From Candidatus Thorarchaeota archaeon (GTDB lineage Archaea > Asgardarchaeota > Thorarchaeia > Thorarchaeales > Thorarchaeaceae), in contig SHMX01000004.1 of NCBI GenBank assembly GCA_008080745.1, forward strand, positions 62,001 to 126,000: 64,000 nucleotides of DNA. Direction: 5' to 3'. Below are positions 1 to 64,000 of this stretch, piece by piece. Both the position numbers and the translations under genes were made by a program. The notes under the pieces were generated by a model. It had not been told where the DNA came from and ran no database searches. It saw nothing but the letters and a program-made list of their open reading frames with translations. Position 1 is the first letter of the stretch. Each line of letters opens with the position of its first letter.

Positions 1-2
1 CA

Positions 3-818
3 ATCTCTGCGTATACTATAGGCATTTTGGCGGTTTTCCTTTTTAGTTCATCAAATTATATGGATACAAACTTTCTCATCTTTCTGAATATTGTTCTCCT
101 TCTAGTCCCGGTATTTATGATTTTGATTGGAACCACTAGTTATCGCGCTCTTGAGAACTGCAAGGAATTTGCTTATGATAGCGAGCATATGAAACAGCTT
201 CAGAATATGCAACTAGGAATAGTATCCCTTTTTATTTTCACACCAGTCTCAATTACTATTGTTAATATTCTCATCGGCTTAGTGCAGCCAATTAGTGATT
301 TAAGACAAATTGTGTATTATACGCCTCAAGAAATATTTCTTATTCTTGGAGTATTTCTGATGTGGAAGGCATATGCAAGATCTCGGAGAATTGCCTTTCT
401 ACAACCTCAGAGAATTTACAAGCTAATTGTTGTAAATAATGCAGGATTACCGGTATATTCCTATAACTTTCTAAAATCAAGTAAGCAAATAGACGAATCC
501 CTTGTTTCAGGTGGCGTCTCTGCAGTCAGTTCTATGTTAGGAGAAGTTTTGGGGGCTTCAGGCATTCAATCAATTTCATTCGAATCTCACAAGATGATGA
601 TACGTACTTATCCAAAATTTAATGCAATATTGTTCGCAGAGCGTGAATCGAGCTTTTTACGTGGTGCACTAGCGGATTTCTCCGCACAGTTTAACACCTA
701 TTATGGAGAAGAAGTCAAAGATGGTGTGATAGCTGAGGATTTCAGAGATGCAGAAAATTTTGTACTTAGAGCATTTGGTTTAGCTATCGAAGAAGAAGTG
801 AAAGGTGTGCCCAATTAG
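3..818 (+). CDS. Membrane protein with C-terminal roadblock/longin-like sensor domain (5' partial)
   Basis: The reading frame is open to the left edge of the window, with hydrophobic codons before the first possible TTG start at 27, so the gene is probably cut. Three or four hydrophobic segments fill the first ~125 residues. A soluble tail of ~140 residues follows. It starts with a KLIVVNNAGLPVYSY-like strand pattern and continues with a long mid segment rich in Gly/Ser. This pattern resembles roadblock/longin-like small-ligand sensor domains that are common in Asgard membrane proteins. The sensor assignment is inference from the pattern; the ligand is unknown. A strong hairpin overlaps the stop codon. 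Confidence 0.6.
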   Translation: MSAYTIGILAVFLFSSSNYMDTNFLIFLNIVLLLVPVFMILIGTTSYRALENCKEFAYDSEHMKQLQNMQLGIVSLFIFTPVSITIVNILIGLVQPISDLRQIVYYTPQEIFLILGVFLMWKAYARSRRIAFLQPQRIYKLIVVNNAGLPVYSYNFLKSSKQIDESLVSGGVSAVSSMLGEVLGASGIQSISFESHKMMIRTYPKFNAILFAERESSFLRGALADFSAQFNTYYGEEVKDGVIAEDFRDAENFVLRAFGLAIEEEVKGVPN

Positions 819-827
819 GCACACCTT
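802..827 (+). terminator. Hairpin terminator overlapping the stop codon
   Basis: A 10-bp perfect stem (AAGGTGTGCC / GGCACACCTT) with a 6-nt loop contains the TAG at 816-818, followed by a pyrimidine-rich run. It may serve both strands, because the next gene converges and ends at 839. Confidence 0.6.
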
Positions 828-838
828 CTCTGGTTAAT

Positions 839-1720
839 CTAGAATCTCATTGGTTTAGGTTCGTCACCACTATAGTCGTAGAAACCTTTACCTGCTTTTC
901 TACCAACCCATCCAGCCCGTACCATTTTACGCAGAAGAGCAGGAGCTCGATATTTGCTGTCTTTGAATTCTTCAACAAAATAATCTGAGATGTATAATAG
1001 CGTATCTAGACCCACGAAATCAGCTAAAGTGAGGGGGCCCATTGGCCAATTGAGTCCCAATTTAATTGCGAGGTCCATATCTTCTACCGTCGCAACTCCT
1101 TCTTGGATCGCAAAAACTGCTTCATTGATGGCTGGAACCAACAGTCTGTTAACTGCAAATCCTGGTGCTTCGTTGACTAAAACTGTCTTTTTCCCAACTT
1201 TATGTGATACTTCTTCGATTACTTTAACAGTTTCATCATCAGTTGCTTGTCCCTTGATGATTTCAACAAGCCCCATTACAGGTACAGGATTGAAAAAGTG
1301 CATACCTATGAATTTCTCAGGACGTTTAGTAACCGCAGCCATCTGGGTTATACTTATACTCGATGTATTCGAGGCTAGGATGGCGTGTTCCGGAGCAAAA
1401 TTATCCACTTCTCTCCATGTGTCAAGTTTCAATTTCACGATCTCTGGAATTGCCTCAATTACAAGATCAACATCCTTGACAGCCGCTTTTAGATCCAACT
1501 CACCTGTAATTCTGGCTAGAGTTGCATCTACTTCGTCCTGTGTAATTCTATCTTTTTTGAGACCTCTCTCTAGATTTTTCTTTATGGTTTCCATACCCTT
1601 GTCAACGAATCTCTGTTCGATATCTCTCATTATGACTTCGTAACCGGCCTGCGCGCACACGTGAGCAATTCCATTACCCATCTGACCGGCACCAAGTACT
1701 GCAATCTTCTTGATTTCCAC
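839..1720 (-). CDS. hbd: 3-hydroxyacyl-CoA (3-hydroxybutyryl-CoA) dehydrogenase
   Basis: Catalyses NAD(P)-dependent interconversion of 3-hydroxyacyl-CoA and 3-oxoacyl-CoA, a step of beta-oxidation or butyrate-type metabolism in the cytosol. The N terminus shows the Rossmann dinucleotide motif GAGQMG, followed by NTSSI and the catalytic-His segment GMHFFNP. The C-terminal half contains GPLTLADFVGLD, typical of the 3HCDH helical domain. The length of 293 residues is that of the stand-alone bacterial/archaeal enzyme (about 280-290). Translation appears to start at GTG, with GGAGG 9 nt upstream. The gene diverges from a 555-bp region with several palindromes (see 1860-1957), which may control it. 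Confidence 0.92.
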   Translation of the reverse strand: MEIKKIAVLGAGQMGNGIAHVCAQAGYEVIMRDIEQRFVDKGMETIKKNLERGLKKDRITQDEVDATLARITGELDLKAAVKDVDLVIEAIPEIVKLKLDTWREVDNFAPEHAILASNTSSISITQMAAVTKRPEKFIGMHFFNPVPVMGLVEIIKGQATDDETVKVIEEVSHKVGKKTVLVNEAPGFAVNRLLVPAINEAVFAIQEGVATVEDMDLAIKLGLNWPMGPLTLADFVGLDTLLYISDYFVEEFKDSKYRAPALLRKMVRAGWVGRKAGKGFYDYSGDEPKPMRF

Positions 1721-1859
1721 TATTATGGTCCTCCAGTGTTTTCAACTGTGTTTTGCTTCACAGGAGCTCCGTAATATGTTTGACTATTTTACTGTTGGAT
1801 AGATTATCATCTCTCTATGAGTATTATTCAAGACAATACCTACCATTAAAACAATATAA

Positions 1860-1957
1860 GTTTGTGAAGCAAACCTTTTTATACAAAACTAATACACAAC
1901 ATAATAGTTTGCAATGCAAACCATTTAACAGGGTAAACAACAGTCACAATTTGTGAC
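1860..1957. promoter_or_regulatory. Palindrome-rich control region between hbd and the MFS gene
   Basis: Three 15-bp dyads lie close together: GTTTG-N5-CAAAC at 1860-1874, GTTTGCAATGCAAAC at 1907-1921 and GTCACAATTTGTGAC at 1943-1957. An extra ATTGTGAC half-site follows at 1963-1970. The first two share half-sites and are centred 47 bp apart. Between them an AT-rich element (TTTTTATAC, 1876-1884) reads as a TATA box on either strand. The arrangement resembles operators of a dimeric repressor. The regulator and the controlled gene (hbd at 1720 on the minus strand, or the MFS gene at 2276) are not identified. Confidence 0.5.
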
Positions 1958-2196
1958 CTTCGATTGTGACCCTCTGTTGTGGCTTTGCATTATATACTCT
2001 AGCATCGATAAACATGTGAGAAACGTGAGAATCATGAAACCTGTCATCAAAAAAACAACCGATCATTCTCTCTCAAGTCCTCGGGAATCACCTCGCCGAG
2101 AGAATCTTTACTATGAATATCGATGGGGGGTCTAGTGGAATGAATAGACGATATCAGATGAATCTAGGTTTTGAGCTATCCGAAAACATGATCAAG

Positions 2197-2251
2197 GTCT
2201 GGTCAGGATGTGGTCAGAAAGGCCCATCAACAACATATGCTGTGACCAGAC
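2197..2251 (+). repeat. Inverted repeat in the MFS leader
   Basis: A 9-bp perfect inverted repeat (GTCTGGTCA / TGACCAGAC) with a 37-nt spacer ends 24 nt before the TTG start of the MFS gene. A further TGGTCAG copy lies inside the spacer at 2211-2217. It could be a leader stem or a regulator site. Otherwise 1721-2275 holds only short unsupported ORFs, including a 49-codon frame at 2113-2262. Confidence 0.35.
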
Positions 2252-2275
2252 AAATAGAGTAATGAGGTAAGAAAA

Positions 2276-3715
2276 TTGAGTAAAGTTGCTACCTTCTTTG
2301 GTTTGAAACAAGCCAATGAAGATATCCTACAACTAGCCGGTAGACTAGCCATTTTGCTACCAATCGTATCAGCTACAATACAGCTATCCACGACATTCTT
2401 CATGATATTCGTTGCTGAAGCTCTGGGCGGAGGTTCCTATATTGAAGGACTTGCATTAGTCGGAGTTTTAGTAGTGATTCAGATGGGAATACAGACAATC
2501 CTAGACTATCCCACAGGAGCTCTGGGAGATTATATTGGTCAAAGATATGTGATTACGGGTGCATTCCTTTCCTTTGCATTAGGGTTCTATCTTGTGTCCT
2601 TTGTTAACACATCCACACCATTTCTCTATCTAGTATTGATCTATGCATTAATGGGACTTGGAAATTCCCAAATGAGTGGCTCATTCAATGCATGGTTTGA
2701 TAATAACTATCGTGCAGCTATGCCTGGGGACACGGAGAGAAAACAATATGGCGTATTTTGGGGAAAGGTGGGCATGTTATTTCAAGTTGTTGCGACAGCC
2801 TCTCTGATTCCCGGGGGAATCCTTGCTGTTGTTCTCGGTAGATCTTGGGTGTTTCAGCTTCAAGCCATTCTCTGTGTCGTTATTGCCATTGTGGTGATGT
2901 TTGTGGTACAAGACTTTCCTGAAGTTGCAGCAATGAGAACCGAGAGACCATCAATGAGTGAATATAAGAATCTACTCGGTTCTGGTGTTCGATTTCTCTT
3001 CAGTAGCAAATTCGTCAAACATCTTGTCATCGGTGGTTGTGTTTTGATGTCTGCGACCATGGTATGGGGGAACTTGATTCTCTTTCCAATGTATTTCAGC
3101 TATCTCCTTACTGATGTAGCAGTATCGAGTTTCAGAACAGTTCTCTTTCTTCCTGGGGTAGTTACATCAGAGCGGTCTGGTGTTTGGGCAAAACGTTTTG
3201 AACCACAGAAGTGGATTCCGCGTTTCAGAGCTTTACAATCTGGTGGATTCATCTTTTACTTATCTTTCGCTTTCATAATGCTAGCCTTTCCACCTGCTGA
3301 TACTGGAGTAATGATGCAGGTAATGATTCCCTTTACCCAGATAATATTTCTTGAGCTTCCTGCCTCTAACGTATTACCGATTTTGTTCATGACTGCAACT
3401 TTTGTGTTTACTGGCTTATTTGGTGGAATAGCCGAGATACTTACTCAGAGAGAGCTACTTGATGTAATCCCAAATGAGATCCGTAATAGCATGTATTCTC
3501 TCGCTCCCACCATTGGTACAATCATTGCAATCCCTCAGATAGCACTCTTCGGATGGTTGATATCAGTGGTAGGTTTTCCCTTCACTCTCATGATTGTAAG
3601 CATAGTATCATTGTGTGGAATGATGTTAGTGAGAGATGGGTTAAGACATCCAAAACCAGTTCTTGAGGACAAATCAGAAACTTCTCTTATCTCCAAAGAG
3701 GTAGCAGCAGATTAA
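2276..3715 (+). CDS. MFS transporter
   Basis: A 479-residue integral membrane protein with about 12 hydrophobic segments. The loop after the second segment carries the major-facilitator motif A form PTGALGDYIGQRY. This identifies a secondary transporter in the cytoplasmic membrane; the substrate cannot be read from the sequence. Start is TTG at 2276 with a GAGGTAA ribosome site 5 nt upstream. The central cytosolic part and the C-terminal 25 residues are hydrophilic. The gene stands alone, behind a long leader with palindromes, and ends in a strong hairpin. Confidence 0.8.
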   Translation: MSKVATFFGLKQANEDILQLAGRLAILLPIVSATIQLSTTFFMIFVAEALGGGSYIEGLALVGVLVVIQMGIQTILDYPTGALGDYIGQRYVITGAFLSFALGFYLVSFVNTSTPFLYLVLIYALMGLGNSQMSGSFNAWFDNNYRAAMPGDTERKQYGVFWGKVGMLFQVVATASLIPGGILAVVLGRSWVFQLQAILCVVIAIVVMFVVQDFPEVAAMRTERPSMSEYKNLLGSGVRFLFSSKFVKHLVIGGCVLMSATMVWGNLILFPMYFSYLLTDVAVSSFRTVLFLPGVVTSERSGVWAKRFEPQKWIPRFRALQSGGFIFYLSFAFIMLAFPPADTGVMMQVMIPFTQIIFLELPASNVLPILFMTATFVFTGLFGGIAEILTQRELLDVIPNEIRNSMYSLAPTIGTIIAIPQIALFGWLISVVGFPFTLMIVSIVSLCGMMLVRDGLRHPKPVLEDKSETSLISKEVAAD

Positions 3716-3730
3716 TTTGCTGCTACCTCT
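3697..3730 (+). terminator. Long hairpin terminator overlapping the MFS stop codon
   Basis: A 13-bp perfect stem (AGAGGTAGCAGCA with its complement) around an 8-nt loop contains the TAA stop at 3713-3715. The convergent phosphoesterase gene ends at 3755, so it may act in both directions. Confidence 0.6.
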
Positions 3731-3754
3731 AAAAAGCCATAAGGGAGAACAATC

Positions 3755-4420
3755 TCACTCGATTGAGCTCAGATTGCTTCTCCACCTCTCTTCTTTCCCT
3801 TCGACAATTCCGAAGTATCCATTCATTGCTGGACCAGGATTAACTACCAATGTGTTTCCGATATAATCAGAATTTCTGCTCTCATGGATATGACCACACA
3901 AAAATGCTACAGGTTCATATTCTTCTACAATAGTTCGCATAGTTTTGCTACCTACTTTTATTCCCGAGTAAAGAACATCAGTTGAAGTATTATAAGGTGG
4001 AACATGTGATACTACTACAATTTTCTTGGAAGTATCTATTTTTTCAAAAGTATCTTTAGCTTTCTTCATGTATTCCTCTTCAGTAAACTCATACATTCCA
4101 GGAAATGGTGTGGGTGTAGAACCTCCAAATCCTAGAAAGACAGTATCGTTGATTTCTGTTGATGAGAAATGGATTGATAGTTGGGGCATACTGCTATGAC
4201 TAATCATCTCTTTTGGATCACAGTTTCCAGGAATCCATAGTGTTGGAACACCAACTACTAAGAGTCCTCTTACTATTTGTGAAGCTGTGGATATTGGGCC
4301 AAAATTGGTAATATCTCCTGCAATCACTATGGCATCAACGCTCTCTTGTTGAGCTATTCTAGCCAATTTTGGTATAACCGCATATGTTCCATGAAAATCG
4401 GTCAAGGTCATAATTTTCAT
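3755..4420 (-). CDS. Calcineurin-like metallophosphoesterase (YfcE/MJ0936-type)
   Basis: A 221-residue cytosolic two-metal phosphoesterase. The motifs appear in order: TDFHG (D-x-H) near residue 7, GDITNFG, GNCD, SHVPPYN and GHIHESR. These are the metal and phosphate ligands of the calcineurin-like fold, and the length matches small single-domain phosphodiesterases. The natural substrate is not predictable. The cofE gene lies upstream on the same strand with a 56-bp gap, so the two may be cotranscribed. Confidence 0.85.
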   Translation of the reverse strand: MKIMTLTDFHGTYAVIPKLARIAQQESVDAIVIAGDITNFGPISTASQIVRGLLVVGVPTLWIPGNCDPKEMISHSSMPQLSIHFSSTEINDTVFLGFGGSTPTPFPGMYEFTEEEYMKKAKDTFEKIDTSKKIVVVSHVPPYNTSTDVLYSGIKVGSKTMRTIVEEYEPVAFLCGHIHESRNSDYIGNTLVVNPGPAMNGYFGIVEGKEERWRSNLSSIE

Positions 4421-4476
4421 TTGGATTCGGTATGAAGCTCAATATCCTGAGTTATAAGATAAATGGCGATATGATA

Positions 4477-5250
4477 TTAGCGGAAAAGGTCTTCTTTTTC
4501 ATCTCTGGGTACGTCAGAAGCAGATTCACAGTGTTCAGAATCATATTGAACCCCTCGAACAATAATTACTGGATATCCCTCTGAACCTTGTCCCATCATA
4601 TGTTCGGCTGCAGCTGCAATCTCATCAATCTGACATATTGTGGATCTCTTCAGCTCTCTACCATAGAGGTCTTGTCTTCCTTTGTTATACCGGAATGCAT
4701 CAACTCCTGAACTTCCAATCGCAATATTCATCCCTCCTCTTCTCCAGGGGCGTCCTTGCGTATCTGATATTATTACAGCAATTTTCTTTCCGGTTTCTTT
4801 TTCTAAGAATTCACGGATTCTCTGAGCGCTGTAGTCAGGATTCTCAGGTAGGAGTACATAGTATCCTTCTAGGATATTCGATTTGTCTACTCCTGAGAAA
4901 TTACAGACCATTCCGTTTTTTGTCACGGTAATTAGTACTCGATCAGTTCGAAGTATCTTTGTACTCTCTCTTATTGCTAGTTGAACTTGAATTGGATCGA
5001 ATCCATTTCTAATGGCAATTTCCAAAGCAACTGATGATACATCCACTGATTTTCCATCTACTATTCTTCCTTCCGACTTAGATACGATTTTCTGAGCAAT
5101 AACAAAAATATCACGATCTTTTATGGCGATTTTTGATTTTTCAAGAGCAAGAATAATATTATTCTCTATACAGTTTTTTTCTGTGAAAAGAGGATAATTA
5201 TAGAGCGGAAATATCGCAATACTTGATTTTGTAGCTCTTTTTTCTTCCAT
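4477..5250 (-). CDS. cofE: Coenzyme F420-0:L-glutamate ligase CofE
   Basis: Adds gamma-linked glutamate to F420-0 with GTP, finishing coenzyme F420. The sequence keeps family signatures: VIAQKIVSKSEGRIV near residue 50, VISDTQGRPWRRG with the metal-binding region, AIGSSGV and DEIAAAAEHMMGQ. The length of 257 residues fits archaeal CofE (about 250). The start ATG is preceded by GGTGA at a good distance. An F420 requirement is consistent with the FprA-type flavoprotein at 49-50 kb. Confidence 0.93.
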   Translation of the reverse strand: MEEKRATKSSIAIFPLYNYPLFTEKNCIENNIILALEKSKIAIKDRDIFVIAQKIVSKSEGRIVDGKSVDVSSVALEIAIRNGFDPIQVQLAIRESTKILRTDRVLITVTKNGMVCNFSGVDKSNILEGYYVLLPENPDYSAQRIREFLEKETGKKIAVIISDTQGRPWRRGGMNIAIGSSGVDAFRYNKGRQDLYGRELKRSTICQIDEIAAAAEHMMGQGSEGYPVIIVRGVQYDSEHCESASDVPRDEKEDLFR

Positions 5251-5407
5251 TTATGTCACCAGTACTTACCAAATGGGTTTTTTACCTTAGAATCGCTAAA
5301 AAAACGTGCGTAGATACCTAATCGCACGGGAAATACTAAATAAGATAGCTATTGAAACATAGACTGCGATAGTACAGTATTGCGCATTAGATTAATAATC
5401 TCTGGGA

Positions 5408-5415
5408 CTATAAAT
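5408..5415 (+). promoter_or_regulatory. TATA element of the top6BA operon
   Basis: CTATAAAT lies 36 nt before the GTG start of top6B, so a start site near 5436 would give a very short leader. A separate 6-bp inverted repeat (CGTGCG / CGCACG) lies at 5305-5328. Confidence 0.4.
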
Positions 5416-5450
5416 CTCAGACTAGATAAATACTTACTACCACATTTGGA

Positions 5451-7397
5451 GTGCAAAAAAAATTGAGCGGATCCGGTTCAGGCGATATCAAGCAGGGAAC
5501 TATTGCTAAATTCATGAGAAAAAGGACTCAACTAGTTGGTTTTGAAACTGGTTTAAACAAACATACACAATATGCAATCGAGTTTCTTGATAATGCTATC
5601 GACGCATTGGAAAGTTGGTGGTGGAAGACTAAGAAGAGACCACGATTACCGGATCAATTAGAAGAGAAGTATGTCGAGGAAATTCGTGAGAAACTAAAAG
5701 ATGAAGTCTATGATTCAATATCTCTGAGTAAGAAATTGGAGAAGAAAGTTCGCGCTGGAAAACCAGTTGATATCCCCGTTAGGAAAAAAGAATCTCTTGA
5801 TGACCGAGTTACACGATTTCGAAAATTCCTGATGCCCTTTAGGGGGATGATTAACCGACGAGAACCCCTTGTTGTAATTCAATTAACTGAAGTTTTCATG
5901 CCCGATCTGATTCCACTTGATGATGAAGAAGGATTCAAAGTCTACGAGTTTACCTGTTTTGATAATGGCGTTGGAATGGTTCCCTCTGATTTGGAAAAGT
6001 TTGGAATATATCTGGCGTCAAGCAAATCAGAAAAATTACGTCAAACAAGAGGTAGTCAAGGATTTGGCTCACCGTCTGCATTCAGTGACGCACAAAATAC
6101 TACGGGAAAACCAATTTTTACAATCTCACAACGGTTTACCGCGAAAAAAGCATCTGTTGCTGATTTTTACACTACTACTTCGAATACGAAGGATTATGTG
6201 GCTGGACCTATTCAGATGGAGTTACCTTTCAAACATGGTACATACATCCGTTTGAATTATCTAAATATCCAATACCGTCGAGGATATGCTGACACATATG
6301 CCGAGATGGCGTCTCTATTGAATTCTCATGTAACTATAGTGTTCATAGATCCTTATGGCGATGTGCATATCTATCCTCGGAGAGTCAACAAATTTCCTGA
6401 AGAGCCCAAGTATGCCCAACCCCATCCTGCTAGCATTCGTATTGGAGAATTTCAAGATCTATTACGTGAAACGACCGAAGACTCACTCTATGGTTTTCTA
6501 ACAAAAGCATTTACCCGACTAAGTGCAGCAAAGGCAAAATCAATCATAAAAGCGACAAATAAGGAACTTCGAAAACGCCACCAAGACACAATATCAACAA
6601 GAACTCCAACAGAATCACTTTCGAAACTTGAGGTAGAATTACTTTACAAGAACTTCTCAAGTGAAGATTATATTGCACCCCCAACTGATACTGTTGTACC
6701 CGTTGGAGAGGAGGTTTTCGAGCAAACAATCCAGATGGCATATAATCCCGAATTTGTCTGTGCTGTAACGAGAAAACCAACTTCCGGGAAGGGGTTGTCT
6801 TTTGCAGTTGAGGTCTGCATTGCATATGGTGGAGAAATCAAGCCAGCCACCTCTGCGACTATGGTTTTATGGCGTTTTGTTAACCGGGTTCCAAAGCTCA
6901 GGGATAATAGTGATTGTGCAACTTGGAAAGCCAGTACTATGGTGAACTGGCGTAATTACAAAGTGAAAACATTTGACAATGGTATTCCACGAGGTCCGAT
7001 TATGGTTTTCATTCATGTCTGCGGTGCTTATGTTCACGTTATGTTCAAGGGTCAGAGTAAACAAGCTCTAGCAGAAGATGAGGTATTGCTTAAAGAAATC
7101 AAGTTAGCTCTAGAACAAGCCGGTCGAAAATTTAGAAGGTTCATCACCAAGAGAGAACGAGCTAAAAGAAAGGCTAAACGTGCTGGAGTCCTTTCTATGT
7201 ATGCTGATCAGTTTGCAGAGAGTCTAGTTTCAATTGTCAACTCCGCGGACTCAAAGTCAAATTATGATGCTGAAATAGTGGCAAGCCGATTGAGAAGCTC
7301 GATTGCTGGATATGATAGTCACGTTGAGGACGATGATGAAGAAGAGGAGGAAGAAGCAGAAGACGAAAAAGAACTAATTGGAGATGATTCCGATTAG
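5451..7397 (+). CDS. top6B: DNA topoisomerase VI subunit B
   Basis: ATPase subunit of the type IIB topoisomerase that relaxes and decatenates DNA together with Top6A. The GHKL fold is clear: EFLDNAIDA (E44, N48), FDNGVGM (D171) and GSQGFGSPSA near 200. The transducer segment KGQSKQALAED carries the switch lysine. Residues ~54-150, between the N box and the DNGxG motif, are longer than usual and rich in Lys/Arg, an apparent insertion. The last 25 residues are an acidic tail. Length is 648, against ~530-560 for many archaeal homologues. The start GTG has no clear ribosome site and fits a near-leaderless transcript. top6A follows after 14 nt. Confidence 0.95.
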   Translation: MQKKLSGSGSGDIKQGTIAKFMRKRTQLVGFETGLNKHTQYAIEFLDNAIDALESWWWKTKKRPRLPDQLEEKYVEEIREKLKDEVYDSISLSKKLEKKVRAGKPVDIPVRKKESLDDRVTRFRKFLMPFRGMINRREPLVVIQLTEVFMPDLIPLDDEEGFKVYEFTCFDNGVGMVPSDLEKFGIYLASSKSEKLRQTRGSQGFGSPSAFSDAQNTTGKPIFTISQRFTAKKASVADFYTTTSNTKDYVAGPIQMELPFKHGTYIRLNYLNIQYRRGYADTYAEMASLLNSHVTIVFIDPYGDVHIYPRRVNKFPEEPKYAQPHPASIRIGEFQDLLRETTEDSLYGFLTKAFTRLSAAKAKSIIKATNKELRKRHQDTISTRTPTESLSKLEVELLYKNFSSEDYIAPPTDTVVPVGEEVFEQTIQMAYNPEFVCAVTRKPTSGKGLSFAVEVCIAYGGEIKPATSATMVLWRFVNRVPKLRDNSDCATWKASTMVNWRNYKVKTFDNGIPRGPIMVFIHVCGAYVHVMFKGQSKQALAEDEVLLKEIKLALEQAGRKFRRFITKRERAKRKAKRAGVLSMYADQFAESLVSIVNSADSKSNYDAEIVASRLRSSIAGYDSHVEDDDEEEEEEAEDEKELIGDDSD

Positions 7398-7411
7398 GAG
7401 GATGCCCTATC

Positions 7412-9979
7412 GTGGCCAGGAAAACGAAATCAAAGACCGTTCAATCTACACTTGGAGATTTGGTAGAAACCGAGTCTAAAACAGATTCAAAGAAGGGAAA
7501 AAAAACCATGAGTCGAAAAAAAGCAACTAAATCAGAGAAAACCACCTCCAAGCTTGACATGAAGAAACTACCTGGAGTTGGGGCAAAAACGCGAGATAGT
7601 CTCATTGAATCTGGTTATAGTACTGTTGAAAAGATAGCGAAATCTAAACCTGCCACCATCTCCAAGAAGGTTGATGGCATAGGAGAATCTACTGCTGAAA
7701 AAATAGTCACAGCAGCTAAAGATATGATCAAGGCAAGTAAACCCGACAAGAAAACCAAAAGGAAGAAACCATCCAAATCAAAGAAAACCACCTCCAAGTT
7801 CGATATGAAGAAACTACCTGGAGTTGGAGAAAAGACTCGTGATAGCCTCATTGAATCTGGTTATAGTACTGTTGAAAAGATAGCTAAAACAAAACCTGCC
7901 ACCATTTCCAAGAAGGTTGATGGCATAGGGGAATCTACTGCTGAAAAAATAGTCACAGCAGCTAAAGATATGATTAAAGCAAGTAAATCCACTAAGAAAA
8001 CTACCAAAAGTAAAAAATCCACTAAATCCAAACCTTCTTCGAAAGTAGATATCAGTCTGGATGAGTTACCTGGGATTGGTTCCAGCACGAAAGAAAAGCT
8101 AATCGAAGCTGGTTATGATTCTATTGATAAAATCGCTTCCGCTGAAACTAGCACTCTTGCTAAAAAAGTTGAAGGGGTAGGCAAAAAAACCGCTACAGAT
8201 GCTATTGCTGAAGCCAAGAAATTAATGAAGACAGACAAACCCCAACCAAGTAGAAAGAAGAAGACAAAGCCAAAGGAATCAGCATCCAAACCCTCACCTG
8301 ATAAGAAATTACTTTTGAAAGATTTACCAGGAATAGGAAAGAAGACTGCTGAAAAGATGGAGGAATCAGGATATGATTCCGTGGTAAGAGTTGCACGTGC
8401 AACACCGGAATCAATTGCCAAACGCGTCAGTGGTATAAGCACTTCAATGGCACAGGATATTGTTGAGGTAGCAAAGGAGCTCGTCAAAAAACAACAAATG
8501 GATGAGATGGCCCAATCAACTAGTACAGAAACCGTACCCGAAGACAAAGCTGAAATGGAAACTGAAGAAGAATCGAAGAAAGAGAAGAAAACACCAAAGT
8601 CTCGAAAGAGCAAGAAAACAAAGAAAGAGAAAACAAAAGAACCCGAGAGTGATAAATCCAAAGTGACTCCCAAAAAGACCTCAAAGAAGCGAACTAGGAA
8701 AAAGCGGACACATAAAACCCCGCAACAAATCCTCGAAGAAAAGAGATCAAAAATCGTCAAGAAGAAATCAGGATTACCCGTGCCAAAAACCATCGTAGCA
8801 CTTACGAAAGAAATGAAAGACAAATGGGCTGTTGCAGAAGCACGAGAGGCTGCCTTTCAGGCTGGGGAACTTTCTGATGAAGAAATGGCTGGAATAGAAG
8901 AAACAATAGAGGTTCTAGACCTGACTCGCAATGAAACAAAGCAGAAGGTAGTAGAGGTTGCCAGGGAGATTCTTCAAGAAACTATGGTGACTGGTCGTCC
9001 AGCTTTTGAAATTCCGAAGAGGTCATCAAGCAATATAGTTTGGGATGAAATACGAGACCTCCTTCTTCTAGGCATGGATACTGTTTCTCGACCATACCAT
9101 TCTCTTGGGAGTGTTGTTGATGCCACTCGTACTGCGAGAGTAATGGAAATAGTCTTTCAGCTTCTAGAGTCCAACCTTCATGCAACGAAACGAGAAGTAT
9201 TCTATAGTGATGTGAATCTCTTTAGAGATCAGAAATATAGTGATAGAATTCTGGAAGATGTTGCATCAATGCTTCACACAACTCGTGATAGTATACATGT
9301 TGTAGCATCTGCTAGGGGCTCTGCTATGGGTCGAGTAGTAATTAGAGATGGTGGTGATCTCATTGACCTGACAAAAATGGGTACTGGAGGATGGGCAATC
9401 ACTCCTTTCCTTGATCAGGTTGAGATTGTGGAAAGCGATGCTGAATATATTCTACTATCTGAGAAGGACGCCGCTGTAATGCGTCTGGCTGAAGCAAAAT
9501 ATTGGAATCGTGAACCCTGTATTGTATTAACTGGAAAGGGTTCAGGAGATATTGCAACGCGTGCATTTCTTAAGAAGTTAGTTAAGGAGCTTGAAATACC
9601 TGCCTTTGCCCTGGTGGATTCGGATCCTTATGGACACTATATCTATTCCGTTTTCCTTCGTGGAAGTAAAAGATTAAGCTACGAATCTCCTTTTATTGCT
9701 ACTCCTGAATTGAAACTACTTGGTGTGCTTTCAAGAGATCTCGATGAATACAGTATCCCAAAGGCTGTCAGGATACCCATGGAGGCAACTGACATTAAAC
9801 GTGTAAAGGATATGATTGATGAGCCATTTGTAAAGTCCAACAAGGAGTGGGTAAAGGATCTCAAACTCATGCTTAAAATTAAAGAAAAAGCAGAGATACA
9901 AGCTTTTGCCAGTCACTCTTTCAGTTACCTTACAGATGAATATATACCTACCAAGCTTGAAACTGGTGACTGGATTTAG
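7412..9979 (+). CDS. top6A: DNA topoisomerase VI subunit A with N-terminal array of four RadA-like HhH modules
   Basis: DNA-cleaving subunit, homologous to Spo11. The C-terminal ~395 residues are the canonical subunit: winged-helix segment KREVFY with the catalytic tyrosine at 598, Toprim acidic residues at E684 (LLSEKDA) and D736/D738 (VDSDPYG). The first ~460 residues are not part of the usual subunit (~360-390 aa). They hold four helix-hairpin-helix modules at about 42-110, 124-192, 211-272 and 299-358, each with LPG(V/I)G near its start and a second hairpin near its end (GIGEST in modules 1-2, GVGKKT in 3, degenerate in 4), joined by Lys/Ser-rich linkers. A very basic, glutamate-mixed linker spans 359-455. 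The modules closely resemble the N-terminal domain of RadA encoded at 17460. GTG start with GGAGGA 9 nt upstream; cotranscribed with top6B. Confidence 0.95.
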   Translation: MARKTKSKTVQSTLGDLVETESKTDSKKGKKTMSRKKATKSEKTTSKLDMKKLPGVGAKTRDSLIESGYSTVEKIAKSKPATISKKVDGIGESTAEKIVTAAKDMIKASKPDKKTKRKKPSKSKKTTSKFDMKKLPGVGEKTRDSLIESGYSTVEKIAKTKPATISKKVDGIGESTAEKIVTAAKDMIKASKSTKKTTKSKKSTKSKPSSKVDISLDELPGIGSSTKEKLIEAGYDSIDKIASAETSTLAKKVEGVGKKTATDAIAEAKKLMKTDKPQPSRKKKTKPKESASKPSPDKKLLLKDLPGIGKKTAEKMEESGYDSVVRVARATPESIAKRVSGISTSMAQDIVEVAKELVKKQQMDEMAQSTSTETVPEDKAEMETEEESKKEKKTPKSRKSKKTKKEKTKEPESDKSKVTPKKTSKKRTRKKRTHKTPQQILEEKRSKIVKKKSGLPVPKTIVALTKEMKDKWAVAEAREAAFQAGELSDEEMAGIEETIEVLDLTRNETKQKVVEVAREILQETMVTGRPAFEIPKRSSSNIVWDEIRDLLLLGMDTVSRPYHSLGSVVDATRTARVMEIVFQLLESNLHATKREVFYSDVNLFRDQKYSDRILEDVASMLHTTRDSIHVVASARGSAMGRVVIRDGGDLIDLTKMGTGGWAITPFLDQVEIVESDAEYILLSEKDAAVMRLAEAKYWNREPCIVLTGKGSGDIATRAFLKKLVKELEIPAFALVDSDPYGHYIYSVFLRGSKRLSYESPFIATPELKLLGVLSRDLDEYSIPKAVRIPMEATDIKRVKDMIDEPFVKSNKEWVKDLKLMLKIKEKAEIQAFASHSFSYLTDEYIPTKLETGDWI
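7536..7987 (+). repeat. Tandem DNA-level duplication inside top6A
   Basis: The segments 7536-7741 and 7782-7987 (206 bp each, period 246 bp) differ at about 16 positions by my count, about 92% identity. They encode HhH modules 1 and 2. Modules 3 (~8041-8226) and 4 (~8306-8485) are diverged copies. This points to a fairly recent expansion. Confidence 0.85.
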
Positions 9980-9991
9980 TTCCAGTCACCC
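9964..9991 (+). terminator. Hairpin plus T-tract terminator after top6A
   Basis: The stem GGTGACTGGA / TCCAGTCACC (10 bp at 9965-9974 and 9981-9990) includes the TAG stop and is followed by CTCTCTCTTTTTTC. Confidence 0.7.
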
Positions 9992-10105
9992 TCTCTCTTT
10001 TTTCATCTATTAAATACCTGTTCAGAAAATGATTCTAATTCCTTTTTGGATAAAGTGATAAGCAGATTCTCTAATACATAAACAATAGTTAAACGGGGTT
10101 GAATT

Positions 10106-11026
10106 ATGCCAGTAGAAGAGCTAGATAATTTGGAAGTCATTGATGCCCATGCCCACTTTTTCACCTATTCGATGCTGAAGGAATGGTTTTCAGATCCTAA
10201 GAATGTTGAGCGAATGAAAGCTCGAGTCAAATATCAGACTGATGTAGGAAAATTTGAGTTACCAGATGAAGAGTGGGATATAGGACAGATGTGGATTGAT
10301 GAAATGGATAGGTATGGTATATCTGCAATGGGTATGATGATTAGTCCTCAGGCTTGGGATGAATTCAATGAGGCAAGGAAAAAATTTCCTGGGCGATTTC
10401 TTGGATATGCTCAAATAGATCCAGATCAAGATCCTGTTGAAACTGTGAAACGAGCGGGGAGGGATGGATTTCAAGGCATTAAGCTATATCCAAGCTCGGG
10501 GAAACACCATGTATATGAGAGAGACCTTTTCTACCCAATCTATGAGGAGGCAAAGAAAAATAACTTGTTGGTCATTATCCATTTTGGAATAACAATTGGA
10601 AATGAAGCAAATTTACGGTATGGAAATCCTTTGGACATCCAAAGACCTGCTCTTGATTTTCCAGAACTTAATTTCATGATTGCCCATTTTGGTGCTGGAT
10701 TCTTTCGAGAGGTACTAATGTTAATGTATCAGACAGAGAATGTTGTCATGGATAGCAGTGGAAGTAATAGCTGGATGACATATCTTCCATATGATTTGAC
10801 AATTCAAAAAATATTCGAGAAGGCTCTTCGAGCAGGTGCCTCCTGTCGCATTGTTTTTGGGACCGATTCTTCCTTTTTCCCCCGTGGCTTTAGGTACAAC
10901 ATTCTTGAGGAGCAATATCAGGCAGTTAAAGCATTATGTCCCCAGCTTTGTTATTCAGATGAAGACATTTCTCTGATCTTTAAGGAGAATATACTGCGGC
11001 TTACTGATTTTCAGCTTGACATCTGA
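10106..11026 (+). CDS. Amidohydrolase-family metal-dependent hydrolase (TIM barrel)
   Basis: A 306-residue protein of the amidohydrolase_2 / ACMSD-like group. It starts with the metal-binding DAHAHFF. It has a strand-end histidine in VIIHFGI, IAHFGAG further on, and the conserved acidic FGTDSSF near the C terminus. The family hydrolyses or decarboxylates small molecules at a zinc site; the substrate here is unknown. It is transcribed alone after the top6A terminator and converges on the zinc-ribbon/TPR gene with a 2-nt gap. Confidence 0.82.
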   Translation: MPVEELDNLEVIDAHAHFFTYSMLKEWFSDPKNVERMKARVKYQTDVGKFELPDEEWDIGQMWIDEMDRYGISAMGMMISPQAWDEFNEARKKFPGRFLGYAQIDPDQDPVETVKRAGRDGFQGIKLYPSSGKHHVYERDLFYPIYEEAKKNNLLVIIHFGITIGNEANLRYGNPLDIQRPALDFPELNFMIAHFGAGFFREVLMLMYQTENVVMDSSGSNSWMTYLPYDLTIQKIFEKALRAGASCRIVFGTDSSFFPRGFRYNILEEQYQAVKALCPQLCYSDEDISLIFKENILRLTDFQLDI

Positions 11027-11028
11027 TT

Positions 11029-12315
11029 TCATGCACGCATAATTTTCTTCTCAAGCTTGCCAAGCCGTTTATGCTCATCACCAAGTTTGTACTTCTCTGC
11101 AGCTTGTTTATATTTCTTTAAAGCTCCCCTACTATCTCCCTTTTTGGAAAAGGTATCCCCTTCGGATTCTAATTCTTTACCCCAGTCTCTGTAGCTCTCT
11201 CTAACTTTCTCAGCACATTTCGCTCTCTTTTTTGCGTCTGTAGTGAACATAAAAATTTCTCTAGCTTTTCGATATTGTACAATAGCCCATTCATATTCAC
11301 CAGATTTCTGGTGTCTCTCTGCAAGGTCATAATGGTCTTGAGCCATCTCTCCATAACCTTTGTCGATAAGCTGGGTACAATCTTCAATCATCTTTTCGTT
11401 ATTAGCTCGTTCATAGAGTTTCTTGGCTTTTTCGAATGATTCTATACTTTCTTCGTATTCTCTTTCTTCAAGATGTCTTTCTCCAGCCTCTATTCTTGCT
11501 TGACCCATTGCCTCATAAACATAAGGAGGATATTCGAATTCATCACCCGTAAGAGATATTCCACAGTTTGGACATGATGGAGTATCCAATTCTTTCATCG
11601 GTTCTTCAATTCTAACTCTATCAGGTTTTCCCACTACTACATCTATAAAATCTCTACTTACACCTCTACCCTCGGGGAAAAGATGGGCTACAGCATCTCG
11701 TGTCTTGTCCTCTTCTTTATCCGTAAACAAATGAGATGGAGTGGCCTCTGGGACATCAACTACTTTTGGAGGTTCTACCTCATCAAAGGGCATACCTTCC
11801 TTTACATCGGACTCGACCTCATCCCATGTCATATCCGCAGGTGATTCCTCATATTCTTTAACAACAAAATCCGGGGGTGTATCTGATACTCTAGGTGGTT
11901 CAATTTCTTTTAGCCCTCCTAACTCTTCAACACTGTCTTCGACTTCCCATTTCAGTTCATCTGCAGTTGCAGGAGTTGTGGGTTCATCTAATGGAATATC
12001 ATCTGGCAAATCTGATTCCTCTTCAATACCTAAAAGGTCATCTGGAATCTCTGGAAGTTCTGCTCCTGAATCCATCTTTTCTTCTGTTGGTGAGCTTGTT
12101 GGATCATCCTCAAAAAATGCCAAAGCCTCTGCCATCAGTTCCTCGTCCTGTTCATCAAATTCAATTTCTTCATTTGATAATTCTGGTTCTTCATATGGTT
12201 TGGTATCAGCTACTGGTTCGACATCTTCTGGGATTCGTGCACCACATTTTATGCAAAATGTCGAACCCATTCCTATTTTTTGACCACATTCTGGACATAT
12301 TATTGATGGAGACAT
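11029..12315 (-). CDS. Zinc-ribbon protein with acidic linker and TPR-like repeats
   Basis: Residues 8-30 form a double-CxxC zinc ribbon (CPECGQ...CIKCGA). Residues ~33-235 are very acidic, Pro/Glu/Asp-rich and probably disordered. A single CPNC knuckle sits near 248. The C-terminal ~160 residues contain at least three helical hairpins of TPR type, such as ERHLEEREYEESIESFEKA and AERHQKSGEYEWAIVQYRKA. The architecture suggests a cytosolic scaffold binding proteins or peptides. I do not recognise a named family. ATG start with TAGGTAGG upstream. Confidence 0.6.
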   Translation of the reverse strand: MSPSIICPECGQKIGMGSTFCIKCGARIPEDVEPVADTKPYEEPELSNEEIEFDEQDEELMAEALAFFEDDPTSSPTEEKMDSGAELPEIPDDLLGIEEESDLPDDIPLDEPTTPATADELKWEVEDSVEELGGLKEIEPPRVSDTPPDFVVKEYEESPADMTWDEVESDVKEGMPFDEVEPPKVVDVPEATPSHLFTDKEEDKTRDAVAHLFPEGRGVSRDFIDVVVGKPDRVRIEEPMKELDTPSCPNCGISLTGDEFEYPPYVYEAMGQARIEAGERHLEEREYEESIESFEKAKKLYERANNEKMIEDCTQLIDKGYGEMAQDHYDLAERHQKSGEYEWAIVQYRKAREIFMFTTDAKKRAKCAEKVRESYRDWGKELESEGDTFSKKGDSRGALKKYKQAAEKYKLGDEHKRLGKLEKKIMRA

Positions 12316-12396
12316 TCTTTGACCTACCTAGGCTATACACTTAGAGCTATGCTAAAGCGCATATGAACAATTTTGGTATCATTGTACCAGTTCTCG

Positions 12397-13032
12397 TTAC
12401 AAATACACAATTGGAACATATAGGATTGTGTATGTGGCTATAGTAATCAATACACCCATAGTGACTCCCATTATTGATTGGATGAGGGTATGTTGCTTAA
12501 GATATGTTCTGGACCAAACCACTCCAATCCAAAGAAGCACCACTGGTAGTGCTAGTATTCCGTATATGAATATGAGTGCTGTTCCAGGTCCACCAACTCC
12601 AGCTCCATGAACCGATACTTTTGAAACCTGATTGGCGATCAGCACTCCAGTTGTTACTGTAATATATGCCGCTGAGAGCACTCGCATGACATCACACTGT
12701 AATAATCCATAGATGATATACGCAAGCATGTACCATAAAATAGCATTCAAGAAGAATTTCGGTCTATTTGCACGTTCTGATACATCTAAATCAACACTTC
12801 CTTTCCATGCCGCAAGGATTATGGGTACAACTGGTAAAATCACCATGAACATTATGCAGATTAGAATCACTTCTACATATCCGAGAATCGGGCCAAGACC
12901 AATTGGTGAAGTTAGTGCAATGATAATCCCTACATAGAGGTTGATTAGCGGTGCCGGTGTTAATCTTGATACTGTTCGTGCTACAGTTAATCTATCACCC
13001 TCTAGATCAATTAACTCATCGTTGTATTGCAT
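12397..13032 (-). CDS. PAP2-type membrane phosphatase-like protein
   Basis: A 211-residue protein with five or six hydrophobic segments. It shows a degenerate form of the three PAP2 signatures: D-x6-RP in place of K-x6-RP (ERANRP, ~residue 90), SVHGAG for PSGH, and SRTYLKQH matching SR-x5-H, with Gln at the usual final Asp. This suggests a lipid-phosphate phosphatase-fold protein in the membrane, but the replaced Lys and Asp leave activity uncertain. It may be a membrane-anchored phosphatase of isoprenoid or lipid phosphates. Confidence 0.6.
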   Translation of the reverse strand: MQYNDELIDLEGDRLTVARTVSRLTPAPLINLYVGIIIALTSPIGLGPILGYVEVILICIMFMVILPVVPIILAAWKGSVDLDVSERANRPKFFLNAILWYMLAYIIYGLLQCDVMRVLSAAYITVTTGVLIANQVSKVSVHGAGVGGPGTALIFIYGILALPVVLLWIGVVWSRTYLKQHTLIQSIMGVTMGVLITIATYTILYVPIVYL

Positions 13033-13185
13033 TTCTTCTCAATCCAATTATTTCATGGTATTCTTCTCTATTCAGTTCCATATCTGTTAAAAGGAATCCC
13101 CATTTTCCGATAGGTGTTTATTACAGTAAACCTTTTCTTACCGAAATCACCAGTTGACTAGACGGGGTTTTACAAAAAGAACCCG

Positions 13186-13512
13186 TTGGGGATGTGCAAA
13201 AACATGCCAGCAATGCCAAAACGCGAGATCTTTGAACAAATAATTCAGAACATTACGAGCAAATATCCTGACGTGTATGCTGCGTTGTTTATCAGCCCTG
13301 AAGGATTTCCAATCAACTCTTGGGGTCTATCAATGGAGCGAGCAGAGGAGGTATCAGCACTGCTAAGTTCTCTGATAGGAAAAACGAAAGAAATTATCTT
13401 CCAAGTGAAGGAAGGAGCAGATATGCAATTTATAGATGTCCAGACAACCCAAGGTCGAATACGAATTGCTCCACAACCTGAATACATCCTTGTGACCATG
13501 GCACACGCATAG
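13186..13512 (+). CDS. Roadblock/LC7-domain protein
   Basis: A small protein of about 100 residues made of one roadblock/LC7 domain: an N-terminal helix (REIFEQIIQNI), the strand AALFISPEGFPINSW, a central helix beginning ERAEEVSALLSSL, and two closing strands. Such domains dimerise and often act with small GTPases as regulators or scaffolds. The frame opens at TTG 13186, but ATG at 13204 or 13213 is an equally good start. The PAP2-like gene is divergent, and the ABC cassette follows. Confidence 0.75.
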   Translation: MGMCKNMPAMPKREIFEQIIQNITSKYPDVYAALFISPEGFPINSWGLSMERAEEVSALLSSLIGKTKEIIFQVKEGADMQFIDVQTTQGRIRIAPQPEYILVTMAHA

Positions 13513-13534
13513 ACAAATTAGCAATAAGTAAGAT

Positions 13535-13555
13535 ATGGCATTCAATGAACGCCAT
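13535..13555 (+). terminator. Possible imperfect hairpin terminator
   Basis: ATGGC pairs with GCCAT around an inner TTCA/TGAA stem, followed by CTCCTCTT. It lies between the roadblock gene and the ABC cassette. Confidence 0.35.
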
Positions 13556-13601
13556 CTCCTCTTGTGTCAAACTTTATAGGCTTTGATAGTGAGCTCCATA
13601 T

Positions 13602-14543
13602 TTGGGGAATGTATTGGCCGATATTGCTTTCTCTACTACCAATCTAACAAAATTATATGGACTGACTACTGCACTGGATAGAGTTGATGCTGAAGCACCT
13701 CTAAGGTCCGTTGGTCTTCTGGGCCCTAATGGTGCAGGGAAAACCACTCTAATTCGAATATTATTAGGTCTTATTTCTCCAACTTCGGGCTCCTTCAAAG
13801 TATTGGGTTTGGATGCTTCAGAATCGATGAATGAGATACGTGATAGGATTGGGTATTCTCCTGAGTTTTCACCCATGATTCCTGAAGTAAGTGCTATGAA
13901 GTATGTGGCTTTCATGGGACAACTTTCGGGGCTTAAATCAGTAGAGGCTTCACAACGAGCACATGACACACTCCATTATGTTGGTCTAGGTGAGGAAAGG
14001 TATCGTCCCTTGCGTGAATTTAGTACTGGCATGATGCAGAAATGCAAACTTGCGGCTGCGCTGGTACATGATCCTGATTTTGTTATATTGGACGAACCGA
14101 CGGATGGACTTGACCCAAAAGGAAGAAAACAGATGCTTGATCTAATCAAGCGTTTATATACCGAGGAAGGAAAGAGCGTAATGGTATCATCTCATCTTCT
14201 CTTTGATGTTGAGAAGGTTTGCGATTATGTACTTGTATTAGGCCAGGGCAAGCTGATATCTGCTGGTAGTATTTCTGAACTTCTCATGAGTGACTCGGAT
14301 GTTATCCGTGTTCGCATAAAAGGTGATTCCAGTCGTTTTGCAGAATTATTACGTAATAAAAATCTGGAAGTCACACTCGATGATGGTTACCTCGATGTTG
14401 CACGTGTTGATAACATCGAGATGATTTTACTTGAGGAGATTCATCGAGACCCAAATGTGAGTCTCCGATATATGGGACGAAGAAAACAAACCCTTGAGGA
14501 CGTATTTGTTTCTATTGTTGAAGGGAGAAGTGATATGGAATGA
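13602..14543 (+). CDS. ABC transporter ATP-binding protein
   Basis: ATPase of an ABC-2 exporter. Walker A GPNGAGKTT, signature region EFSTGMMQK (an atypical LSGGQ), Walker B VILDEPTDGLDP and the H-loop SSHLL are present. The C-terminal ~90 residues match the extension typical of drug/antibiotic-export ATPases (DrrA/CcmA group). The TTG at 13602 opens the frame, but TTG at 13614, with GGGG 6-7 nt upstream, may be the true start. It overlaps the next permease gene by ATGA, which implies translational coupling. First gene of a four-gene cassette (13602-17307). Confidence 0.88.
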   Translation: MGNVLADIAFSTTNLTKLYGLTTALDRVDAEAPLRSVGLLGPNGAGKTTLIRILLGLISPTSGSFKVLGLDASESMNEIRDRIGYSPEFSPMIPEVSAMKYVAFMGQLSGLKSVEASQRAHDTLHYVGLGEERYRPLREFSTGMMQKCKLAAALVHDPDFVILDEPTDGLDPKGRKQMLDLIKRLYTEEGKSVMVSSHLLFDVEKVCDYVLVLGQGKLISAGSISELLMSDSDVIRVRIKGDSSRFAELLRNKNLEVTLDDGYLDVARVDNIEMILLEEIHRDPNVSLRYMGRRKQTLEDVFVSIVEGRSDME

Positions 14544-15529
14544 GTGATGAGAAAAAGACAGATGATACCTATGTTCGAAAATTTGGATTTCGTCGTTTTT
14601 CTGGTGTCCGTGAGAATCGTATCAACCGGGTTATTACTGTTGCTTGGTTCAATCTTATTGAATCAATAAAGCAGTCTGGATTAACTAAGTTGCTACTTAT
14701 TTTCATGTTCTTTTCGTTACTAATTCAAGATGCCCTTCTTATCGTTTTAAGCACGTTTCTTCCCTTTGGAATTATTGGGGACATTACAATCACCGAATTA
14801 TTTCGGGGTGCATACATCGATTCGGTTCTTGGTATGGTTTCTCTTACCAATCGAATTACAACTCCATTAACGGCATCCATGAGCTTTTTTACATCCTTTA
14901 CCTCTGTGACAACGAGTTTTATCTGGTTACTTCTTTTAGTAAGAATCGGGGGCGGGCTAATTGCTGATGATCGTCTCTATAGAACGACAGAGATGTATTT
15001 ATCCAGAATATCAAGGATTGAATATCTGATTGGCAAATTAGGAAGTCTCGTCATTTTCTCATGCATTATCGTGGTACTTCCCGCACTGATTCAATTCTTC
15101 TTGTTAGGAGCTGGTCTTCAAATCGATTTATTATTTCATCTTGACCTCCTGTTCTGGGCATTCGGTTTTACCTTTACTGCGGCAGTAATTTTGAGTTTCT
15201 TTGTTTTATCAATCTCCAGTCTTACTGAGCGTAGAAACGTTGCAACATTAGCCTCGTTTATACTAGCTCTCTCATTGTCGATTCTTCCTACGGCGATAGG
15301 TGGAGCTTTTGCAACCGGTACAGCGTTTCTTGCCTTAGATTTTGTAGGATGCATTGCTGTTTCTGCTCTAGTTATCCTAGGTTTTGATTCCATTTTGGTG
15401 AATTTTCAGACTGTTGATTTGTTCGATAACGCTGGTTTTGAGGCATATATGAGCTTTGCAAGTACTTTGGTTGTAGTTCTTATTTGTGGCGTAATTATGG
15501 TGAATTTTATGTATCGGGAGGGCAGCTAA
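14540..15529 (+). CDS. ABC-2 type permease
   Basis: A 329-residue membrane protein with six hydrophobic segments after a ~45-residue cytosolic N terminus. It overlaps the upstream ATPase by 4 nt and the downstream ATPase by 1 nt. Position and topology indicate the membrane half of an ABC-2 exporter. The sequence RIGGGLIADDR resembles the cytosolic loop of ABC-2 permeases near the second membrane segment. Substrate unknown. Confidence 0.75.
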   Translation: MSDEKKTDDTYVRKFGFRRFSGVRENRINRVITVAWFNLIESIKQSGLTKLLLIFMFFSLLIQDALLIVLSTFLPFGIIGDITITELFRGAYIDSVLGMVSLTNRITTPLTASMSFFTSFTSVTTSFIWLLLLVRIGGGLIADDRLYRTTEMYLSRISRIEYLIGKLGSLVIFSCIIVVLPALIQFFLLGAGLQIDLLFHLDLLFWAFGFTFTAAVILSFFVLSISSLTERRNVATLASFILALSLSILPTAIGGAFATGTAFLALDFVGCIAVSALVILGFDSILVNFQTVDLFDNAGFEAYMSFASTLVVVLICGVIMVNFMYREGS

Positions 15530-16473
15530 TGGTTGTTATCGAACTGAAAGATATCTCAAAGTCGTACGATGAAATCGTAGCACTGAGTCGTTTCAATATG
15601 CGCGTTAAGACTGGCTCTATTACTGGTTTCGTTGGCCCCAATGGTGCTGGAAAGTCAACGACACTACGTATCATCACCGGACTTGCCCGGACTGATGAAG
15701 GAACCGCTAGACTATTCGGAATAGATCCCTATGACAATCCAAGAGTTAAAGCACGTTTTGGTTTTGTTTCAGAGCATGATGATCTCTATACCTGGGCAAG
15801 TGTAGAAGAATCCGTAAAACTACTTTCACGTCTTTCTCGTCCACTCAAAAGAGGAATCACTTCAGACGTTGATATGGCAATTTCATCAGTAGGCATGTCA
15901 AAATTCAAAGAACGTCTCGTATCACAGCTCTCCAAGGGTATGCGTCAACGAGTCAAGATTGCTGCTGCTCTGGTACATAATCCAGAACTTCTAATTTTGG
16001 ACGAACCTATGGGTGGTCTGGATCCACTTGGTCGGCGTACAATCATGAACCTATTGAAACAACTGAATCGAGAAGAGGGTGTAACTGTCCTTGTTTCCAG
16101 TCATGTTCTGGAGGAATTGGAAAATTATGTCGACCGGGTCACATTGATTCACAGGGGTCAAACCTTAGCAGAAGGTAACCCTGACAAAATTCGTAGTTTT
16201 ATCTATACCTATCCTCATGAGATTATTTACCGGGCAAGAAAGCCCGCAATGGCAAAAATAAACAGTCAAGTTGTGAAGCATGAGGATTTATTGCGTAGTC
16301 TATCTCTACATATTATAGATGATGATATTTTGGAATGTCGCATAGTAACACAGAATCCTGAGAGGTTCTATGATGAATTAGTAAGAATATCTGTTGAGGA
16401 GAACTCTCCTATCCTTTCTGTTGACACCCAATCTGAGAGTGTTGAAAAATTATTCGAATTTCTTGTTTCCTAA
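15529..16473 (+). CDS. ABC transporter ATP-binding protein
   Basis: Second ATPase of the cassette, 314 residues. Walker A GPNGAGKST, signature QLSKGMRQR, Walker B LILDEPMGGLDP and H-loop SSHVL are visible. An earlier in-frame TTG exists at 15484, but the ATG at 15529 overlaps the upstream stop (TAATG) and has GGGAGGG just before it, so it is the better start. The C-terminal extension of ~90 residues may dimerise or contact the permease. Confidence 0.9.
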   Translation: MVVIELKDISKSYDEIVALSRFNMRVKTGSITGFVGPNGAGKSTTLRIITGLARTDEGTARLFGIDPYDNPRVKARFGFVSEHDDLYTWASVEESVKLLSRLSRPLKRGITSDVDMAISSVGMSKFKERLVSQLSKGMRQRVKIAAALVHNPELLILDEPMGGLDPLGRRTIMNLLKQLNREEGVTVLVSSHVLEELENYVDRVTLIHRGQTLAEGNPDKIRSFIYTYPHEIIYRARKPAMAKINSQVVKHEDLLRSLSLHIIDDDILECRIVTQNPERFYDELVRISVEENSPILSVDTQSESVEKLFEFLVS

Positions 16474-16485
16474 GGTGGAATAGAA

Positions 16486-17307
16486 TTGACGGAGTTTGAA
16501 AAAGTGCCAAAACTGAAGCAATCATCTACTCATTTGGTAAAGCATGTCATTGCACGAGGGTTAGTGCTTGTCTACATTTTCGTGATGGGCTTTCTAAAGG
16601 ATCGAAAGAGCCAAGTTCTTATTCTCCTGGGCATTCTACCATCAATTGTCCTAGTTTTTTCAGGAACCACATTTCCGGGATTTTATGTTGCTGCCCTCTT
16701 CTTTACAAATACTATACAAACACTCTATATCGCCCTTCTATTACCTTTATTCGGATTATTACTAGGCACAGCAGCTCTTACCGAAGAAATCGAGTCTCAT
16801 ACTATAATTCAATTAGTTACTCGCCCCATTCGTCGCATTGAGATTATTTTATGGCGATTCATAGCAACTGTATTTGCAAGTTTGATTGTTGCTATGGTTT
16901 CAATCAGTATATTCTTTGTAGTGGTTGGGTTGGGTGTACCAGGAGATGCTAGTCCACATGAATATTGGGGCATTCATCTAATAATAGGAGGTTGGGTATT
17001 ATCATTGATTTGCAGCTCTGTTTATTGCGCTATTTTTTCATTACTCGGTGTTGCACTAGAAAAACCACTATTCTGGGGTGTAGTTATAACCCTCTATGAG
17101 CAATTACTTGGAGTTCTATTCAGTGTCTTTGGTGGGGGTCTCTTCTCATTGAGCGGTCACATATTCTTTGTTGGTGAAAATCTTTTACCCTATACCTATA
17201 ATATCCCTGATTGGCCTGTTGAAGGGTCTATTATGTTACTTTTTACTCTCTCATTGTTGTCGATTGTAATTTCGATCATCACATTTCAAGAAAAAGACCT
17301 ATCATAG
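16486..17307 (+). CDS. ABC-2 type permease
   Basis: A 273-residue protein with six hydrophobic segments. The motif LTEEIESHTIIQLVTRPIRR after the second segment is typical of ABC-2 permeases (E-x-E...T/R-P). TTG start with AAGGTGGA 6 nt upstream, 12 nt after the preceding ATPase. It probably pairs with the ATPase at 15529. Whether the four cassette genes form one heteromeric exporter or two separate ones cannot be decided. Confidence 0.8.
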   Translation: MTEFEKVPKLKQSSTHLVKHVIARGLVLVYIFVMGFLKDRKSQVLILLGILPSIVLVFSGTTFPGFYVAALFFTNTIQTLYIALLLPLFGLLLGTAALTEEIESHTIIQLVTRPIRRIEIILWRFIATVFASLIVAMVSISIFFVVVGLGVPGDASPHEYWGIHLIIGGWVLSLICSSVYCAIFSLLGVALEKPLFWGVVITLYEQLLGVLFSVFGGGLFSLSGHIFFVGENLLPYTYNIPDWPVEGSIMLLFTLSLLSIVISIITFQEKDLS

Positions 17308-17379
17308 TGATTGAGATAAATCAAACTATCCTACACCAAAAGTATATCGTTGGAACACTCGGAATTTTCCTTAGTGTCA

Positions 17380-17388
17380 TTTTTATAT
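17380..17388 (+). promoter_or_regulatory. TATA box of radA
   Basis: TTTTTATAT lies about 72 nt before the radA start, so transcription should begin near 17412 with a leader of ~48 nt ending in AGGGAGGT. Confidence 0.55.
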
Positions 17389-17459
17389 CTTCGAATGTCA
17401 CTAAAACTTGCCTTAGGCATGGTAATAAGTGAGCGATACTCCATGCAAAGAGGGAGGTC

Positions 17460-18494
<1,035 letters not shown>

Positions 18495-18502
18495 AATCAA
18501 AA

Positions 18503-18523
18503 TAGCCGGGAATTTCCCGGCTA
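18503..18523. terminator. Bidirectional terminator between radA and the reductase gene
   Basis: A perfect 21-nt palindrome (TAGCCGGGAA-T-TTCCCGGCTA) follows radA by 9 nt, then AGTCTTTTG. On the other strand it lies after the stop of the convergent gene ending at 18534. Confidence 0.7.
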
Positions 18524-18533
18524 AGTCTTTTGT

Positions 18534-19886
18534 TCATCTGAATACAGCTTGATTTACTATTTCTAGAATTTGATTATTCCACTCATCAAGTCCGGATAGA
18601 TGCGATGGATAGTTTTTGTATGCAGCACTCATCTTTTTCATTAGCGTGGCAGCACTTTGCAGCTTCCGCAACAGGCCGATTTTTCCAATCCCTCTCTTTA
18701 CACGCTTTAATTTATCAAGAGGGCTTAGTGATAATCCATCTCCTCTGTTTGCGGCCATAAGGTCATCTGCTTCCAGCAGTCGTTTTTCGAATCCGAAATC
18801 CATCTCCTCATCGGTTACGTCTTGTAATAACCTCTTGAAAATCTCTAGAGATGCTAATCGTTGACCAAAGCCTGATTGAAATCTCATATTATAGTGCCAT
18901 AGCCCTTTTGCTGTTAATTCACGTCGTGCTATAGCGCGTTTCGCAACTTCACCAAGTATAATCCCAGCTCTCATTCCCGCTCCAATACCTCCTCCATGGA
19001 TCGGATTTACTTGTAGAGCTGCATCCCCTACAAATGCGATACCATCAGCTACTAAACTTTTGATAGGTCTACGTACTGGGACTGCTCCTCCGCCAGAGTC
19101 AAGTACTTCGGAATCAAATAAGAGAGGATATTCATCTCTGAATTTGAAGTAGTATGATTTGGGAGAACCTTTTCCTTGCCCTCCAGTGATTCCAACTCCC
19201 ACATTTACTTCCTGTTCTCCTTTTGGAAAAACCCAGGCATATCCAGAGGGAGCATATTTACCCCCTAGTAAAACTCGGGCAACCTCAGGCTCTGCAAGCG
19301 GCGACTTTAGTCGAATAATTTCTCGATAGCAGAGAGCTACATCTTCTTTCTCAATTGAAGCTTCAATCAAGTCGTTGTCTATTTTACTTCTAAATACTCC
19401 AGCAAACCCACTTGCGTCAACGACCAATTTACTCGATATACTCAATTCTTCTTTATTGCTTAGATCTTTGTATTCTACACCAACTACTTGTTCTCCACGC
19501 ATTATTGGTCTTGTGACATGACAGTCAGAATGAAACTCAACTCCAGATCTCATTGCATCATTCAATAGTCTTTGACCAAAGTTTAATCGATGGACTGTCC
19601 ATCCATCAAATTCTGCCCATCCTCTTACTCTTAATTCATTCTCAAGATTTGGTGGATAAACATCTGCTCCAGATATACTAGATGATATCTCATCATATTG
19701 AGGATAATCAATTCCGGTGGCATCAAAATGTGATCTACTAATTTCATCTCCACATACTTTTTGCCCTATAAGAAATCGTGGCTTTCTATCCAACAGAACA
19801 GTCTTCAGTCCCATCTCTGAACAACGTCTTGCGGTCACTGATCCTGCAGATCCTGCTCCAATTACAACTACATCGGCTCGTTTCAA
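18534..19886 (-). CDS. Geranylgeranyl reductase-family FAD-dependent oxidoreductase
   Basis: A 450-residue flavoprotein of the group that saturates geranylgeranyl chains of archaeal ether lipids. It shows the N-terminal FAD motif VVIGAGSAGS, the family-specific KVCGDEIS, the YAWVFPKG segment and the FAD-binding FVGDAALQVNPIHGGGIGAG. These are the standard marks of the digeranylgeranylglycerophospholipid reductase family. Paralogues of this family reduce other isoprenoids, so lipid saturation is likely but not certain. TTG start. A separate promoter region is shared with the divergent purA. Confidence 0.85.
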   Translation of the reverse strand: MKRADVVVIGAGSAGSVTARRCSEMGLKTVLLDRKPRFLIGQKVCGDEISRSHFDATGIDYPQYDEISSSISGADVYPPNLENELRVRGWAEFDGWTVHRLNFGQRLLNDAMRSGVEFHSDCHVTRPIMRGEQVVGVEYKDLSNKEELSISSKLVVDASGFAGVFRSKIDNDLIEASIEKEDVALCYREIIRLKSPLAEPEVARVLLGGKYAPSGYAWVFPKGEQEVNVGVGITGGQGKGSPKSYYFKFRDEYPLLFDSEVLDSGGGAVPVRRPIKSLVADGIAFVGDAALQVNPIHGGGIGAGMRAGIILGEVAKRAIARRELTAKGLWHYNMRFQSGFGQRLASLEIFKRLLQDVTDEEMDFGFEKRLLEADDLMAANRGDGLSLSPLDKLKRVKRGIGKIGLLRKLQSAATLMKKMSAAYKNYPSHLSGLDEWNNQILEIVNQAVFR

Positions 19887-19915
19887 GGTGGGTCATTCTG
19901 TGAATGGGTTTCCAC

Positions 19916-19923
19916 AATATAAA
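19916..19923 (+). promoter_or_regulatory. Probable TATA box of purA
   Basis: AATATAAA lies about 73 nt before the purA ATG, which would give a leader of ~48 nt. Confidence 0.35.
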
Positions 19924-19995
19924 CTCAAGCCTAACCCATATGGTTCACAGTCGTAATGGTTATCAATGTTCTAAGATGGCTTCACTTGTGATAGT

Positions 19996-21315
19996 ATGAG
20001 CTCATTAATCGTAACTGGTCTGCAATGGGGCGATGAAGGAAAAGGCAAAGTCGTTGATTTTTTATCAGGTAGATTCGATATAGTGACACGGTTCCAAGGT
20101 GGTAGTAATGCTGGACATACGGTTAAGGTCGGTGATCAAGTATTCAAATTCCGTCTTATCCCAACAGGAGCGGTTCGAGGAAAGAAGGCTGTCATAGGTA
20201 ATGGCGTCGTTATCGATTTAGAGATATTGGATAAGGAGATTGAGGACCTACGTAGAACAGGTATTAGTCCAGATTTCATGATAAGCAATCGAGCTCATAT
20301 CATTACTCCGTATCATATACAAATCGATGGGCTTCAAGAGGCGATGAAAGGCAAGGGAAAAGTCGGAACAACAAAACGTGGGATAGGACCAACCTATGCT
20401 GATAAAATCTCAAGATTTGGTATCCGTGTTCAAGACCTTTTAGATGCTCAAGATACGGATGCTTGGAATCGCTTGATTCAGTATACTACAGATAAGATTC
20501 AAAACCTCTATGAATCAGAACCTGGTGTACCATCTTTTGAAGCGCTTTCAACATTGAGAAAGCTGATTGAGAAGTATTCTTCCTTTATTGGTGACTCTGG
20601 AGAATATCTCTCAGAGGCTTTATCTTCTGGTAAGAACATTCTTTTCGAAGGAGCTCAAGGTACTCTATTAGATATTGACCATGGAACCTATCCATTCGTG
20701 ACTAGTTCTAATTGTATATCAAGTGCTGCTGCAATAGGTACGGGGGTTTCATTCAAATCGCTTGGTCCTGTTCTTGGCATTTGTAAGGCTTATCTAACTA
20801 GAGTGGGCGAAGGACCATTCCCCTCCGAATTGGATGATGAAATTGGTGTGCAAATGCTGGAGCGTGGAGGTGAATATGGCACCGTCACCGGACGTGCGAG
20901 AAGATGTGGCTGGTTAGACCTAGTAGCTCTACGTTATGCAGTTCGACTAAATAGTGCGAAATACCTTGCTTTGACAAAGATTGATGTTCTCTCAGGAATA
21001 GATTCACTCAAACTCTGTATTGCTTATGAGATTGATGGAAAAGAATCACTTACAATGCCTGCAAGTTCTTACCAATTTGAAAAAGTAAAACCAATCTATC
21101 GTGAATTTAATGGATGGGATGATATGGCTAACGAAGATTGGACAGTTGTGAATACTGAGGGTATTTCAGCACTTGACTCAAGAATCAGAGAATATATCCG
21201 ATTTATCGAGAACTTTACCAAAACAAAGGTAGTAATTCTATCTTATGGACCTGACCGAAAGGAAACGTCTATTCTAAACGATGAGTTTCTTCCTAAATAT
21301 GACGAAACTCGATGA
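19996..21315 (+). CDS. purA: Adenylosuccinate synthetase
   Basis: Joins IMP and aspartate with GTP in AMP synthesis. The N terminus has GLQWGDEGKGKVVD (catalytic Asp and P-loop), followed by GGSNAGHTV with the catalytic His. Further marks are TTKRGIGPTYADK, FEGAQGTLLDIDHGTYPFVTSSN, GRARRCGWLD and LTKIDVL. At 439 residues it has the full bacterial/eukaryotic length, not the shorter form (~340) of many thermophilic archaea. Its end overlaps the convergent membrane-protein gene by 23 bp. Confidence 0.96.
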   Translation: MSSLIVTGLQWGDEGKGKVVDFLSGRFDIVTRFQGGSNAGHTVKVGDQVFKFRLIPTGAVRGKKAVIGNGVVIDLEILDKEIEDLRRTGISPDFMISNRAHIITPYHIQIDGLQEAMKGKGKVGTTKRGIGPTYADKISRFGIRVQDLLDAQDTDAWNRLIQYTTDKIQNLYESEPGVPSFEALSTLRKLIEKYSSFIGDSGEYLSEALSSGKNILFEGAQGTLLDIDHGTYPFVTSSNCISSAAAIGTGVSFKSLGPVLGICKAYLTRVGEGPFPSELDDEIGVQMLERGGEYGTVTGRARRCGWLDLVALRYAVRLNSAKYLALTKIDVLSGIDSLKLCIAYEIDGKESLTMPASSYQFEKVKPIYREFNGWDDMANEDWTVVNTEGISALDSRIREYIRFIENFTKTKVVILSYGPDRKETSILNDEFLPKYDETR

Positions 21316-21829
21316 TGATAATCGAGATAATGATGAAAAGAATAATGATTCCGATGAATGGTGGCATCCAATTGAGAAAGATGCCAAAATACTCAGTGAT
21401 GATCTGTGGTGTGAGAACAACTGCGATTAGATGTGCATAAACGGCAAAAAAGCCATAGATGGCAAATATAGGATAGATAAGGGGACCACCACCAATTACC
21501 AGCAGGAGTGTTATTACTGCCAGTTTGCTCTTAGTAGGGTCTAACAACGGGATTGGAATTGCTTCTTCGTCATCTATTCTGAAATAATAATAGGGGAGAA
21601 CTGTTGGCAACCTAATACGAATTAATTCTAATATTTGCACACCTAACTGAACGGAAAGTAGGAGTAGTGTATGTCCTATCATATATCCCAAAATAAACAA
21701 ATTAAGGATTGGAATATTATCAAATGGCACTTGAAGGCTCTCGATGACACCAACTAATACACAGAAATTAACAAAAAATAGCACTAAGTGACCAAGAAAT
21801 CCCTTGAAAATTTGGTTTTTAGTGACCAT
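21293..21829 (-). CDS. Multi-spanning membrane protein of unknown function
   Basis: A 178-residue protein with four or five hydrophobic segments and one hydrophilic loop (YYYFRIDDEEAIPIPLLDPTK) in the middle. I do not recognise a family. It lies 27 bp downstream of the small GTPase gene at 21857 on the same strand and is probably cotranscribed, so a role at the membrane with that GTPase is possible but inferred. Confidence 0.55.
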   Translation of the reverse strand: MVTKNQIFKGFLGHLVLFFVNFCVLVGVIESLQVPFDNIPILNLFILGYMIGHTLLLLSVQLGVQILELIRIRLPTVLPYYYFRIDDEEAIPIPLLDPTKSKLAVITLLLVIGGGPLIYPIFAIYGFFAVYAHLIAVVLTPQIITEYFGIFLNWMPPFIGIIILFIIISIIIIEFRHI

Positions 21830-21856
21830 ATGATTCCATCCCAGCTAAGGAGAAAC

Positions 21857-22501
21857 CTATGTCATCTTAAAGGGTTTGGATGATGTACGAGTTGTACCAG
21901 TATCAAGACCTAGTTGTTTCTGTTTCTCAATTGTCCGGCTTACGAGGTCTGTGAATAGTTCAGTTATATTTTCACCTGTTTTTGCTGAAGTTTCATAATG
22001 CTTGACGCCTAACCAGTTACTAATCATCTCTCCAGCTTCAGGCGGGACCAATCGATCTGGGCGGTCAATCTTATTGGCAACAACTGATACCGCCGCATTC
22101 GGACAGACCGTGATAAATTTTGTATACCATTCTCCAAGGTCAAGAAAAGTCTGGGGTCTTGTCACATCATAGACTATTATTGCCATCGTAGCTCCTGCCA
22201 TGTATCTGCGACGTAATTCATTATAGGTTGGCTGTCCTGCAAGGTCCCATAAGACGATTCTAGCAGCGACTCTACTGCCATCCGCCATTTCTACATCGAC
22301 ATTCTTCACTGCAAAAGTAGTTCCAATAGTCATTATATATCGTTCACTAAAACTGTCTTCAGTATAGCGTTTTATACAGGAAGTTTTACCTACAGCGCCA
22401 TCTCCTAGAGCTACTAATTTGAACATGTGGGAGATTTGTTCTGTTGACACGGCAATATCAATCCTGTATTCAGTCAATGCTAATAGAGCAGTAAAGACCA
22501 T
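21857..22501 (-). CDS. Ras/Rab-like small GTPase
   Basis: A complete small GTPase. G1 is GDGAVGKTS (33-41), switch-I threonines sit in GTTF (60-63), G3 is WDLAGQ (85-90), G4 is NKID (143-146) and G5 is ETSAK (170-174). These match eukaryotic Rab/Ras-like GTPases found in numbers in Asgard archaea. No C-terminal prenylation cysteine is visible. The ATG at 22501 gives 214 residues. The internal ATG at 22426 (189 residues, starting MFKLVALGD) would give the standard domain and may be the true start. Confidence 0.9.
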   Translation of the reverse strand: MVFTALLALTEYRIDIAVSTEQISHMFKLVALGDGAVGKTSCIKRYTEDSFSERYIMTIGTTFAVKNVDVEMADGSRVAARIVLWDLAGQPTYNELRRRYMAGATMAIIVYDVTRPQTFLDLGEWYTKFITVCPNAAVSVVANKIDRPDRLVPPEAGEMISNWLGVKHYETSAKTGENITELFTDLVSRTIEKQKQLGLDTGTTRTSSKPFKMT

Positions 22502-22671
22502 TTAATCATTCTGGATATTGTATCATAACTATATGAATATTCATTGGCTAAGTCTTATCAGTAGCTTTCGATTATTCAAGACCAATATTTAATTGACATC
22601 GTGAGTTAAAGCACCAAAGCCTTTTCTTTACGATAGTCTAAAATAACTTGAATAGATTATTGGTGATAACT

Positions 22672-23337
22672 ATGGCCGAAGAATTTCTAGGGCGACTAAC
22701 AGAAATCGAAAAGAGCATTCAGGGACTTGGAGAAACTCTGAAGCGAATGGTGACTATTCTTACCACGGTCACTGAAGTGAAGACAGAACTACGGGTTGCA
22801 AAGAGTGAAATCATTGATGCAATTAGCTCTATTACCAGTATAGAATCCACACCAGCACCCCCCATTGAGTCGATAAGTCCAGAGGATATCAAACTAATAG
22901 TAAAGGGTGAGTTGGATGAACTTCATTCATTTATCGAAACGTCTATGGAGAGTCTAAAAGAAGAGATATTTGAAGAGATTCAAAATATGCCGGCTCCGGT
23001 CGTTGCAGCACCAGCAGCAGCTACTAGTACAGGTGCTCCTGCTCCCACCCCTGCAGGTGTGAGTACACCTCCCGATAAGGCTATGAAAATCGCAGATTTA
23101 CTGGATAATATTATCGATTCTTTGAAAATGGGATGTGTTGCAGGTGAAGTCCTTGATATTATGAATGAAACAAAAGCTGAGATTCAAAAGCTGGTTGAGA
23201 GTGATCCCATTACGGTTAAGATTGACAAATGGGCAGGCATCATAAGTGGATATAGTAAACGTCATGAAGTCAAAGCGCGTGATGTATTAGCAGTCAAAAA
23301 GGAACTTCGTGAAGAAATAAAGAAGTATCGTCCATAG
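22672..23337 (+). CDS. Coiled-coil protein with Pro/Ala-rich linker
   Basis: About 221 residues. Residues ~1-50 and ~85-115 are predicted long helices with heptad character. Residues ~120-150 are a Pro/Ala/Thr-rich flexible linker. The C-terminal ~80 residues form a helical domain (KMGCVAGEVLDIMNETK...). I do not recognise a family. The frame opens at TTG 22648, but ATG 22672 with GGTGA upstream is the better start. It sits between two small-GTPase genes, diverging from one, so a GTPase-linked role is possible. Confidence 0.6.
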   Translation: MAEEFLGRLTEIEKSIQGLGETLKRMVTILTTVTEVKTELRVAKSEIIDAISSITSIESTPAPPIESISPEDIKLIVKGELDELHSFIETSMESLKEEIFEEIQNMPAPVVAAPAAATSTGAPAPTPAGVSTPPDKAMKIADLLDNIIDSLKMGCVAGEVLDIMNETKAEIQKLVESDPITVKIDKWAGIISGYSKRHEVKARDVLAVKKELREEIKKYRP

Positions 23338-23361
23338 ACAGTACCTATCTACAACTTCTAT

Positions 23362-23808
23362 CTATTCCTCAATATCTTCGGGGGAGTCAAACTCCTCCGA
23401 AACTCCATCTACTATCATTTTCATAGTAGCTAAAACACGAATTAAATCTCCAGCTGTTATGATTCCCACCATTACTTCTCCGTCAATCACCGGGATATGT
23501 TTCTTACCTGTATTATCCATAAGTACTATAATCTGACCAAGATCTGCATTGGGTCCAACAGAAACTACTGGGGAGCTCATTATATCTTCTAAACAAAGTG
23601 AGTTGTAGACATCGTCCGACAAAAGTTGAGCAGCTATAATATCTCGTTGTGTGACAATTCCTGTCATAGTTTCATTCTTTGTAACGATAAGACTTCCAAT
23701 ATCCTCTGCAGCCATTAATTTTGCTGCTTTGATTACTGGAGTGTTCAGTTCTGCCGTAATGATTACTGATGTCATGAAATCTTGAGCTCTCATTCGGGAT
23801 ATCTCCAT
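23362..23808 (-). CDS. CBS-domain pair protein
   Basis: 148 residues forming two CBS motifs, each with the pattern DFMTS... / DIMSSPV, a helix, and GI(V/I)T followed by RD(I/L) (TGIVTQRDI, VGIITAGDLI). CBS pairs bind adenosine nucleotides and act as energy or ligand sensors. The gene follows the GTPase at 23823 by 14 bp on the same strand, so the two are likely one transcript. An internal ATG at 23793 (MRAQDFM) has GGAGAT upstream and may be the true start. Confidence 0.85.
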   Translation of the reverse strand: MEISRMRAQDFMTSVIITAELNTPVIKAAKLMAAEDIGSLIVTKNETMTGIVTQRDIIAAQLLSDDVYNSLCLEDIMSSPVVSVGPNADLGQIIVLMDNTGKKHIPVIDGEVMVGIITAGDLIRVLATMKMIVDGVSEEFDSPEDIEE

Positions 23809-23822
23809 GGAAACTGACTAGA

Positions 23823-24425
23823 TTACATCTGTAAGCTTGCTTTATCTTCTAAGGTTCTTGTTAAAATCATTTCAGCAAGGTTTCTAAAGACTGTATCTAC
23901 AGACTTACCAGATTTCGCAGAGGTTTCGTAATATTTTGCTTGGAACCAATCGCGAAGCATAACTCCTGGTTCAACTGGTACCATCCTCTTTTCTTCAAGG
24001 TCTATTTTATTGGCACAAATTGCAACATCTGCATCGGGGCATGCTTCTCTAAACGATTCGAACCAATTGTTCATGGCCATAAATGTTTCCGGCCTTGTGA
24101 CATCATAGACAATAACAGCTCCTGCTGCCCCATTCATAAATTGTCTTCTTAACTCTCTATATGTTGCTTGGCCCCCCATATCCCATAGAACTAACCTTAC
24201 ATTTCTAGTTTCACCAGATTCATCCTCGACTTTTTCATCATTAGTGGCAAAGGTCGTTCCAATGGTCTGTTTATATTCCTCATCGAATACATTTTCAGTG
24301 TATCTTCGGATTAGGGCGGTCTTCCCTACAGCGGCTTCTCCTAATAGGACTATTCGAAACTTGTATCCTTCAAAACCCTCTCCAAACGTAACACCTCTTC
24401 CTGATTCTCCTTCTTTCTCCGACAA
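23823..24425 (-). CDS. Ras/Rab-like small GTPase
   Basis: 200 residues: G1 GEAAVGKTA (29-37), GTTF switch I (56-59), G3 WDMGGQ (81-86), G4 NKID (139-142), G5 ETSAK. It is clearly related to the GTPase at 21857 (shared RYTE, TIGTTFA, YxELRRxxM, IVYDVTRPxTF), so the two are paralogues. Ala takes the place of the Ras Gly12 equivalent. There is a ~20-residue hydrophilic N-terminal extension and no C-terminal cysteine. TTG start with AAGGT upstream. Operon with the CBS protein. Confidence 0.92.
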   Translation of the reverse strand: MSEKEGESGRGVTFGEGFEGYKFRIVLLGEAAVGKTALIRRYTENVFDEEYKQTIGTTFATNDEKVEDESGETRNVRLVLWDMGGQATYRELRRQFMNGAAGAVIVYDVTRPETFMAMNNWFESFREACPDADVAICANKIDLEEKRMVPVEPGVMLRDWFQAKYYETSAKSGKSVDTVFRNLAEMILTRTLEDKASLQM

Positions 24426-24552
24426 GATACCTTCTTCCTATTCTTTCGTTAGATTTCTGTTTTGGATAGCGCTTAATATTTCTATTTAATAGTAAACTCG
24501 TTATTAGGTAAATCAATTGAAATATCATGTATCTATCCTAAAAAGGATAGTT

Positions 24553-24571
24553 GGGAGAGATGTACTCTCCC
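24553..24571 (-). terminator. Terminator of pheST
   Basis: GGGAGAG-N5-CTCTCCC read on the minus strand lies 11 nt after the pheT stop and is followed by AACTATCCTTTTTAG. Confidence 0.65.
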
Positions 24572-24581
24572 TTCTGGAATA

Positions 24582-26246
24582 CTACCATTGACAATCTCTG
24601 GGTAAATCCAATTCGAAAGATACTACTGGCATACCTATCTTGAATGCTTTGAGCACTTCTGGTGAAATTTCACCTAGGATTCCTCTAGTCTTATTCTTGA
24701 CTATAATCTCAGCACAACGTCCAGTAATAAATGAGGAATCCTCTTTTCTTCTAAATTCGAATTCCTCTTCAAGACCGAGATTTCTTAGGATAAATCCCAC
24801 CTCATTAATCATGTCAGTCACATTCACAGTAGTATCGCTAGTGAGTCCACATAAGGCTGGTATCTGACGGCAACGAGTTTCTGCCTTTTGGTCGGGAACT
24901 ACAATGTCACCAACCTCGAAGATTTGTTGAGGATAATCAGCATGCTGATTTTGTGATGTAAAATCTAGTAGAACAGGAAGCAAAGAATTTCGTAGAATTG
25001 AGTATTCTCTACTTTTAGGATTAGCAGTTTCAACCAACTCTCTATCACGATTCATCCGATTATTCATGATCTCTGGTGAGCTCATGATGAAACTGATAAT
25101 CTCTTGATAACCAACTCCTATCATAAGATCTCGTATTTTATCCTTAAGACGTGTTATCGGAAGCAATTTTCCAGTTGTCATAGTTTCCGGCATTGTGGGT
25201 TCTATATTATCAAATCCATAGCCTATAGCAATGTCCTCGATGATGTCCACGTTATGCAGAATATCCGTTCTAAAGGCTGGAACGGAAACCTCAATCTTTC
25301 CCTTTCCTTCGGATTTAGCACCATAACACATACGCTTTAGCGCTTTTATTATATGGGTGGGTTTAAGGTCCAAGCCTAGTAAATCCTTTACCTGGGTACA
25401 GTTCACAGCTCGGATAGATGGGGTTAAGTCTGGAGTTTCCCATATTCCTCCATCTGGATATTTGATGGTTACAGATTGTATTTTTCCTCCCCTCTCTGCA
25501 ATTGACGCTGTCATAATGTTTAATGCTTGTAGGACGGTGGGAACATGAGTTCCTGTAACTTCAACAAAGATATCGCTTGTATCTCCAGTAATTCTTCCTA
25601 AGTTATTACTGTTAATTATCGGAGGGAGACTCAAAATCGCGTCAGCAGAGTCTATCAATAAAGGCCATTTCCTAAATTTGGAAATAATCGGTCCAAATAT
25701 CTGACCTTTTTCGTGTTCCTTTATGATCGTTGGTCCATCCATAATTTCTTCATAACCCAGGGGAATGAATTCGATATCGTCTGGATTTTCTAATCTATAA
25801 TGAATAGGGAATTTGATATCTTTGTATACATAGAGCCCAATGCTTGCTTTCTTTCGATTTCTCCCATGGGTTGCTGTCAGGCTCTCTTGCAGATGCATGT
25901 ATTCTTTAACAAGTTCTTCGTTTATTTTTGCACCTCTAATTATACTACATGCAATATAGGGACGAATTTTTTCAAGTCCCTTTCCCACAATAATCTCTTT
26001 TCCTGACTTTCTAACGGGCATCTTTGGTAGACCTGATGATAGTCCAAGAAACGCCCTAACAGCACGAGCAATGCCTTCTGCAGATAGCATATCTTGTCGG
26101 TCCGGGTTGACCTCAATCTCAATATCATTGCCATCTACCTTCTCAATCTCAGCCTTTAGAAGGAATAGAGTTTCCTCTAATTTTTCTAATGTGATATCTT
26201 TTCCAATGAGTTCGAGGAGGCTATCTAATCTACATTCTACAATCAT
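24582..26246 (-). CDS. pheT: Phenylalanyl-tRNA synthetase beta subunit
   Basis: Beta chain of the heterotetrameric enzyme that charges tRNA-Phe. The archaeal/eukaryotic short form (~550 residues) is seen: B3/B4-type region with EVNPDRQDMLS and ARAVRAFLGL, B5 domain with VDIIEDIAIGYGFDNI, and catalytic-like core with ANPKSREYSILRNSLLP and FEVGDIV. ATG at 26246 is preceded by AGGTGA at the right distance. An in-frame GTG at 26255, directly after the pheS stop, is less likely. Cotranscribed with pheS. Confidence 0.94.
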   Translation of the reverse strand: MIVECRLDSLLELIGKDITLEKLEETLFLLKAEIEKVDGNDIEIEVNPDRQDMLSAEGIARAVRAFLGLSSGLPKMPVRKSGKEIIVGKGLEKIRPYIACSIIRGAKINEELVKEYMHLQESLTATHGRNRKKASIGLYVYKDIKFPIHYRLENPDDIEFIPLGYEEIMDGPTIIKEHEKGQIFGPIISKFRKWPLLIDSADAILSLPPIINSNNLGRITGDTSDIFVEVTGTHVPTVLQALNIMTASIAERGGKIQSVTIKYPDGGIWETPDLTPSIRAVNCTQVKDLLGLDLKPTHIIKALKRMCYGAKSEGKGKIEVSVPAFRTDILHNVDIIEDIAIGYGFDNIEPTMPETMTTGKLLPITRLKDKIRDLMIGVGYQEIISFIMSSPEIMNNRMNRDRELVETANPKSREYSILRNSLLPVLLDFTSQNQHADYPQQIFEVGDIVVPDQKAETRCRQIPALCGLTSDTTVNVTDMINEVGFILRNLGLEEEFEFRRKEDSSFITGRCAEIIVKNKTRGILGEISPEVLKAFKIGMPVVSFELDLPRDCQW

Positions 26247-26255
26247 TGTAATCAC

Positions 26256-27761
26256 CTATGTTATGAAATACTTCCTCCGAATCCAACTCAAGTCTCTTGA
26301 GTAGAGTTCTCTAATATCGTCTATACCCATTGCTGCCATGTATAGTCTACCGGAACCAATTCCCCAAGCCAATACCGAATCCTTGATTCCTAAGGGGTAT
26401 GTAACTTCTGGTCTGAAAACACCTCCCGGAGCAACTTCAATCCAACCAAGCTTTTCATGTTTGGCAAAACCCTCGATACTTGGCTCTGTAAAAGGGAATT
26501 GACCGGGTTTGAATTTCATCTTTTTAATTCCGACTCGCGTGCATATCTCTCTGATATAACCCATGAGGTCTCGAAGAGTGAGTCCCTTATCCATGATGAT
26601 TCCTTCACACTGGTTGAATTCCTGTGCATGTCGGGCACTAAGAGTTTCTGACCTGAAATTCCGTTCGATGATAAACATCTTTTGAGGTGATTCTCGATGT
26701 TCGGACAGGTATCTAAGGGATACGGGTGTAGTATGGGATCGCAAACAAAGGCGGGTGGTTACTTCTTTACTAAAAGGAGCTTCCCATCCAATCGAACCTG
26801 TATCTCCGCCATCTTCATGTACTTTTTTGACCTTTTTGTAGTGCTTCTGATCAATGATATCGCCATGTGTGTGAGGTTTATGAACCCTAAACTGGTCCTG
26901 TTCTTCTCTTGCTACATGATCTTGTGGTACGAATAAAACGTCATTGTTCCAGAACTCGGTTTCAACATATGGCCCAAACCACTCAGTGAAACCAAGGCCT
27001 ATCAATATCTCTCTCAACCAATCGTTGAATTCTGCATATGGGTGTTTTCTACCATAGTGAATGTATGGTGGGTCAATTTCGACATTAAATGGTTTGAAAT
27101 CCTGTTCCTTCCATTTATCCGATTTCAATATTTCCGCCGTGAGATCTGCAATTCCATCTATAGTTTCCTCAAGTAGTTCTGAGATTTCTTTTTTCTTTTC
27201 TGATACTATCTCTGCTTCAAATTTCCTTGTGATACTTGATTTGATGAGCTTTCTATCCTCAGCAACCTTGACTATTTTTGATAGGGATTTTGGAATATCC
27301 TCGTTGGAACGAATCTTCTCTAAAAGCTCCTCCAACTCCGCATCGACTTTTTCCCTCTTTGCCTCTAAAACGGTCTTTTTGTCAACCTTTTTTATTCCCA
27401 GCCAACCATTTTTCCTAGACCAACTAATTGCAATACCTTTTTCTTGAGGTTCTAGGCCTGCTTTAGTAACTGCTTCATCCATCGAAGCTTTTCCACTTAG
27501 CTTTATTACCGCATCAAAGAGCCTTTTTTCAGGTAGTCCTTTTTCAGCGTATTTTTTCCCTTCTTCTGTTAAAGAATAGGATACTATTTCTATGATGTCG
27601 AGTTTTACTAGATTTCTTTGAGCAAGTGAGTTTAAAATTGATACAACTCGTTCCTCATTCTGCTCAAGCTGTTCAGCTAGTACTGAAGACTGAACCCTCT
27701 TACCCATTTCAGCAAGACCTCTCAGAACAGTCCTCTCTCCTTCTGTCAGCTGTTCATTCAT
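26256..27761 (-). CDS. pheS: Phenylalanyl-tRNA synthetase alpha subunit
   Basis: Catalytic alpha chain, 501 residues. The first ~150 residues hold winged-helix-like tRNA-binding domains (LRGLAEMGKRVQSSVLAEQL, VKLDIIEIVSYSLTEEG). The class II core has motif 2 region FIIERNFRSETLSARHAQEFNQCEG and the C-terminal motif 3 GIGSGRLYMAAMGIDDIRELY. GFTEWFGPYVETEFWNND is typical of archaeal PheS. ATG start; the pheT gene begins within 10 nt of the stop. Confidence 0.95.
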   Translation of the reverse strand: MNEQLTEGERTVLRGLAEMGKRVQSSVLAEQLEQNEERVVSILNSLAQRNLVKLDIIEIVSYSLTEEGKKYAEKGLPEKRLFDAVIKLSGKASMDEAVTKAGLEPQEKGIAISWSRKNGWLGIKKVDKKTVLEAKREKVDAELEELLEKIRSNEDIPKSLSKIVKVAEDRKLIKSSITRKFEAEIVSEKKKEISELLEETIDGIADLTAEILKSDKWKEQDFKPFNVEIDPPYIHYGRKHPYAEFNDWLREILIGLGFTEWFGPYVETEFWNNDVLFVPQDHVAREEQDQFRVHKPHTHGDIIDQKHYKKVKKVHEDGGDTGSIGWEAPFSKEVTTRLCLRSHTTPVSLRYLSEHRESPQKMFIIERNFRSETLSARHAQEFNQCEGIIMDKGLTLRDLMGYIREICTRVGIKKMKFKPGQFPFTEPSIEGFAKHEKLGWIEVAPGGVFRPEVTYPLGIKDSVLAWGIGSGRLYMAAMGIDDIRELYSRDLSWIRRKYFIT

Positions 27762-28052
27762 ATGTCACTCAAAACTCCTGTTAATCTGAATTGGTGTTTG
27801 GGAATTGCCCCGTCTGGCATCTCAACTAGATAGAAAGAATCACTTGCTATAGTGATGTAAATTGGCGGTACATCCCTTCTTCACCTGTTGAATTCAACGA
27901 AGATTATCTCCTTTTAAAAGCTTCTCACAAGGTATTATGAAGCACTGGTAAAGATGAAAGAAATCAATAATATGGAAAATTGTCGTGCTAAAAATAGAGG
28001 TATGCTATTTGTATAGGACATAATGTTAAAATACGGTCGAATAGCTCTCAAT

Positions 28053-28068
28053 TCCGATTATAATCGGA
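28053..28068. promoter_or_regulatory. 16-bp perfect palindrome over a TATA-like core upstream of aRF1
   Basis: TCCGATTATAATCGGA is fully self-complementary, with ATTATAAT in its centre, 58 nt before the proposed aRF1 start. It could be an operator laid over the TATA element. The rest of the 27762-28125 gap shows no gene. Confidence 0.4.
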
Positions 28069-28125
28069 GACCTCTTATTCTTGACGTTTTCCGTACTTGA
28101 GCTTTGATAAGACAGGTGAACCATA

Positions 28126-29202
28126 CTGAATATTAGACGGCATCAACTAAAGCGAAAAATTACAAAATTAAAGGATTACAAGGGGCGACACAGCTCATTT
28201 ACCACCCTGTATATTCCCCCGGCAAAGCACTTAGTAGATGTTATTGGTTTTGTTCGTGATGAATTGGCTGGTGCTGAACAAATCAAGAGCAAAACAAATC
28301 GTAAAAATGTACAAGACAACCTTACAGCTATTCTAAGCGAATTGACAATGATCAGTGAACTTCCAGAAAATGGTATTGCTTTCTTCTTTGGTATTATGGA
28401 AGAGGGTGGAACTACAGAAGAGATTCGTGAAATTGTTGTTCCTCCTGCACCTATCTCTCAATTCATCTACCTGTGTGGAAAGGAGTTTATAACAGAAGAA
28501 CTTGAGGATATGGTTCAACCAAAGAGCTTGGTTGTCATTGTCCTTATTGAGGGTGGAAAACTAACTATTGGATATCTCCGAGGAAAGAGCATTGAACTTG
28601 TTCGGGATGATGACTTCTACATCATTGGCAAGACCCGTGCTGGTGGTCAAAGTGCAAAAAGATACCTTCGTCTCAGAGAAGAACGAATGGATGCCTTTTT
28701 CAAACATGTCGCAAAAACCTTGAACGAACTGCTTGTTGAAAATGCGGAAAATGTTGATGCCATAGTTCTAGGTGGCAATACAATTCGAGCACAAGAATTT
28801 CTCGAACGTGGAGATTTGGATTATCGATTGAGAGAAAAGGTCGTCGAGACTATCATCCCTGTAAGTGTAATAGATGAAACTGGCTTATATCAGGCCATGA
28901 AAGAGGCTTCTCGTCTACTTAGAGAAACAGAAATCTACGCGGAACGTGAAATGTGGGAGAGTTTTATGCAGGACCTAATGAAGGGGCATTCCACGGCGGC
29001 TTATGGTGAGAAAGAAGTGATGGAAGCTCTAACCCAAGGTCGTGTTGATACCATCTTGATTTTAGAAGAGGATCCAAGAATCGACAAACTAATTGATGAA
29101 GTGGAACAGTATGGCTCTGAAATCATGATATTTTCTCCTCAGACTGAATCTGGTGCTCAATTGAAATCTTTTGGTGGTATAGCTGCAAAGCTCCGTTGGT
29201 AA
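28126..29202 (+). CDS. prf1: Archaeal peptide chain release factor aRF1 (non-AUG start)
   Basis: Recognises stop codons and triggers peptide release. Domain 1 motifs: QIKS at 52-55 in the NIKS position, and YLCGKEF (115-121) matching YxCxxxF. Domain 2 has GGQ at 173-175 in RAGGQSAKRYLRLREER. The end SFGGIAAKLRW is family-typical. The first canonical start (TTG 28264) would cut off the conserved N terminus. The reading frame upstream clearly encodes it (LKRKITKLKDYKG, then LYIPP and VIGFVRDELAG). No ATG/GTG/TTG exists before the in-frame stop at 28117. AGGTGA at 28114-28119 points to CTG 28126 (or ATA 28123). At ~358 residues it is ~60 shorter than usual aRF1, because the domain 3 minidomain is missing. 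Confidence 0.88.
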   Translation: MNIRRHQLKRKITKLKDYKGRHSSFTTLYIPPAKHLVDVIGFVRDELAGAEQIKSKTNRKNVQDNLTAILSELTMISELPENGIAFFFGIMEEGGTTEEIREIVVPPAPISQFIYLCGKEFITEELEDMVQPKSLVVIVLIEGGKLTIGYLRGKSIELVRDDDFYIIGKTRAGGQSAKRYLRLREERMDAFFKHVAKTLNELLVENAENVDAIVLGGNTIRAQEFLERGDLDYRLREKVVETIIPVSVIDETGLYQAMKEASRLLRETEIYAEREMWESFMQDLMKGHSTAAYGEKEVMEALTQGRVDTILILEEDPRIDKLIDEVEQYGSEIMIFSPQTESGAQLKSFGGIAAKLRW

Positions 29203-29204
29203 TA

Positions 29205-29621
29205 CTATCTATCTTTAGGAACTTTAGGAATATCTTTCAGGGTCTGAATATCTTCAGTCCAACTAACAAGTTCTTCCAAAATGGTATCCATATACTGCAA
29301 AATAGCATCATAGAATTTTCGAAGATGTTCCGAACGTAATTTCTTTGCCTTATCCTTGTAGTCCTTAACCCTTCTTGGAAGGCCTTTTTCCCACTTTTTT
29401 AGCAGAAGTTCAGCCTTTCTATCTTCTAGAAGTTTACGGCCCAAACGGCTCTGGGATGTAAGAGATAACAACTTCTCAATAGATTTCTGTATAGTTATCG
29501 CTTGAACAACTAATTGTTTAGCATCGGCTTTCTTATTTTCCTCTCGCGATGAATAGTAAACATACTTGAGGTCTCTTTTGACCAATAATACCTTATTTAG
29601 GAAACTCCTCAATTCGCGCAT
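29205..29621 (-). CDS. Helical basic protein of unknown function
   Basis: 138 residues, nearly all predicted helix, rich in Lys/Arg/Leu/Glu, no cysteine and no membrane segment. It is not recognised. It lies 36 bp downstream of the Cas4-like ORF at 29658 on the same strand and ends 2 nt from the convergent aRF1 gene. Cotranscription with the nuclease halves is likely. Confidence 0.5.
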   Translation of the reverse strand: MRELRSFLNKVLLVKRDLKYVYYSSREENKKADAKQLVVQAITIQKSIEKLLSLTSQSRLGRKLLEDRKAELLLKKWEKGLPRRVKDYKDKAKKLRSEHLRKFYDAILQYMDTILEELVSWTEDIQTLKDIPKVPKDR

Positions 29622-29657
29622 GAGATATCATCTACATACATTGACATTATTCTTTTG

Positions 29658-30311
29658 CTAATAGATTGAATATTGACATTTACCATTTTTGGAGTATGGA
29701 CAAGCTCGACATTTTTCGTCAGGATTAGCAATAGGTTTCCGTGAATGAAACCAGATTTCATCTAGTATTTCTAGGTCTTTTAACACACTTTTTTGTTTGT
29801 ATTTTCTAGTAAACACTTTACCAAGATTGCACTTTACACAATCCGTTGTATTTCTTTTCTTAGCACATGTCATTGCATTGTCCTGAAGACAATAGACAGT
29901 TACTAATCTCGTGTTTGAACAAGATACTCCGCTCTCTTGAATTGCCAAAGCATACAGACCTGCTTGGAACATATCTTCCTCTCTTATTTTACTTGGAAGG
30001 TATTTAGTGGGGAATTTTCTCTCTATAATTAATTCCAGCCGTGGAACCTTTCCACTACGAAAAACAGCTTGGTCAAATCTTCCTTTGAACTTATGACCCA
30101 TAGATATCACGGGCTCTTCAGAAAACAGGTACAAGCTCTGTCTTTTTCTGCTTTTTGATTCTGTTTTTAGGAAGGAACGGAGATTCATAGATGCTGGAAT
30201 GGACCTGTAAAGAATTGATTGGAGTGAGCCAGGAACTCCACCTGACATAAGAAAGATGAATAGTATTGTTCCTATAATGAATATAGCGAGAAATAGTGCT
30301 GACAGATTCAA
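29658..30311 (-). CDS. Membrane-anchored Cas4/RecB-like nuclease, C-terminal half
   Basis: 217 residues. The first ~25 are a membrane helix. The remainder carries the second part of a PD-(D/E)xK nuclease: GRFDQAVF (the Asp), LELIIERK (E-x-K) and the helix QAGLYALAI (QxxxY motif). The C-terminal cysteine set (CRACPYSKNGKC, plus DCVKC and others) looks like the Fe-S ligands of Cas4/AddB-type nucleases. The first Cys and the GxxxH motif are missing here and are found in the ORF just upstream. Start is TTG 4 nt after that ORF's stop, in a different frame. Confidence 0.65.
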   Translation of the reverse strand: MNLSALFLAIFIIGTILFIFLMSGGVPGSLQSILYRSIPASMNLRSFLKTESKSRKRQSLYLFSEEPVISMGHKFKGRFDQAVFRSGKVPRLELIIERKFPTKYLPSKIREEDMFQAGLYALAIQESGVSCSNTRLVTVYCLQDNAMTCAKKRNTTDCVKCNLGKVFTRKYKQKSVLKDLEILDEIWFHSRKPIANPDEKCRACPYSKNGKCQYSIY

Positions 30312-30315
30312 AATT

Positions 30316-30567
30316 TCACATCCAAATCCATAATATTGCTGAAATTATAATTATCAGCACTAGTAAGGCAAACACCACTGTATTAGGAATGAATCCCATA
30401 CTGGTTTTTGAAACCTGACTATGCAGCATCTCTCCTTGCAAACTTGCCTCTGATTTTGTTTCACCATGAATCTGTTTCAAATACAGTCTATACTCACAAT
30501 AGAATTGGATTCGCAAGTCGGATACATTTCTGAAATCGGATATTCCCTTTCTTCTTGTTCCGGTCAA
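30316..30567 (-). CDS. Membrane-anchored Cas4/RecB-like nuclease, N-terminal half
   Basis: 83 residues. The N-terminal ~55 match the start of Cas4-like nucleases: VSDLRIQFYCEYRLYLKQ with the single N-terminal Fe-S cysteine, and LQGEMLHSQV with the GxxLH metal-site histidine. The last ~22 residues are a membrane helix ending at the stop. Together with the ORF at 29658 it would complete one nuclease fold with a two-helix membrane hairpin between the halves. The split may be natural or a frameshift/assembly error. TTG start preceded by GGTGG. Confidence 0.6.
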   Translation of the reverse strand: MTGTRRKGISDFRNVSDLRIQFYCEYRLYLKQIHGETKSEASLQGEMLHSQVSKTSMGFIPNTVVFALLVLIIIISAILWIWM

Positions 30568-30586
30568 CTATTCCACCATATTACTA

Positions 30587-31798
30587 TTAACTCATTCCTT
30601 GAAAAGGAGCACTACTTGATTTTTCTTCAGAGATAAACCACAATGTTGGCATACTTAGAATGATGAAAACTAGAGGAACAATTAGTGCAGTCTGTAAAGT
30701 CCATCCAGGTATATCCGCAACAAACCCCGTTACCAATGGTCCGATTGCTCCTCCGAAGAAGGCAAATATTGCAGAAATACCAAATAATCTTCCTTCCATT
30801 CCTTTAGGAATTATCTTAGCATAGAGTCCACGAGTTAGTGTAACGTTTCCTCCAAGTGCAAATCCTGCAACCGATGTAATCAAAATAATCGGTAATGAAG
30901 ATCCCAAAAGTATGATTATTGAGAAACCAATCGCCCATATAGCGAGATTCATGCCCTGAATCTTCACAATCCCATAGTGGTCACCTAACCGTCCCTGAAT
31001 GTAACCACCGATAATAGCAAATGGCAACGCTGATCCAACAACGAGAGTGACATTTTCTACTGGAATAAGAAGAACCTCATTAGATATTATAGCAGCAAAT
31101 GTCATTATGGTTGCAATAGCATCTCCCCAGAGAATAGAACCAAGAAGATACATCCTTAATGATCTATTTTGTGAAATTTCAGTAATAGTATCTCTTAGCT
31201 TCATCCTCTCTTCTATGCTTTGAGTATTTTTGGTGTCTTTGAGAAATAGCGATGGGATAAGAGAGAAGAGAATGAGAAATAATCCAACAAAAATCAGTGC
31301 AAAATTTCTTGAAGTTAGAGTTTCTATAAGGACAGCACCTCCCGCGCCAATTGCCCCACCAAGATAGCCGAAAGTTATACCAATACCTGAGAGTGTACCC
31401 ATGCTTTTGATATCTCCTTCAGCAGCAAGAAATGAATTAATTGCTGTCCATCCTGTCTGGATTGCTATCGACATTATAGTAAACGAGAGAACAAGACCCA
31501 TCAAAGAAAACTCTAGATGAGCCATTACGATGATTGATATGCTCCCTACAAGTGCTGAAAAGAAAATCAATATCCTTCTCGTTATCGAGTCTGAAGACGA
31601 TTGATCGATGACCAATCCTACCATTGGAGTCCAGAATACCGCTATCGCTCCTGTTAGCAGTGGTAAAATTCCTACTAGGGTATTAGTTCCCCCCGCATCA
31701 ATAATCATCAGTGGGAGGTATAAAGAATTCACAGCAAAGGCCACAGGCGTGGAGGCAAAGTCATAAAATGCCCAAATCATGGTTTCTCTTCGTTGCAT
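30587..31798 (-). CDS. MFS transporter (UMF1/Atg22-like)
   Basis: 403 residues with about 12 hydrophobic segments. The start MIWAFYDFASTPVAF is characteristic of the UMF1 family of the major facilitator superfamily, and the loop PMVGLVIDQSSSDSITRR is a loose motif A. It is probably an exporter or permease of small metabolites; substrate unknown. ATG start with GGGAG upstream. The Cas4-like ORFs follow on the same strand with a 19-bp gap. Confidence 0.78.
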   Translation of the reverse strand: MQRRETMIWAFYDFASTPVAFAVNSLYLPLMIIDAGGTNTLVGILPLLTGAIAVFWTPMVGLVIDQSSSDSITRRILIFFSALVGSISIIVMAHLEFSLMGLVLSFTIMSIAIQTGWTAINSFLAAEGDIKSMGTLSGIGITFGYLGGAIGAGGAVLIETLTSRNFALIFVGLFLILFSLIPSLFLKDTKNTQSIEERMKLRDTITEISQNRSLRMYLLGSILWGDAIATIMTFAAIISNEVLLIPVENVTLVVGSALPFAIIGGYIQGRLGDHYGIVKIQGMNLAIWAIGFSIIILLGSSLPIILITSVAGFALGGNVTLTRGLYAKIIPKGMEGRLFGISAIFAFFGGAIGPLVTGFVADIPGWTLQTALIVPLVFIILSMPTLWFISEEKSSSAPFQGMS

Positions 31799-31875
31799 AG
31801 TCTATACTCCCTGAAATCTTGATAAAATGTATTGTCGATTTTTAATTGCTTCTGAGGGGGGAGAAACGAGAGAGC

Positions 31876-31886
31876 TTTATTTATAT
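31876..31886 (+). promoter_or_regulatory. TATA box of the AbrB-like gene
   Basis: TTTATTTATAT lies 72 nt before the ATG at 31958. A leader of about 50 nt would end in AGGTGAA. Confidence 0.55.
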
Positions 31887-31957
31887 GAGACTAAAGAGAA
31901 TTCATAGGACAGCAGACTTCCTTAAGGAGTCAAAGGGGCCGAACAGGTGAAAGAATT

Positions 31958-32380
31958 ATGACTGATAATGTCTATGAAGGAGCTACTGCGGGACGAGTAC
32001 TTGTCTACGACGATAGTGAGACCGTGACCTTTCCAAAGAAGTTCAAAGAAGCAATGGGAACTGAAAGAGGGCTAATGGTCCTGGTCTACAAAGATCGGTT
32101 AATCAAGCTCTTCCCCCTCGAAAGCGAAGAGGTTAAGTTCCTCTCTTTAGAGATTGGTAAATTAACGAACGATTTCTTAACAACACTCTCCACTATCTTC
32201 AAAGAGAGTGGTTTGGTTGACTTACTTTTTTCAACCGGAGTATGTTTGCGTGGTACTAGATGTTTCTACGAATGCTACTTTAATCCAAAACAACTCAGCA
32301 CTGATATTGATAGTCTGAGAGAAAAACTGGAAGGTCTTAGTGGAGTCAAGAACATCATTATTGAAGATGTTCCAGTATAA
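31958..32380 (+). CDS. Protein with N-terminal AbrB/SpoVT-like fold, unknown C-terminal domain
   Basis: 140 residues. Residues ~15-52 (VTFPKKFKEAMG...LMVLVYKDRLIKLFP) follow the swapped-hairpin AbrB pattern, as in PhoU-linked and MraZ-like regulators. The remaining 85 residues contain three cysteines (VCLRGTRCFYECYF) and a closing alpha/beta element. It may be a small DNA-binding or allosteric regulator. The assignment is by pattern only. ATG with AGGTGAA upstream; monocistronic with its own promoter and terminator. Confidence 0.5.
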   Translation: MTDNVYEGATAGRVLVYDDSETVTFPKKFKEAMGTERGLMVLVYKDRLIKLFPLESEEVKFLSLEIGKLTNDFLTTLSTIFKESGLVDLLFSTGVCLRGTRCFYECYFNPKQLSTDIDSLREKLEGLSGVKNIIIEDVPV

Positions 32381-32412
32381 TATTCCCACACTTTTTTACG
32401 AGGAAGGTCTGC

Positions 32413-32429
32413 GGGCGATTATTTCGCCC
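32413..32429 (+). terminator. Hairpin terminator
   Basis: GGGCGA-TTATT-TCGCCC is followed by TCATCTTTCTTATCCTTTTC, 33 nt after the AbrB-like gene. Confidence 0.55.
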
Positions 32430-32538
32430 TCATCTTTCTTATCCTTTTCGAAAGATATTTCTGAATTCCTTTTCAAGCCCTCTCAGGTATTATCATTATT
32501 AATAACACAGGAAAAGAGCAGGTATCGAGGTATATCAC

Positions 32539-33168
32539 GTGCAGGATATAGTGCAAATTGTTACAGATCTTATATTACAAGGATACCTGGGATTATTTCT
32601 TGCGTGTTTTATCATCAACATGATCCCATTTCTCTCTCCCTCTAATATGGTTCTTGCTGGGGTTGCTTCCCTTCTTGTTCCCTCCATGCATTGGATTCCT
32701 ATTGGAATCATTGTAGCAATCGCAGCTACACTTGCAAAATCTATTCACTATTACGTTGTAAGGGGGTCTCGAATGGCACTCTCAGAAGAACGTATTAGAC
32801 GCCTTGAGAGGGAAAAAGAGCGTGTTGACAAATATGGTGCATTAGCCCTCTTTATCGCCGCAGCATCACCGGTACCTGATGATCCATTGATAGTTTATAT
32901 CGGGCTAACAAAATACAAATTCATCACATTTCTTATTAGTTATTATATTGGTAAAGTAGCTGTGACACTTGCTGGAGCTCTCATAGGCTATTCTATCGGT
33001 TCTTTCTTCGAGTCCGCACCCATTGTTATTGCCTCTATTGTGCTAACTGCCATAATCACTGGTATTTTGTACAAACGAACTACAGAGAAAGAAGACTCGG
33101 ACATTCTGCAAGATTATGTTGACTCTGCTGTTACTGGTGCGAATGATGATAGTCAAAATGAAGAGTAA
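32539..33168 (+). CDS. VTT/DedA-like (SNARE-associated) membrane protein
   Basis: 209 residues with five or six hydrophobic segments. The re-entrant-like segment FIAAASPVPDDPLIVYIGLTKYK carries the Pro/Asp pattern of the VTT (VMP41/TMEM41/DedA) family, implicated elsewhere in lipid scrambling or proton-coupled transport. The C-terminal 35 residues are acidic and cytosolic. GTG start. The zinc-ribbon gene follows on the same strand 70 bp later. Confidence 0.7.
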   Translation: MQDIVQIVTDLILQGYLGLFLACFIINMIPFLSPSNMVLAGVASLLVPSMHWIPIGIIVAIAATLAKSIHYYVVRGSRMALSEERIRRLEREKERVDKYGALALFIAAASPVPDDPLIVYIGLTKYKFITFLISYYIGKVAVTLAGALIGYSIGSFFESAPIVIASIVLTAIITGILYKRTTEKEDSDILQDYVDSAVTGANDDSQNEE

Positions 33169-33238
33169 GTATCCAATTAGTCGCACTTCGTAAGTCTTAA
33201 GAACCTTAAACCAAACCCTATCCATAAGTTGGTGTTTT

Positions 33239-33634
33239 ATGACCGGTACTAGCACTACAGAAGTCAAATGTGTAAAATGCAAGAGAATCTACGAGTCTGT
33301 TGTTATTGACCACATCGACTTATCCGAGGATCGTGAACTTGTCAGAAAAATCAAATCTGGCAAGGCGAACCGTGTACAGTGCCCTAAGTGTAAGAAGGTC
33401 ATGTATCTCGATCGCAGTATAGTAATCAATTTTGAACCTCAAAATCTCATTGTTCTATATGATCCGAATTTGAAGAAAAAAGAAGACATTGAAAATGTTA
33501 TGAGAAGTTATGAGAGCATCATTGGCTTCAACGAGATTTTTGAAGAGATTGGAGCAGAAACAGAATTTAAGGTGATAAGCGACATCAAGAAATTGAAGAC
33601 GCTCATCACAGATTATGCTAAGTTGTATATGTAG
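33239..33634 (+). CDS. Small zinc-ribbon protein
   Basis: 131 residues. Two CxxC knuckles (CVKCKR near 11-16 and CPKCKK near 49-54) form an N-terminal zinc ribbon. The C-terminal ~75 residues are a mixed alpha/beta segment with a helix-rich end. I recognise no function. ATG with GGTG 5 nt upstream. It ends 2 nt from the convergent inositol-phosphate synthase gene. Confidence 0.6.
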   Translation: MTGTSTTEVKCVKCKRIYESVVIDHIDLSEDRELVRKIKSGKANRVQCPKCKKVMYLDRSIVINFEPQNLIVLYDPNLKKKEDIENVMRSYESIIGFNEIFEEIGAETEFKVISDIKKLKTLITDYAKLYM

Positions 33635-33636
33635 AA

Positions 33637-34704
33637 TCAGAGTTTTCTCTTACCGAGTAGAAATTCTTCTACCCATCTCTCTGCACGATACATAGTTGTA
33701 GGTGATGGTGGCATTTTAAAGCCGTAAGCCGATATCGATTCAAGAGCACCTGATAACCCTCTTTTTAGAGCCAGTTTTGTACCTCTGATTGCATCCATTA
33801 AGATTGGACCTGCATTAGGACCATCAGTGACCTCCATACGAATATCAATTTTGATGGGTGCTCCACCAAATTGTCTTCCATGAATATAGAAATATGAGTC
33901 ACGCGAGTTATCCATAAATGGTACAAAGTCCGACGAACCCGCAACAAGAGGTGCATCATAGGGCAAGTCTTGACTTATTGCACCACTCTTTACCCCTCGT
34001 TTCCTCATCCGTCCACGATAATGGGAATCGAGGGATTCAGCACCTCCACCAACATCAAGCTGATAGCTCTTATCGACCTTTACTCCTCTTGCTACAAGCA
34101 GTTGGAGGATATTCCTGTGCAAAACGGTTGAACCCAGTTGGTCTTGGATGTCATCTCCAACGAGAGGAATGCCTTTCTCTTCAAATTTCTTTGCCCATTC
34201 CGGATCTGATGCTATTCGAATGGGCACTCCATTGATGAAAGCCACACCTGCATCGAGACATGCTTGTGCATAGAATTTCGTTGCCTCTTCAGCTGAACCA
34301 GGCAATAAGCAAACACCTATCTCCGCTCCAGAATCCTTCAAAATCTTCACAACATCATCATCAGATGCTTTGGATATGTTTGTTAATATCTGGAGTTTTT
34401 CGTCAATTCCATCTTTAACTGGACCCTTTGAAACTTTGACTCCCATCTTCTCAATCTTCGCAAATCGCATGACATTGTTTGGATCTGCAAAAATAGCCTC
34501 AGATAGATCCACACCAACTTTACCTTCAACAACATCAAAGGCAGCGACAAATTCGATATCTTCGACATGATATCCAGCGAAATCAGGATGGCTTAATCCT
34601 ATACTTTCATCTCCAGCTCTTGTGTTTTTGTAATATTCTACTCCCTGAATGAGAGCACTAGCGCAATTTCCTATGCCAAATAATGCTACCTTTATTCCGT
34701 TCAA
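33637..34704 (-). CDS. ino1: Myo-inositol-1-phosphate synthase
   Basis: Converts glucose 6-phosphate to inositol 1-phosphate with NAD, feeding inositol ether lipids. N-terminal GIGNCASALIQGVEYY is the dinucleotide motif. NGVPIRIASDPEWAKKFEEKG, VGDDIQDQLGSTVLHR and LDVGGGAESLDS are catalytic-domain signatures of the archaeal/actinobacterial short form (~355-370 residues). TTG start with AGAGGT upstream. Together with the geranylgeranyl reductase homologue it points to archaeal phospholipid metabolism. Confidence 0.93.
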   Translation of the reverse strand: MNGIKVALFGIGNCASALIQGVEYYKNTRAGDESIGLSHPDFAGYHVEDIEFVAAFDVVEGKVGVDLSEAIFADPNNVMRFAKIEKMGVKVSKGPVKDGIDEKLQILTNISKASDDDVVKILKDSGAEIGVCLLPGSAEEATKFYAQACLDAGVAFINGVPIRIASDPEWAKKFEEKGIPLVGDDIQDQLGSTVLHRNILQLLVARGVKVDKSYQLDVGGGAESLDSHYRGRMRKRGVKSGAISQDLPYDAPLVAGSSDFVPFMDNSRDSYFYIHGRQFGGAPIKIDIRMEVTDGPNAGPILMDAIRGTKLALKRGLSGALESISAYGFKMPPSPTTMYRAERWVEEFLLGKRKL

Positions 34705-35199
34705 TTGTATGACCTCTTTTGTAGGTAGAGGAATCTAACAAAATGCTGTTGTCACATCTTTTAAAGTTTTATGACCATAGAATAGTGGGACTACTAAGTA
34801 TTAATGATACAAATCATAGCATCGAATATATTCTAATGCTTTTTTAAGATTTATAGCTAATTGATTATAATTTGCCAACACTTATAGAGAAAAGAATCCA
34901 TATATTATGTGGACGCACGGAAGATCCCGTTGCTCTTCATATCGTTTCACAGAAAACAGATATGACCGATTCGCAGAAGTCTATGTGAATGTCCAAGATG
35001 GAGATTTACCTCTCACCTGATGGTTCAGAGAAAGATGGCAGCAAGTTGGTAACGAGTCTTTACGTTCATATGAGGGTGGACCTCAAGTCCATGATGGACT
35101 ACCAAGTTAATCGGGGTCTCTGCGTCCCCCTTTTGAAATTCATTAATGCTATATGAATGACTCTTCTAGACAGATTGCTTTTCAAAGACATTAGTCATG
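34705..35199. other. Intergenic region with overlapping palindromes, no supported gene
   Basis: This 495-bp gap separates two minus-strand genes. It contains a 15-bp dyad AGTCCAT-G-ATGGACT at 35086-35100 overlapping GGAC-N5-GTCC at 35078-35090. A 55-codon ATG frame lies at 34989-35156, with no ribosome site, and I do not support it. The part next to 34705 should hold the promoter of the inositol-phosphate synthase gene. Confidence 0.4.
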
Positions 35200-36360
35200 T
35201 TATCGGATACTTTTAGCTAGTAACTCAACAACATCCATGACTTCCATTCTACTATTGGTTAGCTTCTTACCTGATAGTAGATTATTTTCGCAAAAGGGAC
35301 ACGCAGTGGCAATGATGGTCGCTCCAGTTTCTTCGGCTTCCGAAATTCGACTTGCACCAATATTCTTTGAGAGATCAGGATCATATGATCGAAGGCCACC
35401 CCCTGCACCACAGCAGATTGCAGTTTCGCGAATGGTATCCATCTCCACAAATTTGACTCCCGGAATCGCTTTTAGAACTTCTCGTGGACTCTCATAAACT
35501 CCAAGTTCCCTTCCCATGTGACAAGGATCGTGATAAGTAACTTGAACTTCTTCTATCTTCTTTGGTCTTAGCTTTCCTTCTTTGATTAGTTCTTCTGCAT
35601 ATTCTAAGATGTGTAAGGTTTTAGGGAGTTTTACTCCAAATTTTTCTGGATAGTCCTTTCTGAGAGTCTTCAAACAACCTGCACAAGAAACAATTACTCT
35701 TTCAGCACCGGAATTTCTGATTATTTCCTCAACTTTCTCTGCGTTTGTCTTTGCGTCTTCTATCTTACCTGTTCTTATCATTACAGAACCACAGCATGGT
35801 TCATTATCCAGTACGGCAAAATCAATTCCTGCTGATTTTAGAATCTCTGAGGTGTATACTGCTGCATCGGGTAATCTCATTCCAGCAGTACAACCGACAT
35901 AGTAGAGGGTGTTACCTTTTGTTGGTACACTGTAACCTAAACCTTCAATCCATTTTCTCTTCTCAGTATTATCCTCAGAATATGGGTTATCATATTTGAT
36001 TATCTTCTCTACCAGATTATCTCTTACAACATTTGGAATATCGCTCAAGACTTGCCTAACCTGCTCCAAACTTTCTGCAGGATTGAATTCTGCAGCACAT
36101 ATTTGAGTGCAATTTCCGCAAAGTGTGCATTGGAAAAGAGACTCTGCATTTTCAGGGGTTTTTTCCAATTCGCCATCCAATAGTGCCAAGGCTACTTGGA
36201 TTTTACCTCTCATAAAACTAGTTTCAAATCCACTCGAATTCTTCCAGACCGGACAGATTCCGTCAAATCCCTTGTCTTCATAGACTGCATTTCTACATAT
36301 ACCACATCTTCTGCATTGTAGTAATTCTTCTCTTAGATAGTCTAAATCTATATCTGTCAC
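35200..36360 (-). CDS. Fe-S oxidoreductase with CCG domains (GlcF/HdrD-like)
   Basis: 386 residues. N-terminal [4Fe-4S] sites: CRRCGICRN...CPVW and CTLCGNCTQIC. Two cysteine-rich CCG domains follow: GCTAGM/EPCCG/CAGC and HDPCHMGRELG/CCGAGGG. This is the electron-carrying partner of FAD oxidases for glycolate or lactate, and is related to HdrD. GTG start with GGAGGT upstream, directly after the FAD subunit gene, so the pair is one transcription unit. The electron acceptor is unknown. Confidence 0.88.
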   Translation of the reverse strand: MTDIDLDYLREELLQCRRCGICRNAVYEDKGFDGICPVWKNSSGFETSFMRGKIQVALALLDGELEKTPENAESLFQCTLCGNCTQICAAEFNPAESLEQVRQVLSDIPNVVRDNLVEKIIKYDNPYSEDNTEKRKWIEGLGYSVPTKGNTLYYVGCTAGMRLPDAAVYTSEILKSAGIDFAVLDNEPCCGSVMIRTGKIEDAKTNAEKVEEIIRNSGAERVIVSCAGCLKTLRKDYPEKFGVKLPKTLHILEYAEELIKEGKLRPKKIEEVQVTYHDPCHMGRELGVYESPREVLKAIPGVKFVEMDTIRETAICCGAGGGLRSYDPDLSKNIGASRISEAEETGATIIATACPFCENNLLSGKKLTNSRMEVMDVVELLAKSIR

Positions 36361-36361
36361 C

Positions 36362-37768
36362 TTAGAGACCTCCTAATACTCCCGGATTCATGATTCCATT
36401 TGGATCAAGTGTTTGTTTGATTGCTTTAATGAAATTCAAATAATCTTTCATTTCTTCCACTCCTTCTACCCAATATGGTGCCAATTTGAAAGGGACAGCA
36501 CCTGTTTTGAATAATCGTTTGGATAGTTCAACATGAGCTTCTTTCACTTTTTCCTCCTCTTCTTTATCTGTAGGATCAAAATAGAGATGTGGATAGAAGT
36601 TATAGCTGGAATGACCAGTTTGGAATCCTGCAGTATGTCCCAGAAGTCCATATTCATCCATTACCTCCCAGATTACTTTGACGGAAGCATGCCAATTAGA
36701 GGGTGTTTGATGATGATACAGAATACGCCAGTGCCATCCATGTGCATAAGAAGAACGGGCAAAAGTGCGCATTCTATCATCCCATTCTCCCTGGGGTAAT
36801 TGACGAATTCCAATAACATGACCTCCATGACTCTCACATAGTTTTGCCGCCAAAGCAACATCAGATGTGAGTTGGTCTTCTCTCATTCTCCCAATAGTAA
36901 TGGAAACTGTAAAATCTGGCCAATCATGTTCTGGTATCTCATATTCTTCCCCAAGCATATCCATGAAGAAGTTGAGGATTCTCCCCTCATAAATAGAGGC
37001 AAAGACAGCGTTGATATCATTCTGTTTTAGTGAAATGAGAAACTTCTCTGCCTGCTCAGCTGTTTCAAAACCATATGTTTCATAGTGAAATTGACGCATT
37101 CTCTTTGTGACTTTTACAGATACATTTGTTATGATGCCGAGGCTCCCAAGAGACCCTATGAATAGACCTGTAATATCGGGTCCAAATGCATATCGGAGAA
37201 ATGGTCCAGGAACGTGTGGACTGGCCTCTGTCCCAGTTTGGATTACGGTTCCATCCGGAAGAACCACTTCAAGACCAAGAACAAGTTCGGCAATACAACC
37301 CTCCGTTGACGACCCGGGTCCAGCACCATTTACTGCGACATTACCTGCAATTGTGCAAACAAGTGATGATTCCGGATATACTGGCAACCACAAATCATGT
37401 TTATTGAGGAACTTATCCAGCATACCAAAGGTTACTCCCGCTCCAACCTTTACCGATCTAAGGTCTTCATACAGAGTGACATCTGCTAATCGCATAAGTT
37501 CGACGACAAGACTTCCTTCTTTGGGAATAACTTCACCTTGAAGACTAGATCCACCAGACCTAGCTATGACGGGAATTTTGTATTCATTAGCTATTTTGAG
37601 AATCCGTGATATTTCTTCAGTGTTTCCTGGTCTAACTACAGCATCTGGTTTGATCGAATCATATCCTGTTGATGCGGAAGAGGAATATGCAAGTAGTACA
37701 TCTGGGCGGGTGGATACATATTTCTCGCCAATTATTTCCACTAATTTTGTAATAATCTTGCTATCCAT
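36362..37768 (-). CDS. FAD-linked oxidase (GlcD / D-lactate dehydrogenase type)
   Basis: 468 residues. FAD-binding_4 domain with RSGGSSLQGEVIP, VNGAGPGSSTEGC and LGSLGIITNVSVKVTKR; C-terminal substrate-binding domain ending NPNGIMNPGVLG, typical of GlcD/LDH-type 2-hydroxyacid dehydrogenases. Its partner is the Fe-S subunit at 35200. An in-frame ATG at 37792 exists, but ATG 37768 has GGAGGTAATCAA right before it and is preferred. The substrate (glycolate, lactate or another 2-hydroxyacid) is not determined. Confidence 0.9.
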   Translation of the reverse strand: MDSKIITKLVEIIGEKYVSTRPDVLLAYSSSASTGYDSIKPDAVVRPGNTEEISRILKIANEYKIPVIARSGGSSLQGEVIPKEGSLVVELMRLADVTLYEDLRSVKVGAGVTFGMLDKFLNKHDLWLPVYPESSLVCTIAGNVAVNGAGPGSSTEGCIAELVLGLEVVLPDGTVIQTGTEASPHVPGPFLRYAFGPDITGLFIGSLGSLGIITNVSVKVTKRMRQFHYETYGFETAEQAEKFLISLKQNDINAVFASIYEGRILNFFMDMLGEEYEIPEHDWPDFTVSITIGRMREDQLTSDVALAAKLCESHGGHVIGIRQLPQGEWDDRMRTFARSSYAHGWHWRILYHHQTPSNWHASVKVIWEVMDEYGLLGHTAGFQTGHSSYNFYPHLYFDPTDKEEEEKVKEAHVELSKRLFKTGAVPFKLAPYWVEGVEEMKDYLNFIKAIKQTLDPNGIMNPGVLGGL

Positions 37769-37792
37769 TTGATTACCTCCGAATAATTCCAT

Positions 37793-38119
37793 CTAGAAGA
37801 TATGACGGATTTTCATCAGATCGCTCGCTGATCCCTTCACTTTCAATTTTCGTCGAAGTAAAGCTGAAGCTGCACTCATCTCTTCAAGGAATAGCTTTCT
37901 GATAGTTTGACTGTCGCTTTCAATCCGCATATCTGGATTATCTATTTCGCCCTCATCAACAGTAATTGTATTATCTGCTACAGTAAAATGGTAAACTCCA
38001 CCATCTTTGAGAGTGAGCAGGGCTTTCCTTTCCCAACCCTCAATTGCATCCTTGGTTTCGTCTCTTTCGAGACCAATAGCAATTCTTTCTCTCATTAATT
38101 CAAGAAGTTCTTGGCTCAT
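37793..38119 (-). CDS. SCP2-like sterol/lipid carrier domain protein
   Basis: 108 residues forming a single SCP2-type fold: an N-terminal helix, WERKALLTLKDGGVYHFTVADNTITVDEG strands (in the family pattern), NPDMRIESD, and a C-terminal helix region with LKVKGSASDLMKI. Such proteins bind hydrophobic acyl or lipid ligands. It is the first gene of an apparent operon with the FAD oxidase and Fe-S subunits (25-bp gap), so it may carry a substrate or acyl-CoA for them. ATG with AGGTGAC upstream. Confidence 0.75.
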   Translation of the reverse strand: MSQELLELMRERIAIGLERDETKDAIEGWERKALLTLKDGGVYHFTVADNTITVDEGEIDNPDMRIESDSQTIRKLFLEEMSAASALLRRKLKVKGSASDLMKIRHIF

Positions 38120-38282
38120 ATTTATGTCACCTTGTGAATGTGTGGCCTCGCATTGCCAGTTTTAGTTGTTTTCATATGAACGGGAACTATTTCGACATTT
38201 GCCGAACTATTTGGTGATTTCCAGTTATTTTCCTCCTCTGAACCAATAATAACAGTGATAAGAAGATACTATCTTTCCCACA

Positions 38283-38837
38283 TTGAGTTCAATGTCCGAA
38301 CAGGAAAAACCAGAAGAACGCATCGATGAGCTTGAATTCGAGAAGGCCGAATGGACACGCACTGATGATCTGAAGGAATCTATCCATATGTTCATTTCAC
38401 ATCATCCTCCATCATTATTTGGCCATTGTTTACGGGTACGGGTTTTAGGCAGATCGATTTATTTCTGTGGCCGTTGTACTGGTATCTATGGTGGCTTAGC
38501 GATTGGGATTGTTACATTGGCATTATTAGATTTCTCTCTAACTCCTGATTGGTTTTGGTTTCTTGTATCATTAGTCTTTGGGCATGCCACTGTGGTCGAT
38601 TGGATGAGTCAGAGATTAACTCCGCGAAAGACCACAAATCTAGTTAGGGCAAGTACGGGCTTTCTTAGTGGATTAGGTCTCGCAATAGTTTTCTTACTCG
38701 CAAATCTTTTCTTTATGCTTACTGCATTGGCTGTTATGACTGCCTCAATTGGTATTGTGAGTATACTTGAGGCTCAGATAAACAAAAAATCTCAGTCCAC
38801 AGAAACTAAGAACCTCGAAACCAAACCTGCAGAATAG
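38283..38837 (+). CDS. DUF2085 membrane protein
   Basis: 184 residues. HHPPSLFGHCLRV followed by IYFCGRCTGIYGG is the His/Cys signature of DUF2085, a small membrane family of unknown function whose CxRCxG may bind a metal. Three or four membrane segments follow. The N-terminal ~30 residues are charged, and the C-terminal tail is hydrophilic. Start may be TTG 38283 or ATG 38292. Confidence 0.78.
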   Translation: MSSMSEQEKPEERIDELEFEKAEWTRTDDLKESIHMFISHHPPSLFGHCLRVRVLGRSIYFCGRCTGIYGGLAIGIVTLALLDFSLTPDWFWFLVSLVFGHATVVDWMSQRLTPRKTTNLVRASTGFLSGLGLAIVFLLANLFFMLTALAVMTASIGIVSILEAQINKKSQSTETKNLETKPAE

Positions 38838-38900
38838 ATCGATATTTACCCAAGCCAAAATGTTTTATCCTCTAGCTAGTCGGAAAACATGTGAATTGCA

Positions 38901-40040
38901 TTGATATATGTAGCAAAACCAATAATCGAGTCTGAAGAGATTGCTGCAGTAGAAGAGGTACTCAAAACAGGAATGCTTGCTGAGGGTAAAATCAGTAGAG
39001 CTTTTGAGAAGCAGTTCTCTGATTATACCGGTGTGAAATTCTCTACGGTAACAAGCAATGGAACAACTGCTTTACATACTGCTCTTGAGGCCATGGATAT
39101 CAAGCCCGGTGACGAAATAATCACATCTCCATTCACTTTCATTGCATCTGCAAATACCATTGCTATGATTGGAGCTGTTCCAGTTTTTGTTGATATTGAT
39201 CCTGAAACCTATAATATAGATCCTTCATTGATTGAGAAGGCAATAAATGAGAAGACCAAGGCAATCATGCCGATACATATCTTCGGTATGCCTGCGGATA
39301 TGAAACAAATTATGGAGATTGCTGAGAAACACGATTTACTTGTGATTGAAGACGCCTGCCAAGCACATGGGGCGGAGATTGATGGCAAGAAAGTTGGTTC
39401 ATTTGGCGATGCAGCAGCTTTCTCCTTCTATGCTACAAAAAACATGATGACTGGGGAAGGAGGGATGATATCCACTAATAATGAGGAAATTTACGATAAT
39501 GCAATGATGATCAAGAACCATGGTCGAGGTAAGAAGGGTGGTTATAGTCATTTTCGAATAGGTTATAATTTCCGTATGTTAGATATGGTATCAGCGCTCG
39601 GAATAGTACAGTTGAAACGGTTGCCTAATGTTGTTAAAGCGCAAAGAAAGAATGCCTCCGAGTTTACAAAAATAGTAGATGATATTGAAGATCTTATACC
39701 GCAGAAAGAACTTGATGGAATGAAGTCTGCATATCATGTTTATGCTCCAATTCTAACATCGGATAGAATGACAAGGGATCGGATATTAGAAAAATTCAGA
39801 GAGCATAATATCGGTGCTAGGAGTGTTTATGCACTACCTTGTCACAAACAGGATACCTATCTGAATATATCTGATTGGAGATGGGCTGAATTTGTGCACT
39901 ATCCCGACTACTCAAAGCTTAATCTTCCACACTCTGAGCGGATTGGGGACCTTCATTTCCAAATTCCTTCTCATGCGAGTATTACTGATGGAGAACGTGA
40001 TCAGATCATCTCTGCAATTTATGATATCTTTCAGGTCTAA
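38901..40040 (+). CDS. DegT/DnrJ/EryC1/StrS-family PLP aminotransferase
   Basis: 379 residues. SNGTTALH binds the cofactor phosphate. ITSPFTFIASANTI, HIFGMPADM and EDACQAHGA (with the PLP-contacting Asp) follow. The PLP lysine is in SFYATKNMMTGEGGM. The family transaminates keto-sugars for nucleotide-sugar and surface-glycan synthesis. TTG start. GlmS at 54.5 kb would supply amino sugars, but no glycan cluster surrounds this gene. Confidence 0.93.
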   Translation: MIYVAKPIIESEEIAAVEEVLKTGMLAEGKISRAFEKQFSDYTGVKFSTVTSNGTTALHTALEAMDIKPGDEIITSPFTFIASANTIAMIGAVPVFVDIDPETYNIDPSLIEKAINEKTKAIMPIHIFGMPADMKQIMEIAEKHDLLVIEDACQAHGAEIDGKKVGSFGDAAAFSFYATKNMMTGEGGMISTNNEEIYDNAMMIKNHGRGKKGGYSHFRIGYNFRMLDMVSALGIVQLKRLPNVVKAQRKNASEFTKIVDDIEDLIPQKELDGMKSAYHVYAPILTSDRMTRDRILEKFREHNIGARSVYALPCHKQDTYLNISDWRWAEFVHYPDYSKLNLPHSERIGDLHFQIPSHASITDGERDQIISAIYDIFQV

Positions 40041-40685
40041 TCAAGAGAAATACTCCAAGATATCCCTGAGGTCCTTTGAGCGAACGGTTACATCTGCTGC
40101 TTCGCTCACCATTTCACTCTCGGGATTAAATGCAATACTGAATCCTGCAAAGTGAAACAAGTCAATATCATTTTCTCCATCACCAATACATGCAAAATGG
40201 TCTTTTTGTAATTGCATCTTCTCTAGATACTCTCTTGCTCTTTCTACTTTCTGAGGTCCTCCCATCACATACTGAACCTCACCATCGTGCTTTCCATCAT
40301 CTTCTCCTAAGACATTAGAGTACGCAAAATGCAATCCAAGCCGTTTTTTGAAAGGTTTTAGAAAGAATTGACTAACTCCACTAGATATGCATCCGACAAC
40401 ATATCCACGATTTAGTAACTCATGGATTGTTTCTTCAGCTCCAGACATAAGTGGTAACGATTCAATTAAAGAATCAAGAGTTCCATCAACTGGTATTCCT
40501 CTCCAAATCTTTGATCCTTCAATAATTGACTCTGTTAGGCTAAGCTTCTTTATCTGGTTCTCTTTCATTATTCTAAGGAATTTCTCCCCTAGGCCTAATG
40601 CGTGTGCAACAGGAAATGCAGCGCTCGGTCCGTCGAATAATACTCCATCAAGGTCGAAAGCAATTATTTTAATTTCATTTTGCAA
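40041..40685 (-). CDS. HAD-superfamily phosphatase (SerB-like)
   Basis: 214 residues. Motif I is FDLDGVLFDG (catalytic Asp pair), motif II is at CISSGVSQF, and motif III/IV is GDGENDIDLF. The overall layout is close to phosphoserine phosphatase. It may dephosphorylate phosphoserine or a sugar phosphate. TTG start with AGGAG upstream. It converges directly on the aminotransferase gene with no gap. Confidence 0.82.
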   Translation of the reverse strand: MQNEIKIIAFDLDGVLFDGPSAAFPVAHALGLGEKFLRIMKENQIKKLSLTESIIEGSKIWRGIPVDGTLDSLIESLPLMSGAEETIHELLNRGYVVGCISSGVSQFFLKPFKKRLGLHFAYSNVLGEDDGKHDGEVQYVMGGPQKVERAREYLEKMQLQKDHFACIGDGENDIDLFHFAGFSIAFNPESEMVSEAADVTVRSKDLRDILEYFS

Positions 40686-40775
40686 ATTTCAAAACTCCTG
40701 AAACTGTACCAGTTATCGATATACAGCAGGCGAAACAATATTATCCGTTTTGGAATATACAATAATGATTCTGCC

Positions 40776-41933
40776 ATGAATGTCATCCTTAAGAAAAAAC
40801 AAAAATTTGGCTCCATCAACCTAGTTAAAAAGAGATTTCAGCAAGATCGAAAGGAGCGGGATTTATCCTTTGATGTTGGTAAAATGCCTCGGGATATTTT
40901 GGAACGCATGTTAGTTGTGTGTGGTAGGGTCGGCAGTAAAAATATTGAAATTTACAGACAAAAGGCAAAAGAAATTGGTGCTAGTTTTGTAGAAGATGAT
41001 TCGGGATCATGGGTATTTACTCATAGGAAAATTCGGGATAGCTACGATCCAGGATATCATGAGGGTGTACTTCTCATTGGAACTGCAAAAGAACTTCCAT
41101 CTACCCGAGTTGGTTATCAAGACTCCTACGCTTTTACTGATTGGTTTCTACAAGATATTGAGGGCGATGGATTTCCCGATATCCCCGTTGGAAGAGTTTA
41201 CGGGCCTCCTCAGACGGTTTTATACCACATGGACCCTACAATAATTGATAGTGATATTGCAATTGTTTTCGACTCGGAACCTGGACGTTCAATGCGTCAC
41301 GTAGAGGGTCTCGCATCCTTGGGTTTTGATGTTGAGATTTTAGAACGCTTCCACGAAGACGACAACGAACTAATGGCAGCGAGTGAATTCATCTTACAAT
41401 TTTCTGATGGTATGTATACTCGTAGAATTCATGGGACACCTGATAGATGGGCATCACATAATTCTGTAATTTTGTCACATACCCAAGCTGAGAGTATTCC
41501 GTTCAAAGGGTATCCTGTGATATTTTCTGAAGCTTGCAGCACCGCACAAGAAGGGCCTTTGTTGAGTGCATTCCTCAATGGGGGTGCTTGCTATATTGGC
41601 TCAACACTTGATACTATGAACAATATAGAAGAGTATGAAGATTGGCGAGATTGCCCCTATGCAGATGGCTGGAAATTCGGTTTTCTAGACCTTCTTGATT
41701 CCTATAGCTTGATTGGTCAGGTAAAGACACAGGTTGATAGAGAACTCTACGAACGATTGCCACTAGAGATACAACAACAGATTGAATCTATTAGAATGAG
41801 CGAATCTCATCAGATTAATGATGATAAAGCACTAAGTCTCGTGGAGTGGGTTCTTTATGGGAATCCACTACGTAGAACTACAGTTGGTCCTGATGCGGAT
41901 TACACACCTGGAAGACTTCTTGTCGATACTTAG
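40776..41933 (+). CDS. Gingipain-like (peptidase C25, clan CD) caspase-fold protein
   Basis: About 385 residues from ATG 40776 (the frame is open from 40680). The central segment YAFTDWFLQDIEGDGFPDIPVGRV is the calcium-binding-like Asp-rich strand typical of C25 peptidases. The catalytic dyad appears as H219 in HGTPDRW and C254 in FSEACST. There is no signal peptide, so it should be cytosolic or self-processed, unlike secreted gingipains. The basic N terminus (~30 residues) is Lys/Gln-rich. Whether it is active and what it cuts is unknown. Confidence 0.72.
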   Translation: MNVILKKKQKFGSINLVKKRFQQDRKERDLSFDVGKMPRDILERMLVVCGRVGSKNIEIYRQKAKEIGASFVEDDSGSWVFTHRKIRDSYDPGYHEGVLLIGTAKELPSTRVGYQDSYAFTDWFLQDIEGDGFPDIPVGRVYGPPQTVLYHMDPTIIDSDIAIVFDSEPGRSMRHVEGLASLGFDVEILERFHEDDNELMAASEFILQFSDGMYTRRIHGTPDRWASHNSVILSHTQAESIPFKGYPVIFSEACSTAQEGPLLSAFLNGGACYIGSTLDTMNNIEEYEDWRDCPYADGWKFGFLDLLDSYSLIGQVKTQVDRELYERLPLEIQQQIESIRMSESHQINDDKALSLVEWVLYGNPLRRTTVGPDADYTPGRLLVDT

Positions 41934-42358
41934 TTAATAATCAGCTTACGTTCCTGATGAAATGACCTCTCGCCTATAATACCGCCGATAAACCCTCCTA
42001 CAAGGGATAAGAAACCCATAATGGATGCGGCAAGTAGAAGGGAAATAAGATCTACAGAATCCCCAATAATGATCTGTGTAATAGTAAACAGAGGAATGTA
42101 TGCAGTAATTGCGCTAATAAATGAGATAATCGATCCATTCTTTCTTGAGGCTAAAAAAAACCCTCCTACTAATCCAGTGAAGATTGGTGTGAAATAGAAG
42201 AGTAAAAAGAACAATCCTAAATTTAGTAGAATAAGAGCTCCAATCATGGCGATGAATTTTATCTTTCCAATATTTGTTCCAGTATCGTTACCTATCATGA
42301 CCTTCAATTTCATTCGTTCTATGTTGGATATAATGATGTCGTTAGTTAAACCCTTCAA
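41930..42358 (-). CDS. Small four-helix membrane protein, unknown
   Basis: 142 residues: a hydrophilic first ~30, then four hydrophobic segments with Gly-rich stretches (GLVGGFFLASRKNG, LVGGFIGGIIGE). Its end overlaps the peptidase gene by 4 nt. No family recognised. Confidence 0.5.
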   Translation of the reverse strand: MKGLTNDIIISNIERMKLKVMIGNDTGTNIGKIKFIAMIGALILLNLGLFFLLFYFTPIFTGLVGGFFLASRKNGSIISFISAITAYIPLFTITQIIIGDSVDLISLLLAASIMGFLSLVGGFIGGIIGERSFHQERKLIIN

Positions 42359-42414
42359 TCTCCATAGTATTCATATACCATTATACTACTCTATATTCTA
42401 CCGCTTACCACGTT

Positions 42415-42570
42415 ATGAATAACGTAGAAGTGGATGAGAGGCGAAAAGTTGTGTCTGAAGATAAAGAGTCAATGACTGATAAGCTCAAGAGAGCTTTTAG
42501 TATTAAGGTTTCAAAACCTAAGAATCCTTTCAAAGGCAACCCCTACAAAAAGGGCGAAGAGGAAGAATAA
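42415..42570 (+). CDS. Small charged protein (51 aa), unknown
   Basis: ATG frame of 51 codons encoding a Lys/Glu-rich peptide (NPFKGNPYKKGEEEE at its end). A TATA-like CTCTATATTC lies 20-30 nt upstream, and a strong hairpin with a T-rich tail begins 10 nt after the stop. This framing by signals supports a real small gene, perhaps near-leaderless. Function unknown. Confidence 0.5.
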   Translation: MNNVEVDERRKVVSEDKESMTDKLKRAFSIKVSKPKNPFKGNPYKKGEEEE

Positions 42571-42579
42571 CACTTCATT

Positions 42580-42601
42580 ATGCCTGTATCACAACAGGCA
42601 T
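42580..42601 (+). terminator. Hairpin terminator
   Basis: An 8-bp stem ATGCCTGT / ACAGGCAT with a 6-nt loop is followed by TATTCTCTTTTCTG. Confidence 0.6.
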
Positions 42602-42635
42602 TATTCTCTTTTCTGTCATCTAGATTGTGTTCTAG

Positions 42636-43541
42636 ATGAAATTATGTCTATCGCCTCCAAATAACTACGATTTACTTTCTTCAATACACGCATGGATTTA
42701 TCCTGACGTTCAACCAGCTCCAGAGAAAACAGGACCTGATTGGTTTGGACGGGTAATTACAATAGAAAAGACTCAGATTCCCATTTTCATCAGTCAAAAA
42801 ACCCCTGGGTCAAATCTTGATATCTTCTATTCGGAAACGTCAATCTCAAAGGAATTGATTGAAAATAAAATCAACCAGATTCTATCACTTAAGGTTGATA
42901 TTTCCCCTGCAATTAAGGTGATAGAGAGGGATTCACAATTATCGGAGTTTGTAGACAAAATATCAGGAATTCGTCCTTATCTATCAGATTCATTATTTGA
43001 GGCTCTAATCAAATCAATTATTCAACAACAGGTTTCTTATCGAGCAGCAAATGTTCTAACGAAACGAATGATAGAACACTTGGTATCACCTTTGAATATC
43101 AGAGGACAAGCAGTATTTGCATTCCCCACCAGCAGCCAGCTTATAGAAATGGGTGAGCAAGGACTACGTAAAATTGGTATGGGATTCAAATCAGAGTATA
43201 TTATGGAGGTATGTAATTTGATCGAGTCCAAAGAGCTTTTTTTGGAACCTCTCATGTTAATGTCATCAAAATCTGTTCATAAAACGCTAACACCGATCAG
43301 AGGCATTGGAGAATGGACTGTGCACGCTCTTCAGATTGCTGGAATCGGTGATTTCTCAGTCTTTCCTTATGGGGATTTAGGTATTCAAAATCTTTTAGGA
43401 CGAATATACAATGATGGCAAACGGATAAAAAAGAAGCAAGTATTAGAGTATTCCGCAAAGTGGGGTGAAGCCGGACCAATGGTGCTATATTTCCTTATGT
43501 GCGCAGATGTATTAGGCTTTCTTGGAGAAATCTCCCGGTAG
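42636..43541 (+). CDS. DNA-3-methyladenine glycosylase (AlkA/HhH-GPD family)
   Basis: 301 residues. The core FEALIKSIIQQQVSYRAAN opens the HhH-GPD domain. RGIGEWTVHALQIAGIGDFSVFPYGDLGIQ holds the hairpin and the catalytic Asp (in YGDLG), as in AlkA. It removes alkylated bases in base excision repair. The first ~100 residues are the AlkA-type N-terminal domain in shortened form. ATG start; the gene follows the terminator of the 51-aa ORF. Confidence 0.85.
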   Translation: MKLCLSPPNNYDLLSSIHAWIYPDVQPAPEKTGPDWFGRVITIEKTQIPIFISQKTPGSNLDIFYSETSISKELIENKINQILSLKVDISPAIKVIERDSQLSEFVDKISGIRPYLSDSLFEALIKSIIQQQVSYRAANVLTKRMIEHLVSPLNIRGQAVFAFPTSSQLIEMGEQGLRKIGMGFKSEYIMEVCNLIESKELFLEPLMLMSSKSVHKTLTPIRGIGEWTVHALQIAGIGDFSVFPYGDLGIQNLLGRIYNDGKRIKKKQVLEYSAKWGEAGPMVLYFLMCADVLGFLGEISR

Positions 43542-43596
43542 AAAAGGAATAAAAGAACACAATTCAAATCAAAATCAGTAGCTGGAAGTGAATCAA

Positions 43597-44751
43597 TTGT
43601 CGAAATCTACTAAGAAAAACTCGAAACTCTGGAGAATCTACTCCATGTTTCTAAAAGAGCTTAGATTGATTTCGAATGACAAATTCGCTCTACTCTTAGT
43701 CTTCGTCCTTCCAGGAATGATTATGGGGACTATGTATGTTGCTATCAACCAAGGCCAAGCGTTCACTCCAGTTGACGATTCAGGAAAATCAGATGATGCA
43801 CTAATTCTTGGACTTGTCGATAACGATGTCACTGACACTTTTCCTGGAGAGGACCTATCTGCGAATTTTACATGGTATCTACAGAATAGTCCTAATTTCA
43901 TAGTAATAATGTATGAAAATGAAGACTCTGCGCGTGATGCTCTATATATGGATGTCGTAAATGCATATGCCATAATTCCCTACGGTTTTGAAGGTAACAT
44001 TACTGGAGACATTCCAGCTTTTGTTGATGTGCATATTAGTAGTACCGATTTCGAGAGTCAAGCCGATGTTTTCTCATACTTCAGTGAAGTTGTTCAAGAG
44101 TTTCGATACGATCATGGATGGATAAAGGGAGAAATTGCCACCGAACAAGTTAGAGAGTTCGAACCTACTGGGAATTATACTGCTGCAACTTTTGGTGTCT
44201 TTATGCTGGTGTTTGCTGTCTTCATCGCAACATCTGCAACAGCAGCTCAGGCTATTGTAGGTGATATTCCACTAAATAGAATGCTTCTCACCCCGGCCAC
44301 AAAGATGGAGGCAATATTATCAAAGACCGCTGCCTATTTTATTGTAGGTATGATTCAGACTCAGTTCCTTCTACTGCTATGGATGGGTCTATTCCAGATT
44401 GTGCCAAATACTGATTATTTGACACTGAATGCAATACTTGGATTGATGTCTATTTCAGGTTCCGCTCTTGGAGTCGTGATATCTACTCTGGTGACTACTC
44501 GTCTACAAGCGAATCAATCATTTCTCTTTCTTTTATTTGGATCAGTTATTTTCGGAACTGGTTTCGTACCCGTTGGAATAATCGATGAGATTTTTCCTCT
44601 GAATCTTGGAAGAAAAATGATTATAGATTGTGCATTCAAAGGAATTCTTCTTAGTGATTTCCTTTGGGAAATTGGTATTATTGGCGGGTTTTCTCTAACT
44701 CTAATTCTTTTTGCTTGGATGATATTCTCAAAACGACAAAGTCTGGCATAG
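43597..44751 (+). CDS. ABC-2 type permease, no adjacent ATPase
   Basis: About 384 residues with the ABC-2 exporter layout: one membrane helix near residue 25, a ~140-residue extracytoplasmic domain, and five helices in the second half (GNYTAATFGVFMLVFAVF..., NRMLLTPATKMEAILSK loop). GTG at 43588 opens the frame, but TTG 43597 with GGAAGTGA upstream is better. The ATPase must be encoded elsewhere; the nearest candidates in the window are at 59387 and 63029. Substrate unknown. Confidence 0.75.
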   Translation: MSKSTKKNSKLWRIYSMFLKELRLISNDKFALLLVFVLPGMIMGTMYVAINQGQAFTPVDDSGKSDDALILGLVDNDVTDTFPGEDLSANFTWYLQNSPNFIVIMYENEDSARDALYMDVVNAYAIIPYGFEGNITGDIPAFVDVHISSTDFESQADVFSYFSEVVQEFRYDHGWIKGEIATEQVREFEPTGNYTAATFGVFMLVFAVFIATSATAAQAIVGDIPLNRMLLTPATKMEAILSKTAAYFIVGMIQTQFLLLLWMGLFQIVPNTDYLTLNAILGLMSISGSALGVVISTLVTTRLQANQSFLFLLFGSVIFGTGFVPVGIIDEIFPLNLGRKMIIDCAFKGILLSDFLWEIGIIGGFSLTLILFAWMIFSKRQSLA

Positions 44752-44826
44752 TCACAATCTGCAAGTGTAATAGTCTTAAGGAATGGTTGCATAGTCAAAA
44801 GCAATTCATTGGAGGAATCAATCCCA

Positions 44827-45030
44827 TTGAGTGTTGTTAAAGTAATAGAACTGATTGGAGAAAGTCCCGAGAGTTGGGAACATGCTACTAGGAACGCATT
44901 GGAAGTTGCAAACAAGTCGATCCGGAATATTGTTGGTATCGATGTCGATCACTTCACAGCAAAAGTCAAAGAAGGCAAAATTGCTGTCTTTAGGGCTAAT
45001 GTGCGTGTAGCATTCAAGTATGAAGAATAA
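44827..45030 (+). CDS. Dodecin (flavin-binding)
   Basis: 67 residues, the normal dodecin size: SVVKVIELIGESPESWEHATRNAL then the strands KVKEGKIAVFRANVRVAFKYEE. Dodecins assemble into dodecamers that store or sequester flavins. TTG at 44827 has GGAGG ~11 nt upstream and yields the usual MSVVKV start; the frame also opens at 44809. A terminator follows at once. Confidence 0.88.
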   Translation: MSVVKVIELIGESPESWEHATRNALEVANKSIRNIVGIDVDHFTAKVKEGKIAVFRANVRVAFKYEE

Positions 45031-45037
45031 TTGACTC

Positions 45038-45060
45038 TGGAGTATCATTTTGATACTCCA
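45038..45060 (+). terminator. Strong hairpin terminator after dodecin
   Basis: A 10-bp perfect stem TGGAGTATCA / TGATACTCCA with a TTT loop is followed by ACTTTTTTTGAT. Confidence 0.75.
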
Positions 45061-45138
45061 ACTTTTTTTGATACAAAGTATCCTTTTGATCCCTTTTTTC
45101 TAGTGGTGCCTTAATAGTTCCATTACACATAATATATC

Positions 45139-45690
45139 ATGAGGGATTCGCTGTTTCATTCAAAATTTACCTATTCACATTTCAGAGAGCCACGACCGTT
45201 TGTCACGATGGATAGCAATCGCCTCTGGCAAATCGCAAGGAATGAAAAAATCCTGCTCGTCTTACGAGAACCACATCTAACTGAATTAGCCCTAAGAAAA
45301 GACACAAGGATACTACCATATTGCAGCATCCTATTGGATCGGGGTGGATTTGATGAATGGTACTTGGCGATATATCTCCTCAGCATCTTAGCAACGGATA
45401 AAGCTATTCAAAAACTCCTGATGCTCTATGCTTTTTCTGATCGATCTGATAGAAAGCTGATTATTCGTATGCTCTCTCAAATCATACGAAAAGGAAATTC
45501 AAGAAATACTCTGAAATGTATATCAAAACATGAAATATTACATATTGACAAGTGGAAAGAAGTTGTAACCAATTTTTTAATTGAACTTTGTTCAGAGCTT
45601 GGAATCTCTTTCAGTATGTTTCCCGAATTGACCTCTTCTAAGCTGGAAGAAGATAGTATGTATTCCAGAAAACCAACCCAAAATTATTGA
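45139..45690 (+). CDS. Helical protein of unknown function
   Basis: 183 residues, mostly helical with basic patches (SDRSDRKLIIRMLSQIIRKG); perhaps a few HEAT-like helices. No recognised motif or membrane segment. The 3' end overlaps the convergent CPBP gene by 53 bp, and the ATG sits just behind an ATAATATATC element. A real gene is likely but its role is open. Confidence 0.45.
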   Translation: MRDSLFHSKFTYSHFREPRPFVTMDSNRLWQIARNEKILLVLREPHLTELALRKDTRILPYCSILLDRGGFDEWYLAIYLLSILATDKAIQKLLMLYAFSDRSDRKLIIRMLSQIIRKGNSRNTLKCISKHEILHIDKWKEVVTNFLIELCSELGISFSMFPELTSSKLEEDSMYSRKPTQNY

Positions 45691-46450
45691 TTCCATGAGC
45701 GATAATGGGACTTACTAGAGAATAGTTTCTAGATTGTGCCAAGAGGCCAAGGATAATACCTAATAATAATCTAGTTGGTACTCCATAAATATCTAGATGC
45801 AACACAGCAAATATGAATGAAGTAATGACAACCGCCCAGTCCTTGTATCGCTTTTTAGAACTACTGAAATAAATTTCAAATCGTCTTTGAAGGAAACCTC
45901 TGAATAGAACTTCCTCGGTAAATCCTACAACTAATATCATACATAACGCCCAGCCTATCAATTCCAACGTATCATGGGCTAACAGCATTTCATCTTGGAA
46001 TAGTGGTTCGCCTGTTAGTTCTACTGTTATGAGAGTCAAGAACATACTGAGCGTTAGCATACCTAATCCAGCAATAATACCAATCACTATCTCTTTCGCA
46101 GGCTTTTTTGCTTTGATTCCTATTGCTCGGAGGCTTATACCATATTTCCTGACATATCGAATAGGTAGAATTACAAATCCAAATTGTCCAAGACTTATGA
46201 ATATGAATGACCAAGGTTCAAAGATAATATTCAGACTTGGTGTAATCCTCACTAATCCCATAACAACAGCTAACAATGTTGTTACGACAGTAAGTGCCAT
46301 TCCTAATGCAAAAGCGGCACCTGAGAGTAATAAAATCCTAAACATTTTGTCCCAGTCAATATCCCGTTCTAACCATCTGCCTGGTTCAAAGATGCCAATA
46401 CGTGTTTCAGCTTCTTCCATTTCTAAAAAGTCAGGATCGTCCATTACCAT
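45638..46450 (-). CDS. CPBP-family intramembrane metalloprotease
   Basis: 270 residues with about eight hydrophobic segments. TEEVLFRGFLQRR supplies the EExxxR motif and FIFAVLHLDIYG the FxxxH motif, the metal ligands of the CAAX-protease/bacteriocin-processing (Abi/CPBP) family. Function in archaea is unknown; in eukaryotes the family trims prenylated proteins. No prenylation-type CAAX end was seen on the two GTPases here. ATG with AGAGGTT upstream. Confidence 0.82.
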   Translation of the reverse strand: MVMDDPDFLEMEEAETRIGIFEPGRWLERDIDWDKMFRILLLSGAAFALGMALTVVTTLLAVVMGLVRITPSLNIIFEPWSFIFISLGQFGFVILPIRYVRKYGISLRAIGIKAKKPAKEIVIGIIAGLGMLTLSMFLTLITVELTGEPLFQDEMLLAHDTLELIGWALCMILVVGFTEEVLFRGFLQRRFEIYFSSSKKRYKDWAVVITSFIFAVLHLDIYGVPTRLLLGIILGLLAQSRNYSLVSPIIAHGINNFGLVFWNTYYLLPA

Positions 46451-46546
46451 TATCTGGAACCTCTAACGCTTTTTGGGTACGAATAAGATAAGGCTTTAGT
46501 TCTCTGTCACAAATATTGCTATTTCCGTAGCATCTAAAACGATTGT

Positions 46547-48592
46547 GTGAGTCATCTATCAGGATATACTTTCATGAAAGAGGCGAAGACTAGGTTGGAT
46601 GACTCATCAGAATCTGTTAATTCCTCACGAGGAACAGCCATTCTTGTAGCTACCATTATAGTTGTAGCTAGCATCGCTGCTGTCGTTGTCATTCCTAGAG
46701 GGCTTAAGATTGCGGCATCATCTGTTCGAGTGGCAGTGATTGATTCTGGGATTAGTGATGATGAGAATTTAGGAATGGCTATAGTGGCTCAGAGAAGTTT
46801 CATAAATGAGTCCTATGGTTATTCTATTTCAGATACTTCTACTGAAGATAGCAATCCGGACGGTATCCAACATGGGACACTTGTAACAAAGATTTTACTT
46901 GAAAATTCACCTAATCTTGCGATCATAAATGCAAAAGTTGTCACATCAAGAAATATAGCCACCATTTCAGGGATTATAGCAGCTATCCAATGGGCGGTGG
47001 CAGAAACCGAATGTGATGTTATCAATCTTAGTTTAGGTAGCTCAATGACTTCATCAGAGGCGCTTTCTGAAACAATACAATGGGCATTTCATAGAGGAGT
47101 AGTTATCGTTGCAGCGGCTGGAAATTCTGGTAGGGGTGGTATTGCTGGTACATCCATCGAGTCCCCGGCTCTATATTCTGAAGTCATAAGTGTGGCTGCT
47201 GTCGATTCTGATAAAAAATTATTCGATTTCTCAGGGCGTGGCCCCCTCTCTGATCGTACATTGAAACCAGATTTGTGTGCAGTGGGCACATATACAAATG
47301 GTGGAGGCACTGTATTTGGAACTAGTTTTGCTACTCCTGTAGTCAGTGCAGCTGCTGCAGATATTATTAGATATTGTAAGATTAACGAGCTTCGTTGGAC
47401 TCCAGGAATGGTAAAAGCATCTCTCATGCAAGGTGCACAGGACTTGGATTATGAGGTTTGGGAAGTTGGTGCTGGACTGGTTGATTCCGAGTTCTCTCTA
47501 AGATTCATTGAGAGCGTTTCAAAGGTTGATAATTTACCAATGATTGCTTATGTTACACCGAACCTGAATCCATTTGAGTTTGAAAGATGGTATGTCAACA
47601 CAAGTATTCTATTATCTATCTCAATATTTTGTTCAGAATATGCTGAGTTTAATATCGAGTATAGCGGTTCTGCCTCTGACTACATTTCTGGTCCAACAAG
47701 GTTATTTGTCAATCAGTCGAGGACTTTCGAAATAGAATTATTTGTGAACTCATCTATCAAAATTCTAAATCTTCAAGGTGTAGTTTATTTCACTGCTGAA
47801 GATTATCGCAATATATGGAGCCAATTCCGATTTGATGCCAATATCCCTCGTGCTTGGGTGGCATTTGATTTTTCACATACTTCTTGGTCGATTGATTCAA
47901 TATATGGGCAATTTAGGCAATTCTATGAAGCCCTTTCAAGACTGAATATCTCTGTAGAAGCAATACATGATCGTCAGGATATTGTTACCATAAATCTTCA
48001 AAGATTTGATGCAATTTTGAAATTTGACCCTTGTTCTTGGAAATTCACGAACATTGGAAATACAATAATTCTCAACGAGTCCTTGAGTATAACACGTGAA
48101 GAAATTGCTGTATATCAAGAATATTGGGAGCTGGGGGGAAACATGATGGTTCTGGGACTTTCCTCTAAATATCTGGATATATCCTCTGCCAATTTGTTTT
48201 TGTCTCGTTTTGGTTTTCTGCTGAATAATGATTCGATTCCTGCTGTTACCACTTTTGTTAGTGGAATTCCCTCAACAATTGAGGTTACTGACATATCGTC
48301 TCATGAGATAATGGAGGGAATCATCTCCTTTGATTACAATGGCTGTTCTCTACACGCTTTTGAAGACTCAGAAATACTTGCTAGAACTGATGTAGTCTTC
48401 GAAAATAGTAGTGGTGTATTTACAGAATCAAGATCTCTATTAGGATATCGTAGTAACGGTACATTTGGTAAAATCTTAGTTTCTGGAAGTAATTTCTTCT
48501 TAGATAATTTTGGTATGTCTGGTTATTATCAATCAAATCAGAATCTTCAGCTAGGATATCAGTCTGTTTACTGGCTCTTAGGTATTGCTTAA
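46547..48592 (+). CDS. Membrane-anchored subtilisin-like serine protease (S8)
   Basis: 681 residues. A membrane helix at ~30-50 serves as signal anchor. The catalytic domain follows directly: D66 (VAVIDSG), H109 (QHGTLV), oxyanion N193 (AAAGNSG) and S260 (GTSFATP). No propeptide domain lies between anchor and protease, which is unusual. The C-terminal ~370 residues are rich in strands with many N-x-S/T sites, and residues ~440-680 resemble a DUF4350/GATase-like fold. It should face outside the cell. GTG 46547 or ATG 46574 start. It abuts the convergent roadblock gene with no gap. Confidence 0.85.
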   Translation: MSHLSGYTFMKEAKTRLDDSSESVNSSRGTAILVATIIVVASIAAVVVIPRGLKIAASSVRVAVIDSGISDDENLGMAIVAQRSFINESYGYSISDTSTEDSNPDGIQHGTLVTKILLENSPNLAIINAKVVTSRNIATISGIIAAIQWAVAETECDVINLSLGSSMTSSEALSETIQWAFHRGVVIVAAAGNSGRGGIAGTSIESPALYSEVISVAAVDSDKKLFDFSGRGPLSDRTLKPDLCAVGTYTNGGGTVFGTSFATPVVSAAAADIIRYCKINELRWTPGMVKASLMQGAQDLDYEVWEVGAGLVDSEFSLRFIESVSKVDNLPMIAYVTPNLNPFEFERWYVNTSILLSISIFCSEYAEFNIEYSGSASDYISGPTRLFVNQSRTFEIELFVNSSIKILNLQGVVYFTAEDYRNIWSQFRFDANIPRAWVAFDFSHTSWSIDSIYGQFRQFYEALSRLNISVEAIHDRQDIVTINLQRFDAILKFDPCSWKFTNIGNTIILNESLSITREEIAVYQEYWELGGNMMVLGLSSKYLDISSANLFLSRFGFLLNNDSIPAVTTFVSGIPSTIEVTDISSHEIMEGIISFDYNGCSLHAFEDSEILARTDVVFENSSGVFTESRSLLGYRSNGTFGKILVSGSNFFLDNFGMSGYYQSNQNLQLGYQSVYWLLGIA

Positions 48593-48991
48593 TTACAGCA
48601 TAGGTGCAATATTTTCGCAGGCAGTCTTGGCAGCATATACAAGAAGTCCTGTCTTCATTCCTTTATTTGCAGCTAAGACAAGAATTGCTTTCTCTCCTGC
48701 ACTCTTCATTATCATAAGACCTTGCTGATTGGTAAGAAGAATTTCTTCCAGCATCCCCTGATCCATTCTTTCTGCTGCTAGGTCTGCCACACCGAGAATG
48801 GAAGCTGCCATTGCAGCAATCTCTGCTTCTTCCAATCCATGTGGCACTGCAGAAGCTATAGGTAAACCTTCTTTCGAAAGCAACATCCATGCCCTGATTC
48901 CTGTCGCCAGAGACGTGGCCTCTTCCATTATCTGCCTTAGCTTCTCCTGTAACTGTTCAAAGTTCGGGTCAAACATAATCGCCACTCTCAT
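48593..48991 (-). CDS. Roadblock/LC7-domain protein
   Basis: 132 residues with one roadblock/LC7 fold: helix EQLQEKLRQIMEEA, strand AWMLLSKEGLPIASAVP, central helix ILGVADLAAERM, strands ILLTNQQGLMIMK and KAILVLAANKG. Such proteins form dimeric platforms for small GTPases, such as MglB-type regulators. ATG 48991 opens the frame; ATG 48976 (MFDPNF) is an alternative. No GTPase is adjacent. Confidence 0.85.
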   Translation of the reverse strand: MRVAIMFDPNFEQLQEKLRQIMEEATSLATGIRAWMLLSKEGLPIASAVPHGLEEAEIAAMAASILGVADLAAERMDQGMLEEILLTNQQGLMIMKSAGEKAILVLAANKGMKTGLLVYAAKTACENIAPML

Positions 48992-49069
48992 TACGGCAGT
49001 TGTCTATCCTTCTTGTGATATTCCACATTAATAAACTTTGATTAGTTGAAGTCCTTTTTGAAATTTTGT

Positions 49070-50269
49070 TTATTTCACCTTTCTTGCAAACTCACTACCA
49101 TATTCTCTTGCTTGACTTAGTTCTTCTTCAGTTGGCACCCACTTCACAGTGAAGGGTTTCATGATTACCTGCATTTTTCCATTTTTCATCATAACCTGTA
49201 TTTTATCGACTGCACCACCAGCCCAACCATAGGAACCAAAAGCGGCTGCTTTCTTGTCTGCTGGTTTGAGTGCCTCAAAATCTGAGAGTAATGGTGCAAC
49301 AGTTGGAAGAATCTCGTTATGAAGAGTTGAACTACCAACAAGTACTCCTTTTGCTTCTAATAGATCTGCCATTATATCTCCTCGATCGCTATGCGGTATC
49401 AATCTAAGAAGAGGTTCTAATCCTTCATCATCTATTCCCTCTGCTATGGCTAATGCAATTTTTGTTGTACTTTCCCACATGGTATCCCACGCAATCACAA
49501 CCTTGTCTTGTACCAACTCTCCTTTAGCCCAACCAAGATATTTATTCACTATTTCCAAGGGATTTTTACGCCAAATAACTCCATGAGAGGGTGCTATAAT
49601 TTTGATTGGTAATCCCATTTCCACAATTTCTTCAATTTTTCTTTTTACCATTCTACTCAATGGCCATAGGATATTTGCATAGTATTTCTCTGCTTCACGC
49701 CAAAGAGTTGTTTGATCCACTTCATCAGCAAATCTTTTTGCTGTTGCAAAATGCTGTCCAAATGCATCGTTGGGAAGTAGCACTTGCTCTTCAACATAGT
49801 ATGTGAACATGGTTTCCGGCCAATGTAACATTGGAGCTTCATAGAATCTTAGGGTCTTTTCACCAAGACTAATTTCATCTCCGGTTTCTACTGTTTCGAT
49901 TTCCCATCCGTCGGGATAGTGTTTCTTTAATGGGTCCACAGCCTTTTCTGTGCAAACTAATCTAGCATTTGGTACCCTGTTTAGTACCTCGGGAATTGCT
50001 CCCGAATGATCCATTTCTGTGTGGTTAGATATTACATAATCTATACGTTCCGGATCTATTACAGACTCTATTCTTCTGAACATTTCATCACTGAAAGGTC
50101 CAAAAACAGCATCAATCAAAGCTATTTTCTCATCAACCATAAGATATGCATTGTAGGTTGTTCCATGGTGAACGGTATAACTAAAACCATGAAAATGTCT
50201 CACATTGTAGTCTATTGCACCAACCCAGTGTAGGTCTTTTACTACTTTAACAGATTTCATCATTATCAA
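49070..50269 (-). CDS. fprA: A-type flavoprotein (FprA-like, F420H2 oxidase type)
   Basis: 399 residues. The beta-lactamase-like diiron domain has SNHTEMDHSGAIP (H-x-E-x-D-H) plus later His/Asp ligands (LHWPETMFTY, NDAFGQHF, PSHGVIW). The flavodoxin domain starts at ~VIAWDTMWESTTK. These enzymes reduce O2 (or NO) to protect anaerobes, in methanogens using F420H2. Length and motifs match FprA. The presence of CofE supports F420 as electron donor here (inference). A TATA-like AATTTATTATAG precedes the start on the minus strand. Confidence 0.92.
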   Translation of the reverse strand: MIMMKSVKVVKDLHWVGAIDYNVRHFHGFSYTVHHGTTYNAYLMVDEKIALIDAVFGPFSDEMFRRIESVIDPERIDYVISNHTEMDHSGAIPEVLNRVPNARLVCTEKAVDPLKKHYPDGWEIETVETGDEISLGEKTLRFYEAPMLHWPETMFTYYVEEQVLLPNDAFGQHFATAKRFADEVDQTTLWREAEKYYANILWPLSRMVKRKIEEIVEMGLPIKIIAPSHGVIWRKNPLEIVNKYLGWAKGELVQDKVVIAWDTMWESTTKIALAIAEGIDDEGLEPLLRLIPHSDRGDIMADLLEAKGVLVGSSTLHNEILPTVAPLLSDFEALKPADKKAAAFGSYGWAGGAVDKIQVMMKNGKMQVIMKPFTVKWVPTEEELSQAREYGSEFARKVK

Positions 50270-50389
50270 GTGTATTAAGGAGTTAACTATAATAAATTGG
50301 ATGGTTACTATTTGGGAAGTGTCTTCTCCTGTTAGTTAATAAGAAGTAATTGTTTGATTCGATAATGAATTAATTCGGATGCAATAACG

Positions 50390-50998
50390 ATGAGTAATAA
50401 GGTTGAATTGCAGAAGGAAGAGAGAGAGGAGATAATCCATTGGAAAAAGGGTGTTCGAGTTCTGGGTATCTCTGAAAGCTTCACTAAAGAAGAAAAGAAG
50501 AGTACCGTCGTCGGTGTTGTTATGCGTGGTGATTTGAGAGTAGATGGGTTTGGAATTTGTCAACCTACCATTGGTGGCATGGATGTCACATCTTTGTTGT
50601 TAGATATGTACTTTCGTTTGGAACGAGATGATATCCGATCTTGGTTACTTGGTGGCACTGCCATATCTTGGTTCAATATTATTGATATTGTTGAATTATA
50701 TGAAAAGAGTGGAATTCCAGTAGTTGCAGTTTCCTATAATCCATCCGATGGTATTAACAAATATATTCAAGAATATTTTCCCGAAGATTGGAAAACACGC
50801 CTTGAAGCTTTTCACAATGGCCCAGAGAGAGAGCCCATCAATCTTCTGAATGGTTATCGCGTGTTTGTTCGATCACTTGGTTTTTCAAAAAAGAGTGCAG
50901 TCAATTTATTGAATTCCTTTACAATTGATGGCCGTATTCCAGAACCAATTCGAATGGCTCGTTTAATTGCCAGTGCTATCCAACGAGACCTTCTTTGA
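50390..50998 (+). CDS. DUF99 family protein (endonuclease V-like)
   Basis: 202 residues. WKKGVRVLGISESFTK opens the family core. VVGVVMRGDLRVDGFG, LLGGTAISWFNIIDI and VVAVSYNPSDG are family-conserved. DUF99 shows distant similarity to endonuclease V, and repair of damaged DNA has been proposed; I do not assert activity. It overlaps the convergent HD gene by 36 bp. Confidence 0.85.
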   Translation: MSNKVELQKEEREEIIHWKKGVRVLGISESFTKEEKKSTVVGVVMRGDLRVDGFGICQPTIGGMDVTSLLLDMYFRLERDDIRSWLLGGTAISWFNIIDIVELYEKSGIPVVAVSYNPSDGINKYIQEYFPEDWKTRLEAFHNGPEREPINLLNGYRVFVRSLGFSKKSAVNLLNSFTIDGRIPEPIRMARLIASAIQRDLL

Positions 50999-51595
50999 AT
51001 CTCTCTTCAAGAAGTCTTCATGCATGGTTTTGAGATTCTTGGCTATTTCAGCAATTATTTCAATGTATTCAAATTGAACAATAAAATCATCAATATCTTC
51101 AAAAAAGGATACAAATTGTTCCGCTGGTACTCCAGCTCTTTCCATTGTTATTGCGTGGATATACATGTCTAGCTTATCCGCAGCCGCAACTATTATCGAT
51201 TCAGCAGAATCTTGTTCATGATAATCCTTGAGGAGGTTGCTGATTCTGTCTTGGTCATTCTTAATGAGATGTGGAATCGCTTTCATCTCGATTGTCTTTT
51301 TCGATTCCCTGAGCGAGTCATCAAGATTTCTCATACTCTTAGGAATATCTGTTATTATAGCCTCACTGATGTCATGCACTATAGCAATTGTAACCGCCTT
51401 TTCCAAGTCTATCTCAACTTTTTCGTTGATAAGAGCATTACACAATAAAATTGTGATGCATGCTGTGCCAATAATGTGATCGGCTATGGATTCTTGAAAT
51501 GAGTCGGGTACTCCTGTCATTATCCACCCAGTACGTTTCATACGCTTGAGTCTTTCAGAAAGAAATGCTGAGTCAATAATTTCCTTTGCGCACAT
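50963..51595 (-). CDS. HD-domain hydrolase (YfbR/HDDC2-like)
   Basis: About 210 residues. ESIADHIIG gives the first His, HDISEAIITDIP the HD pair, and AAADKLDMYIHA the last Asp, as in 5'-deoxynucleotidase/HDDC2-type phosphohydrolases that remove phosphate from nucleoside monophosphates. The frame opens at 51643, but ATG 51595 with GGTGG upstream is the better start, because it clears the terminator hairpin at 51623-51641. Confidence 0.82.
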   Translation of the reverse strand: MCAKEIIDSAFLSERLKRMKRTGWIMTGVPDSFQESIADHIIGTACITILLCNALINEKVEIDLEKAVTIAIVHDISEAIITDIPKSMRNLDDSLRESKKTIEMKAIPHLIKNDQDRISNLLKDYHEQDSAESIIVAAADKLDMYIHAITMERAGVPAEQFVSFFEDIDDFIVQFEYIEIIAEIAKNLKTMHEDFLKRDSKKVSLDSTGN

Positions 51596-51622
51596 TAGGT
51601 CCACCAAAAAAAGGAGAAGAGT

Positions 51623-51641
51623 GGGAGGTTTGATGCCTCCC
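51623..51641 (-). terminator. Terminator between the BMP-type gene and the HD gene
   Basis: On the minus strand GGGAGG-N7-CCTCCC is followed by ACTCTTCTCCTTTTTTTT, 16 nt after the BMP-type stop. Confidence 0.7.
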
Positions 51642-51656
51642 AATTCTGCTTGTAAT

Positions 51657-52760
51657 TTACAGGAACTCAGGAAATGAGTTGTTGGCGATAATATATTCTC
51701 TATATTCTTTTACAGCCTGCATTGATTCATCACTAATGTAGGTTGAGCTGTACCTGAATCGAGTAAGATTGACCCATCCATCAGCAAGTCCATATATATT
51801 ATGTTCTCCACCTGGGAATCTATTCCAAAGGGTTTCATAGAGAATATCATATGTTGCCCAATCACTGTGAACAACAACACTTGTAACGACCCAACTTGGG
51901 TCCACGGGCTGTTGGGGATCGGCTGTACCAAAATAGTCCAAATTATACTCTGCAGCTATTACGTATGGTCTCCGTACTTCATCCTCTATTTCATCTTCCA
52001 CTCGCTCATAGAAGGTGTCGTTTACAGCTTCAAGGCCTGTACGAATTCCATGCATGCTAGCTCTTACGGGTGTAAATAGAACTGTAACATTATCATCTTC
52101 AAACAAATCTACAGTCATATTACCAGCTACATCGTCATTATCATAATACCCAACATATTCAGTATCCAGTAGCGTGATATTCAAGTCGTATGTTTCATTA
52201 GCTTCTAAAACACCCAGTCTGAAACCATCTACTAGAGCTGTTATTTTTTTATCATCATCAACAGCAGCAAGAACACCAACTATTCCGTACCCGAGTCTCT
52301 CGGATGCTAGAAATGCAGCAAGAACTCCTGCTAGATAAGAGCCTTGTTCAACCAAGAAGTCTACACTGACAACATTGGCCAGGTCTACGTCTCCATTAAT
52401 TAGTGCAAAGTGTTGGTCCGGATACTGAGTAGCAACACTTTCTACAGAGGTTTCAAATTTATTTCCTACGGCTAGAATCAATACATATTCTCCAGACTGT
52501 GCCAATTCTGTTAAGAGCTGATCTGCGTCAGCTGGAGTGGTATCAAATCCAACGTATGTTACTGATACATCTAGTGATAGATTATCGAGTCCTTCCTGTA
52601 CTTGGTCCGCCATACTCAGATCGCCGAAACCCGGTTCCATCGCAACTACAGCGACACGGGATGGTTCATATGGATTGGCGATGAATAGTGCAGCACCAAT
52701 TCCTGCAAACACTACTACGACGATCACTAGGGATGTCACGAGAGTCGATTTCGAGCTCAC
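51657..52760 (-). CDS. BMP/Med-family substrate-binding protein (nucleoside type)
   Basis: 367 residues. An N-terminal membrane segment (~8-28) anchors it outside the cell. The body is a type I periplasmic-binding fold with GFGDLSMADQVQEGL and DQHFALINGD, as in basic membrane protein (PnrA-like) nucleoside receptors. There are several N-x-S/T sites. GTG start with CTGGAGGA upstream. No permease or ATPase genes of the matching importer are next to it, so the transport partner is elsewhere or it acts as a sensor. Confidence 0.8.
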   Translation of the reverse strand: MSSKSTLVTSLVIVVVVFAGIGAALFIANPYEPSRVAVVAMEPGFGDLSMADQVQEGLDNLSLDVSVTYVGFDTTPADADQLLTELAQSGEYVLILAVGNKFETSVESVATQYPDQHFALINGDVDLANVVSVDFLVEQGSYLAGVLAAFLASERLGYGIVGVLAAVDDDKKITALVDGFRLGVLEANETYDLNITLLDTEYVGYYDNDDVAGNMTVDLFEDDNVTVLFTPVRASMHGIRTGLEAVNDTFYERVEDEIEDEVRRPYVIAAEYNLDYFGTADPQQPVDPSWVVTSVVVHSDWATYDILYETLWNRFPGGEHNIYGLADGWVNLTRFRYSSTYISDESMQAVKEYREYIIANNSFPEFL

Positions 52761-52909
52761 CTATGCTTCCTCCAGGGTCAATAAATCCGAAGCCTCTTAC
52801 CACCGATTTAAACTTGTTGCTCCGCGAAAAATCCATTCTTATATGTTCCCCCAAAAGATATAGGGAGCAATTTCAAGACCTATTCAATGAATGGTGATAA
52901 GATAACATC

Positions 52910-52918
52910 TTAAATATA
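52910..52918 (+). promoter_or_regulatory. TATA box of the double roadblock gene
   Basis: TTAAATATA lies 40-48 nt before ATG 52958, consistent with a very short leader. Confidence 0.45.
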
Positions 52919-52957
52919 CCATATACATTGAACAGAAACATAACTGGGTTGGTATCC

Positions 52958-53668
52958 ATGGCAGAGGAAACTCTTGGTAAGGTAGCAGCATTACTTGAAG
53001 AAGCCTTAGCAGTACATGAATCGGTTGAACATGTTGTACTGAGTACTAAGGAAGGAGTAGTAGTTGCAGCTCTCTCCCGTCATGAAAATGCAGACCCCAA
53101 TCTCATAGCAACGGTTACCGCTGCTCTTGTATGGGGTGGAAGCACAGCTCTTGTACAATTAGGACAGGCCAAACCCTTTTACTTATCTCATGTCACTGGC
53201 ACAGAAAAAATAATTACTATTGTGCAACCGAATTATAACCTTGCAATTGTTCTAAATCGTGATACTTCCTTTGATCTTCAAAAATACCTTTCCGAATTCC
53301 AATCACTTGCAACAAGAATTGAACTGATTATGAAATCTGCTGCCATTTTTGGAGAGCAAACAATTCTCGGTAGAATAGTCGAACGCGTACCAGAAATTAC
53401 TCAAGCCATGTTACTCACACAAGAAGGTCTTCCACTGGGTTCTGTGGGACTTGATGATGATATCGAAGTTGCTGCTCTAACAAGTTCTGTTTTTGCTAAT
53501 GGACTAACCTTTTCTCCACATACTGAGAACATTACGGTAAATACTCCAAATATGGCTCTGCTTATCGCCAGACTGGATGAGTCTCGATTGATTGCAGTAA
53601 TTTGCAGAGGACAAAATCCCGATGATATTTGTGTTCGTGTAAAAGAAGTAATTCAAGACTATATATAA
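52958..53668 (+). CDS. Tandem roadblock/LC7 protein
   Basis: About 236 residues containing two roadblock/LC7-like domains. In the first (~1-115), EHVVLSTKEGVVVAALS is the exposed strand; in the second (~125-236) it is QAMLLTQEGLPLGSVG. A tandem may act as an intramolecular dimer. The frame opens at TTG 52928, but ATG 52958 (MAEETLGK) fits better. It is divergent from the BMP-type receptor gene and converges on the winged-helix regulator. Confidence 0.78.
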   Translation: MAEETLGKVAALLEEALAVHESVEHVVLSTKEGVVVAALSRHENADPNLIATVTAALVWGGSTALVQLGQAKPFYLSHVTGTEKIITIVQPNYNLAIVLNRDTSFDLQKYLSEFQSLATRIELIMKSAAIFGEQTILGRIVERVPEITQAMLLTQEGLPLGSVGLDDDIEVAALTSSVFANGLTFSPHTENITVNTPNMALLIARLDESRLIAVICRGQNPDDICVRVKEVIQDYI

Positions 53669-53671
53669 GAT

Positions 53672-54388
53672 TCAACTCTTTAGAGGTGCTTTTTCAGAGT
53701 TTGTTTCTTCCGAAATGGACTGCTCGGATTCCTCATCTTCAATAAAATCGAATTCCCAATCTTTGAGATTTATCGTTATGTAGCAGTCTTCTCCTTTTTC
53801 AGGACAATCTATTCGAATTGTAACATGGTCTGATGTTGACTCCTTAATTTCGGGATTTAGACATCCATCTTCAAGCTTTTCCATTAGAAAAATCACATAT
53901 GCATTAGTTATAGTGTTTAGACTTCCCTCAAGAATAGCTTCTCCCATTTCAGCTAGATAGTGTTTCTTCTTTCTACCCTCCTTTTCAACACGGACCAGTT
54001 CCACCTTTTCCATCCGAGTTACGTGCCATCTCACTGTATCATGATGTACTCCAATATTCTCGGCCATCTGTTCCTGGTAGCATCCTGGATTATTTACTAT
54101 GAACGCAAAAATTTGTTTTGCAGTATCACTTCTGAGCGATAGATATGCCTTTTCAGCTTGTTGTGATCTCAACATTTTTGGAAAATATATTCGTTTCCCT
54201 GCAAACTTTATTGAGTTTATCAGTCCTTCTTTCTCAAGAATTCTGAGATGCCATGTTAATGTTCCAAGAGGGGATTCTAATAGGTCAACAAGTTCGAGGA
54301 GGTATGTACCTGGATTTTCACACAAGACCGTGTAAAGGTCTCTTCTGAATGGGTGAAGAAGTAATGCTAGGCGTTTTTGCCTTCCCAT
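53672..54388 (-). CDS. Tandem winged-helix transcription regulator (ArsR-like)
   Basis: 238 residues. Two winged-helix domains follow each other: LLHPFRRDLYTVLCENPG...GTLTWHLRILEKEGLI (~8-60) and IFAFIVNNPGCYQEQMAENIGVHHDTVRWHVTRMEKVELV (~88-135, in parts). The C-terminal ~85 residues are an acidic domain that may bind a ligand. It probably regulates nearby or distant genes; no operator is evident. ATG start with GAGGAG upstream. Confidence 0.82.
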   Translation of the reverse strand: MGRQKRLALLLHPFRRDLYTVLCENPGTYLLELVDLLESPLGTLTWHLRILEKEGLINSIKFAGKRIYFPKMLRSQQAEKAYLSLRSDTAKQIFAFIVNNPGCYQEQMAENIGVHHDTVRWHVTRMEKVELVRVEKEGRKKKHYLAEMGEAILEGSLNTITNAYVIFLMEKLEDGCLNPEIKESTSDHVTIRIDCPEKGEDCYITINLKDWEFDFIEDEESEQSISEETNSEKAPLKS

Positions 54389-54533
54389 GATGATTCTCCT
54401 CTAAGCTCGCTATTCTCATTGAGTGTTTTCAATGATAAAAGCTCTTCGTCTTGGTACAATGCTTATTAGACAGAACCCTTTATTTTGGGTACTACAAAGG
54501 ATAACTTGTCAAATCCTCAAATAGGGAGCGACC

Positions 54534-56366
54534 ATGTGCGGCATTACTGGAATTGTCACAAAAAATAGCGAAAATATTGGCGAGTTATTAGTCAAATGCA
54601 GTAGAAAACTTACATACCGTGGTTATGATTCGGTTGGAGTTGCCGCTGTATTGAATAATGAGGTTCATCTAAGGAAGGACGTCGGGACTATTGATGATGT
54701 AGATAAGCGCTTGAAATTATCCTCGATGCTTGGTGACCGTGGTATAGCTCAGTTAAGATGGGCAACATATGGAGCTCCAACAAAAGTTAATGCTCAACCG
54801 CATTTTGGTTGCAAGCCAGTATTCTATGGGGCACATAATGGGAATATACACAATTATGCAGAATACCGTCAGGAATTAATCGATACTGGTCATATTGTGC
54901 GATCAGAAAATGATGGGGAATTGTGTGTTCATGCGGTGGATAAATACTACGAAGAAACTGGTGATATGTTCGAGGCAGTCCGTAGGTCTGTAAGTGACTT
55001 ACATGGTGCTTTTGCCTTTGCCGTTGGGAGAGCTGATGAACGTGAAATCTATTCTGTTAAGATGGGGTCCTCGCTAGTTGCGGGAGTGGGTTCTAACGAA
55101 ACTATTGTATCCAGTGATTTACCTTCGATTCTCCCAGTTACTAAACAAGTCATTTATCTCAAAGATGGCGAAATGCTTAGACTAACACCTTCTGAAGTAG
55201 AGGTATTTAGAATTGAGGATGGTAAGAAACTAAATCGCCCAATAGAAACAACAGATATTGACGAAAGAGCTGCAGAGAAGGGTGGATATCCACATTTCAT
55301 GTTGAAAGAGATTCACGAACAACCTATGGTTGCTCAAGATGTAATTGGGGTACTCGAAGGGAAGGAATGCGAAGACTGGCTGAAATTAATTGAAGAGTCA
55401 TCCAACAAATACTTGGTTGCTTGTGGTTCTTCACATAATGCGGGAATTGTTGGTACATATTACTTCAATAAGCTGGCTGGAATTCCTCTCATTCCCGCGA
55501 TTGGTGGTCAATTTTTACCAATGTACTCGAATACACTTGATGAAGATAGCTTATGCATTCTTGTTTCTCAAAGTGGCGAAACCAAAGATATAATGAATGT
55601 TTTGAATTTGGTTGAAGAAAATAATTTGGGTAAGACTTTAGGAATTGTGAATGTCATCGGTAGCACTTTGATGTTTAATGCTGATTCATACGTTCCTATG
55701 GCTTGTGGTTATGAAATTAGTGTTCCAGCCACAAAGACATATTTCTCCCAGACTATTATTTTTGCTTATCTTGCGGCAAAGCTAGGTGAGAGAAATGGCA
55801 ATTTAGATCGAGATGAAGCACGAGAAATCATTACTCATCTCAGTAAAGACTTGCCAAAATACACCCAAACCGCCATTGATCGTACTGATATTCTCGCAAA
55901 GAATCTTGCACGAACTCTTGTGGATGTTAAAGACCTCTATTGTTTAGGTTATGGGTTTACTGATGGGGTTGCTAGGGAGGGAGCTCTTAAGATCAAGGAA
56001 ATTTGTTATAACCACTGTGAAGGAATGTATTCATCCGAGTTTAAACATGGCCCACTTAGTATAGTTACAGAAGATTATCCCGTTATATTCGTAACTACCC
56101 CTGAAGACTCATGGATGGTAATCAATCATATAAACGAGGTCAAGGCTCGACATGGTCGAATCATTGTTGTAGGTGAGCGAGAAGAAAAGCTAGAAGCATA
56201 TCTTGCATCGAATATTGATTATCTTGAGGTACCAAAAGCACCTCTGCTTTTGAATCCCATTCTTGATGTGATACCTCTTCAATTACTGAGTTACTATCTA
56301 TCCGTTGACCTGGGAATAAATCCAGACCTTCCAAGAAACCTCTCTAAGACTCTGACAGTGGACTAG
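54534..56366 (+). CDS. glmS: Glutamine-fructose-6-phosphate aminotransferase
   Basis: Makes glucosamine 6-phosphate for UDP-GlcNAc. Cys2 in MCGITGIV is the N-terminal nucleophile. RWATYGAPTKVNAQPH, NGNIHNYAEYR and the two SIS domains (ACGSSHNAGIVG, LVSQSGETKD, KEICYNHCEGMYSSEFKHGP) follow in order. The length of 610 is standard. ATG with GGGAGC upstream. Feeds surface glycan synthesis with the aminotransferase at 38.9 kb (inference). Confidence 0.96.
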   Translation: MCGITGIVTKNSENIGELLVKCSRKLTYRGYDSVGVAAVLNNEVHLRKDVGTIDDVDKRLKLSSMLGDRGIAQLRWATYGAPTKVNAQPHFGCKPVFYGAHNGNIHNYAEYRQELIDTGHIVRSENDGELCVHAVDKYYEETGDMFEAVRRSVSDLHGAFAFAVGRADEREIYSVKMGSSLVAGVGSNETIVSSDLPSILPVTKQVIYLKDGEMLRLTPSEVEVFRIEDGKKLNRPIETTDIDERAAEKGGYPHFMLKEIHEQPMVAQDVIGVLEGKECEDWLKLIEESSNKYLVACGSSHNAGIVGTYYFNKLAGIPLIPAIGGQFLPMYSNTLDEDSLCILVSQSGETKDIMNVLNLVEENNLGKTLGIVNVIGSTLMFNADSYVPMACGYEISVPATKTYFSQTIIFAYLAAKLGERNGNLDRDEAREIITHLSKDLPKYTQTAIDRTDILAKNLARTLVDVKDLYCLGYGFTDGVAREGALKIKEICYNHCEGMYSSEFKHGPLSIVTEDYPVIFVTTPEDSWMVINHINEVKARHGRIIVVGEREEKLEAYLASNIDYLEVPKAPLLLNPILDVIPLQLLSYYLSVDLGINPDLPRNLSKTLTVD

Positions 56367-56749
56367 TCTTGGTCACCTGTTTCACCGATGCGGATAGCTC
56401 TCATCGCTGGATCTGCAACATTACCTGAGTCGAAACCCTCACGAATATTAACTATATCTTCATTGGACATTTCAAAGATTCCCAGCAGCTCATTGTGATC
56501 TGCCAGCGCCCATTGACCAAAAACTGATAACCCCTTCTCCGAGTGGCATTCAAGCAGACCTATTGTTCCTGCACTTGACCACCAACTGATACATTTCGAA
56601 TAGATATTATTCTCTGCCAATACCGCTTTCCACAATTTTTCAAGTTTTGTAGGACCGTATTTTTGTCTAAATGTAATCAGAACATTTCCATTCATTTTTG
56701 AAAGTGCTTTTACAATTTTAGTCATTTCGTCGTCTGTGAAGAGGGTCAT
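56363..56749 (-). CDS. Small protein of unknown function
   Basis: 128 residues, soluble, alpha/beta by inspection, with several Trp (WWSSAGTIGLLECH). It overlaps the end of glmS by 4 nt. Not recognised. The ribosome site GGTTGAT before the ATG supports a real gene. Confidence 0.5.
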   Translation of the reverse strand: MTLFTDDEMTKIVKALSKMNGNVLITFRQKYGPTKLEKLWKAVLAENNIYSKCISWWSSAGTIGLLECHSEKGLSVFGQWALADHNELLGIFEMSNEDIVNIREGFDSGNVADPAMRAIRIGETGDQD

Positions 56750-56839
56750 ATCATCAACCTGAAAATTTCACAGTCTATTGTTAAAAGGAGCACGTTATGG
56801 ATAAAAGGAACGATTCCAGTTCTTTATTGAGGAAAAAGC

Positions 56840-57736
56840 ATGGGTGAAACTACAATTGGTCTTTTTTCATCTGATCCGTGGTCTAAGCGGGTGATATCAC
56901 TTGAGAATGCCCTCTCGAAGCTGGGTGTAGAAGTTGTACAGGTGATCCCATGGAAAGTCTCTCGTGTAGGTTCTACAAATAATCATCTCATCCATTCAGA
57001 GGGCTTCGATTTATCTACTCTCGATTTGATGTTTGTACTAGATTTAGGGGCAAATGACATTGGAGCATTTTTCAATCGTATAGGATTATTATCTGCACTT
57101 ACAGAGATGGGTGTTAGAATTATTAATTCAGTATCCTCCACTTTACTAATGCGGAATAAGTCCGAGTCTATGAGGAAACTTATCTCTGCACAATTACCTG
57201 TTCCCAAGACCTTAATCACAGAGTCAATCGAAGATGCTGCAGAATTCATCCGTGCTAACTTTCCATGTGTTCTAAAGCCAATAACCGGCTTTGGGGGTTT
57301 GGGTGTTCAGTTAATAGAACGTGAATTTGACTTGGATCATATCTATGACTACCTAAAATTTCACTCACAAATGTTTGGCAAAGGGGCCTACATACTTCAA
57401 GAGTTTATTCGAGGACCGGGCTATGATATTAGAGCGCTCGTGCTTGATACACAAGTTATAGCAACCATGCAACGAGTCAATGCTGATAGTATTGTTACAA
57501 ACATACATGCTGGGGGTACGCCCCGCTCAAATGATATTGATGTAACGGAATTGGCATTAGATGCTGCACAATGTGTTAGGGGCTCTTTTGTTGGTGTAGA
57601 TATCATACCAGATTCTGATGGGAATCTCTGGGTCTTGGAGGTTAACGCAACACCAGGATGGACGGGCATCCAGAGAGTGACTGACTTTGACATATCCGAA
57701 CGTATTGCCAAGTGGTTAATTCATCTGTCAACTTAA
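56840..57736 (+). CDS. RimK-like ATP-grasp ligase
   Basis: 298 residues. FPCVLKPITGFGGLGVQLIE is the ATP-grasp glycine-rich loop, ILQEFIRGPGYDIRALVL binds nucleotide, and WVLEVNATPGWTGIQ provides the metal ligands. The family adds amino acids (often glutamate) to small molecules or protein ends: RimK, LysX, MptN, CofF. With CofE in the window, an F420- or pterin-glutamate ligase is possible, but sequence alone does not show it. ATG start with GAGG upstream. Confidence 0.82.
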   Translation: MGETTIGLFSSDPWSKRVISLENALSKLGVEVVQVIPWKVSRVGSTNNHLIHSEGFDLSTLDLMFVLDLGANDIGAFFNRIGLLSALTEMGVRIINSVSSTLLMRNKSESMRKLISAQLPVPKTLITESIEDAAEFIRANFPCVLKPITGFGGLGVQLIEREFDLDHIYDYLKFHSQMFGKGAYILQEFIRGPGYDIRALVLDTQVIATMQRVNADSIVTNIHAGGTPRSNDIDVTELALDAAQCVRGSFVGVDIIPDSDGNLWVLEVNATPGWTGIQRVTDFDISERIAKWLIHLST

Positions 57737-57741
57737 TTCAT

Positions 57742-59382
57742 CTATTCTGGGATAGATAATCTAGTGGCTCCTATACTAAGAATAGCCAATCCGAGGATAG
57801 GAAGAACCCACATGCTTCCTAATAGTGATATTATTTGATTTGAGAAAGACACTTCCAAATATGTGGCGAGGATAAACGCTCCTATTGCTCCAATCATATT
57901 GATTGCTATTGTAATAAATGAATTCACCTTAAACGCTGCACTTTGACGATTCTCATAGGTGGGATTGATTGCGGTAATTCCAATTCCAGCCATTGTACCA
58001 CCACAGGTTGTCACAAAGACATTGATACAGACCAATATGGCTGTAACTAGTGAGAACTCCATGAGAACTGACATAACAATTGTAGGCACTAAAGAAACGG
58101 GTATCATCAATAGAATCGCCTCAGTTGTTCTGGCTCGGATAAATTTTCTCGACCCATACGGAGCTGCTTTCAGAATCCAGAGATGATCTTTTGATTCTAT
58201 AAATCCCGTTCCACCCACAGTTACTGCAGCTATCATAGCTAACATCAAGTTAATCATCATTGTAAGAATGATTACTATAATGCTCTTGTCAGGTATTTCT
58301 GAAAGAAATCCAACGTTTAAAATGAAAGGGAGTAGAACAGCAAGAAACATACCATACATCAGTCTTGATATATTCTCTGCTTTCCTTCCAAAGTCCTTTA
58401 GAGCTGTTATCAACAGCACCCCACTGGGTGTTGGCCTGATTCTTCTGATAGCTCTTAGAACAATATTTTCTTTACCAGTAGTTGTTATAGATTCTGTTCT
58501 TGGACCTGCTTCAAATTGAAATAGATATTCTGCACTCATGAGACCTCCTATTACTGAAACTAGGATGTATATTACAAACAGAGTTCCACTAATTACGCTT
58601 TTACCTTCAATTAAGGCAGTTACAGTTGTGATTAAGGGGTTTGTGGGGTTCAAACCTGAGAAGAAAAGAGTTATTGCTGTTACGACATCAGCTCCCCAGG
58701 TAGAAGGTAAAATCATAAAGACGTCCAGTCCCATGGTTGTAGCTAACTGTGGTGCAAAATACATGAGCCCATAGAGTGGTAATAGAAATAGTAGTACAAA
58801 CAGCATCCCAAATGCCTTCGCAATATCTTCCCCTTTTTCAGATTCTCCAAGCTTGGCTTGAATAGCTGTACTAAGGACAATAGATATCCAGATGGTTGTT
58901 ATTGCAATTATGAAGATTGTAAGATATACCAACAATATTCCAATCAATGTAACTTCATACACAATTAGGAATGGCGAGATTAGAATGGGTGCTAATAGAA
59001 ATGTAAGTAAAAAGTAACCAGGAACCTTTCCAAGAAATGTACCTACTAATATTTCTCTTGTCTGGACATTATGACTCAACATAATTTCCCATTGTCCAAT
59101 TTTAATCTCCTGTAGAGCATATATTATCGGATAGACAAGAAGCATCATCCAAAGTAACAGCATAACCGAACGCATCGCGCCCGGAAAAGCAATTGTGAGT
59201 AGTGCTTCGACTTCTCCTGCCATTAGATCTATTATTGATGCCTCGATTAATGGAACAATTAAGATAGCCCAAAAGATTGAAAATAAGTAGAGGACTATGA
59301 CTAAAGGTTTTCTCATACTTTGAAATTTTGAAGTTTGTACAAGAAATTCAGCCTTAGCAATTGCTCTCCAATTACTCGTCAA
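57742..59382 (-). CDS. ABC-2 type exporter permease (large)
   Basis: 546 residues with ~12 hydrophobic segments, roughly twice the usual ABC-2 permease, as in PssE/Linocin-type export permeases. It has a central cytosolic loop (GRKAENISRLM) and SKDHLWILKAAP (interfacial helix-like). Its ATPase is the adjacent gene at 59387 on the same strand, 4 nt upstream of the GGAGGAG-preceded TTG start. The substrate is unknown. Confidence 0.75.
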   Translation of the reverse strand: MTSNWRAIAKAEFLVQTSKFQSMRKPLVIVLYLFSIFWAILIVPLIEASIIDLMAGEVEALLTIAFPGAMRSVMLLLWMMLLVYPIIYALQEIKIGQWEIMLSHNVQTREILVGTFLGKVPGYFLLTFLLAPILISPFLIVYEVTLIGILLVYLTIFIIAITTIWISIVLSTAIQAKLGESEKGEDIAKAFGMLFVLLFLLPLYGLMYFAPQLATTMGLDVFMILPSTWGADVVTAITLFFSGLNPTNPLITTVTALIEGKSVISGTLFVIYILVSVIGGLMSAEYLFQFEAGPRTESITTTGKENIVLRAIRRIRPTPSGVLLITALKDFGRKAENISRLMYGMFLAVLLPFILNVGFLSEIPDKSIIVIILTMMINLMLAMIAAVTVGGTGFIESKDHLWILKAAPYGSRKFIRARTTEAILLMIPVSLVPTIVMSVLMEFSLVTAILVCINVFVTTCGGTMAGIGITAINPTYENRQSAAFKVNSFITIAINMIGAIGAFILATYLEVSFSNQIISLLGSMWVLPILGLAILSIGATRLSIPE

Positions 59383-59386
59383 TCTA

Positions 59387-60157
59387 TTAGCTCCTCCAAC
59401 TTAGAAGTTTGGAACGGTCTACCTGCCCTCCAACAATTTTTAGATATGCATCTTCAAGATTCTTTGCATCCACATTTTCAACTATTTCTTGAGGTGTTCC
59501 GAGAGTGGTAAGTACCCCATTGGTTAGAATTCCAATTATGTCACAGATGTCTTCGGCAAAGTCTGTCATGTGTGTACATATGAAAAATGTGGTTTCGGTT
59601 TCCTTTGCCATAGCCCTGATTATTTCTTTGACCAGTGCACTTGCAGCAGGATCCAATCTTGATGTGGGCTCATCAAGAAAGACAAGTTGTGGGTCATGCA
59701 ATATAGTTGATGCTACCAATACCTTCTGTTTCATTCCAGAACTATAACTTTCCAACAGATCATTCTGCCTTCCTTCTAGACCTAACAGTGATAGAAGTCT
59801 ATCAATGCGTTTCATCAGTACTTCCCCAGACAAGTCATTAAGAGCCCCGATGAACTCCAAAAATTCTACAGCAGAGAGCTTTGAATAAACGCCTGGAGTT
59901 TCAGGTAACAATCCTGTAGACGCCTTAATTTGTTCTCTTTGAGTATATACGTCAAATCCGCATACTGATGCTTTACCTCGAGTGGGTTTCAGTAGGCCAG
60001 AGAGTATTCTTACTGTAGTTGTCTTTCCAGCGCCATTTGGTCCAAGGTATCCAAATGTGGTGCCCCGTCTAACTTTGAGTTCTAAATCTTTTACCGCAGT
60101 AACCTTTCCAAAGTCTTTAGTGAGCCACTCGGCTATGACATCGTATATTTCGGTCAA
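59387..60157 (-). CDS. ABC transporter ATP-binding protein
   Basis: 256 residues. Walker A GPNGAGKTT, signature ESYSSGMKQKV, Walker B LVFLDEPTSRLDP and H-loop CTHMTD. Operon partner of the large permease. TTG start. The divergent COG1340 gene with the structured leader lies upstream. Confidence 0.9.
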   Translation of the reverse strand: MTEIYDVIAEWLTKDFGKVTAVKDLELKVRRGTTFGYLGPNGAGKTTTVRILSGLLKPTRGKASVCGFDVYTQREQIKASTGLLPETPGVYSKLSAVEFLEFIGALNDLSGEVLMKRIDRLLSLLGLEGRQNDLLESYSSGMKQKVLVASTILHDPQLVFLDEPTSRLDPAASALVKEIIRAMAKETETTFFICTHMTDFAEDICDIIGILTNGVLTTLGTPQEIVENVDAKNLEDAYLKIVGGQVDRSKLLSWRS

Positions 60158-60292
60158 TATAATCCCAATTTATCACTGAAAATTAAATCTGTTAAATTTT
60201 GGCACAGAAATAATGGAATTTTTAGCATCTTTTTAGAACTTTCAACCTATTAACTACGCTCTTATCCAAAAAGATTTAAGAGGGTGCAAAGG

Positions 60293-60387
60293 CGACTGAT
60301 TCAAGTCGGACTCGCAGTGCAAAACTGCGACCACAACGGAACCCGCACTAAAAAAATTAGTGCCAGTAAAACGAAGTTCTGAGGTTC
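60293..60387 (+). ncRNA. Three-hairpin structured leader upstream of the COG1340 gene
   Basis: Three consecutive perfect stems are encoded: CGACT/AGTCG (60293-60308), TCGCAGT/ACTGCGA (60312-60330) and GCACTAA/TTAGTGC (60345-60363). GAACC at 60339-60343 can also pair with GGTTC at 60383-60387, within the presumed ribosome site GAGGTT. It may be a regulatory 5' leader or a separate small RNA. No known riboswitch class or C/D, H/ACA box set was recognised. Confidence 0.4.
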
Positions 60388-60393
60388 ACATTA

Positions 60394-61347
60394 TTGACAG
60401 AAGCGGCTGAAACTACGTCAGAAGATATTGAGTTCCTTCGAGCTCAGCTACGGGACCTAAAATCCCAAGCTCGAGAAGAATTGGAACAATTACGACGTGA
60501 TAGAGATAAAATGCGTGAATACAAGGGTATTCGCGATGAGCATAATAAAGAGGTTCGAAGTCTAATCGAATCTGTAAAAGCTGAGAGAGAAGAACGAGAT
60601 CGCATCAATGAGCAGATTGGCGAAGCAAAAAGCAAAAGGACTGCAATTCATTCTCAATTAAAGAGTGTATACGATGAGATCCGAGAATTACGAAGCAATC
60701 TTGTTGGTAGTCCATCTACTGATCAACGTAAGCTTTTACGAAGAGTCGATGAGCTAGAATGGAAGCAGCAAACCGAACAGCTAACCATTGACGAAGAAAG
60801 AGCGATTGTTGAAGAGATTGCACGAATCGAACAAAAATTAGTTCGGATTGGTCAAGAAAAAGAAAAGCAGGACCGAATTAGCGAATTACGACGGTTAGCA
60901 AGACGTCTAAAGGATGAAGCTAGTGAGGCTCATCAAAAAGTTCTTGATTTATCTGAACAATCCCAGATTCATCATCAAGAAGTTGTGAGAATCCGACCTC
61001 AGTTAGAGCAATACAAGAAATCTGCAGATACTGCACATCAGAACTTTGTTGAATGGCTTAAGAAGGTGAAGGCTGGAGAAGCTCGTCTTAAGGAGATTCG
61101 TGGTAAGATTGATGAAATCTACGGGAAGCTCAGAAAACAAGACGCTGTCGGCCGCCGTGATACAAGAGGTCGCAGAAAGAAGCAGAAGATTCAGGAACAA
61201 GAGCGTGTCGATGCTGCTGTTGAGAAACTAGAAGCTGGAAAACGGCTTACTTTTGATGAATTCATTCTTGCACAGCGTGCTGTGACCGATGACAAAAAGA
61301 AGTCTCAGAAATCAAAGTCCGATGAGGATGAAGAAGAACAAGAATAG
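60394..61347 (+). CDS. Coiled-coil protein (COG1340-like)
   Basis: 317 residues, nearly all a long coiled coil from ~8 to ~270, Glu/Arg/Lys-rich. The segment LLRRVDELEWKQQTEQLTIDEERAIVEEIARIEQKL follows the pattern of COG1340 proteins, conserved in archaea but of unknown function (possibly scaffold or chromosome/cytoskeleton related). C-terminal tail KSDEDEEEQE is acidic. TTG start with GAGGTT upstream. Its transcript would begin with the three leader hairpins. Confidence 0.75.
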   Translation: MTEAAETTSEDIEFLRAQLRDLKSQAREELEQLRRDRDKMREYKGIRDEHNKEVRSLIESVKAEREERDRINEQIGEAKSKRTAIHSQLKSVYDEIRELRSNLVGSPSTDQRKLLRRVDELEWKQQTEQLTIDEERAIVEEIARIEQKLVRIGQEKEKQDRISELRRLARRLKDEASEAHQKVLDLSEQSQIHHQEVVRIRPQLEQYKKSADTAHQNFVEWLKKVKAGEARLKEIRGKIDEIYGKLRKQDAVGRRDTRGRRKKQKIQEQERVDAAVEKLEAGKRLTFDEFILAQRAVTDDKKKSQKSKSDEDEEEQE

Positions 61348-61349
61348 GT

Positions 61350-61366
61350 GAGGTCAAACCGACCTC
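61350..61366 (+). terminator. Hairpin terminator
   Basis: GAGGTC-AAACC-GACCTC directly after the stop is followed by TCCCTCTTCTTT. Confidence 0.6.
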
Positions 61367-61391
61367 TCCCTCTTCTTTGGGGGATAACTAA

Positions 61392-62651
61392 TTGAGTAGC
61401 GTTAGTCAGAGACCTGTTAGTAAAAGGTCTGCCTTCCGGATATTCTACATTTTGGCGATAGGTTCAGGGGTAATGAGAACCTTTTCTGTTGCCTTTGATG
61501 TGGTAGCCCTCAATACAGTATTTTCAAACCCAATCGCTTTCGGGTTTGTATCGCAATGGGTAAGTATCTTAGTAACGTTTTTTCTGGTTCTAGTTTTGAG
61601 TATTCCCCGAAAAGTGGATGAAAAAAAGCGGTCACTGGGTTTCTCGGTTGATCCGGACTTTGGCAAAATTTCACTATTACCTCGTACCCCAATGTTCTAT
61701 ATTCTGCTTGCTGGAATTTTTGCTGGAATTTCCACATACTCGTATTATCTATTGGTGGGTTCAAGTGATGCATCTACAATGCTTCCGTATGGTCAACTAG
61801 TAATTATCTATCTTCTTCTGGGAGACCTTTTTGCAGAAAAAGACACACCAACTGTAATTGAAATCCAATGCATTATTTCCATTATGCTGGGTGTCCTGTT
61901 AGTTGGTGTAACTCCTGGTGGTTTCGATATACCTACTCTACTTATCGTTCTTGTACCCATGAACTTATCCTCTGGATTGGTGACATTTTATCAGAGAAAG
62001 ACAAAACGCTATGAGATATCACCAGGACTACGTGTTGATTCGATTAATATGCGTCTTTGGACTCTATTGTTTCTGAATATCACTTACAGCATTTTCGCCA
62101 TTCCAACCATTCCCCTTGAAGCTTGGGGTCTAATGGTTGATACTTTCGGTTCCGCTTTCTGGTTCATGGTTGGATCTTCATTGACAACCTTCTTTGCTTT
62201 GGTAATGTATGTACGTGCACTCGGCCGAGGTACAATGGCGGTCGTTAATTCCCTGTCATCTGTTTCTGTTATTCTTGGTATCCCTCTCACTTTGATTGGG
62301 AACCTTTTCATACCCGGTGCGTTCGGTACTATTGATGCTGATGCATTTCTTTGGACTATCAAGATATTTGGTGTTATTCTTGTAATGATTGGTGTGATCG
62401 CGCTTGAGGCGTCTGATGTGCGAGCCATAGTACTTGTTAGAGTGAAACCACAAACTGGTGACATTCTATCAGAACTCTATGATATTAAGGGGATTCAGCG
62501 AGCAGCAGCTATAGCAGGAACTTATGATTATCTACTCACAATTAAAAGTAGAAGTCTTGCAAAGACAAGAACGGGTATCTTGAAGAAGGTACAAGCAATA
62601 CCCGAGGTTTATGATGTTGAAACATTGGTGATTATGAAAGAACACAGATAA
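61392..62651 (+). CDS. DMT-type transporter fused to C-terminal AsnC/Lrp ligand-binding (RAM) domain
   Basis: 419 residues. The first ~340 hold ~10 hydrophobic segments with the EamA/drug-metabolite-transporter layout (two five-helix halves). Residues ~345-419 form a RAM-like beta-alpha-beta-beta-alpha-beta domain (AIVLVRVKPQTGDILSEL..., AAIAGTYDYLLTIKS..., VYDVETLVIM). Such domains bind amino acids in Lrp/AsnC regulators. The fusion suggests ligand-gated or cytosol-sensed transport, which is inference. TTG start. A stand-alone RAM gene follows 16 nt later. Confidence 0.75.
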   Translation: MSSVSQRPVSKRSAFRIFYILAIGSGVMRTFSVAFDVVALNTVFSNPIAFGFVSQWVSILVTFFLVLVLSIPRKVDEKKRSLGFSVDPDFGKISLLPRTPMFYILLAGIFAGISTYSYYLLVGSSDASTMLPYGQLVIIYLLLGDLFAEKDTPTVIEIQCIISIMLGVLLVGVTPGGFDIPTLLIVLVPMNLSSGLVTFYQRKTKRYEISPGLRVDSINMRLWTLLFLNITYSIFAIPTIPLEAWGLMVDTFGSAFWFMVGSSLTTFFALVMYVRALGRGTMAVVNSLSSVSVILGIPLTLIGNLFIPGAFGTIDADAFLWTIKIFGVILVMIGVIALEASDVRAIVLVRVKPQTGDILSELYDIKGIQRAAAIAGTYDYLLTIKSRSLAKTRTGILKKVQAIPEVYDVETLVIMKEHR

Positions 62652-62667
62652 ACATGGAGGAAACAAC

Positions 62668-62916
62668 ATGACGAAAAGTGTACAGGCTTACATTCTAATG
62701 GATATTGAACTGGGAAAGACAGATACTGTTGTGGATAAATTACGAACAATTGATGAGGCGATTAGAGTTTCAATAACAACGGGCATATTTGATGTGATTG
62801 TTCTAGTTGAAGTTCCCGACTTAGAAGCTCTCTATGACATTACTGTTCACAAGATTCATACAATACCTGGAATCAAACAGACTACCACTGCTGTCATTGA
62901 GAAGATGATGGAATGA
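62668..62916 (+). CDS. Stand-alone AsnC/Lrp ligand-binding domain protein
   Basis: 82 residues equal to a single RAM domain: VQAYILMDIELGKTDTVVDKLRTI, ITTGIFDVIVLVEVPDLEAL, IKQTTTAVIEKM (in parts). No DNA-binding helix-turn-helix is present. It may pair with the RAM tail of the upstream transporter. ATG with GGAGGAA 6 nt upstream. Confidence 0.85.
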   Translation: MTKSVQAYILMDIELGKTDTVVDKLRTIDEAIRVSITTGIFDVIVLVEVPDLEALYDITVHKIHTIPGIKQTTTAVIEKMME

Positions 62917-63028
62917 CCATATCCAATATCTAAGCTTATTAATACATTGCACTTCTGCGTTAGCAATCAAAATAGTAGTAAAAAATTACTATTTTTTTGA
63001 TGAATAAAACCATGGTAAGGTGGTTAAA

Positions 63029-63970
63029 TTGGAAGCAGTAAAATCAACTGAATTACGTAAGACGTTTGGTGATATTATCGCCGTTGACAGTCTTAATCTT
63101 CATGTGTCCCCCGGTACTATTTTCGGCCTTCTCGGGCCAAACGGTGCAGGGAAAAGTACAACAATTCGTTTACTCTCTACTTTATTATATCCGGACTCTG
63201 GTACGGCCTCTGTGCATTATTTTGATATCCTAGAAGACCCAGTCGCTGTTAGACGAATAACTGGAGTCTTACCTGAAGAAGGTAATCATACACATTATGA
63301 TAGTCTAAGTGCTTATGAGAATTTAGAATACTTTGCAAAGCTCTACGATGTTTCAAAAGATAAAATTCATACGAGAATTGAAGAACTTCTAAATTTCATG
63401 AACCTTTGGGATAGGAAAGATGACAAGGCCGGTGAACTAAGCACCGGTAATCGTCAACGACTTGCGCTATGCCGGGCACTTTTACATGAACCAAAGGTGC
63501 TTCTCCTGGACGAGCCTACCTCTGCTCTGGACCCAATAGCTGCTAAGAGGGTCAGGGAGTTGATTCTTAATCTATCAAAGACTTATGGTCAGACGTTCTT
63601 CATTAATTCCCATAATCTTGCTGAAGTGCAGAGAATTTGTGATCAAATTGCAATTATAAATGAAGGAAAGATTTTGATTTCAGGTTCAACATCTGAACTT
63701 AGAGCAACATTGCAGACTGAGCAGGAATATCGCATTAGAATAATCGGTGATGTTGATTATGCCATATCCATTATTGAAGCTGAGGAATTTGTAGAATCTG
63801 TTGAAGCAGAAGTTGACACAATAGTTGCAATGATTAAGAATCCCATAGAGAATAATTCGATTCTGATGAAAAAGCTTCTTGATGCTGGAGTTCAAATCGT
63901 TGAATTTGCTGAAGAAGAAACTACTTTGGAGGATCTCTATCTTCAAGTTGTAACGGGAGGCGATGTATAA
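63029..63970 (+). CDS. ABC transporter ATP-binding protein (DrrA-like)
   Basis: 313 residues. Walker A GPNGAGKST, signature ELSTGNRQRL, Walker B LLLDEPTSALDP and H-loop NSHNL. The C-terminal ~95 residues are the usual extension of export ATPases. GTG 63020 opens the frame, but AAGGTGG is itself the ribosome site, so TTG 63029 is preferred. The next gene starts at TAATG. Confidence 0.9.
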   Translation: MEAVKSTELRKTFGDIIAVDSLNLHVSPGTIFGLLGPNGAGKSTTIRLLSTLLYPDSGTASVHYFDILEDPVAVRRITGVLPEEGNHTHYDSLSAYENLEYFAKLYDVSKDKIHTRIEELLNFMNLWDRKDDKAGELSTGNRQRLALCRALLHEPKVLLLDEPTSALDPIAAKRVRELILNLSKTYGQTFFINSHNLAEVQRICDQIAIINEGKILISGSTSELRATLQTEQEYRIRIIGDVDYAISIIEAEEFVESVEAEVDTIVAMIKNPIENNSILMKKLLDAGVQIVEFAEEETTLEDLYLQVVTGGDV

Positions 63971-64000
63971 TGGTTCTCGAAAAATCTATGGTTGTCGCAA
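63970..64000 (+). CDS. Start of the next gene, probably ABC permease (3' partial)
   Basis: ATG overlaps the stop of the ATPase (TAATG), and 10 codons are visible (MVLEKSMVVA) before the window ends. A permease is expected from the pattern of the other ABC cassettes, but nothing in the visible codons proves it. Confidence 0.5.
   Translation, partial: MVLEKSMVVA

Follow-up and report, generated by a model that had tools for sequence, protein, structure and literature searches.

A Helix-Hairpin-Helix Arm on the DNA-Cleaving Subunit of Topoisomerase VI in Thorarchaeota, a Putative DNA-Holding Array

Introduction

Topoisomerase VI (Topo VI), a type II topoisomerase that occurs throughout the archaea, is the closest prokaryotic relative of Spo11. 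Topoisomerase V (Topo V) has been described as unlike any other topoisomerase. Topo VI is assembled as an A2B2 tetramer (PMC7614492). The (HhH)2 domains of Topo V, each built of helix-hairpin-helix (HhH) motifs, wrap around the DNA, apparently as a processivity factor (PMC9489208). HhH motifs grafted to other enzymes conferred processivity and salt resistance, as the work of Pavlov (2002) is cited in PMC9489208. In Thorarchaeota, an N-terminal helical domain on the RNA polymerase subunit Rpo6 was described in 2026 (PMC13257274).

In this study, we analyzed a stretch of 64,000 nucleotides, hereafter the window, in which the gene of the DNA-cleaving subunit of Topo VI (Top6A) carries a long array of HhH modules. 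No description of HhH on Topo VI was found in the papers searched.

Results

Top6A Gene and Its Catalytic Core

The gene of Top6A (DNA topoisomerase VI subunit A) is located at 7412..9979 on the plus strand, starts with GTG and encodes 855 residues. An N-terminal arm of about 500 residues precedes an intact Spo11/Top6A core at residues 503-855 (8918..9976, plus strand), which was recognized by Pfam, curated models and alignment. Pfam showed four HHH_5 (PF14520) stretches (E 7e-44 over the whole protein; 148 bits against a cut-off of 27), together with TP6A_N and the TOP6A-Spo11 Toprim domain (E 2e-53). TP6A_N contains the catalytic tyrosine and the Toprim domain the glutamate and the DxD pair, and 27 Thorarchaeal Top6A orthologues share the residues concerned (Y598, E684, D736 and D738) without exception. 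The best NCBIfam equivalog model for Top6A gave 305 bits against a cut-off of 465. Considering the Pfam domains and the catalytic residues, the core is clearly that of Top6A by its sequence, and we take the low score as a sign of distance from the models. These results confirmed the initial annotation of an 855-residue Top6A in which four HhH modules on lysine-rich linkers stand before a Spo11-like core.

The Shine-Dalgarno site AGGAGG (7396..7401, plus strand) overlaps the stop codon of Top6B and lies 10 nt 5' of the GTG at position 7412. None of the internal start codons in the Top6A frame is preceded by a comparable site, so that only GTG-7412 is strong. In addition, a short N-terminal motif, TVQSTLGDLV (residues 9-18; 7436..7465, plus strand), is conserved in Thorarchaeal orthologues: QxTL (or QxSL) occurs near the N-terminus in 34 of 34 intact Thorarchaeal orthologues versus 1 of 22 other Asgard Top6A. 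Based on this site, the conserved motif and the purifying selection on the modules described below, the start at GTG-7412 stands, and a start codon behind the array was rejected. This N-terminal QxTL(G)(D/E) motif resembles a PIP box but lacks the aromatic pair.

An assembly artefact was also rejected, because a second MAG of the genus has the same four-module arm and arms are present in 32 further intact genes. Topo VIII and Mini-A, which are single-chain or truncated type IIB enzymes borne on mobile elements, were rejected because Top6A and Top6B are separate, full-length and conserved in the family. In a phage collection, no match to this Topo VI was found.

Modules, Linkers and Predicted Fold of the Arm

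The four (HhH)2 modules were all assigned by Pfam and are encoded on the plus strand. Module 1 (residues 49-104; 7556..7723) also has high pLDDT, and module 2 (residues 131-186; 7802..7969) is likewise seen in the AlphaFold model. Module 3 (residues 214-270; 8051..8221) was also modelled with module 4 alone, and module 4 (residues 302-356; 8315..8479) groups with the last modules of two-module orthologues. The linkers between modules have 26-31 residues and a net charge of +8 to +11. The linker from module 4 to the core (8480..8785, plus strand), identified by alignment and AlphaFold, is longer than 100 residues, lysine-rich and mostly disordered, and it ends in KKSGLPVP (SGLPVP at 8768-8785). 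At this position, SGLxVP was found in 31 of 34 Thorarchaeal Top6A and in 0 of 22 from other Asgard archaea.

Modules 1 and 2 belong to two tandem copies of a 246-bp unit, each a module with its basic linker (7517..8008, plus strand). This in-frame duplication shows 88-91% DNA identity, which points to a recent event. The value of dS between the copies is 0.31, whereas it exceeds 1.2 to the orthologues of the sister species; therefore, the copies were made or homogenised within the species.

AlphaFold predicted four folded, all-helical beads (pLDDT mostly 80-97) joined by linkers with pLDDT below 50, and a separate model of modules 3-4 agreed with the whole-protein model. The whole-protein model, built from a shallow alignment, is poor in the catalytic core and was used for the modules only. 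In Foldseek, the single-module model superimposed on the RadA N-terminal domain with 0.7 A over 55 residues at 45% identity. The two-module model gave weak matches, none with E below 0.001, and the top one by E-value was NusA in a transcription-translation complex (5e-3); the fold comparison is accordingly that of the single-module superposition.

Between close species, dN/dS was 0.03-0.16 for the modules and 0.01-0.04 for the core. The modules evolve faster than the core and have invariant Gly, Leu and Tyr positions. Family-wide conservation, purifying selection and the predicted beads confirmed, at the level of sequence and model, that the arm is far beyond chance.

Top6B Partner

The gene of Top6B (5451..7397, plus strand; Pfam) lies directly 5' of Top6A with 14 nt between them, and Top6B is on the same strand as Top6A at every Thorarchaeal locus of sufficient length. 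The protein ends in a strongly acidic tail, here EDDDEEEEEEAEDEKELIGDDSD (about 7325-7394 in the window). Thorarchaeal Top6B tails have a net charge of -8 to -20 over 60 residues, and a DLVAD-like motif is present in 28 of 30 of them versus 0 of 17 in other Asgard archaea. The acidic tail might fold back on the basic arm of Top6A.

Elsewhere in the Asgard archaea, Top6B frames of 1150-1250 residues, about twice the usual length, were observed in Sigynarchaeum, Helarchaeota and Harpocratesius (L098, L101 and L103). These carry inserts before the transducer domain, with a winged-helix-like C-terminal segment in L098 and L103. Pfam gave no name for the extra parts of L098, the one long Top6B scanned.

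Distribution among Asgard Archaea

We surveyed 228 Asgard genomes, and the arm counts are based on 34 intact Thorarchaeal Top6A genes. All 34 carry the arm, with two to seven modules: two in 28 genes, four in three, five in one and seven in two. Complete Top6A frames of this family have about 660-950 residues versus about 360-480 in the listed other Asgard families. Frames of the families outside that list have 354-506 residues, and the 16 of them that were read contained no HhH module. None of the other Asgard families surveyed showed an HhH arm on Top6A; the claim that ordinary Top6A lacks the extension thus held in the families covered. The nearest outgroup, Baldrarchaeum and its relatives (67-68% core identity), has Top6A without the arm. 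Named relatives place the armed family in Thorarchaeota, in agreement with the assignment of the DNA to an Asgard archaeon, and a few MAGs are labelled otherwise, e.g., as Lokiarchaeota. Two short frames were rejected as cases of arm loss, because one (L013) starts 75 bases from a contig edge and the other (L016) follows masked bases.

The genome of the window also contains two further Top6B-Top6A-like pairs without HhH on contigs C2/C3 (L002, 1492-3991, minus strand; L006, 15-2235, plus strand), and an ORF without a Pfam match lies downstream of the L006 pair. At least a second Top6A match is present in most genomes of the Thorarchaeal family.

Top6A of other Asgard families (L056 and L057 of family f27; L291-L304 of f5-f10) carries another kind of domain at its N-terminus, about 80 residues long. 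In f27 (genomes G176 and G178), this domain is clearly ubiquitin/SUMO-like, with matches to Rad60-SLD (E 6e-8) and ubiquitin (E 2e-6) that exceed the Pfam cut-offs. In f7 it is weakly ubiquitin-like (E 1e-3, below the cut-off), and the other families of f5-f10 look similar by eye.

Origin of the Modules

RadA, which had been proposed as the donor of the modules, is encoded at 17460..18494 (plus strand) and has a single N-terminal (HhH)2 domain by Pfam and curated models. On the one hand, the modules are RadA-type in fold, and among curated NCBIfam models that of RadA matches them best (E 1e-22 for two modules). On the other hand, RadA is not their closest relative. We compared 169 modules taken from RadA, eL32, Top6A and further proteins of Asgard genomes. 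With Top6A itself set aside, 51 of the 92 Top6A modules had their closest relative on eL32, 41 on another protein and none on RadA. HEAT proteins and the ribosomal proteins eL32 and eS25 carry modules that are nearer than those of RadA. In the module tree, all RadA domains but one long branch formed their own split (99/96) apart from the modules of Top6A, eL32, eS25 and HEAT proteins. When Top6A and Thorarchaeal RadA were forced to group, the tree was 46 log units worse, but with only 56 columns this was borderline in the AU test (p 0.067). A search with eL32 including its HhH modules reached the Top6A array (E 6e-26), with no RadA locus among the matches listed. A PDB sequence search with the arm found the Topo V HhH array best (E 5e-17), followed by RadA and then haloarchaeal L32e. 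The N-terminus of the RadA in the window is acidic, whereas the arms of Top6A and eL32 share lysine-rich linkers.

The number of HHH_5 matches per genome is 10-29 in Thorarchaea versus 3-16 in the other Asgard genomes tested. Thorarchaea carry HhH_5 with a lysine-rich linker on eL32 (N-terminal), eS25 (C-terminal; Pfam Ribosomal_S25), HEAT-repeat proteins and an Rpb6-like subunit (L003, L142, L150, L004, L007 and L005). A similar fusion to an eL33-like protein was seen by eye in L112 (G062, family f11), where Pfam listed HhH only. Judging from these comparisons, the Top6A modules likely stem from a mobile HhH family of the Thorarchaea and not specifically from RadA.

Array Change, Hairpins and Charge

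The module tree shows lineage-specific clusters of inner modules (for example modules 2-4 of L030, modules 1-3 of L036 and modules 1-2 of the window genus), and in the window genus the last module falls with the last modules of two-module species. This pattern supports lineage-specific duplication inside the multi-module group. The first hairpin reads GhG in 88 of 92 Top6A modules. Of the 31 modules in multi-module proteins, 28 show canonical GhG at both hairpins; for two-module proteins the count is 3 of 56, and their second hairpin usually reads GLS. The net charge of the arm is +25 to +68 with two to five modules, and -9 and -11 in the two seven-module arms. Being net negative, these longest arms are not simple electrostatic tethers.

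Salt and Habitat

The habitat was traceable for three multi-module species and corresponds to a salt lake and hypersaline mats. RBin_111 (WJMJ01), a four-module member of the window genus, has an accession inside the Shark Bay hypersaline-mat range WJIJ-WJMT (PMC7495880). The MAGs TEKIR_12S and TEKIR_14, by name from Lake Tekirghiol with a salinity of 6% (PMC7392546), comprise one with five modules and one with four. AMARA_8, by name from Lake Amara with a salinity of about 1% (PMC8452724), has two.

Multi-module species had the more acidic proteomes among those sampled (Mann-Whitney p 0.0016, with no correction for descent or otherwise). Four multi-module species have 2-4 modules on eL32 versus 0-1 in ten others. 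No clear signal emerged when the charge of the Top6A core (net) served as a proxy for salt. In the tree of Top6A plus Top6B, the multi-module species form a basal grade with one change, and a single clade was not rejected (AU p 0.5). Therefore, the associations with salinity, acidity and eL32 represent a single phylogenetic contrast, and a repeated origin of large arrays in salty lineages, derived from the Top6A-core tree, was withdrawn. The canonical hairpins and the salty habitats of the multi-module species together suggest a salt-resistant grip.

Discussion

We consider it somewhat probable, based on sequence, predicted fold and analogy, that the Thorarchaeal Topo VI arm is a flexible DNA-holding array that resembles the HhH array of Topo V in plan. 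The DNA-cleaving subunit would have gained a flexible N-terminal string of (HhH)2 domains. The module would belong to the Thorarchaeal HhH pool that also supplies eL32, eS25, HEAT proteins and the Rpb6-like subunit, with local tandem duplication changing how many copies there are. Each (HhH)2 domain probably grips the nucleic-acid backbone in a non-specific way, and the linkers are mostly basic and disordered. Considering that Topo VI is an A2B2 tetramer, a holoenzyme would have two arms and 4 to 14 grips. Near the DNA gate, these grips may retain DNA segments or crossings and help the enzyme stay bound to its substrate, so that its action would become processive, as with the (HhH)2 array of Topo V. 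We infer DNA binding by the arm, and processivity and salt tolerance for the enzyme. Since charge-based binding loses strength as ionic strength rises, lineages of salty habitats may rely on many modules with two canonical hairpins in place of long lysine tails.

The main rival to a DNA-holding arm is a protein-docking device, in which the shared HhH module binds a common partner or itself and brings Topo VI to sites of supercoiling at complexes engaged in transcription or translation. We regard docking as unlikely, although several observations fit it. For some (HhH)2 domains the ligand is a protein and not DNA, as with the HhH repeats of NusA, and NusA was the top Foldseek match by E-value, albeit a weak one. 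One genome carries the module family on Topo VI, two ribosomal proteins and the Rpb6-like subunit. Both the QxTL motif in Top6A and the acidic Top6B tail resemble interaction sites, and the seven-module arms are not basic. However, the phosphate-binding GhG pattern is kept in the first hairpin, most arms are strongly basic, and rRNA binding explains HhH on eL32 and eS25 equally well. A slightly fainter candidate is that the arm is mostly a lineage-specific disordered basic tail, whose passenger domains drift in number with little effect on the enzyme. The copy number of two to seven, the degenerate second hairpin in two-module species and the faster evolution of the modules relative to the core would agree with such drift. 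The retention of the arm in every intact gene of the family, the low dN/dS of the modules, their invariant Gly, Leu and Tyr, and the QxTL motif in all intact orthologues argue against it.

The initial annotation proposed that the N-terminal domain of RadA was copied onto Top6A and links the DNA-cleaving subunit to RadA filaments, in the manner of Spo11 and Rad51. The best curated profile, the close superposition and the borderline AU test would favor a copy from RadA. Against this, RadA was closest to none of the 92 modules, its domains formed their own split, and its acidic N-terminus differs from the lysine-rich linkers of Top6A and eL32; the eL32 search also pointed elsewhere. The copy from RadA was rejected as the best explanation on these grounds, the AU test being only borderline, and we consider it very improbable. 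No genomic or functional link between the two proteins was found that would favor tethering, and the Top6A gene adjoins Top6B, about 7.5 kb from radA.

Returning to the DNA-holding arm, a broader reading joins the hosts of the module. One promiscuous HhH and lysine-linker module may be a shared nucleic-acid grip on Topo VI, eL32/eS25 and the Rpb6-like subunit, with copy number and hairpin quality co-tuned to salt. At low salt, there would be few degenerate modules with long lysine tails, and at high salt, many canonical modules with short or acidic linkers. We offer this joint claim tentatively and with more doubt than confidence. The arm and its relatives also reveal a single promiscuous HhH module on the topoisomerase, the ribosome and the RNA polymerase within one Asgard class. 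The arm further poses a clean question, namely whether added HhH grips raise the processivity and salt tolerance of a type IIB enzyme.

In comparison with known systems, the protein resembles canonical archaeal Top6A/Spo11 in its full core, catalytic tyrosine, Toprim acidic residues and adjacent Top6B gene, but differs in about 500 extra N-terminal residues, the curated Top6A models being 354-386 positions long. The N-terminal domain of RadA/Rad51 shares the (HhH)2 fold and sequence pattern, but it is a single copy on a RecA-type ATPase and lies on a separate branch of the module tree. The eL32 protein (L32e model NF009401; Thorarchaeal) likewise has an HhH_5 module with a lysine-rich linker, in tandem in some species; it differs as a ribosomal protein with 0-4 N-terminal modules. 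The N-terminal extension of Thorarchaeal Rpo6, which Pfam reads here as HHH_5, comes from the same lineage, and its host is an RNA polymerase subunit. As in Topo V of Methanopyrus kandleri (type IC), a topoisomerase catalytic domain is joined to a tandem (HhH)2 array, a likeness that consists in resembling sequence and predicted fold. The catalytic domains are unrelated (type IC in Topo V, IIB here), and the Topo V array is C-terminal with 12 domains and partly AP-lyase, whereas the Thorarchaeal array is N-terminal with 2-7 domains and disordered linkers. A class-wide HhH arm on the cleaving subunit of Topo VI converges on the plan of Topo V.
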